From the NCBI GenBank assembly GCA_946406095.1, contig CAMJJO010000003.1:1-37678 (forward strand): a stretch of DNA of 37,678 nucleotides, written 5' to 3'. Positions 1-37,678 of this stretch are shown here, one piece after another (the stretch's first letter is position 1; each line of letters opens with the position of its first letter). The DNA is from an uncultured Bacteroidales bacterium (GTDB lineage Bacteria > Bacteroidota > Bacteroidia > Bacteroidales > UBA932). The translations under genes were made by a program, and so were the position numbers. The notes below the pieces were generated by a model that did not search any database, was not told the origin of the DNA, and was given only the letters and a program-made list of their open reading frames with translations.

Positions 1-2641
1 CGAACTCGCAGAAGTCCTCGAACAGGGAGTTGGCCCATGCGGGACCGTGGCCCTGAGCGTTGGTGCAGTAAGGAGAGGCAGGGAAGGATGCGCCGTAGAT
101 CGAAGAGCATCCGGTAGCGTTCGCGATCATCATGTGGTCGCCGAAGAGCTGGGTGATGTTCTTGATGTAAGGGGTCTCGCCGCAACCTGCGCAGGCACCG
201 GAGAACTCGAACAGCGGCTGGCTGAACTGGGCGGCCTTGAGATTGCTCTTGGGATCGAGAGGAGTCTTGTATCCGACCTTGGCGTTGAGGTAATCGTAAA
301 CTTCCTGGTCGGCCACATGCTCGGTGTAGTCCTTCATTGCCAGGCTCTTTTCGGGCTTGGTAGGGCAGACATCGACGCAGTTGCCGCAACCGGTACAGTC
401 GGCGACGGAAACTCCCATGACGAACTTGTAGTCCTTAAGGTTGGCCTTGCCATCGACGAACTTGACGCCGGCGGCCGCCGCTGCATCTGCCTCGGAAGCA
501 TCGAGCAGGAAAGGACGGATGGCTGCGTGAGGGCAGACGAATGCGCAGTTGTTGCACTGGATGCAGGTGTCGCCGTTCCAGACGGGCACGGTGACTGCCA
601 CGCCGCGCTTCTCGTATGCGGAAGTGCCTGCGGGCATGGTGCCGTCGGCATAGGGGAGGAATGCGCTCACGGGGAGGGTGTCACCTTCCTGGGCGTTCAC
701 CACGTCGGCGATTTCCTTCACGAACGAAGGAGCCAGGCGTGCCTTGCCGGGATTCTCGAACTTGGCGGTGATGGATGCCCACTCTGCGGGAACCTTCACT
801 TCGATATACTCTCCGCCGCGGTCGATGGCAGCGTAGTTCATGTTGACGATATTCTCGCCCTTCTTGCCGTAGCTCTTGAGGGCGGCATCCTTCATGTACT
901 TGACTGCATCCTCTGCGGGGATGATGCCGGTGATGCGGAAGAATGCGCTCTGGAGGATGGTGTTGGTGCGTCCGCCGAGGCCGATTTCTGCCGCGATCTT
1001 GGTGGCGTTGATTATATAGAGCTTGATGTGCTTCTTGCCGATGACGCTCTTGACGTTGTCGGGGATGCGCTCGAGGGTTTCAGCCTCGTCCCAGAGGGAG
1101 TTGAGCAGGAGGCTGCCGCCTTCCTTGATGCCCTTCAGCACGTCGTACTTCTGCAGATAGGAAGGAACGTGGCACGCGACGAAGTCCGGAGTGGATACCA
1201 GATAAGGTGCGCGGATGGGCTCCTTGCCGAAGCGGAGGTGGCTGCAGGTGTAGCCGCCGGACTTCTTGGAATCGTAGTCGAAGTAGGCCTGGGAATAGAG
1301 GTCGGTGTGGGAACCGATGATCTTGATGGTATTCTTGTTGGCGCCCACGGTGCCGTCGGATCCGAGTCCGAAGAATTTGCACTCGGTGGTGCCGGGCTTC
1401 ACGATGGAAATCTCACCCTTGGTGGGGAGGCTCTTGAAGGTGACGTCGTCTACGATACCGATGGTGAAGTCGTTCTTGGGGGTCTTCAGCTCGAGGTTGT
1501 CGTAAACCGCGATGATCTGGGCGGGAGTGGTGTCCTTGCTGGACAGGCCGTAGCGTCCGCCGACGATCAGCGGAGCATCCGCGACGCCCTGGTAGGCTGC
1601 CTTGATGTCCAGATAGAGGGGCTCGCCGAGGGAGCCGGGCTCCTTGGTGCGGTCGAGAACAGCGATCTTCTTGACGGAGGCGGGAATGGCCTTCAGGAGA
1701 TACTTGGTGCTGAAAGGACGATAGAGATGGACGGACACGAGGCCGTACTTGCGTCCCTGGCCGTTGAGGTAGTCGATGGTCTCGCGTATGGTCTCGGTGA
1801 CCGAACCCATTGCGATGATGATGTTCTCTGCCTTGGCGTCGCCATAGTAGTCGAAGGGACGGTAGATGCGTCCGGTGGCCTCGCCGATCTCGCCCATGTA
1901 ACGGGCTACCACATCGGGAACCTCGTCATAAACCTTGTTGCGGGATTCCACGGCCTGGAAGTAGACGTCGCCGTTCTGGGCGGTGCCGCGGGTGACAGGG
2001 GCGTCGGGGTTGAGAGCCCTCTCGCGGAACTGCTGCAAAGCCTTGGTGCTCACCATCTTGCGGAGGTCATCCTCGTCGATGGCCTCGATCTTCTGGATCT
2101 CATGGCTGGTGCGGAATCCGTCGAAGAAGTGAAGGAAAGGAATGCTGCTCTTGATGGCGGAGAGATGTGCCACGGCGGCGAGGTCCTGTGCTTCCTGCAC
2201 GGAACCGGATGCCAGCATGGCAAAGCCGGTCTGGCGGCATGCCATCACGTCCTGATGGTCGCCGAAGATGGATAGTGCGTGCGAAGCGAGCGCGCGGGCG
2301 GACACGTGGAAGACTGCGGGAAGCATTTCGCCCGCGATCTTGTACATGTTCGGAATCATCAGCAGAAGACCCTGGGAGGCGGTGTAGGTGGTGGTGAGGG
2401 CGCCTGCCTGGAGGGAACCGTGCACTGTTCCCGAAGCGCCGCCTTCACTCTGAAGCTCCGTGACCTTTACGGTCTCGCCCCAAAGGTTCTTCTTCCCGTG
2501 GGCAGCCCATTCGTCGATGTTCTCTGCCATGGGAGATGAGGGTGTGATAGGGTAGATGGCCGCGTGCTCGCTGAAGAGATATGCGATGCCTGCAACCGCG
2601 GTGTTACCGTCACAAGTGATGAATTTTTTTTCTTTAGCCAT
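1..2641 (-). CDS. nifJ: Pyruvate:ferredoxin (flavodoxin) oxidoreductase, 3'-truncated by the window edge
   Basis: Reverse translation from ATG at 2641 gives MAKEKKFITCDGNTAVAGIAYLFSEHAAIYPITPSSPMAE... with two CxxCxxCxxxCP ferredoxin motifs (CIQCNNCAFVCP, CTGCGNCVDVCP) and CAGCGETPY, as in PFOR. It is open to position 1, so absent from the supplied ORF track. Confidence 0.95.
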   Translation of the reverse strand, partial: MAKEKKFITCDGNTAVAGIAYLFSEHAAIYPITPSSPMAENIDEWAAHGKKNLWGETVKVTELQSEGGASGTVHGSLQAGALTTTYTASQGLLLMIPNMYKIAGEMLPAVFHVSARALASHALSIFGDHQDVMACRQTGFAMLASGSVQEAQDLAAVAHLSAIKSSIPFLHFFDGFRTSHEIQKIEAIDEDDLRKMVSTKALQQFRERALNPDAPVTRGTAQNGDVYFQAVESRNKVYDEVPDVVARYMGEIGEATGRIYRPFDYYGDAKAENIIIAMGSVTETIRETIDYLNGQGRKYGLVSVHLYRPFSTKYLLKAIPASVKKIAVLDRTKEPGSLGEPLYLDIKAAYQGVADAPLIVGGRYGLSSKDTTPAQIIAVYDNLELKTPKNDFTIGIVDDVTFKSLPTKGEISIVKPGTTECKFFGLGSDGTVGANKNTIKIIGSHTDLYSQAYFDYDSKKSGGYTCSHLRFGKEPIRAPYLVSTPDFVACHVPSYLQKYDVLKGIKEGGSLLLNSLWDEAETLERIPDNVKSVIGKKHIKLYIINATKIAAEIGLGGRTNTILQSAFFRITGIIPAEDAVKYMKDAALKSYGKKGENIVNMNYAAIDRGGEYIEVKVPAEWASITAKFENPGKARLAPSFVKEIADVVNAQEGDTLPVSAFLPYADGTMPAGTSAYEKRGVAVTVPVWNGDTCIQCNNCAFVCPHAAIRPFLLDASEADAAAAAGVKFVDGKANLKDYKFVMGVSVADCTGCGNCVDVCPTKPEKSLAMKDYTEHVADQEVYDYLNAKVGYKTPLDPKSNLKAAQFSQPLFEFSGACAGCGETPYIKNITQLFGDHMMIANATGCSSIYGASFPASPYCTNAQGHGPAWANSLFEDFCEF

Positions 2642-2666
2642 ATTTTATCGATAAATTATGTAGTTG

Positions 2667-3557
2667 TCAGCTGATGCCGTTGATTGCCACTTCCACGCCG
2701 GCCGCGCCGCTGATGCGCTTCACGAGGCCCTGCAGCACGGTGCCGGGGCCGAGTTCGGTGAATTCGGCCGCGCCGTCGGCGAGCATGTTCTTCACGCTCT
2801 GCGTCCAACGCACCGGGCTTGTGAGCTGCTTGAGAAGGTTGTCTTTAATGCGGACGGGGTCGGTTTCGGGCAGGGCCGTCACATTCTGGTAGATGGGGCA
2901 GCGGGGTGCCTTGACCTCGGTGGCTTCGATGGCCTTTGCGAGCTCGGCGCGGGCGGGTTCCATGAGCGGGGAGTGGAAGGCTCCACCCACCGCGAGGGGA
3001 AGGGCGCGCTTTGCGCCGGCGGCCTTCAGGGCGTCGCACGCGGCGAGCACGGCCTCTTTCTCTCCGGAGATTACTATCTGACCGTCGCAGTTGAAATTGG
3101 CGGGGATAACTATTCCGGGGATCTCGGCGCAGACTTTCTCGACTGTGTCGTCCGGCAGGCCGATGATGGCGGCCATGGTGCCGGGCACCTTTTCGCAGCA
3201 TTTCTGCATCTCATTCGCACGCACGGCCACAAGCCTGAGCCCGTCTTCGAAACTGACGGCTCCGGCCGCCACGAGTGCGGAGAATTCGCCGAGGGAGTGG
3301 CCTCCGACCATATCCGGCTTTTCAAGACCGGGAGTGCAGAGGGCGAGTGCGACGGAGTGGATGAAGATGGCGGGCTGCGTCACTTTGGTAGCGCGAAGCT
3401 CTTCATCCGTGCCGTTGAACATTATGTTTGTAATGTTGAATCCGAGTATATCATTTGCCTTGTCCATCAAGGCTTTTGCCTCGGGACTGCTTTCATAGAG
3501 TTCTTTTCCCATTCCGGGGAACTGGGCCCCCTGTCCGGGGAAAACGTATGCCTTCAT
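2667..3557 (-). CDS. fabD: Malonyl CoA-acyl carrier protein transacylase
   Basis: MKAYVFPGQGAQFPGMGKELYE..., GHSLGEFSAL active-site motif. The ORF opens at 3644, but the likely start is the Met at 3557, downstream of a TATATTTG box. Confidence 0.95.
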   Translation of the reverse strand: MKAYVFPGQGAQFPGMGKELYESSPEAKALMDKANDILGFNITNIMFNGTDEELRATKVTQPAIFIHSVALALCTPGLEKPDMVGGHSLGEFSALVAAGAVSFEDGLRLVAVRANEMQKCCEKVPGTMAAIIGLPDDTVEKVCAEIPGIVIPANFNCDGQIVISGEKEAVLAACDALKAAGAKRALPLAVGGAFHSPLMEPARAELAKAIEATEVKAPRCPIYQNVTALPETDPVRIKDNLLKQLTSPVRWTQSVKNMLADGAAEFTELGPGTVLQGLVKRISGAAGVEVAINGIS

Positions 3558-3579
3558 ATCCGATTTAGGTTTAAGTCTA

Positions 3580-3587
3580 CAAATATA
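3580..3587 (-). promoter_or_regulatory. Putative Bacteroidota -7 promoter box (TATATTTG) for fabD-nifJ
   Basis: caaatata on +, TATATTTG on -, 22 nt upstream of the fabD ATG; matches the TAnnTTTG consensus. Confidence 0.55.
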
Positions 3588-3600
3588 ACCAAAAAAATGG

Positions 3601-3608
3601 TATATTTG
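3601..3608 (+). promoter_or_regulatory. Putative Bacteroidota -7 promoter box (TATATTTG) for tRNA-Arg
   Basis: TATATTTG 36 nt upstream of the tRNA-Arg 5' end. Confidence 0.55.
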
Positions 3609-3644
3609 CAGTCCATTTTGCCGCTTTGCTGGCAATTCGGCCAT

Positions 3645-3716
3645 GCCCCTGTAGTTTAATGGATAGAATTTCGGATTCCGGTTCCGACGATAGGCGTTCG
3701 ATTCGCCTCGGGGGTA
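3645..3716 (+). tRNA. tRNA-Arg (anticodon CCG)
   Basis: Cloverleaf read by eye: acceptor GCCCCTG/CGGGGGT, anticodon stem-loop TCGGA-TTCCGGT-TCCGA, T-arm GGCG-TTCGATT-CGCC; CCA not encoded. Confidence 0.92.
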
Positions 3717-3717
3717 C

Positions 3718-3751
3718 GAAAAAAGGACAGGTAGAAGCCTGTCCTTTTTTC
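3718..3751 (+). terminator. Bidirectional intrinsic terminator (tRNA-Arg on +, M16 protease gene on -)
   Basis: gaaaaaaggacagg-tagaag-cctgtccttttttc, a perfect 14-bp stem with T-tracts in both directions. Confidence 0.9.
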
Positions 3752-3770
3752 GTTTTATTGGAGTTAAAGA

Positions 3771-6671
3771 TTAGTAACCGAACACTTCTTCGAGGCTGAC
3801 GACCTTGACCGGGCCGAGAGTCTTGAGGAAGTTCTGATCCAGGTCGGCGGGATCGCCGAGGATGCCGTAGACATATCCGCGTCCGGCAACCCATTCCTTC
3901 TGGACGGCCTTAACATCTTCCAGAGTCATATCTTGGATGGCGTAGAAGGCGGTCTTGTCGGCGGGCTCGGAAAGGCCCATGCGCCTGCACTGGCGATAGA
4001 GGTAGAGCACGGACGAGCCGTTGAACCTCTTGGTGCGGAGACGCGACAGGATGCCATCCTTGGCAATTGCGAAAGCAGCCTCGGACTCAGGGATGTTTTC
4101 TACAATCTCTTTCATGCCTTCAGAAGCGATTTTCAGCTTGTCGTTCTGGCTGGCTATGTAAGCGAAATAGGTATATCCGTTGACGGGATCGCCCGGTTCT
4201 TCCAGATATGCATAGGCGCTGTAGGCAAGGCCGCGGGCCTCACGCATCTCCTGGAAGACGATGCTGTTCATCCCTCCGCCGAAGTACTCGTTGTACATGT
4301 TGATTCCGGCGCTCTTGGAGAGGTCGAAAGTGCCACCGAGGTTTGCATATTGGATATATTGGAACTGCTTGGATTCATAAGGGGCGATGATCACCTGAGG
4401 CTCATCGGTGGCAAGAAGCTTGGTGAACTGCTCTTCGAGCTTCTCGGGTTCTGCACCCACGTTATGGTTCTCGGCAAGCTGCTTCTTTACGACGCTCTTG
4501 GAAGCGGGCCCGTAATAGAGGATCTCGTGGCCCTTGCCGGCAAGTTCGCGTGCTGTTGCGAGGAGTTCCTCGGAAGTGAGTGCGAGCACCTTGTCGTTGG
4601 GAAGAGTGGTCTTGGAAATGAACTCGGGGCCGTAGAAAAGATAGCGGCGGAGAGCGTTCGAGCAAGACCTCTGGCTGGCCTTGGCGTCGATGCGGTTCTT
4701 CATTTCGTCATTCTTGAAGTTCGCAAGGATGGTCTCATCCGGAACAGCGTTCGCAAGCAGGTTCTCGACTATTTTGAGAGCCTCGAATACATTTTCGCTG
4801 AGTCCGTTCACCGAGAAGGTCGTGCTATGGGCACCGGCGCTCATATTGAAACTGCAGGCGAGGTCGTACATCTTGCGTTTGATATCCTGGCTGCTCATTT
4901 CGGGAGTGCCGAGATACCCGAGATAGTCGAATGCGTAGTTCAGCACGGGAACATCCTCGGTGCCGCGGTTGAACACTATGCTGATGTTTGCAATGTCATT
5001 GATTTCGTTCTTCTTATAGAGGACGTCCACGCCTTCGCAGAGGGCGAACTTGTCCATATCCTTGTTGAAGTCCACGAATACGGGCTCGATGGGCTTCACC
5101 TCGCTGGCGGCAATTTCATCGAGGAAGGCGCTGCGCTTGTCGCGGTTGGTTGCGATGGGGGTGATGGCCGGAGCCTCGATCTTCTTCTGGCTGTCGTCCA
5201 CTCCCTGACGCTTGTAGGAGATGACATAGTTGTTGTCCTTCAGGTACTCGTTGGCGAAGTCCACCACATCCTGCTTGGTCACCTTGCTGTAGCGCTCGAT
5301 GTCGAGGGCGGCATCCTTCCAGTCGATACCGGCGATGAAGGCGTCCACGAACATATTCGCACGGGAACTGTTGTTCTCCAGCTGGCGCATCTTCTGCAGG
5401 CGGATGTTGTTGACGGTGGAGGTGATGAGTTCTTCGTCGAATTCACCGGCGCGCAGCTTTGCAATCTCTTCAAGGGCAAGGTCTTTCACCTCATCCAGGG
5501 TCTGGCCCTGCTTGGGCATGCCCATAGCCAAGAAGAAGCTGTAGTCCGGCTGGGTGTTGGTTCCTGCATAGAGGTACATGGCCTTCTGCTGCTGATTCAC
5601 ATCCAGGTCGATGAGACCGGCCTGGCCATTGCTAAGGATGCTGGATGCAATCTCGGAGACGGCTGTGGTCTTGAGATCGGTGGCGCCGGGAAGCCTCCAT
5701 CCCATGGCGAACATCTCGGCCTCGAGGCCCTTGACTTCCTTGACCACGGGCTCGGTGATGGGCTGTTCGGGCTCATACTCGAGCTTGGGGATGTCCGGAT
5801 TGGGTTCCCAGTCGCCGAAGTACTTCTTGATGATCTTTACCGCCTCCTTGGGGTTGAAGTCGCCGGAGAGGCAGATTGCGATGTTGTTCGGGCGGTAGTA
5901 GGTATTGAAAGTGCGCTTGATGTTGGTGATGGAAGGGTTCTTCAGCTGCTCCTGGGTGCCCAGAACGGTCTGGGTGCCGTAGGGATGATGGGGGAAGAGA
6001 CCCTGATAGATGGATTCATACATCTTGCGGCCATCGCTGGTGAGGTTCATGTTGTACTCCTCGTAAACCGCCTCAAGCTCGGTGTGGAAACCGCGGATGA
6101 CGTTGTGACGGAAGCGGTCTGCCTGAATCTTCGCCCAGTTTTCCACCTGGTTGGAAGGGATGTCCTCGGTGTAGACGGTCTCGTCGTAGGAGGTCCATGC
6201 GTTGGTGCCGCGGGCGCCTATCATGCTCATCATCTTGTCGTACTCGTTGGGGATGGCGATCTGGGAAGCCAGATAGCTGATGGAGTCGATCTTGTGATAA
6301 TGGGCCTTTCGTGCGGCGGGATCGGTGATTGTGCGGTATTGCTCGTAGAGCTGCTCGATCTGGTCGAGGTAAGGCTTTTCAGCCGCATAGTCCTGGGTGC
6401 CGAACTGCTCGGATCCCTTGAACATGAGGTGCTCGAAATAGTGGGCGAGACCGGTCGTTTCCTTAGGGTCGTTCTTGCCTCCCACACGCACCGCGATGTA
6501 GGTCTGGATGCGGGGTTCTTCCTTGTTGACGGTCATGTAGACCTTAAGCCCGTTATCCAAGGTGTAGATTTTAGAATTCATGGGGTCTCCGGCAACTTTT
6601 TCGTACTTGTTGCAGGCCCCGGCAGCCGTAATCGCGACGGCAGCAATGAGTAATAACTTGATTTTTCTCAT
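3771..6671 (-). CDS. M16 family zinc metallopeptidase (pitrilysin/insulinase-like), lipoprotein
   Basis: MRKIKLLLIAAVAITAAGACNKYEK lipoprotein signal; HxxEH motif in GLAHYFEHLMFKGS; about 966 aa in two-domain M16 layout. Confidence 0.92.
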   Translation of the reverse strand: MRKIKLLLIAAVAITAAGACNKYEKVAGDPMNSKIYTLDNGLKVYMTVNKEEPRIQTYIAVRVGGKNDPKETTGLAHYFEHLMFKGSEQFGTQDYAAEKPYLDQIEQLYEQYRTITDPAARKAHYHKIDSISYLASQIAIPNEYDKMMSMIGARGTNAWTSYDETVYTEDIPSNQVENWAKIQADRFRHNVIRGFHTELEAVYEEYNMNLTSDGRKMYESIYQGLFPHHPYGTQTVLGTQEQLKNPSITNIKRTFNTYYRPNNIAICLSGDFNPKEAVKIIKKYFGDWEPNPDIPKLEYEPEQPITEPVVKEVKGLEAEMFAMGWRLPGATDLKTTAVSEIASSILSNGQAGLIDLDVNQQQKAMYLYAGTNTQPDYSFFLAMGMPKQGQTLDEVKDLALEEIAKLRAGEFDEELITSTVNNIRLQKMRQLENNSSRANMFVDAFIAGIDWKDAALDIERYSKVTKQDVVDFANEYLKDNNYVISYKRQGVDDSQKKIEAPAITPIATNRDKRSAFLDEIAASEVKPIEPVFVDFNKDMDKFALCEGVDVLYKKNEINDIANISIVFNRGTEDVPVLNYAFDYLGYLGTPEMSSQDIKRKMYDLACSFNMSAGAHSTTFSVNGLSENVFEALKIVENLLANAVPDETILANFKNDEMKNRIDAKASQRSCSNALRRYLFYGPEFISKTTLPNDKVLALTSEELLATARELAGKGHEILYYGPASKSVVKKQLAENHNVGAEPEKLEEQFTKLLATDEPQVIIAPYESKQFQYIQYANLGGTFDLSKSAGINMYNEYFGGGMNSIVFQEMREARGLAYSAYAYLEEPGDPVNGYTYFAYIASQNDKLKIASEGMKEIVENIPESEAAFAIAKDGILSRLRTKRFNGSSVLYLYRQCRRMGLSEPADKTAFYAIQDMTLEDVKAVQKEWVAGRGYVYGILGDPADLDQNFLKTLGPVKVVSLEEVFGY

Positions 6672-6691
6672 TTTATAAAGATTATTTGCTA

Positions 6692-6699
6692 CAAAAGTA
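6692..6699 (-). promoter_or_regulatory. Putative -7 box (TACTTTTG) for the M16 peptidase gene
   Basis: caaaagta on +, 20 nt upstream of the M16 ATG. Confidence 0.45.
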
Positions 6700-6720
6700 A
6701 CATAATTAGAAAAAAATACA

Positions 6721-6728
6721 TACATTTG
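6721..6728 (+). promoter_or_regulatory. Putative -7 box (TACATTTG) driving a leader RNA or sRNA
   Basis: Matches TAnnTTTG. No exact match was noticed between it and the ORF at 6930. The upstream -33 element is weak. Confidence 0.35.
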
Positions 6729-6767
6729 TTGTTGAAGTTTTTCATAGTTTAAGTTTAGGTTAAGTAG

Positions 6768-6807
6768 CGGGGTGCTCGCAGTGATGCGAGTCCCCGTGAA
6801 TTTTTTA
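6768..6807 (+). terminator. Terminator-like hairpin with no + strand gene upstream (possible attenuator or sRNA terminator)
   Basis: CGGGG-tg-CTCGCA-gtga-TGCGAG-t-CCCCG followed by TGAATTTTTT. Confidence 0.55.
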
Positions 6808-6929
6808 TCCCAAGGATGTCGTTTTTTTTAAGTTTGCATATACGGAAACTTAAAAAATCGTACTTTATGGCATGTTTGCGGGGGTAGATTTAAGTTTCCT
6901 TTCTATATTATTGCAGGAAAAAACGCTTT

Positions 6930-8027
6930 ATGAGAACAAACGTCCATTTTCCTGCGCGCGCGGCCGCCTTTCTTGCCGCAGTCTTAATTGCTTCATCGTG
7001 CCTGACTCCAGTTCCCGCGGCCGTAGAACCCGCAGTGCTCCGGCTTGGGCTCTCAGATGACCATTCCACACGTGCGACCTCCGACCCGTTCGACACCGAT
7101 GCCTATATCCTGACCCTGACATCTTCAGAAGGCAAGACCGCCTTCAGCGGCCTGTGGGGCGGGCGTCCGGCCGAGTTCGAACTCGCCCCCGGCACCTACG
7201 CGATCTCAATGATCTCCGGCACTTTCAAGGACCCCGCCTTCGACTGTCCGCAATTCGGCGACACCCGTCGCATTACCCTCTCCGAAGGGCAGGTGGCAGA
7301 TGTGGAACTCTCTGTCTGCCAGCTGAATTCCGGCCTGAGACTGAAGCTGGACGAGAAGTTCGTCGCCACCTATAAAGATGCCTCGTTGTTCCTGCGCTCC
7401 GTGTCTGGTACCCTGGCAATCGGATATGGCGAGACGCGCACTGCCTATTTCCTGCCCGGGCGCGTTGCCATCCTTCTCAATAATCAAGGAAAAACTTCCA
7501 CGGTGCATAGCATGGAGCTGCGGCCCGGCGAGATTCTGACACTGCGGCTGAGTGTGGCGGAAACCATGCCCAAGGCGGTGCCGGTGACCGGGGTGAATGT
7601 CAGCGTGCAGGTAGATACGGTGCGTCTGTGGTCATCTGTCGAGGTCGACTGGGATGGTTCTTCGGTGGGGGATGATCCGGCGACGACGGTCCCCAACGCG
7701 GTCAGCGTGAGTGCGGCACGCGGAATGGCCGGTTCTAAGGATGTGTGGGTCTGCGGATACATCGTCGGAGGGGATCTCTCATCGAAATCCTGCTCCTTCG
7801 AGGGGCCCTTCTCCGCCCGCACGAATCTGGTCCTGGCCGACGTTCCGTCTTGTTCCGACCGCGGCCGGTGCTTGGGCGTGCAGCTAGCCGCGGGAGATAT
7901 CCGGAGCGCCCTCAATCTGGTAGACAACCCGTCGCTTCTCGGCCGCCAGGTGTGGCTACGGGGCGATGTGGTGGAATCCTACTATGGCATTCCAGGCCTT
8001 CAGAAACTTACGGATTATAGATTGTGA
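6930..8027 (+). CDS. Lipoprotein with a DUF4493-like N-terminal region and a DUF6359-like C-terminal domain
   Basis: Signal LIASSCLTP; SxGxxxxFSG/APGTYxI pattern typical of DUF4493; C-terminal VWVCGYIVGG...NLVLAD...VQLAAGDIRSALNLVDNPSLLGRQVWLRGDVVESYYGIPGLQKLTDYRL resembles DUF6359. Confidence 0.75.
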   Translation: MRTNVHFPARAAAFLAAVLIASSCLTPVPAAVEPAVLRLGLSDDHSTRATSDPFDTDAYILTLTSSEGKTAFSGLWGGRPAEFELAPGTYAISMISGTFKDPAFDCPQFGDTRRITLSEGQVADVELSVCQLNSGLRLKLDEKFVATYKDASLFLRSVSGTLAIGYGETRTAYFLPGRVAILLNNQGKTSTVHSMELRPGEILTLRLSVAETMPKAVPVTGVNVSVQVDTVRLWSSVEVDWDGSSVGDDPATTVPNAVSVSAARGMAGSKDVWVCGYIVGGDLSSKSCSFEGPFSARTNLVLADVPSCSDRGRCLGVQLAAGDIRSALNLVDNPSLLGRQVWLRGDVVESYYGIPGLQKLTDYRL

Positions 8028-8040
8028 AAACTGAGCCCCT

Positions 8041-8069
8041 AAAAAAAGAAAACCTGCTCTTTGAGCAGG
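8041..8069 (-). terminator. Intrinsic terminator of tRNA-Gly, overlapping its acceptor stem
   Basis: Minus strand: CCTGCTC-AAA-GAGCAGG then TTTTCTTTTTTT. Confidence 0.85.
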
Positions 8070-8134
8070 ATAAGGGAGTCGAACCCTCCTCCTTGGCTTG
8101 GGAAGCCAATGCACTACCGATGTGCTAATCCTGC
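8064..8134 (-). tRNA. tRNA-Gly (anticodon CCC)
   Basis: Minus strand GCAGGATTAGCACATCGGTAGTGCATTGGCTTCCCAAGCCAAGGAGGAGGGTTCGACTCCCTTATCCTGCT; anticodon stem TTGGC-TTCCCAA-GCCAA. Confidence 0.93.
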
Positions 8135-8185
8135 AAATGCGAGTGCAAACATAGGCAAAATTTTTGTAATCGCCAATATTATAAT

Positions 8186-8193
8186 TAAATTTG
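8186..8193 (+). promoter_or_regulatory. Putative secA promoter -7 box (TAAATTTG) with an upstream TTG at 8164-8166
   Basis: TTG-N19-TAAATTTG, 23 nt before the secA ATG. Confidence 0.6.
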
Positions 8194-8216
8194 CAGACTA
8201 CACTATTTTTATAAAT

Positions 8217-11200
8217 ATGGCATTAGCAGACGTTATCAAAGCATTGTTCGGATCCAAGGCCGACCGCGACTACAAGGCAGTCAAGCCACTTCTGAACAAG
8301 ATATTGGCAGCATACGACGATATTGACAAATTGTCAGCGGACGAACTCCGCGCCCATTCGGCCAAGCTCCGCGAGCATCTCCGCGAGGTGGAGAAACCTT
8401 TCGAGGACCGGATCGCAGAAATCCGCCTCGAGCTGGACAAGGATATTCCCGTATCCGAAAAGGAGAAACTCGCAACCGAGTCCGACAAACTTGTGAAGGA
8501 CGAAGACGAGGCTATCGAGAAGGCCCTGAACGATATCCTTCCCGAAGCATTCGCCATCGTCAAATCGACGGCAAGGCGCCTTGCACAGAATGAAACCATC
8601 GAGGTGCAGGCCAGCGACTTCGACCGCACCCTTGCAGCAACTCACGACTTCGTGACCATAGACGGCGACAAGGCAATCTACCACAACAAGTGGGTGGCCG
8701 GCGGCAACGAGATTCTCTGGGACATGGTGCATTACGATGTGCAGCTCATCGGCGGTATCGCCCTCCATCAGGGCAAGATAGCCGAGATGGCGACGGGTGA
8801 AGGTAAGACCCTGGTGGCAACCCTCCCGGTGTTCCTGAACGCGCTCGCAGGAAAGGGCGTGCACGTGGTCACCGTGAACGACTACCTCTCCAAACGTGAC
8901 TCCGAGTGGATGGGGCCGCTCTACATGTTCCACGGCCTCAGCGTAGACTGCATCGACAAGCATCAGCCCAATTCGGATGCCCGCCGCAAGGCCTATGAGT
9001 GCGACATCACCTTCGGCACCAACAACGAATTCGGCTTTGACTATCTGCGCGACAACATGGCCATCAACTCCGACGACCTTGTTCAGCGCAAGCATCACTA
9101 CGCCATCGTGGACGAGGTCGACTCCGTCCTCATCGATGACGCCCGTACCCCTCTGATCATTTCCGGGCCGGTCGCCAAGGCGGAGGATGACGGCCAGTAT
9201 ATGGAGTTCCGTCCCTATGTGGAGAAGCTTTACCAGGCTCAGCGTTCCCTTGTGAATCAGGTGCTTAACGACGCCAAGAAGGCCATTGCGGCCGGAGATG
9301 AGCAGGAAGGCGGAAAGCTCCTCCTGCGTGCCCACAAGGGGCTTCCCAAGTATCAGCCTTTGATCAAGTTCCTGAGCGAGCAGGGCATGAAGGTGCTGCT
9401 GCAGAAGGCAGAGAACTACTATATGCAGGATAATGAGCGTGAGATGCCGGTGGTGACGGATCCTCTTTATTTCGTCATCAACGAGCAGCTCCATTCGGTG
9501 GATATGACCGACAAGGGCCACGAGGTTCTTGCCAACGCGGTGGGGAACGAAGACTTCTTCGTCATCCCGGATGTCGGCAGCAGCATTGCCGCTATCCAGA
9601 ACGCGGGTGGTCTCTCCCTCGAAGAGAAGCAGCAGAAGAAGGATGAACTGATGGAGGACTTCTCTCTCAAGAGCGAGCGAATCCATACGGTCAACCAGCT
9701 GCTGAAAGCATATACGATGTTCGAGAAGGACATCGACTACATCATAGTGGACGGCAAGATCAAGATCGTGGACGAGCAGACCGGCCGTGTGATGGAAGGC
9801 CGCCGCTGGAGCGATGGCTTGCACCAGGCTGTAGAGGCAAAGGAAAACGTGAAGGTGGAGGCTGCCACACAGACCTTTGCCACCATCACCCTCCAGAACT
9901 ACTTCAGGATGTATCACAAGCTTTCCGGCATGACCGGTACGGCAGAAACCGAGGCGGGTGAGTTCTGGAGCATCTACAAACTGGACGTGATGGTGATCCC
10001 TACCAACCGCCCCGTCATCCGCGACGACCAGGACGACCTTATCTACAAGACCAAGAAAGCAAAATATGCGGCCGTGATCCAGCGGATAGTCGAGCTCTCT
10101 TCCGAGGGCAGGCCGGTGCTGGTGGGTACGACCGACGTGGAGACTTCCGAGCTCCTCAGCCGAATGCTCAAGATGCGCGGAATCCGCCATAACGTGCTGA
10201 ATGCCAAGGAGAACGCCAGGGAGGCGGAGATCGTCGCCCAGGCCGGCCAGAGCAGCACGGTCACCATCGCCACCAACATGGCTGGCCGTGGTACCGATAT
10301 CAAGCTTTCTCCCGAAGTCAAGAAGGCGGGAGGCCTTGCCATCATCGGCACCGAACGCCACGACAGCCGCCGTGTCGACCGCCAGCTGCGAGGCCGAAGC
10401 GGACGTCAGGGGGATCCCGGTTCGTCCGTATTCTATATTTCGCTGGAAGATAAGCTGATGCGTCTCTTCGGCTCCGAGCGTATCGCCGGCATAGTGGACC
10501 GCCTCGGCATGAAAGACGACGAGGCCCTGGAGAGCTCGATGCTTTCCTCCACCATCGAGCGTGCGCAGAAGAAGGTGGAAGAGAACAACTTCGGCATCCG
10601 CAAGCGTCTGCTCGAATACGACGACGTCATGAACTATCAGCGTGAGGCCATATACTCCCGCCGCCGCAACGCAATCAGCGGCGAGAAGGTGGAAATCGAC
10701 CTCAGCAACATGATGATAGATACGGCTTCGCTCATCATCGACCAGTGCAAGGGAATGGATTTCGATTCATTCCAGGAGACGCTGATGGCAAAGCTCTCGA
10801 TCGATGCCGGTTTCAATGCCGATTTCTATGAGCACGCCAAGGAAGATGAGCTGGTGAAGGCCCTCATCAACCATATGCAGGAGGTCTATACCAGGCGTAT
10901 GGACGTGCTGGTGGAGAAGCTTTCTCCTATCATCAAGCATGTGTACGAGAAGCAGGGGACGATGTATCAGAACATCGCCATTCCGGTTTCCGACGGCCGC
11001 AAGACCATGACCGTTTCCGTCAACCTCGAAAAGGCCTACAACAGCGAAGGCCGCGAAGTTGGCAAGACCCTCAGCAAGAACATCATCCTCTATCAGATAG
11101 ACGAGCACTGGAAGCAGCATCTCCGCGATATGGACGACCTCAAGCAGAGCGTCCAGAACGCCTCTTACGAGCAGAAGGATCCTATCGTGGTCTACAAGCT

Positions 11201-11495
11201 CGAGAGCTACAATCTCTTCGCCCAGATGCTTGAGTCCCTAAACCAGGATGTGCTTAGCTTCCTCCTGCGTGCCTTCGTGCCGCTGAGGGATGCTTCCGAG
11301 GCTGGAAACCGTCCTGCGATGCGTCCCCGCCAGGATATGTCTTCCCTCCAGGCCGGCCGTCAGGACCTTACCACCAACGGCGAGCAGAAGGCCAATACAC
11401 CCATACGTGTCGATAAGAAGATAGGACGCAACGATCCTTGCCCCTGCGGCAGCGGCCTAAAATACAAGAACTGCCACGGAAAGGGCATCGTTTAA
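8217..11495 (+). CDS. secA: Preprotein translocase subunit SecA
   Basis: [26 protein letters not shown] Walker [34 protein letters not shown]-terminal SEC-C zinc motif [15 protein letters not shown]. Start moved from ORF 8061 to [12 protein letters not shown]. Confidence 0.98.
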
Positions 11496-11518
11496 CAGAA
11501 TATAATATTTGAACAGAT

Positions 11519-11935
11519 ATGAGTTACATCAACAAATCTACAGCACCTGTGGTAGACGCCAACAACGTCAGCCACATATCCTCCGGAACCGTTATCAAGG
11601 GTGAAGTTTCGTCCGTGGCAGATATCCGTGTTGACGGAGAAGTCATGGGCAAGGTCTACTCCCAGGGCCGTGTGGTTGTTGGGGAAGACGCGTCCATAAC
11701 CGGCACCCTGGCCTGCGACAATGTCGATTTCTGGGGAAAGATCGAAGGCGATATCTACGTGAAGGACACCTTCTCCCTCAAGGGCACGGCAACCGTTAAC
11801 GGTAATATCCATGTCCGCCGTCTCCAGGTGGATATGGGCGCCCAGATCAACGGCACCTGCAACATGATTACGGAAGAAGATTACGAGACCTTCATCAAGG
11901 ACGTGATCACCACCAAAGCTCCCGTAATCGAGTAA
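11519..11935 (+). CDS. Bactofilin family (polymer-forming cytoskeletal) protein
   Basis: Repeating beta-helix pattern ISSGTVIKGEVSSVADIRVDGEVMGKVYSQGRVVVGEDASITGTLACDNVDFWGKIEGDIYVKDTFSLKGTATVNGNIHV. Confidence 0.93.
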   Translation: MSYINKSTAPVVDANNVSHISSGTVIKGEVSSVADIRVDGEVMGKVYSQGRVVVGEDASITGTLACDNVDFWGKIEGDIYVKDTFSLKGTATVNGNIHVRRLQVDMGAQINGTCNMITEEDYETFIKDVITTKAPVIE

Positions 11936-11942
11936 GAGAGTT

Positions 11943-12320
11943 TCATTCAAGTTCCGGAACCCGCCTGATATTATACAGGCGGGTTTCTGTTTTATTATAG
12001 GAAATGTCGAAGCATCGGTACTCGTCCCGCCCCCGGCGTATGCGCCGGAACTCGGTCACATACTCTGAGCGGAAGCCGGCGTCGGCCAGCGATGCCAGCT
12101 CCGGGGCTCTTTCTCCGGATTCCAGCACCATCTTCAGCACCTGATAGTTCTTGTCCAGGATTCCCAGCACCCTGTTCCTGCGGTGGCGGGCGGGGCCGTT
12201 CAGGGAATTGTTCCATTCATTCTTGCATCTGCTGCAGCAGAACCGCTTGTCCGCCCTGCCCGAAATTGGCTTTCCGCAGTTGAGGCAGACTCTTTCCTCT
12301 TCGTGTTTCTGTTCGTTCAT
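11943..12320 (-). CDS. Small zinc-ribbon protein of unknown function
   Basis: MNEQKHEEERVCLNCGKPISGRADKRFCCSRCKNEWNN: CxxC...CCSRC zinc-binding pattern; start set to the Met at 12320, downstream of a TATGTTTG box. Confidence 0.8.
   Translation of the reverse strand: MNEQKHEEERVCLNCGKPISGRADKRFCCSRCKNEWNNSLNGPARHRRNRVLGILDKNYQVLKMVLESGERAPELASLADAGFRSEYVTEFRRIRRGRDEYRCFDISYNKTETRLYNIRRVPELE
11958..11994 (+). terminator. Intrinsic terminator of the bactofilin gene, embedded in the 3' coding end of the convergent Zn-ribbon gene
   Basis: AACCCGCCTG-atattata-CAGGCGGGTT followed by TCTGTTTT. Confidence 0.85.
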
Positions 12321-12376
12321 CTCTTTTTTTTGCAGAAAAGTTGAGAAGGATAATCCGGATTTCCAAATTTTTTCGG

Positions 12377-12384
12377 CAAACATA
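12377..12384 (-). promoter_or_regulatory. Putative -7 box (TATGTTTG) for the Zn-ribbon gene
   Basis: caaacata on +; matches TAnnTTTG. Confidence 0.45.
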
Positions 12385-12543
12385 TAAAAATTTAAGTTTA
12401 GGCAAATCATAAGAAAAATCTTATGGTCTTTTAAAAACACACAATCGTCAGCAGAAACAGAAATTAAGGCAAATGTTTGCCACGATTCTTTGGTAATGGC
12501 GTCGCTCTGCCTTTCCTTTGCATCGGACCAAAAAACAAAGAAT

Positions 12544-12891
12544 ATGGAACAAATCAACAAAACCGAATTGCGTGGTCTCGTGGGGTTTGTAAGGCTCCAG
12601 GAGGTCGGAGGGAAGAAAGTGGCGCATTTCACCGTTGCCACTTCGATGGCTTACAACGACCGCAGCGGCTCTGCGGTTATCGAAACTCAATGGCATAACG
12701 TGACTGCCTGGGAGGGCAAGCGTATCGAGGGCCTGGAAAAACTGAAGAAAGGGGATAAAGTCTGGCTCTTCGGACGCATCCGCTATACCAAGTTCAAGGG
12801 AGCCGACGGTGTCGAACACAATTCCACTGAAATCATTGCCAACAGGATGACAATTATCGACGACGATGATGCTTTCCCTTGCGAGATGTAG
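12544..12891 (+). CDS. ssb: Single-stranded DNA-binding protein, short Bacteroidales type
   Basis: MEQINKTELRGLVGFVRLQEVGGKKVAHFTVATSMAY...ETQWHNVTAWEGK...KKGDKVWLFGRIRYTKF; OB-fold SSB signature. Confidence 0.93.
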   Translation: MEQINKTELRGLVGFVRLQEVGGKKVAHFTVATSMAYNDRSGSAVIETQWHNVTAWEGKRIEGLEKLKKGDKVWLFGRIRYTKFKGADGVEHNSTEIIANRMTIIDDDDAFPCEM

Positions 12892-14779
12892 GCTGCTGGT
12901 TCTGTCGGTGCTTGTCCTGTGCTCGTGTGCACAGGCCCGCAAGATAGAATCGGTCAGGTCCGGAGCTTTCGTTCCGGGCCTGGCCCTGGCAGAAGATGTC
13001 CGCCCGCCGGAAGTGCCGGTGGAAACCCTTATCAGCGACACCATGATGATAAAGGATGCCGAAGGAAGGGATCTGATCATAATGAAAGCGGTGCGGGACG
13101 AGAACGGAGATATGGTGGCCAGCGACGTGATTCTGCCTTCGGTGGTAGTCGCCAGTTTCCGAAACGTGGCCGAGAGGCTTGGCCTGGTGGACCTGAGGTT
13201 CGACCTGAAGGTGCCTGCCGACCTTACCGACAGCCGATGGCAGCTGAGGCTGTCTCCCGTAATGCATATCATGGGGGAGGAGGTGGCTCTGGATCCGGTC
13301 TTCATCACCGGTTCGCAATACCGGGCGGCACAGTTGCGCGGCTACGAAAGATACGCCAGATTCATCGACAGCATAGTCACCGATACCACTCTTTTCATCA
13401 GGAAAAACGAACTTGAATTGTTCCTTAGGAGAAACCTGCCGGAACTGTATGCCTTCCGGGAAGACAGCTCCAGGGTGAGCGACGAGCAGTGGAAGTCGGC
13501 TTTCGGAGTCACAGGCCCGGAAGCGGTGGATCATTACACCGATCATTATCGCAAGCGCCTGAATGCCCGTAAGGCCGGGCGAAAGGACAAGATGTTCCGT
13601 AAATACGTCAAGGCCCCCATCCGCACGGAGGCTCTCCGGCTGGACACGGTCGTGGTGGCCGAATCCGGCGACATTTCCTACAGTTATGTGCAGACAATCC
13701 ATACCCGCCCGAATCTGAGAAAAGTGGAGATAGAACTGATCGGGAGCATCTTCGAAGAGGACAGGGAGATCTGCAAGCTGCCAAGCCCCGGCAATCTGAC
13801 GTTCTACATCAGTTCGCTTTCTTCATTTGCGGAGGATAGGGAAAGATTCCTTACAAAGGTGGTCTCACGCCGGGTGGAAGCAAATACGTCCTGTTATATA
13901 GAATTCGGCGCCGGAAAGGCGGAAATCCTGGAAAACCTGGGGATGAATGCCTCCGAGATGGGCCGTATCAAAGGAAATATCCGGGACATCCTGGAGGACG
14001 ACAAATATGACCTGGACTCCGTGGTAATCACCGCATTTGCATCCCCCGAGGGATCGGCGGCCTCCAATTCCAGACTCGCACTGCGCCGGGCCGGAGCTGC
14101 ATCGGACTTCTTTTCCGGCTACACGCATTTCCTGATCGATAGCCTGTGCATGGCTGGAGATATCCCCCGTGTGGATTTCATCTCCCACGGTGGAGGGGAG
14201 AATTGGGATATGTTCGAGCGCCTTGTAGATGCCGACACCCTGATTCCTCCCGCATCTCTTGAAAAGCTCAGGGAAAAGATGGAAATCAGGGATCCGGATG
14301 GCCGGGAGGCGTCTTTTCGCCGGCTGGAAATCTATCCATACCTGAGGAAAAACATCTATCCAAGGCTCCGGATGGTCCGCTTCGACTTCCATCTGCACAG
14401 AAAGGGAATGGTGAAGGATACCATCCATACCACTATCCCGGACACCCTTTACAGTCAGGGGGTGCAGGCTCTCAAAGACAGGGACTATGAGCGTGCGCTG
14501 GCGCTGCTGCTGCCATACCGCGATTATAACACGGCGGTGGCATTCCTCTCGCTGGGCAGGAATCACAATGCAATGGAGATACTTGAAAAACTGGAACAGA
14601 CTCCTCAGACGGACTATATGAAGGCTGTACTCTATTCCCGTTTCGGGGATGGACGGAATGCCGTCCAGCACTATATGAATGCCTGCTCGGCAGACAGGAG
14701 TTTCGTCTTCCGCGGGAGTCTTGACCCAGAAATAGCAACCCTTATAAAACACTATAATTTAAATCTTTACGATCAATGA
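12866..14779 (+). CDS. OmpA-like/repeat-containing envelope lipoprotein, putative fimbrial-cluster accessory protein
   Basis: Signal LLVLSVLVLCSC; LDSVVITAFASPEGSAASNSRLALRRAGAASDFF resembles the OmpA peptidoglycan-binding motif; C-terminal YSQGVQALKDRDYERALALLLPYRDYNTAVAFLSLG resembles a TPR. It starts inside ssb. Confidence 0.65.
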   Translation: MMLSLARCRLLVLSVLVLCSCAQARKIESVRSGAFVPGLALAEDVRPPEVPVETLISDTMMIKDAEGRDLIIMKAVRDENGDMVASDVILPSVVVASFRNVAERLGLVDLRFDLKVPADLTDSRWQLRLSPVMHIMGEEVALDPVFITGSQYRAAQLRGYERYARFIDSIVTDTTLFIRKNELELFLRRNLPELYAFREDSSRVSDEQWKSAFGVTGPEAVDHYTDHYRKRLNARKAGRKDKMFRKYVKAPIRTEALRLDTVVVAESGDISYSYVQTIHTRPNLRKVEIELIGSIFEEDREICKLPSPGNLTFYISSLSSFAEDRERFLTKVVSRRVEANTSCYIEFGAGKAEILENLGMNASEMGRIKGNIRDILEDDKYDLDSVVITAFASPEGSAASNSRLALRRAGAASDFFSGYTHFLIDSLCMAGDIPRVDFISHGGGENWDMFERLVDADTLIPPASLEKLREKMEIRDPDGREASFRRLEIYPYLRKNIYPRLRMVRFDFHLHRKGMVKDTIHTTIPDTLYSQGVQALKDRDYERALALLLPYRDYNTAVAFLSLGRNHNAMEILEKLEQTPQTDYMKAVLYSRFGDGRNAVQHYMNACSADRSFVFRGSLDPEIATLIKHYNLNLYDQ

Positions 14780-15849
14780 AAAAGTACATTTATCTGGCAG
14801 CGTCATTCGCTGCGGCGGCTCTTTGCGGCTGCAACAAACAAAACCCCGTTCAAACTATCATGCATGAACCCGATGGCTGTGCACAGATCGCCTTGTCTCT
14901 TGCCGGGAGCAGGAGCACCAAGGCAAGCGTCGACGGAACCGATGTGGAAAATGAGGTCGGAACGGTGGACGTGTTCGTATTCTTCAAGGGAGGTGAGTTC
15001 GACGGACGCCTGGACGCCTACGAACATTTCGACACCGCCCCGTATACACTGAGCGCAACGGCGGGAGACAGGACAATCTACGCCGTAGTCAACAGCGAGC
15101 ACTCGAAATCGGTACTGGAAACCATTTCCACACAGACGGAACTGCTTTCGAAAATGGCGACTCTGTCCTCCCAGAAAAACGCGTCGAATAAACCGGGATT
15201 GTTCACAATGATTGGCAGCGTAAACCGCACGGAGGCCACCTCCAATGCACTTGTGGCCGGTGTGAATTCAGTCACCGTGACGGTAGACCGCATGGTTTCC
15301 AGGGTGCGTCTCCAGAAGATTACCCGTGCATTCGAGTCTTCTGCATTGGCTTCGCAGGATTTCCGCGTAGACGAGGTCTATCTGGCGAATGCGGAAAGTG
15401 TCGATGAGTATGGGCCCGGGCATACCCCAGCGGCTGATGAATTCGTCAATAAACTCGGCGTGCCGGATGAAAGCTATGACATATGGCTGCGAAGGGCCCT
15501 GTCGTCAACACTCGCGAACAACGAATCTAAAACTCTCACGGATGCATCCTACAGCCTTTATGCAATGCCGAATCCGGTGGACACCGACAGCGAGGCGACG
15601 CCCTTCACCGTCCGTAATACAAAGCTCGTGGTCAAGGCCACCCTGGCAGGGAAAGCGCTGTATTATGTGATTCCTCTGGGTGCGATCCGTGGAAATACCA
15701 CCTACGATATCAGCGAACTGGTGCTGACGAGGCCGGGATCTTCGGACCCTGAGCAGAAAACGGAAGTAGCCTCCTGCACGTTCACGCTGGAGATCAGTCC
15801 CTGGACCGTCGTGCCGGTGGAAACGGAAACAGGCAGGTATGTGATATGA
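14776..15849 (+). CDS. Fimbrillin, Mfa1/FimA-like major subunit
   Basis: Lipobox LCGC; GTVDVFVFFKGGEFDGR, TIYAVVNSEHS, VTVTVDRMVSRVRLQKI, C-terminal LEISPWTVVPVETETGRYVI typical of FimA/Mfa1 precursors. Confidence 0.8.
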   Translation: MKKYIYLAASFAAAALCGCNKQNPVQTIMHEPDGCAQIALSLAGSRSTKASVDGTDVENEVGTVDVFVFFKGGEFDGRLDAYEHFDTAPYTLSATAGDRTIYAVVNSEHSKSVLETISTQTELLSKMATLSSQKNASNKPGLFTMIGSVNRTEATSNALVAGVNSVTVTVDRMVSRVRLQKITRAFESSALASQDFRVDEVYLANAESVDEYGPGHTPAADEFVNKLGVPDESYDIWLRRALSSTLANNESKTLTDASYSLYAMPNPVDTDSEATPFTVRNTKLVVKATLAGKALYYVIPLGAIRGNTTYDISELVLTRPGSSDPEQKTEVASCTFTLEISPWTVVPVETETGRYVI

Positions 15850-16643
15850 GAACGCTTGGATTGCTTGCCCTTGCCTTGCTGGCGGTGGCCTGCACGGTGA
15901 AGGAGGACAGGACGTTCTGCCCGGCTTGGTGCGTGGTCTATTCCGACGGTTATGTGGCCGAAGGGTGCAACGGCAATCTGACTTGCAATATCGCCATAGG
16001 CGAAGACAGCAACTTCGAGTACGGGCGGCAGGATTACGACAGTTTCACCCACAAGGGAAACCTGGTAATGGAGGTCCCCAGGAACGAGGAGGTCTATGTG
16101 GATGTTTTCTGCGGTCTGGAAGGGATGGAACTGATAGGATCCGTGCTGAAGATACCGATGGGTTGCGCCTGCGACAACGTTTACTCCGGCCACGGACAGG
16201 TTTTCATCCAGGGCGAAGAAGGGGAGACCGGCCTTCCGCTGAATAAGGATTATACCCAGATAACGATGAAGGTGAACGGTATAGTCGACGGATACTATCC
16301 CTTCGGTTTCCGCATCAGAGGCAACGTCGATGGGTACGAACTGCCCGGAGGCAGGCCGCACAGGGGCGAGTTCGACTACATACCCAAGGTCGAGAGCGGG
16401 AATATCTTCCGGGCCAAGGTGCCGAGGCAGCTTGACGATTCCCTTGTCCTGGAAGTATTCCACCTGGACGATGGCTCTCTGGTCACCATCCAGAATCTCG
16501 GAAAGATTATCCGGGATATGGGCTATGACTGGAATGCCAGGGACCTTAAAGACATAGGTATAGGAGTGGATGTTTCGGAGGCCTCTTTCAGGGTTGTCAT
16601 CGAAGCCTGGGAAATATCCGAGACAGTAACGGTAGTATTTTAA
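15846..16643 (+). CDS. FimB/Mfa2-family fimbrial anchor or assembly protein
   Basis: LLAVACTVKEDRTFCPAWCVV N-terminus (lipoprotein plus EDRxxCP) and VDVFCGLEG; 4-nt overlap with the upstream fimbrillin. Confidence 0.78.
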   Translation: MRTLGLLALALLAVACTVKEDRTFCPAWCVVYSDGYVAEGCNGNLTCNIAIGEDSNFEYGRQDYDSFTHKGNLVMEVPRNEEVYVDVFCGLEGMELIGSVLKIPMGCACDNVYSGHGQVFIQGEEGETGLPLNKDYTQITMKVNGIVDGYYPFGFRIRGNVDGYELPGGRPHRGEFDYIPKVESGNIFRAKVPRQLDDSLVLEVFHLDDGSLVTIQNLGKIIRDMGYDWNARDLKDIGIGVDVSEASFRVVIEAWEISETVTVVF

Positions 16644-16649
16644 AAACAA

Positions 16650-17489
16650 TTGATAATGAAAACGTTAAATATAATATTTGCGGCGATGGCCGCGATTGTG
16701 GCGATGTCCTGCAACAAGGATGCAAGCATGACGGAGAGGAAGTTGCCGGGGCATTGCGAACCTATCAGTTTCAAGGTCGATGGGGTGAACGTGGACGTAT
16801 CCACCAAAGTGACCCCCGTTACGGATCTGGCCTCTTTCAATGTCATGGCCAGTACCGGAACCGTGGCGTATGAGACTTATGCCTGGACCGTAGTTGCTAC
16901 AAAATCGGGAGACAGCTATATTACGAACAAGTATTGGCCCAGTACCGACCCTTCGTATCATTTCTATGCGGCCAATACTTCTTTGAGTTTTATGTCGAAC
17001 GGAGCGACGGTCACTGTGGACAGTTCGGAGGATATAGTCTGCGCATACAAGAGCAGCCCGCAGTATGGTGTCCCGACACTGGTCAATTTCCGCCATATCC
17101 TGACCAGGATCGGCACGGCGACGATAAGCATCCCAGACGGCTACTCCATATCGGATGCAAGTATAGGAATCAAGAAAATAAGGACTTCGGGCACCTACAA
17201 TCTGCGCACGAAGGGGTGGACCGGGACCAACGAAATCCAGATGCAGCCAGTGCAGGAGGGGAGCAACGATCTGTATTTCATTCCCGGGCAATATGATGTC
17301 AGCGTGACTTTTACCCTCACCAAGGGAGATTTCACCGGCACATACACAAGTGTGACCAATGTGGATTTCCAACCAGAAAAAATAAACAATCTGGAAATCA
17401 ATATCGTCAAGGATCCTGCCGTGCTGGTAAGCTTCTCCGTGACGGTTATAGACTGGGAGGCCAAATCGGTTCCTGTAACTTTGACATAG
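16650..17489 (+). CDS. Fimbrillin-family lipoprotein (minor subunit candidate)
   Basis: AIVAMSCNKD lipobox; NKYWPSTDPSYHFYAAN and NFRHILTRI motifs of the fimbrillin-like Mfa_like family. Confidence 0.78.
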   Translation: MIMKTLNIIFAAMAAIVAMSCNKDASMTERKLPGHCEPISFKVDGVNVDVSTKVTPVTDLASFNVMASTGTVAYETYAWTVVATKSGDSYITNKYWPSTDPSYHFYAANTSLSFMSNGATVTVDSSEDIVCAYKSSPQYGVPTLVNFRHILTRIGTATISIPDGYSISDASIGIKKIRTSGTYNLRTKGWTGTNEIQMQPVQEGSNDLYFIPGQYDVSVTFTLTKGDFTGTYTSVTNVDFQPEKINNLEINIVKDPAVLVSFSVTVIDWEAKSVPVTLT

Positions 17490-17493
17490 AGTT

Positions 17494-18477
17494 ATGAAAA
17501 GGCTTTCCATAATGCTATTGCTCCTGTGCGGGTGCACGACCGAACTGCGTCAGACCCAGAACCTGACTGCAGAGGCGGAGCCTACCCGTATCGAATTCAG
17601 GGGGGTGAAATCTTCTGAAGGAAACGGAGATGCCGGCTTATCGGAATTCCACTATCTGACCTACGATTTCAATCTTGGCAGTTGGAGCGGAGAGCTGGGA
17701 GGCACTGCGGTCCGGGGCGGAAACGACTCCGGGCCGTTCTTCCCGGCTGATGCTACCAGACAATACTGGCCGGAGGGCAAGATTTACTCTTTTTATGCTT
17801 CGGGCTATAACAATGCCCTGACTTATGAAGAAGAGGATGTGGAGTTCGGCACGGCCATGATGCTATACAGTTCAGGCACGACGGCTACCCTCAGCATAAA
17901 GAACAGGCATCATAACGTGGACTGGATGGCGGCCAAAGTGCTGCATCAGGAAAAGGTTGACGGCATTCCGCTGCAATTCAAACACGTTTGTGCACGAGTG
18001 TGCGAACTGATTTTCAATTTGGAGGCATACAAGACATGGATAGAGGAGAAGGAACTGGATATTTCCGACATAGTCTCCGTAAACTGCAGCCTTAGCGACG
18101 TGGATGAACAGACCTATGTGTTTTCTTCCGAGAGCCAGAGCCTGTTCAGGAGAGAATCGTCGGACTATACGGATTCGCCCTTGCACCAGATTGACGGACG
18201 CAGAAGCCTGAATCTGGCCGCCGGAGGCTCGTCGGCAAGCATCTCCTATTATGCATTTCCGGGCAGACACACCATTAAGATTCACATCCAGGCTGTGGAT
18301 GCTGATGGAGTGCAAGTGGTGGACGACCGTGTGCTGAGTGGAGAAGTGGACCTGCCGATGAACTCCGACTGTTCGCTGAATATCGTGCTGAACCCGGATG
18401 AACGCAAGCTGGGAATCGCTGTGATGACCTCCATCGCTGCCTGGGATTCGGGAGGCGCCGGAACTGTGATGGAATAA
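17494..18477 (+). CDS. Fimbrillin-family lipoprotein (minor subunit candidate)
   Basis: LLLLCGCTTE lipobox; TRQYWPEGKIYSFYASG and FKHVCARVCELIF parallel the preceding gene. Confidence 0.73.
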   Translation: MKRLSIMLLLLCGCTTELRQTQNLTAEAEPTRIEFRGVKSSEGNGDAGLSEFHYLTYDFNLGSWSGELGGTAVRGGNDSGPFFPADATRQYWPEGKIYSFYASGYNNALTYEEEDVEFGTAMMLYSSGTTATLSIKNRHHNVDWMAAKVLHQEKVDGIPLQFKHVCARVCELIFNLEAYKTWIEEKELDISDIVSVNCSLSDVDEQTYVFSSESQSLFRRESSDYTDSPLHQIDGRRSLNLAAGGSSASISYYAFPGRHTIKIHIQAVDADGVQVVDDRVLSGEVDLPMNSDCSLNIVLNPDERKLGIAVMTSIAAWDSGGAGTVME

Positions 18478-18489
18478 AGACTGCAAAAT

Positions 18490-19419
18490 ATGAAAAGGAT
18501 ACTGATTTGCATTCCGCTGATCGTGCTGGCGGTCTCCTGCTCCGGCTTGACAGATGCCGGTCCGGTGCCGGCACAATCCATCTCCCATACACGCAAGGTT
18601 CCGCTGCGCCTCCGCTCAAGCGGCAGCCGTTCGCTGGATCTATGCGCATTCCGCAGCGACGGTTCGCTGTATGCTCACGTCCGGCGGGAAGGGGATTCGA
18701 TTACGGCGGAACTTGCCGCGGGAGAAACTATGATCTGGTGGCTCGTGGCGGATGCTCCGGAGGAATTGCTGGAGACGACGGCATCTCTGGCACAGTTGGA
18801 ACGTGCTAAAGTGTTGCTTGAGGATAATACGAGGGAATCGTTCGTAATGACCGGATACGGGGCGGGAGTCCTGACTGGGAATACGGAGAAAGTCCTGAAT
18901 ATGAGAAGGCTCGTGTGTAAGGTGTCCGTAGGAAAGCTGACACCTTCTTTCCTCGGAGAAGAAGAGTATGCGGGCAAGCGGGCGGTTCTGGAAAGGGCGT
19001 TTCTCCTGAATGCTCCAAGCGCCGTTTTTCTCGATGGCAAGCCATCTGCGGATGACATGTGCAATGTCGGTTGCCTGGATTCCGGCCTGCCCCGGGGATT
19101 GTCCGATCTGGTCTCATGTGACCTGGCGTCGAATCTGGAAGGCACTGCCGCCCGCAGCCTGGACCTGAGTCTGTATTGCTGCCCCAATCCGCTTGGGAAT
19201 ACCAGTCTGGTTCTGGAACTGTCGATAGAAGGGGAGACCAGCTACTATCCGATCTCCCTTCCTCCGTTGCAGAGCAATTGCGAGTACCATGTTCCGGAAG
19301 TGGAGCTGCTCGGAGATGGGTCGGCGTCTCCGGATTTGCCGGTGGACAGGAAGTCGGTCGGTTTTACCATAGTGGTGAATCCTTGGGAAAATGAATATAA
19401 GGATCTAATATTGGATTAA
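18490..19419 (+). CDS. Fimbrillin-like lipoprotein (minor subunit candidate)
   Basis: LAVSCSGL lipobox; MRRLVCKVSVGKL and C-terminal VGFTIVVNPWENEYKDLILD resemble FimA-superfamily strands; position in cluster. Confidence 0.6.
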   Translation: MKRILICIPLIVLAVSCSGLTDAGPVPAQSISHTRKVPLRLRSSGSRSLDLCAFRSDGSLYAHVRREGDSITAELAAGETMIWWLVADAPEELLETTASLAQLERAKVLLEDNTRESFVMTGYGAGVLTGNTEKVLNMRRLVCKVSVGKLTPSFLGEEEYAGKRAVLERAFLLNAPSAVFLDGKPSADDMCNVGCLDSGLPRGLSDLVSCDLASNLEGTAARSLDLSLYCCPNPLGNTSLVLELSIEGETSYYPISLPPLQSNCEYHVPEVELLGDGSASPDLPVDRKSVGFTIVVNPWENEYKDLILD

Positions 19420-19430
19420 ATGCAAAACAA

Positions 19431-22010
19431 ATGAAAATCAACAATATACGTTATTTGATATTGCTGCCTGTCCTGCTTGCGCCAAGCTGCTCCGAAGAGT
19501 ATCTTGCCGAAATGGCTCCCGGCACCGAGGCGGACATAAATCTGACCGTGAGCGGCGATGTCTCGTCGAAGAGCTCGCTGCTCGCAAACGAGAGCCTGGT
19601 GAAGGACCTGAATATCTGGGTGTATTCATCCTCGGGGCAGTTGGTGGAGACCTTCTTCCTGGATGGGCTGTCGTTTTCGTCATCGGGCAGCGTGAACGTC
19701 ACCACGACGGCCGGAGGGCACAGCAAGCTTATAGTTATAGGCAATGCGGGGCGGGCTCTGAACGCCCCGGCAAGGAGTACGGACAGCGTGCAGATATCGA
19801 TGTCTTATCCTAACGATGCCTCGGCAGCGATGCCGATGGTAGGCGAGGGCCTGCTCAGCCTGACTTCCAGCGGCATGCGAAGTGACGTGGAATTGAACAG
19901 GGCCATGTGCAGAATGGCTTTGAAAGTGGGCCTGAACAGTTCTCTTGCGGCAGCGGGAGGCGTACTGGGAGGGAATATCCGGATAAGCCGTGCCGGCCTT
20001 TTCAACAGTCCTTCGGTGATGACCCTGCAGCCGTCGGCGGCCTGGGAAAGCGCCCGTTCCTTCAAGGCTGCGGCGGGCACTGCTTTCGCTCCCGGGGACT
20101 GCCTGTCCGCGGCTGATATCTCTACCTTGTATTCCGGGGGCACGGTATACCTCTACGGCCTCCCTAACTTCACGGACCTCCCGTATCTGGACGGCCCTTC
20201 CGCGCTCACGGCGTTCTCGTCCTACATAGAGATGCTGCTGGAATTCGATGGCATAGGAAATGTGGGCGAAGGGAGTGTGCTATGCCGTTTCTATGCCAAT
20301 GACGGGGCCAGGATCGGCCTGAAGGGCGGATGCAGCTACAGCTGCCAGGTGCTGATCTCGAACGACGGTGCATCCAACTCATGGAGGAAAGATGATTTCC
20401 GCCTCGATATGCCGGACAGATTCCTTGCGGGGGAGAGCAAGAGCATATATCTCCATTCAAGGAATCACGGGGCCCAGGAAGTGTCCTTTTCGCTTTCCGA
20501 AACCCCGGGAGTGGGAGAAACGCCGGTGTTCAGATTGGGGGAGAAGGTGTCGGATACTTTCCTTCAGGGTATTCGGGTGATTGCGAAAACGGTAGGAACC
20601 GGCACCTTGTACTGCTTCGATTCCAACAATGAAATGATGGGCGAGGTTCCGCTGACGGCGGTATGGCCGGAGATTGCCGTCTCCGACAAAGTGCTGGATG
20701 TGACCGGGGCCGAGGTGCCTCTGGATTTGCAGGGACTGACCGACGCCTTCTCGAAAAGGGCCTCGGACGAGTTGTATGAATCTCTCTACGGCATAGCCTC
20801 GGTCGAACCCACCGAAATCATTTCCGGTTTGCATGGTCAGGATTTTATCCACGCTGAAGGTTCCGATGCCTTGCTTTATGTAGATGAATTGTTCTGGAGC
20901 CGTGCGGGAGTGAGCAGAAACTGGACGGAAGCTGTCGGAAAGACTATCCCTTACAGGGTAACGCTGGCATGCGGGTTAACTGCCGATTTCAACGTTTCGA
21001 TTGCCAATGTGTTGGTGGCTCCGTTTCGCGGAGACAGGGATTTCGGAGAGGCTTTCGACATTTCGGAGATAGAGGACCCGCTCCCGAAGATGGCCGCCCT
21101 GGCAAATCAGAATTCGATCACCGCCCAAGTATACGCGGACGTGCCGTCCAGCTTCAATACGCAGACAAGAGACCAGTGGCAGCAAAACGGCTGGCGCAGC
21201 TGGTATGGAGGCACGCAGCTGAGTGCAGGCACGGTGGCGGACTCATACGTGGATTCCTGGAGCGGCAGCGGCATCCGCTGGGTGCTGACATCTGTGGCCA
21301 CAAAATCGCTTTACGGGCCATCCGTGCCGCTTTATATCGGGAAACTGAATCCCCATTGCGGGGAATACGTCCGGGAGTTGCTCGGCCATTACGCCTCTAC
21401 GGTTTACCACCCAGTGGGAGTTGAACTATATATCGAGCGTCTGGCTACGTATAATTCCGGCGGTAGGTACAATACCGTGTTTGTGCACGGGACGGATTAT
21501 TACAGCACCGATAACCTGATCAATTTCACCACCTGCCTCTGTTTCAGGCCGCATTTGGCTGGTACCGTTCTGGATATAGAGCACGGCAGCTTTGCGTATC
21601 AGGGTCGCGACAGCGGGCCAGCCTACTCCAATTTCTCAAATATCGGTCCCTATGGTTATGCAACCCTGAGCAACGGCGACTTCCTGGAGACCAACTGGGA
21701 CGGGGATCTGTATAAGAACAGCGATTTCAACTATGGATCCGGGCCCGTATTCGGCACGAGCATTTTCAACTACAATGTGCGCCCTCCATATAGCGGGAGT
21801 GCATTCGGAGCCATCAAAGGCCTGCATCTGGCGCTGTATTATTACGCTCCCTACACATATCAGGGAGGGCACGCTGAGATTGCAGACAACTACGGACACG
21901 TCGGCAGCAAAGGCCACGTGTCCGTAGAGAAGTGGAGTGTTTCTTCCAAGGCCTTTTTCGAATGGCCGGAAGAAGAATTCATCAGGCCTTCGCCTTCTGG
22001 GGATCTTTGA
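19431..22010 (+). CDS. Large DUF4906-like fimbrial tip or adhesin candidate
   Basis: LLAPSCSEE lipobox; DLNIWVYSSSGQLVETFF, LIVIGNAGR, ELNRAMCRMALKV; last and largest gene of the fimbrillin cluster (859 aa). Confidence 0.65.
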   Translation: MKINNIRYLILLPVLLAPSCSEEYLAEMAPGTEADINLTVSGDVSSKSSLLANESLVKDLNIWVYSSSGQLVETFFLDGLSFSSSGSVNVTTTAGGHSKLIVIGNAGRALNAPARSTDSVQISMSYPNDASAAMPMVGEGLLSLTSSGMRSDVELNRAMCRMALKVGLNSSLAAAGGVLGGNIRISRAGLFNSPSVMTLQPSAAWESARSFKAAAGTAFAPGDCLSAADISTLYSGGTVYLYGLPNFTDLPYLDGPSALTAFSSYIEMLLEFDGIGNVGEGSVLCRFYANDGARIGLKGGCSYSCQVLISNDGASNSWRKDDFRLDMPDRFLAGESKSIYLHSRNHGAQEVSFSLSETPGVGETPVFRLGEKVSDTFLQGIRVIAKTVGTGTLYCFDSNNEMMGEVPLTAVWPEIAVSDKVLDVTGAEVPLDLQGLTDAFSKRASDELYESLYGIASVEPTEIISGLHGQDFIHAEGSDALLYVDELFWSRAGVSRNWTEAVGKTIPYRVTLACGLTADFNVSIANVLVAPFRGDRDFGEAFDISEIEDPLPKMAALANQNSITAQVYADVPSSFNTQTRDQWQQNGWRSWYGGTQLSAGTVADSYVDSWSGSGIRWVLTSVATKSLYGPSVPLYIGKLNPHCGEYVRELLGHYASTVYHPVGVELYIERLATYNSGGRYNTVFVHGTDYYSTDNLINFTTCLCFRPHLAGTVLDIEHGSFAYQGRDSGPAYSNFSNIGPYGYATLSNGDFLETNWDGDLYKNSDFNYGSGPVFGTSIFNYNVRPPYSGSAFGAIKGLHLALYYYAPYTYQGGHAEIADNYGHVGSKGHVSVEKWSVSSKAFFEWPEEEFIRPSPSGDL

Positions 22011-23253
22011 ACAGGATCATGAAGAGCAGGCCGACTATGAAGGCATATCCTGCAAAGATGTACCAAGCCTTGGACCAGGAAGGAACCGCGGCATTGTAGA
22101 CGGTGGCGTCCACGACTGCTCCGGCGCAGAGGGTGCCGATGGTGGCTCCCAGGCCGTTGGTCATCAGCATGAACACACCCTGGGCGCTGGAACGGATGTC
22201 CGGGGTGGTGTTCTCGTTGACATAAAGCGAACCGGAGATGTTGAAGAAGTCGAATGCCACGCCATAGACGATGCAGCTCAGGATGAAGAGAAGCACGCCA
22301 GGCATTGCAGGATTGCCGGCTCCGAAGAAGCCGAAGCGGAACACCCAGGCGAACATTGCCATAAGCATTACCTTCTTGATGCCGAAACGCTTCATGCAGA
22401 TAGGGATCAGAAGGATGCAGAGGGTTTCGGATGCCTGGCTGATGGCGATCAGGGCATTGGAGTTCTTGACTGCAAAGGTGTTGGCAAGTGCAGGATCGGC
22501 AGCGAACGAACCAAGGAAGGTATTTGCATAGCCATTGGTGATCTGGAGCGACGCGCCAAGCAGCATCGAGAAGATGAAGAATATTGCGAACTGGCCTTGC
22601 TTGAACAGGCTGAACGCCTTAAGCCCGAAGGCCTCGGCCAGGCTCTTGGATTCTCCGCGGTTGATGTCGCAAGCGGGCATCGACAGCGCGTATGCGCAAA
22701 GCACTATGGAAAGAATGCCCGAGAAGAAGAGCTGGTTGTAATTGTCCTGCATTGCAACTCCGCCGATCTTGATGAAATTGGTGAGGAGCATACTCGCGAT
22801 GAATCCGACCGTGCCGAAGACGCGAAGCGGGGGATATGCGGTGACGGGATCCATTCCGGCCTTGCCCAATGCGTTGTATGCCACGGAGTTGGATATGGCG
22901 ATGGTGGGCATATAGAAGGCTACACTGATGCTGTAGAGGACGAATAGCGGGGCGAAGGCGACTGCATCCCCTGCGCTCATGCAGTAGAACCCGGCTCCAA
23001 GCATGAAGAGGCCTGCAAGGCCATGGCAGAGGGAGAGGGTTTTCTGAGCGGGGATGAAACGGTCTGCCACTATACCCATGAGAGTGGGCATGAAGATGGA
23101 CACGATGCCCTGCATGGCGAAGAACCACTTGATCTGGGGGCCAAGCCCGGCCATCCCGAGGTAACGGCCGAGAGAGGTGAGATAGGCTCCCCAGGCCGCA
23201 TACTGCAGTATAAGCATCAGGACAAGCCTGAATTTAAGCTGATTGTTTTTCAT
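21982..23253 (-). CDS. MFS nucleoside permease (NupG/XapB-like)
   Basis: MKNNQLKFRLVLMLILQYAAWGAYLTSLGRYLG..., PTLMGIVADRFIPAQK, multiple TM segments typical of nucleoside:H+ symporters. Confidence 0.88.
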   Translation of the reverse strand: MKNNQLKFRLVLMLILQYAAWGAYLTSLGRYLGMAGLGPQIKWFFAMQGIVSIFMPTLMGIVADRFIPAQKTLSLCHGLAGLFMLGAGFYCMSAGDAVAFAPLFVLYSISVAFYMPTIAISNSVAYNALGKAGMDPVTAYPPLRVFGTVGFIASMLLTNFIKIGGVAMQDNYNQLFFSGILSIVLCAYALSMPACDINRGESKSLAEAFGLKAFSLFKQGQFAIFFIFSMLLGASLQITNGYANTFLGSFAADPALANTFAVKNSNALIAISQASETLCILLIPICMKRFGIKKVMLMAMFAWVFRFGFFGAGNPAMPGVLLFILSCIVYGVAFDFFNISGSLYVNENTTPDIRSSAQGVFMLMTNGLGATIGTLCAGAVVDATVYNAAVPSWSKAWYIFAGYAFIVGLLFMILFKDPQKAKA

Positions 23254-23276
23254 TATTCGATGCTTTGATGAACAGA

Positions 23277-23284
23277 CAAATTTA
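23277..23284 (-). promoter_or_regulatory. Putative -7 box (TAAATTTG) for the nucleoside permease gene
   Basis: caaattta on +, 23 nt upstream of the ATG at 23253. Confidence 0.5.
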
Positions 23285-23305
23285 GCGTTTTTCTGCTAAA
23301 TTGCT

Positions 23306-23313
23306 TATATTTG
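23306..23313 (+). promoter_or_regulatory. Putative -7 box (TATATTTG) for the tgt operon
   Basis: TATATTTG only 4 nt before the tgt ATG at 23318. Confidence 0.5.
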
Positions 23314-23317
23314 AAAG

Positions 23318-24448
23318 ATGAAATTTGAAAAGACCCATTCGGACCATTCAAGCTCCGCCCGCTGCGGTGTCCTTCATACGGATCACGGCGATATCCGCAC
23401 CCCCATTTTTATGCCTGTGGGCACGGTGGGGTCGGTAAAAGGGGTTTATCACAGGGATCTGAAGGAAGATATAAAGGCCGAAATAATTCTCGGCAACACC
23501 TACCATCTTTATCTCCGCCCCGGGCTGGATATACTCCGCCAGGCCGGAGGTCTGCACAAGTTCGAGAACTGGGACCGTCCCATCCTCACCGACAGCGGTG
23601 GATTTCAGGTGTTCAGCCTAAGCCCCATACGCAAACTCACTCCGGACGGATGCACTTTCCAGAGCCACATAGATGGCAGCCGGCATACTTTCACTCCGGA
23701 GAATAACGTTGATACCCAGCGCATTATCGGCGCTGACATAATGATGGCGCTGGATGAGTGCTGCCCCGGGGATGCAGACCATGCCTATGCCCGCAAGAGC
23801 CTGAATCTCACCAAGTCCTGGCTGGAACGCTACGACAAGCGTTTCCGGGAAACCGAGCCCCTCTACGGCTATAGCCAGTGCTACTTCCCCATAGTCCAGG
23901 GATGCGTGTATCCGGACCTTCGCAAGGAGGCGGTGGAACATGCGGTGCAGTTCGATGCCGACGGCTACGCCATTGGCGGCCTGGCAGTGGGGGAGCCCAC
24001 GGAGAAGATGTATGAGATGCTGGAACTGGTATGCCCCCTTCTTCCGGCGGACCGCCCCCGTTACCTGATGGGAGTCGGCACCCCCGCGAACATCCTGGAG
24101 GGCATTGCAAGGGGAGTGGACATGTTCGACTGCGTGATGCCCACGCGCAACGGCCGCAACGGGATGCTCTTCACCTGGGACGGCATCATGAATATGCGCA
24201 ACGAGAAGTGGAAGGACGATTTCAGCCCTCTGGACCCTTCGGGCACGTCCTTTGTTGACCATACTTACACCAAAGCCTACCTGCGCCATCTCTTCATTTC
24301 CGGGGAGATGTTCGCCGGGATGATTGCGAGCGAACATAACCTCGCATTTTATCTCGACCTTGTCCGCCAGGCCCGCTTGCATATCGAGGCGGGAGACTTC
24401 GCGGCCTGGAAGGATGCGGCAGTGGCAAAGATTACGCAGAGACTATGA
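23318..24448 (+). CDS. tgt: tRNA-guanine transglycosylase
   Basis: GNTYHLYLRPGLDILRQAGGLHKF, ILTDSGGFQVFSL, GGLAVGEP, RYLMGVGTPANILEGIARGVDMFDCVMPTRNGRNG. Confidence 0.98.
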   Translation: MKFEKTHSDHSSSARCGVLHTDHGDIRTPIFMPVGTVGSVKGVYHRDLKEDIKAEIILGNTYHLYLRPGLDILRQAGGLHKFENWDRPILTDSGGFQVFSLSPIRKLTPDGCTFQSHIDGSRHTFTPENNVDTQRIIGADIMMALDECCPGDADHAYARKSLNLTKSWLERYDKRFRETEPLYGYSQCYFPIVQGCVYPDLRKEAVEHAVQFDADGYAIGGLAVGEPTEKMYEMLELVCPLLPADRPRYLMGVGTPANILEGIARGVDMFDCVMPTRNGRNGMLFTWDGIMNMRNEKWKDDFSPLDPSGTSFVDHTYTKAYLRHLFISGEMFAGMIASEHNLAFYLDLVRQARLHIEAGDFAAWKDAAVAKITQRL

Positions 24449-25521
24449 GGAAACTCGACCTCTACATATCCAAGAAGTTCATCACGACCTTCTTCATGGC
24501 GTTGCTGCTGATCATCGGCATCGTCATAATCTTCGACATATCCGAGAAGGTGGATTATTTCGTCAAGAACGAGGCTCCTCTCAAGGCTATCATATTCGAC
24601 TACTATGTGAACTTCGTGCCGTATTTCGTGAATATGTTCAGCCCCCTGTTCGTATTCATCACTGTAATATTCTTCACTTCCAGGATGGCCGCCAATTCCG
24701 AATTCATCGCAATGCTGTCCGGAGGTGTGAGCTATGCCAGGATACTGGTGCCTTACGTGGCCTGCGCTCTTCTGATCGGGGCGCTTTCCCTGGGGCTCAA
24801 TCTATATGTGATACCCAAATCCAACGTCACGCGGACGGAATTCGAACAGAAATATCTCAAGAACAAGCAGGTACGGTTCCGCAACGTCCATTACCAGATC
24901 GCCCCCGGGCAGTTCGTGTATGTGGAATCTTTCAGCCGTTGGAACAATACCGCCTATAAATTCACCCTTGAGACCATAGAGGACAATAAACTCAAGAGCA
25001 AGCTGGAGGCGGATTCTGCCGTATGGGACAGCACCAAGGAGTGCTGGCGTCTCCGCAACTGGTTCATCCGGGACTATGCATCCGGGCTGGAAGACCATAT
25101 CACCAGCGGAGAAAAGAAAGATACCGTCATCGAACTGACGGTCACGGATTTCTATCGCAACGAAAAAACCGTGGAAACTCTTCCCATCAAGGATCTCAAC
25201 CAGCTGATAGCGACCCAGAACATGCGCGGAGATGCCAATGTGATGTTTGCCGAGATCGAGTTGCACAACCGCTTCGCGATGCCTTTTTCGGCTATCATCC
25301 TTACCATTATGGGAGTCTGCCTCTCTTCCCGCAAGAAGCGCGGAGGCATAGGCTGGAACCTGGGTGTCGGCATCGCTCTGGCCTTCTCTTACATCCTGTT
25401 CCTGCGCTTTGCCCAGATGTTCGTCTATGCGGGCACCATGCCTGCCAGCCTCGCCCTCTGGATACCTAACATATTATTTGCGCTGATTACTGTTTTCCTT
25501 TATACCAAAGCTCAGAAATAA
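24445..25521 (+). CDS. LptF/LptG family permease (YjgP/YjgQ)
   Basis: [69 protein letters not shown]; downstream TM segments. Confidence 0.92.
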
Positions 25522-25955
25522 TGACAGTCAAAGTCGTGAACAAGGGCAAGAATGCCCTTCCGCAGTACGCCACATTAGCATCCGCCGGTATGGACGTGCG
25601 CGCTTCCCTGGATGCTCCCGTGGTGCTTGGTCCGCTTCAGCGGGCGATGATTCCCACCGGGCTTTATCTGGAGATTCCCGTAGGATATGAGGTGCAGGTG
25701 CGCCCACGCAGCGGACTTGCTGCGAAAAAGGGAATAACCGTGCTTAACACGCCCGGCACAATCGACGCGGACTATAGGGGAGAGGTGAACGTCATTCTCG
25801 TGAACCTCTCGGATCAGCCGTTCACTGTCGAGCCCGGCGAGCGCATTGCCCAGCTGGTGCTTGCGAAGCACGAGAAGATCGATTGGGAAGAGGTTTCCGA
25901 ATTGGGAGCCACGGAGCGTGGGGAAGGCGGTTTTGGCAGCACCGGAACGAAATGA
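25521..25955 (+). CDS. dut: dUTP diphosphatase
   Basis: [63 protein letters not shown]: all five dUTPase motifs. Confidence 0.98.
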
Positions 25956-27349
25956 GCACGGAGGATCTTTACAAGCTATATTGCGAATGCGGGTATCAGG
26001 TGAGTACCGATAGCCGCACTATTCCTGCCGGGGCGATCTTTTTTGCTCTCCGAGGGGAGAATTTCGATGGTAATCAGTATGCGCTGAAGGCTCTGGAAGC
26101 AGGTGCTGCTTACGCCGTTGTCAATGATGATGCGGACGTCGCTCCTGCGGACGGGCAATGCGGAGACGGGCTCCCCTTGCGGGACGCGGCTCTGCCCTTT
26201 GCCCGTCGCGGAAAGCCTGAGGGGGTCCGCATCATCCCTGTTCCGGACCCATTCAAAGCCTTACAGAATCTGGCAATCCATCATCGCAAGGCGTTGGGAA
26301 TACCCGTGATAGGGCTGACTGGAACCAATGGGAAGACCACTACCAAGGAGTTGATCGCGGCGGCGCTGGGAGCCAAGTTCAAGGTCGCGGCTACCAAAGG
26401 CAACCTGAATAACGACATAGGCGTGCCGCTGACTTTGCTTTCCATCAAACCGGGCACCGAGATGGCCGTGGTGGAAATGGGCGCAAATCATCCCGACGAT
26501 ATCGCGAAACTGGTGAAGGTAAGCCAGCCGGATTATGGATACATCACCAATGTGGGAAAGGCGCATCTGCTGGGTTTCGGCTCCTTCGAAGGCGTTCTGG
26601 CTGCAAAGACGGAGCTTTACAAATGGCTCGGCAGCCACAGGGGCTCGCTGATATTCGTGAATACGGATCATCCGGAACTGACTGCGGAGGCTCGCAGGCA
26701 GGCCTGCCATCAGTGGGAATTCTGCCGCGAGTCTATGGGTGTGGAGGTGCTGCCGGCAACGCCGGAGAATCCTTTCCTGGCGCTGAAAGCCGGCAAAGAT
26801 GAAATCCATACCCGCCTTGTGGGTGCATACAATACCGATAACGTGATGGCGGCTCTTGCCATTGCCGAGTACTTCGGAGTGAAGCGCAAGGATGCCATCC
26901 GCGCCATAGAAGCCTATACACCGGCAAACAGCCGTTCGCAGCTCCAGAAAACGGAAAGGAATACCATCATTGTCGATGCATACAACGCCAATCCCACTTC
27001 GATGGGGCTGGCGATCGACAATCTGGCAGCGATGAAGACGGATGGAAAGCTGGCTCTGCTTGGGGACATGCGCGAGTTGGGCGAGGCTTCTGTGGAGGAG
27101 CATAAAAATATAGTCCGGAAGCTGATTGCATCCGGACTGAAGTCTTACCTTGTAGGCGAAGAATTCGGGAAAGCCCTGGCCGAACTGGGCATCGTCCCAG
27201 GGGAGGATGCCCATATATTGGGATGCTTCCCTTCTTCCAACGCTCTGGCGGAGTTTATTTCAGGCCATAAGATTAAGTTCTCCAATGCCACGGTGCTCGT
27301 CAAAGGCTCCCGTGGCATACAGATGGAGAAGGCTCTTCCTGAATTATAG
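25952..27349 (+). CDS. murF: UDP-N-acetylmuramoyl-tripeptide--D-alanyl-D-alanine ligase
   Basis: [78 protein letters not shown]. Start taken at the ATGA overlap with dut (25952). Confidence 0.97.
26126..26236. repeat. 111-bp in-frame palindromic element inside murF
   Basis: Perfect terminal inverted repeats GATGATGCGGAC (26126-26137) / GTCCGCATCATC (26225-26236); internal GCGGACGGGCAA (26147-26158) / TTGCCCGTCGC (26199-26209) with a 1-nt bulge. Encodes [37 protein letters not shown]. Confidence 0.8.
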
Positions 27350-27916
27350 CGTATCCATCATATCGAAAACGCGCTTCTGCACTTCTTCGATAGATCCTAC
27401 GCCATTGATTTCGTGATAGATACCCTTGTCTTTGTAAATCTCGATGAGGGGTTCTGTCTTTGCGTGATAGGTCTTGATGCGGTTGGCGATCGTCTCGTCG
27501 GAGGCATCGTCGGCACGCCCCTCGATAAGCGCGCGGCCTTTGATGCGTGCTTTGATTTCCTCGTCGGGAATCATCAGGGAGATGACACCTGTAACATATT
27601 CATCGCGTGCTTCGAGCATTTCGTCCAGGTCCATTGCCTGCTGCACCGTGCGGGGGAATCCGTCCAGAAGGAATCCGTTGACATCGGGATACTTTGCAAA
27701 GGTCTGGGCGATCATGCCTTCGACCACTTCGTCGGGGACAAGGTTGCCTTTCTCGATGAGGGCCGCTGCCTGTTTCCCCAGCTCCGTGCCGGCTGCAATC
27801 TCGGAACGGAGAAGCTCTCCGGTGGAGATATGTTTCAGGTTGTATTTTTTGACCATAGGTGCCGCGTGAGTTCCTTTACCGGCACCGGGAGGCCCGAACA
27901 TAATGAAGTACTTCAT
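27344..27916 (-). CDS. adk: Adenylate kinase
   Basis: MKYFIMFGPPGAGKGTHA; LLDGFPRTVQQA; 190 aa. Confidence 0.97.
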   Translation of the reverse strand: MKYFIMFGPPGAGKGTHAAPMVKKYNLKHISTGELLRSEIAAGTELGKQAAALIEKGNLVPDEVVEGMIAQTFAKYPDVNGFLLDGFPRTVQQAMDLDEMLEARDEYVTGVISLMIPDEEIKARIKGRALIEGRADDASDETIANRIKTYHAKTEPLIEIYKDKGIYHEINGVGSIEEVQKRVFDMMDTL

Positions 27917-27921
27917 ATTAG

Positions 27922-28488
27922 CTATTCTAAAACGTAAATGTCTTTAAGGTTGCGCCCCAGTTCGTCGTAGTCCAGGCCGAAGCCGACTATGAAGCGGTTG
28001 GGAATCTCTGCACCCACGTAATCGAGCTTGTCCTTGCCGCAGAACACTTCCGGCTTGAGGAGCATGGTGCAGATGCGCACATCCTTGGCTCCTGCATCGA
28101 GAAGTTTCTTTTTCAGGGCGATTATGGTATTGCCGGTATCCACTATGTCTTCGCAGACTATAACCGTCTTCCCTTTGATGTCGGTGCTGAGGGGCATCGT
28201 CTCTTTGACCACTCCGGTGGAGGTGGTGCCTACGTACGACGACAGTTTCATCGATGCAAGTTCGACCGGGAAGTTGATTCTCTTAAGAAGTTCACCGGTG
28301 AACATGATGGAACCGTGGAGGACACAGAGCAGGACGGGAATGTCGTTTTCTGATCTTTTTCCGTAGGAATGGTCCGGGTCACAAAAATCCTCATTTAATC
28401 TATCTGCCACATTATCAATGATTTGCGCGACTTTTTCGTAGGGGATAAAAGGCACGAAGACCTTGTCGTGAATATAAACTTTATCCAT
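27922..28488 (-). CDS. hpt: Hypoxanthine phosphoribosyltransferase
   Basis: VCEDIVDTGNTIIAL PRPP-binding motif; VLCVLHGSIMFTGELL; YVGAEIPNRFIVGFGLDYDE. Start chosen at MDKVYIHDK. Confidence 0.93.
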   Translation of the reverse strand: MDKVYIHDKVFVPFIPYEKVAQIIDNVADRLNEDFCDPDHSYGKRSENDIPVLLCVLHGSIMFTGELLKRINFPVELASMKLSSYVGTTSTGVVKETMPLSTDIKGKTVIVCEDIVDTGNTIIALKKKLLDAGAKDVRICTMLLKPEVFCGKDKLDYVGAEIPNRFIVGFGLDYDELGRNLKDIYVLE

Positions 28489-28560
28489 AATAAAATATTC
28501 AATGCATAAAGTTACAATTTTTTCGCGATACGGAAACATAAAAAATCTTTTCGCTATGAA

Positions 28561-28568
28561 TATATTTG
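28561..28568 (+). promoter_or_regulatory. Putative -7 box (TATATTTG) for the HhH/beta-barrel gene
   Basis: TATATTTG 36 nt upstream of the ATG at 28605. Confidence 0.5.
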
Positions 28569-28604
28569 ATTGACAATGACCGGCGGCTGTCCTATATTGC
28601 GCGA

Positions 28605-30170
28605 ATGAAACTGTTGATGTCGTTGTTGGAAGCGGTGCTTCTCCTCACCGGAGCAGGCAGCCCGGAAGAATTGTCGGAAAGCGAGTTCGAGCGATTCGAA
28701 TCCCTTTCCGCACACCCTGTATGCATAAATATGGCATCGCCCGGCAGGCTGCGCTCCTGCGGCCTGTTCAGTGACTACCAGATTGCCAGCCTGCAGGACT
28801 ACCGCATGCGTACCGGGGATATCCTGTCCCTTACGGAACTTGGCGCCGTTCCCGGTTTTACTCCGGAATTGGTTTCGGCGCTGTCCTGGTTCATCTCGCT
28901 GGAAAGCTATGCTCCGGCCGGGAGCAGGGAGAAAAAGCGCATCCGGCAGGAAGCGGTCGTGCGGATGGTCTCGAAAAAGGACAGCCGCTCCTATGCCGGG
29001 AAATACCATGTCGAAGCGGGGGAGAGGGCGGAGCTGTTCCTGTCCCGGAAAGATGCCTCCACGGTCAGCCTGACGCTATATGGCAGACGCCCGTGGAAAC
29101 TGATTGCGGGGGATTATAATCTGCGTCTGGGCCAGGGCCTGCTGGCTTGGGACGGATTCATCCTAAGCGGTTACCCGTCCCTGGCATCATTCTGCCGCAA
29201 TGCATCCGGATTCAGCGGCACCGGATCGTTTTCCCCCGGCAGGAGGGGGCTGGCGGCGGCATTCGAGGGGAGAAACATGCAGTTCGGTGCCGGAGTGGAT
29301 CTGGATGGAAACATGTCCGGCATGCTCGAATGGCTAGGTAAAACCGGCAGTCTGGGTCTGAACGTGCAGTATGGGGGTGCTAAGAAAGGGATCTCGCTGG
29401 ATTGGAAGAAATCTTTCGGTCACCTGTCCACCTTCGGGGAAGCCGCTTATTCCGGCAGTCCTTCCGCTCTCGCCGGCTTCGTCTGGGAACCGGCCTACAA
29501 GGTGGCTGCCGGCATTCTGGCGCGCTACAGGCCATTGGAGGATGATGCCGGGCTTGCGGCCGGGGTGCGGTGGCGCTGGTTCAGCGGGACGGCGGATCTG
29601 ACCCTTCACCCCGAGAAGTGGCGGCTTCGAAAGAACAACTACGAGCAGCTCAAAACGGTTCTGGATCTGACTCCTGAGTTCGAGAGTGGATCCTGGACCC
29701 TCAGACCATCGCTCCGATGCACGGAACGGATGCGCCTTAGCCCTTCGGAGAATGCATTTGCGATGGAGTGGCGGCACGACCTGCGCTGCGATCTGAAGGC
29801 ATCCCGGAAGTGGCTGCAGACAACTCTGCGCCTGAACGGAGTGCAGACCGGGGACTATAGACCGGGGATGCTGGCATATCTGGAGATAGGATATAAGACG
29901 CCCTCCGACACCTCCCGCCTTCAGATATCCGCATTCCTGCGCGGCACGGTCTGCGATATCGAGAACTGGTCATCGCGTATTTACGCCTATGAGCGCGATC
30001 TTCCCGGCAGTTTCAACGTGCCGGCCTGGTATGGACAAAAAACCGGGGTATCCCTTGTCACAGGAGTGGCCTTCCGCTCCCGAAAATGCCGGCAGCGGCT
30101 CAATCTGCGTCTTTCCACGAAAGACTTCAAACTGCAATACTCATACGAATCTTTCGCAAGAAAAAAATAA
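28605..30170 (+). CDS. Secreted helix-hairpin-helix protein with a C-terminal predicted outer-membrane beta-barrel
   Basis: Signal MKLLMSLLEAVLLLTGAGS; CINMASPGRLRSCGLFSDYQIASLQDYRMRTGDILSLTELGAVPGFTPELVSAL (ComEA-like HhH repeats); alternating amphipathic strands; IYAYERDLPGSFNVPAWYGQKTG. Confidence 0.78.
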   Translation: MKLLMSLLEAVLLLTGAGSPEELSESEFERFESLSAHPVCINMASPGRLRSCGLFSDYQIASLQDYRMRTGDILSLTELGAVPGFTPELVSALSWFISLESYAPAGSREKKRIRQEAVVRMVSKKDSRSYAGKYHVEAGERAELFLSRKDASTVSLTLYGRRPWKLIAGDYNLRLGQGLLAWDGFILSGYPSLASFCRNASGFSGTGSFSPGRRGLAAAFEGRNMQFGAGVDLDGNMSGMLEWLGKTGSLGLNVQYGGAKKGISLDWKKSFGHLSTFGEAAYSGSPSALAGFVWEPAYKVAAGILARYRPLEDDAGLAAGVRWRWFSGTADLTLHPEKWRLRKNNYEQLKTVLDLTPEFESGSWTLRPSLRCTERMRLSPSENAFAMEWRHDLRCDLKASRKWLQTTLRLNGVQTGDYRPGMLAYLEIGYKTPSDTSRLQISAFLRGTVCDIENWSSRIYAYERDLPGSFNVPAWYGQKTGVSLVTGVAFRSRKCRQRLNLRLSTKDFKLQYSYESFARKK

Positions 30171-30175
30171 TTCCC

Positions 30176-30183
30176 TAAATTTG
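30176..30183 (+). promoter_or_regulatory. Putative -7 box (TAAATTTG) for the gene at 30191
   Basis: TAAATTTG 7 nt before the ATG. Confidence 0.5.
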
Positions 30184-30190
30184 TGCGCTT

Positions 30191-31261
30191 ATGAAACGCT
30201 TTCTGTTTACCAGCCTGCTATTTGCCGTCGCCGCTTTCCAATGCGGTGCGCAGAAGTTCGTGCACGATGAATACCTGGATTTCTATTTCGACAATCGCGA
30301 GTTCGATGTGTCGGGAGAGAAATATATGGAGTCCGAAACTTATCATTCGGTGCTTCTGATGCCGGAGGTCGGCTTGTCATTCAAGCAGAACAAGCGCACG
30401 GAACACAGGATCATGGCCGGGGTGGCAGTCCTGCGCGACATGGGCTCCGGCGAGAAGATAGGGGATGCATTCAAGGAACTCTCCGTCTACTACCGGGTCA
30501 AACACAGGATAAGCAAAACCAGGTCTTTCGAGGCTGCGGCCGGTGTCTTTCCCAGGCATCTGCTTGGCGGGAAATACACCCGCGCCATCTGGAGCGATGC
30601 CCATGGCTTCTATGATTCCAATATGGAAGGAGTGCTGCTGAAATACAGCACCAGAAAGCTTTATGCAGAGATGGGCTGTGACTGGATGGGCAAATACGGA
30701 GCCGCCACCCGTGAGCGTTTCCAAATCTTTTCTGCCGGCAGATATAAGTTTTATAATTATCTCTCCGCGGGATGGTCGGCGAGTTTCTACCATTATGCCA
30801 CATCTGCCGTCGCCCACAACGTGATCGACAATCATCTTTTCAATCCCTGGGTAAAAGGCGATTTCGCGGGCTTTACGGGTTATCTTCAGGAATTGTCGCT
30901 CCAGGCAGGTCTGCTTGCGGGATATCAGCGCTCGAGGGAGATAGACGATGATCCCGTCCTGCCAGTCGGCGCGGAAATAATCATGCGCGCCAAGAAGTGG
31001 AACCTTTGCCTGCAGAACAGCCTCTATGCAGGTGCGGACCTCTATCATTATTATGATTATCCTGCTCCGGAAGGGGGCATCTACTCCTCCGCCCTTTATC
31101 CGGGAGAGAACTCATACAGAGGCCTTTACGACCGCGTGGAGTTGATATGGGGCCCCCGCATCTCGAAAAAGACCAGCCTGCAGCTGACCGCCGCCTTCCA
31201 TTTCGATGGAAGCGGATATCTCGGATGTCAGCAGGTTGTCAGGCTTCGGACTTCTTTTTGA
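30191..31261 (+). CDS. Predicted outer-membrane beta-barrel protein of unknown function
   Basis: Signal peptide MKRFLFTSLLFAVAAFQCGAQ; many Tyr/Trp-rich amphipathic strands ending in QVVRLRTSF with a C-terminal Phe. Confidence 0.65.
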   Translation: MKRFLFTSLLFAVAAFQCGAQKFVHDEYLDFYFDNREFDVSGEKYMESETYHSVLLMPEVGLSFKQNKRTEHRIMAGVAVLRDMGSGEKIGDAFKELSVYYRVKHRISKTRSFEAAAGVFPRHLLGGKYTRAIWSDAHGFYDSNMEGVLLKYSTRKLYAEMGCDWMGKYGAATRERFQIFSAGRYKFYNYLSAGWSASFYHYATSAVAHNVIDNHLFNPWVKGDFAGFTGYLQELSLQAGLLAGYQRSREIDDDPVLPVGAEIIMRAKKWNLCLQNSLYAGADLYHYYDYPAPEGGIYSSALYPGENSYRGLYDRVELIWGPRISKKTSLQLTAAFHFDGSGYLGCQQVVRLRTSF

Positions 31262-32693
31262 AAATATTGTAGCCCAGCGCCGCAACCAATATGCTCATCA
31301 GCGGGCTGATGATATTGAAGAAGCAATAGGGCAGGTAGACCAGCGTCGGCGTGCTCAGTATGGTCGCCTGGGTCATGCCGCAGGTGTTCCAGGGCACGAG
31401 CACGGAGGTCACCGTCGCCGAATCTTCCACGGAACGGCTCAGGAGCCGGTTTTCGTACTGCGCATCTTCGTAAATGTCCTTGAAGATGTTGGAAGTCAGC
31501 ATGATGGCCAGATACTGGTCGCAGACCAGGGTATTGAGCGCTGCGCCGGTGCCCACGGTGGATGCCACCAGGCCAGTGCGGTTGCCGGTGAACTTGCGCA
31601 TCGCCTTCATGATTATCTCGATCATCCCTCCGGCACGCATGCAGGCCCCGAAGCACATCGCGCAGATAATCAGGTAGATGGTGTTGAGCATTCCTATCAT
31701 CCCTCGCGAAGACACGAGTTCGTTTACAGTGGCATCGCCGGTCTCCAGTGGCACGGAGTTGTAGATGCTTTCCACCGTGCCCGCCAGCATCAGCTTCCAC
31801 TCGTTGAGGGGGCCTTCTATGCCGTGGGTGATGGCTGCTTTTTCGCCTATGCTGCGGATGATCTCCGGCTGCGCTATTACGGCCGCAATGGCAGCAAGCA
31901 CCACCGAAAGGCTCAGCACGATCAGCGCGGGCATCTTGCGCGCAATCATAACTCCGGTGAGCAGCGGAACTATCAGCAGCCAGGGGGTGATATGGAATTT
32001 GGCGGAGATGATTCCTGTGAATGCACCCATGTCCGCCGGAGTGTCCGGTATGCCCACGAGACCGATGACCGTGAAAACTATCAGAGTTATCACGAATGAC
32101 GGCACAGTGGTTATCATCATGTAGCGTATGTGCGAGAAGAGGGGAGTCTCGGCAATGGAAGATGCCAGCACGGTGGTGTCCGAGAGGGGGGATATCTTAT
32201 CCCCGAAATAAGCCCCGGAGATGATTGCACCGGCGATCAGGCCCTCGTGGAATCCTTCCGCCTTGCCTATGCCCAGCAGGGCGACGCCTATGGTGGCGAT
32301 GGTGGTCCAGGAACTGCCCAGCATCAGAGAAACAGCCGCGCAGATGATGCAGGCGGCCGGCAGGAAGAAGGACGGCGACAGCACCTTCACTCCATAGCAA
32401 ATCATAGTAGGCACGATTCCGCTCATTGTCCAGGTGCCGGAGATGGCGCCTATCAGCAGCAGTATCACAATTGCGGAGGTGATGTTGCCGATATTGGACT
32501 TGATGGCTTCTTCGAACGCACTCCAGGGTTTCTTGAAACGCCACATCGCAAGCCACACGGCTATGCCGGAGGCAAACAGCAGGGACACCTGGCTGGCTCC
32601 TTGGATGGAGTCGCTTCCCAGGATGCTGATATCGAAGGCGAGCAGCGCTATCAGGACTATTACCGGAATCAGGGCTATGATGTTCTTTTTCAT
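31239..32693 (-). CDS. nhaC: Na+/H+ antiporter, NhaC family
   Basis: GKAEGFHEGLIAGAIISGAYFGDKISPLSDTTVLASSIAETPLFSHIRYMMITTVPSF is the NhaC signature region; multiple TM segments. Confidence 0.92.
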   Translation of the reverse strand: MKKNIIALIPVIVLIALLAFDISILGSDSIQGASQVSLLFASGIAVWLAMWRFKKPWSAFEEAIKSNIGNITSAIVILLLIGAISGTWTMSGIVPTMICYGVKVLSPSFFLPAACIICAAVSLMLGSSWTTIATIGVALLGIGKAEGFHEGLIAGAIISGAYFGDKISPLSDTTVLASSIAETPLFSHIRYMMITTVPSFVITLIVFTVIGLVGIPDTPADMGAFTGIISAKFHITPWLLIVPLLTGVMIARKMPALIVLSLSVVLAAIAAVIAQPEIIRSIGEKAAITHGIEGPLNEWKLMLAGTVESIYNSVPLETGDATVNELVSSRGMIGMLNTIYLIICAMCFGACMRAGGMIEIIMKAMRKFTGNRTGLVASTVGTGAALNTLVCDQYLAIMLTSNIFKDIYEDAQYENRLLSRSVEDSATVTSVLVPWNTCGMTQATILSTPTLVYLPYCFFNIISPLMSILVAALGYNIFKKKSEA

Positions 32694-35599
32694 TGCTTTA
32701 CGATTGCTTTGCCGTTACGCCCGTCAATGCACACCTGAAGGGTCGTGGCCAGGCGGATATGGCGGATGAATCTGCTTTCTTCAACGGCCGGAAGCGTGTC
32801 CAGCCTGTCGAAATCTATATAATCCTCAGGACGGGAGAAGTTGTCTACGGAGATGTATCCTGCATTGAAGGAGGTGAGGTTCTGGAAGAAGTGGGAGCCT
32901 TGGCTGGGGTCGACCCGGAAATCGGCCAGGGAACATTCCACCAGCGCCTTGGCCTCGGAAATGTCGCTCCAGACCACGGGGATGCCCAGGGTGGGGATGC
33001 TGGAGCCCCAGCGGCCGTAGCCGATCAGGACATAGTTGCGGCCCTCGTCCCTCAGGCGTGCGTTGATCTCGCGCAGTTCTGCGGCGATTTCGGCCGTGCG
33101 CATCTTGTCGAAACTATCCTTCCGGACATAGACAATATCGCTCAGTTCCGGTATCCATCCAGTGCCAAGGGCGCAGGAGGAGCGTATCAAGGCATCGCTT
33201 TCGTCGATTTTTTTCCAGTCCACCTCGGTCTTCATGCTGTCCGAGGAAATGGGGCGTATCTGAAGCAGATGGAAGAGGCGGTTCTCCAGGTCGGCTGCGA
33301 ATTCCAGTTCCACGCTGCACTTCATTTCTTCGGCGGCTATTCTGAGCAGCTCTTTCAGGATTTCGGCCAAGGGGAAAGTGCCATAGCGAAGTATGTGGGC
33401 GAATGTGACCGCCTTTGGCCCCCGCCCCAGAGCGGAATCTACAATGCGCTGATTTTCAAAGTCATAGGTGGATGCCACCTTTGCAAACTCGCGGAACTTC
33501 CCACATTCCGAGATCGGTATGCGCTCCAGGTTCACCGCGTCATCCACCGAAGTCTTGAACTTGCCGGGAAGCAGGTTCAGCGCATACATCACCTGCTGGG
33601 TGTCCCGCATGGTGAGTTCGGGAGTGGAGGTCTGAATGACGTTCTTCGGGTAGCAGGGCGAAAACCGCAGCACCTGCTCGCCGTCCACCACGGCTTTCCC
33701 GAGACCGAAAGCAATCTTGGCTATGCCCTCGTCGGCCTTCTCGTATCCCACCGGATAGAAGTTGACCGAGCGTGCGACGCCGGACAGAGTGGGGAAGAAA
33801 TAGCCGCTGTCTTCGGTGCCGCTTATTTCCTGGAGGATGATGCCCATCTTCTCTTCGGAAATCACGTTCGCGGTGGCGGCGATGTATCCTCTGGAAGATG
33901 CGTAGTAAACCGATGCATAAACGCTCTTGATGGCGTTCGCGAGCAGGCGCAACTGCTGGTCTTCATTCTCCGTATGAGGAATCATGTAGGTGGAATAAAC
34001 GCCCGCAAACGGCTGATAATAAGAATCTTCCAGCTTCGATGACGAACGTATGGCAAGTGGTCTGTCCACCTGGCGTATGAATATACGCAGCGCATCCACA
34101 AGATCCGAAGGCAGGGTGGAAGACACGAACTGTGTGAGCAGCTCGCCGTCTGCCAGGTCGGAGTTGATCACATATTGCAGGCCGTTTTCGAGTATGAAGC
34201 GGTCGAAGTAGTCGGTGGAAATGACAAGGGTGCGCGGCACCAGCAGGCGCACGCCATCCCACTTGTCGTAGAGTTTATATTTATACAGGAGATGGCTAAG
34301 GAATGCGAGTCCGCGGGCCTTTCCTCCTATCGAGCCTTCCCCGATACGGGCGAAGCCTATGGTATCGTTGTAGGTCTCGGGGGTGAACCTTGCCACGACT
34401 CCGAGGGCCTGTGAGATGCGGTATTCGTGGATGCGGGCTACCACGTCCTTGCGGAGAGCCGCAGTGTCGGGGTAGCTGGTATATTTGATGGCATTGCCCA
34501 CTTTGAATATGCCTCGTGCCAGCAGCCAGCGGGAGATGTAGTTCTTTGCCTGGAGTTCTGCCAGATATCTGTCCGGCAGGGAGGAGATGATGCGCTCCGC
34601 GCCCTGGAGGTCGTCTGCACGGGCGATCTGGTGGAGTTTGCTGTCGGCCACCACGAAGTCGCCGAAGCCGAACTCACGACCGATGTACTCACCAAGTTCG
34701 TGGATGAGGGTCTTGGAGCGTTTCATCAGGAAACCCGCCCCGAGGCTTTCTGCCACGCTGCGCATGCTCTCCTGGGAGGACTGCATCAGGATGGGCATCT
34801 TGGGAACCTCCCGGCGGATCAGTTTGCAGAGTTCTACGCCTGCATCCAGTTTCTCTTCCGAGGATTTGTCGCCCCGGTGCAGCACGAAGCCGATATCGGA
34901 GATGACTCCGAGCATCTGTTCCTTGTAGCGTTCGAAGGTCGCAACTGCGTCGTCGTAGTTGGTGGCAAGCAGTATCTTGGGTCTCGCGCGTTTGCGGAAG
35001 ACCTGCTGCTCCTCGTTCAGGGCGTCCTTCAGCGCAGCTATGTTCTGCTGAAGCACCAGCTTGTAGAGCAGGGTAAGGTACGATGAATAGTAGCGCACGG
35101 AGTCCTCCACCAGCAGTATGCATTGCACGCTTCCCTGCAGGATGTCGTCGTCGGCGTTCATCCTGTCTTCCAGAAGTTTGATGATGGCGATGATGAGGTC
35201 GGTGGAGCCACTCCAGCAGAACGCGTAATCTATGCTGCTGCGGTCCCTGTCCTGCATCTTGCGCCAGACCTCCTTGGAGTAGGGGGTGAGGAGCACAATG
35301 GGGGTGTCGGGGTCGCTGGCCTTCATCTTGCGCGAGAACTCGAACACGTCCACCTCGCCCACGTTGTACATTGTGATGACGAGGTCGAAACGCTCGCCTC
35401 CGGCCACAAGTTCCAGGGCCTCCGCGGTGGTCTCCACGCGCTCGAACACCGGGGGATTGGTCAGGTTGAGCTCCGAATACTCGCGCGAGATGCGCATATC
35501 CAGGCTGCCGTCCTCCTCCAGTGAGAAGTTGTCGTAGTTGTTGCACACCAGCAGGATCCTGCGGATGCGTCGGCTCATGAGTGTTGCGTTCCCGGACAT
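32690..35599 (-). CDS. Multidomain protein: degenerate receiver, receiver and PEP/pyruvate-binding ATP-grasp domain
   Basis: ILLVCNNYD...DLVITMYNV and ILLVEDS...LGVISDIGF...PILMQSS...GFLMKRSK; GEGSIGGKARGLAFL, PLAIRSSSKLEDSYYQPFAGVYSTY, HLLQIRPIS of the PPDK/PEP-synthase N-domain. A start at the second Met (MSRRIRR) is also possible. Confidence 0.85.
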   Translation of the reverse strand: MSGNATLMSRRIRRILLVCNNYDNFSLEEDGSLDMRISREYSELNLTNPPVFERVETTAEALELVAGGERFDLVITMYNVGEVDVFEFSRKMKASDPDTPIVLLTPYSKEVWRKMQDRDRSSIDYAFCWSGSTDLIIAIIKLLEDRMNADDDILQGSVQCILLVEDSVRYYSSYLTLLYKLVLQQNIAALKDALNEEQQVFRKRARPKILLATNYDDAVATFERYKEQMLGVISDIGFVLHRGDKSSEEKLDAGVELCKLIRREVPKMPILMQSSQESMRSVAESLGAGFLMKRSKTLIHELGEYIGREFGFGDFVVADSKLHQIARADDLQGAERIISSLPDRYLAELQAKNYISRWLLARGIFKVGNAIKYTSYPDTAALRKDVVARIHEYRISQALGVVARFTPETYNDTIGFARIGEGSIGGKARGLAFLSHLLYKYKLYDKWDGVRLLVPRTLVISTDYFDRFILENGLQYVINSDLADGELLTQFVSSTLPSDLVDALRIFIRQVDRPLAIRSSSKLEDSYYQPFAGVYSTYMIPHTENEDQQLRLLANAIKSVYASVYYASSRGYIAATANVISEEKMGIILQEISGTEDSGYFFPTLSGVARSVNFYPVGYEKADEGIAKIAFGLGKAVVDGEQVLRFSPCYPKNVIQTSTPELTMRDTQQVMYALNLLPGKFKTSVDDAVNLERIPISECGKFREFAKVASTYDFENQRIVDSALGRGPKAVTFAHILRYGTFPLAEILKELLRIAAEEMKCSVELEFAADLENRLFHLLQIRPISSDSMKTEVDWKKIDESDALIRSSCALGTGWIPELSDIVYVRKDSFDKMRTAEIAAELREINARLRDEGRNYVLIGYGRWGSSIPTLGIPVVWSDISEAKALVECSLADFRVDPSQGSHFFQNLTSFNAGYISVDNFSRPEDYIDFDRLDTLPAVEESRFIRHIRLATTLQVCIDGRNGKAIVKQ

Positions 35600-35673
35600 A
35601 TAGCGTATGCGTGAAAAACCTCTAAAATTATGGATTTCCTACGACAAAACCAAATCATCATATGAATCGTGAA

Positions 35674-35681
35674 TAACTTTG
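35674..35681 (+). promoter_or_regulatory. Putative -7 box (TAACTTTG) for the DUF1016 gene
   Basis: Matches TAnnTTTG. It lies downstream of the first ORF Met (35669), which favours the internal start at 35714. Confidence 0.45.
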
Positions 35682-35713
35682 AAGAACCGCCAAATAATCA
35701 GTATATTCGCGTT

Positions 35714-36895
35714 ATGGAAAAAGACGCTCCGAAAGTCGTGAAGATCCACGACGTAAAAATAGACCAGGATTACATGCAATGGCTTGGAGAAATCAAAGCC
35801 CGGTACCGCAATGCCCAGATCAAGGCCGCCGTCAAGGTGAACGCTGAACAGTTGCTGTTCAACTGGCAACTGGGACGCGACCTTGTGATGCGCAAGGCAG
35901 AGGAAAAATGGGGATCCGGCATTGTCGAACAGGTTAGTCTGGACCTCCAAGCCGCATTCCCGGAATCCAAGGGCTTCAGCACTACGAACTTGTGGCGGAT
36001 GAAGCAATGGTATATGTTCTATGCTCAGGAGTCTCAAAAACTCCCACAACTTGTGGGAGAATTACAAAGTGCTGATTTACAGGGCCGTAAGAAACTCCCA
36101 CAACTTGCGGGAGAAATTCACGACCGCATAATAAGCCAGCAGGATGGCGCCGCATTCCCCGAATTATTTGCTTACGTCCCCTGGGGGCATCATGCCGAGA
36201 TAATCGCCAAGTGCAAAACACTCGAAGAAGCCCTGTTCTACGTCGTTAATTCCGCCTCGGAAGGCTGGAGTCGCAATACCCTGATGAACTGCATCAAGGC
36301 AGACTATTTCCATACGTCCGGCGGAGCAATCACCAATTTCAGTGATAAACTCCCTTCTCCTCAAAGCGAACTCGCACAGGCTATCACCAAAGACACTTAT
36401 GACTTCGGCTTTGTTTCACTGAATAAAGGTTATGAGGAAGAGGAGTTGGAGACTGAACTTGAAAGGCAACTCACACGCTTCCTTCTGGAACTCGGTACCG
36501 GTTTTGCGTACTTGGGCAGGCAAAAGCAACTTGTCGTGGCTGGCAAGACTCGTAAACTGGATATGCTCTTTTTCCACATTCCACTCAACTGCTATGTGGT
36601 AGTGGAACTCAAGGCCGTTCCGTTCCAGCCTGAATTCGCCGGGAAACTCAACTTCTACGTGAACGCCGTAGATGACTTGATCAAAACGCCTGCACAAAAT
36701 CCCACCATCGGACTGCTTATTTGCAGCAACAAGGATGAAACGGAAGTCCAGTATGCATTCAAGGGAGTCCAGACACCAATGGGAGTTGCTTCGTATAATA
36801 ATGTGCAGGTAAAACAGATACAGGATCAGTTACCTTCCATCGAAGAACTAAAGAAACGCATTAGATTGCTTGAAGAAGAGCTGAACAAGAAATAA
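35714..36895 (+). CDS. DUF1016/YhcG-family predicted PD-(D/E)XK nuclease
   Basis: INAQ-type DUF1016 N-domain (NAEQLLFNWQLGRDLV), YVPWGHHAEIIAKCKTLEEALFYVVNSASEGWSRNTLMNCIKADYF, KLDMLFFHIPLNCYVVVELKAVPFQPEFAGKLNFYVNAVDD nuclease core. Start reassigned from 35669. Confidence 0.9.
   Translation: MEKDAPKVVKIHDVKIDQDYMQWLGEIKARYRNAQIKAAVKVNAEQLLFNWQLGRDLVMRKAEEKWGSGIVEQVSLDLQAAFPESKGFSTTNLWRMKQWYMFYAQESQKLPQLVGELQSADLQGRKKLPQLAGEIHDRIISQQDGAAFPELFAYVPWGHHAEIIAKCKTLEEALFYVVNSASEGWSRNTLMNCIKADYFHTSGGAITNFSDKLPSPQSELAQAITKDTYDFGFVSLNKGYEEEELETELERQLTRFLLELGTGFAYLGRQKQLVVAGKTRKLDMLFFHIPLNCYVVVELKAVPFQPEFAGKLNFYVNAVDDLIKTPAQNPTIGLLICSNKDETEVQYAFKGVQTPMGVASYNNVQVKQIQDQLPSIEELKKRIRLLEEELNKK
36041..36113. 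repeat. Two palindromic micro-repeats, 54-nt period, inside the DUF1016 gene
   Basis: CTCCCACAACTTGTGGGAG (36041-36059) and CTCCCACAACTTGCGGGAG (36095-36113), both encoding KLPQL(V/A)GE. Confidence 0.85.
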
Positions 36896-36899
36896 TCGC

Positions 36900-36907
36900 T
36901 ATCTTTG
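36900..36907 (+). promoter_or_regulatory. Putative -7 box (TATCTTTG) for obgE
   Basis: TATCTTTG 6 nt before the obgE ATG. Confidence 0.5.
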
Positions 36908-36913
36908 CGTGTT

Positions 36914-37678
36914 ATGGCAGAATCCAATTTCATAGACTACGTCAAGATACATTGCGCATCCGGGCACGGGGGCGCGGGGAGCACGCATCTGCTCAGGGCG
37001 AAGTATGTGCCCAAGGGCGGGCCGGATGGCGGCGACGGAGGCCGGGGAGGGCACGTCATCCTCCGCTGCAATCCGCAGTTCTGGACGCTGATACACCTCA
37101 AGTACCGAAAGAACGTGATCGCCGAGGACGGCGAGAAGGGCGGTGCAGCCCTGCGCCACGGCAAGAACGGGGAAGACATCTACCTGGACGTGCCTGTGGG
37201 CACGGTGGTGAAGGATGCCGAGACGGATGAGGTGGTGATGGATCTTACCGAACCCGGAGAGGAACGCATCCTCTGCAAAGGCGGCCGCGGAGGCCTTGGG
37301 AACGACAATTTCAAGACCGCGACCCTCCAGACCCCCCGCTTTGCCCAGCCGGGCGAGGAAGGGGAGGAAGGATGGTTCATCCTGGAACTCAAACTCCTTG
37401 CCGATGTGGGGCTGGTAGGATTTCCGAATGCCGGCAAATCCACTCTGCTGGCCACCGTTACATCTGCCAAACCCAAGATAGCGAACTACGCATTCACCAC
37501 TCTCGAACCCAACCTCGGCATAGTCAAGTACTACGACGACCGCTCTTTCGTGATAGCGGATATCCCCGGCATCATCGAGGGCGCGCATGAAGGCCGTGGG
37601 ATAGGGGACAGGTTCCTGCGCCATATCGAGCGCAACAGCGTGCTGCTGTTCATGGTGGCGGTGGACGAAGACGACATC
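36914..37678 (+). CDS. obgE: GTPase ObgE, 3'-truncated by the window edge
   Basis: [50 protein letters not shown] Obg fold; [40 protein letters not shown]. Confidence 0.97.

Follow-up and report, generated by a model that had tools for sequence, protein, structure and literature searches.

What do two nearly perfect palindromes do in frame inside a gene for a putative nuclease? The question is raised by a 37,678-nucleotide stretch of DNA from an uncultured Bacteroidales bacterium (hereafter, the window), in which a gene of the DUF1016/YhcG family harbors two such sequences 54 nt apart. The original prediction, made from the letters alone, took the linker of this protein to be a recurrent insertion hotspot for short palindromes. 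We find that the palindromes are two copies of a palindromic unit seen across the DUF1016/YhcG family, and do not represent a local insertion hotspot.

Palindromic units in the window gene and in the family

The identification of the gene as a DUF1016 nuclease was borne out, since both Pfam domains exceeded the gathering score: PF17761 matched residues 26-200 (E 2e-34; 119 bits, cut-off 32.8) and PF06250 (YhcG_C) matched residues 223-373 (E 2e-52; 177.6 bits, cut-off 32.5). The protein also matched the PADLOC HMM for PDC-S02, a candidate phage-defence system (E 1e-131), and a fold search matched the nuclease domain to EndoMS/NucS-type nucleases (E 9e-5). The features discussed below are as follows.

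35714..36892, + strand: DUF1016/YhcG gene, 393 aa (P0001), with PF17761 and PF06250; PADLOC candidate PDC-S02
35921..36025, + strand: predicted helix-turn-helix, residues 70-104 (AlphaFold2 helices 70-81 and 90-104; covariation with the unit at residues 91, 94 and 95)
35981-36025, + strand: predicted recognition helix, residues 90-104 (AlphaFold2)
35984..35998, + strand: codons of the putative specificity residues T91, W94 and R95, whose residue-base pairings match the window stem CTCCCACAA
36037..36063, no strand: palindromic unit 1, AAAACTCCCACAACTTGTGGGAGAATT (core 36041-36059, centre 36050), a canonical family unit
36091..36117, no strand: palindromic unit 2, GAAACTCCCACAACTTGCGGGAGAAAT (core 36095-36113, centre 36104), with one mismatched core pair
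36380..36832, + strand: PD-(D/E)XK nuclease domain (PF06250), with D283 (36560-36562), E298 (36605-36607) and K300 (36611-36613)

Both palindromes were confirmed as near-perfect, in frame and far beyond chance. The core of unit 1, CTCCCACAACTTGTGGGAG, has perfect 9-bp arms around a 1-nt centre, and is the only perfect palindrome in the 37.7-kb window with arms of at least 9 and a loop of at most 5. The core of unit 2, CTCCCACAACTTGCGGGAG, contains a single A-C mismatch, and the units extend to 27 bp, beyond the 19-nt cores first described. With up to 3 mismatches allowed, the pattern gave 4 strand-matches in the window against 0.05 expected, and the rest of the 1.74-Mb draft genome (about 74% complete) contained no further match. 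A murF element, apparently an inverted repeat inside that gene, had been counted together with the linker as two in-frame palindromic insertions. This pairing did not hold: the murF repeat (27103-27147) is imperfect, being 75% complementary with a 5-nt gap, and does not fit the 27-bp unit, so that the murF and DUF1016 palindromes are different phenomena. The window also contains a terminator-like perfect 16-nt stem with a 6-nt loop (ACGAAAAAAGGACAGG/CCTGTCCTTTTTTCGT) at 3716-3753, between open reading frames.

The consensus unit is 27 bp long, roughly AATT-N9-N-N9'-AATT, and its centre is usually CA-N-TG. The centre coincides with codon position one in 180 of 184 units of a first set and in 242 of 250 of an enlarged one, and 53 genes have their last unit centred exactly 18 nt upstream of a conserved W codon. 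In the non-redundant sets, the window gene was represented by its near-identical relative L006. Linker palindromes of differing sequence were present in nearly every ortholog or paralog scanned, including genes without an insertion in the linker, and the similar repeats that the original prediction had placed in other Bacteroidales do exist. The unit is found in Bacteroidota, in yhcG of E. coli K-12 and in members from several other phyla, as well as in plasmid copies from Robbsia, Leptolyngbya, Frigoriglobus, Deinococcus, Pseudomonas, Cupriavidus, Collinsella, Curtobacterium and Enterobacter. No perfect unit was found in the genes from Thiothrix, Sulfurimonas, Calothrix, Rhodococcus and the Wolbachia phage WO, some of which have imperfect ones, and 34 of 284 genes had no recognisable unit with mismatches allowed.

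Genes carry 1 to 4 units, with a single unit in 94 of the 134 unit-bearing genes of the first set, and copies are irregularly spaced, at any distance between 24 and 105 nt that is divisible by 3. In yhcG of E. coli K-12 there are three in-frame units (gene nt 303-329, 342-370 and 378-410), and a fourth lies about 15 nt past the stop codon. Copy number, which had been proposed as a comparison between strains, is variable, since E. coli alleles carry three (L173, L197), two (L193, L196) or one (L194). The site past the stop codon also varies among these strains. A CRISPR-like repeat array was considered and rejected on the basis of the irregular spacing, the predominance of single units, and the genes that flank the window gene, namely obg and a PEP-synthase-like gene.

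An insertion hotspot as the sole cause of the palindromes is ruled out because genes without an insertion carry the unit too. The fixed position of the units in such genes and their spread across phyla contradict it, as do their virtual absence elsewhere in the genomes tested and the co-evolution with the recognition helix described below.

Selection on the palindrome and specificity for the gene

A perfect palindrome with arms of at least 8 was present in the linker of 72% of 284 non-redundant genes, compared to 2.0% of synonymous-codon shuffles and 1.9% of other segments of the same genes. For arms of at least 13, the corresponding values were 24%, 0.01% and 0.02%. These synonymous-codon nulls rule out chance palindromes arising from codon usage. 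In an alignment of 40 units, 156 cells had changed on both arms, with a covariation score of 0.78 against 0.19 after shuffling; both sides changed in all 13 pairs, and sliding the alignment by one column abolished the signal. The units in this alignment were picked as palindromic, and hence the independent test is the synonymous-shuffle comparison in the 284 genes. The peptide itself varies, from LPQLVG to LPQLVA, LHQLGG, LYQLGR and LAQVGR, with both DNA arms shifting together, so that the comparison suggested earlier between conservation of the DNA palindrome and of the peptide came out in favor of the palindrome. Taken together, these results show that selection acts on the palindrome independently of the peptide, and that the peptide follows the palindrome.

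The sequence of the stem is specific to each gene. Linker copies within one gene match at a median of 15 positions out of 19, a value that falls to 8 for copies from different genes, and copies of a gene's own type outside the linker show a median identity of 16/19 to their own linker, against 8.5 to other genes. Such copies are located in 5' leaders (about 26 nt upstream of the start codon in L352 and about 9 nt in L073), in the N-domain (L284, L307, L320, L339 and L132) and in 3' flanks (E. coli and Rhodococcus L180). Paralogs within one genome carry different stems, and near-identical sites in the same genome were seen in 2 of 60 cases, a count raised by the misassignment of L080 to another genome. 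In 12 whole genomes, a degenerate pattern made from one stem matched only DUF1016 genes, a fragment of such a gene and their immediate neighbourhood at the sites read (all but G010:C215), and a control pattern gave no match in the same genomes. Blastn searches with the K-12 palindrome over E. coli revealed no evident second locus in most genomes, and patterns of the E. coli YhcG peptides found no match in viral contigs.

The predicted recognition helix and its covariation with the unit

A comparison of how well the global similarity of each domain follows that of the stem was uninformative, with both domains performing about equally, and a residue-level analysis was therefore needed. By mutual information with the protein columns, the outer stem positions were linked above all to residues 91, 94 and 95. 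All three lie outside the stretch encoded by the unit; covarying columns 147-155 were dropped because the unit itself encodes those residues. An AlphaFold2 model places residues 91, 94 and 95 at the start of helix 90-104, following helix 70-81 and a turn, and residues 70-104 of DUF1016_N are predicted to form a helix-turn-helix. No solved structure matched DUF1016_N at a significant E-value, and the assignment of the helix-turn-helix therefore rests on the model and the covariation.

Arg 91 is accompanied by G at stem position 7 in 114 of 119 genes, and Lys 91 by C7 in 21 of 24. On stratification by overall identity, no column scored higher than residue 91 for position 7 (log-odds 3.46, robust z 18.8). 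Glu 94 occurs with C8 in 22/22 genes and an aromatic residue 94 with T8, while Arg 95 is mostly found with C5, and Tyr, Asn, Gln, Ser or His 95 with A5. The pairings in the window gene (T91-C7, W94-T8/C9 and R95-C5) are all consistent with its stem. Natural swaps are seen in L011, with R91 and G7 in place of T91 and C7 of the window gene, and in L013, with Y95 and A5 in place of R95 and C5. Within E. coli, strain 2020N21-110 has R91/W94 and GTGC in its first unit, and K91/R94 occur with C7 in the first unit of K-12 and O157. There are exceptions, in that E. coli K-12, with K91, also has sites with G7 where the code expects C, and further E. coli sites deviate.

Using a tree built without the region under test, we counted changes of residue and base on the same branch. 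Changes involving R91 and G7 were consistent in 36 cases and opposite in 1 (null mean 6.6, maximum 15), and the best of the remaining columns reached 8. R/K95 with C/T5 gave 18 consistent and 0 opposite changes (null maximum 9), and E/D94 with C8 gave 10 and 0 (null maximum 3). Residue 91, trained on Bacteroidota, predicted base 7 outside the phylum in 43 of 51 genes, against a baseline of 23/51, and ranked first of 302 columns. Residues 94 and 95 transferred poorly (29/49 and 39/52, near the majority baselines). The table of residues agreed with non-linker copies in 17/17 cases, which are not independent because these copies had been pre-chosen by their likeness to the own linker. Residue 187 and similar columns correlated with stem positions 2-3 in a manner that looks like deep subfamily structure, and this correlation was not used as evidence.

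These results show that the letters of the unit co-evolve with the helix in the textbook amino acid-base fashion (Arg-G, Glu-C, Asn/Gln-A). Judged by this covariation, the unit would qualify as an autogenous operator, a cis site matched to the recognition helix encoded by the same gene. Since the palindrome letters co-evolve with a helix that would read DNA, each DUF1016 protein very probably recognises the palindromes in its own gene, and AATTCGCCAGACAGTGTCTGGCGAATT is the predicted candidate for the duplex target of E. coli K-12 YhcG.

Autoregulation and alternative readings

We propose that the DUF1016 protein, probably as a dimer, binds the 27-bp palindrome or palindromes embedded in the reading frame of its own gene, as well as the additional sites that some genes have in the 5' leader, the N-domain or the 3' flank, with each half-site being read by residues 91, 94 and 95 of the DUF1016_N helix-turn-helix. 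Physical binding, dimerisation and function are inferred here from sequence. The DUF1016 gene moves between loci with its sites retained, and adjoins obg only in some relatives, implying that the reader of the sites must travel along with it. A gene that moves in this manner cannot rely on its own promoter, and an intragenic autoregulatory site would therefore suit it. The bound site would then be an autoregulatory element travelling with a mobile nuclease gene, and self-binding would limit expression of the nuclease in any promoter or operon context, much as I-TevI represses itself via a look-alike site. On balance we lean towards autoregulation as the main use of self-recognition, although operators are not usually placed several hundred bp into a gene, and a 5' leader copy is present in only a few genes. 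At plasmid loci, DUF1016 genes overlap type I RM or other operon genes. The overlaps in L174, L177, L178, L182 and L189, with type I RM, TraX or integrase-family genes, are of about 4 bases and look like translational coupling in operons.

The PD-(D/E)XK catalytic residues were conserved in all unit-bearing genes for which these columns had letters. The nuclease domain is intact, and may either stay inactive on its own sites or act under particular conditions. With the active site intact throughout, self-cleavage or homing is a rival reading, which we consider less probable: DUF1016 could be a self-targeting or homing-type endonuclease for which the unit is the cleavage site, and cutting of its own or an allelic gene would drive gene conversion, movement or tandem duplication of units. 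The site is long, rare and palindromic, the gene moves between loci, and copies are variable in number and spaced by whole codons, all of which would suit such an enzyme. In addition, in L041, L042, L043 and L046 the DUF1016 gene adjoins the two parts of a split type ISP RM gene, methyltransferase and specificity (Type_ISP_C), lying clearly between them in L043, and the specificity part carries a unit of the own type in L042 and L043. However, an enzyme whose site lies within the own gene would keep cutting it in the absence of protection or gating, and no protector shows consistent linkage; insertion of a homing nuclease gene normally destroys its own site; and no empty target with a unit was seen, the unit being absent from uninterrupted type ISP genes. 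About 30 type ISP loci other than these four likewise carry none.

An RNA hairpin in the mRNA, acting as a translational or attenuation element or as a type III antitoxin-like RNA that binds the nuclease, is improbable. Own-type copies in the vicinity of the gene are mostly in sequence that is likely transcribed, and RNA folding gave a z of -5.9, as would be expected of a hairpin. However, mismatches at stem positions 2-8 comprised 32 A-C and 19 G-T, which does not favor RNA wobble, and few G-U intermediates were seen in the 40-unit alignment. Position 1 co-varies (OR 3.5, p 6e-5; 1.1 for the same codon junction elsewhere), although it would have to stay unpaired in a hairpin whose loop is 1 nt. 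A search of Rfam returned nothing of note, and the correspondences between helix and bases are typical of reading in the DNA major groove. The pairing statistics favor a duplex-DNA dyad over an RNA hairpin.

The selfish palindromic micro-elements implied by the original prediction, of the Rickettsia palindromic element or REP type and inserted in frame at a hotspot, are very improbable as an explanation. They would account for in-frame palindromes, a variable copy number and the insertion-like repeats of the linker, but dispersed copies were absent from the draft genome and the 12 genomes and not evident by blastn in most E. coli genomes, position is fixed in genes that lack an insertion, and the stem differs from gene to gene, even between paralogs of one genome, in step with the protein helix. 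Rickettsia palindromic elements are palindromic DNA translated in frame within protein genes (PMC4316617). They are dispersed elements of 100-150 nt, unlike the 27-bp DUF1016 unit, which has a gene-specific sequence and a fixed place in one family. In REP elements and RAYT, a protein and its cognate palindrome travel together; REP sites, though, are extragenic, dispersed and recognised as hairpins, whereas the DUF1016 sites are intragenic, essentially confined to the own gene and predicted to be read as duplex DNA. Least credible of all is a functionless chance palindrome kept symmetric by template-switch correction of quasi-palindromes, which could in general homogenise copies within a gene but leaves unexplained the single codon phase and position across phyla and the matched copies in 5' leaders and 3' flanks, and is contradicted by the co-change with helix residues that the unit does not encode.

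The closest precedent for the proposed self-repression would be I-TevI of phage T4, a DNA endonuclease that represses its own gene via a site like its target (PMC2988022). I-TevI is a GIY-YIG enzyme whose operator overlaps an upstream promoter, while DUF1016 is a PD-(D/E)XK protein with a palindrome in the coding sequence that co-evolves with it across the family. ParB/Spo0J also binds a short palindrome, parS, as a helix-turn-helix dimer, as is predicted for DUF1016, and one parS of B. subtilis lies within spo0J. However, parS is nearly invariant and serves chromosome segregation, whereas the DUF1016 site diverges in each gene and is accompanied by no ParA or CTPase; a profile match of A2 to Spo0J was weak and non-significant (E 0.44). 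The intragenic operators lac O2 and gal OI likewise lie within coding sequence, but their repressors are encoded elsewhere, whereas the DUF1016 gene encodes its own reader. The Rpn proteins (RpnA-E) are PD-(D/E)XK nucleases regulated from within the gene by an internal start that makes an inhibitor protein, a parallel to the regulation proposed here; we know of no palindromic self-target in that family.

The family spans E. coli K-12 to archaea, and has so far been known as a predicted nuclease with a synthetic-lethal link to replication (PMC2672614). The C-domains of YhcG are predicted nucleases related to YraN/Holliday junction resolvases (PMC1189080), and a yhcG deletion is synthetic-lethal when combined with alleles of dnaB, dnaN and parE (PMC2672614). 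We found no published account of the palindromes in a full-text literature that covers few subscription journals. For DUF1016/YhcG, our analysis points to a probable DNA target and a predicted recognition helix, and gives part of an amino acid-base code. One stretch of DNA is here selected across phyla both as protein code and as the predicted binding site of that protein. It also predicts hundreds of mutually orthogonal nuclease-site pairs. Read conservatively, the finding is one of autogenous protein-DNA recognition, a principle already known. More tentatively, DUF1016 nucleases may be self-addressed, with a coding sequence that serves as both linker and own target, and with the enzyme of each orthogonal pair marking or cutting its own gene. 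If so, this would be a mode of nuclease control not described before, and could provide self-limited expression, an allelic gene drive, or a switch that frees the nuclease when the gene is unoccupied or replicating.

Finally, yhcG is disrupted in E. coli B (L190, C2566) and in many other genomes, where the match to K-12 stops at nt 406. This end falls within the third palindrome (378-410) and suggests a rearrangement breakpoint there.
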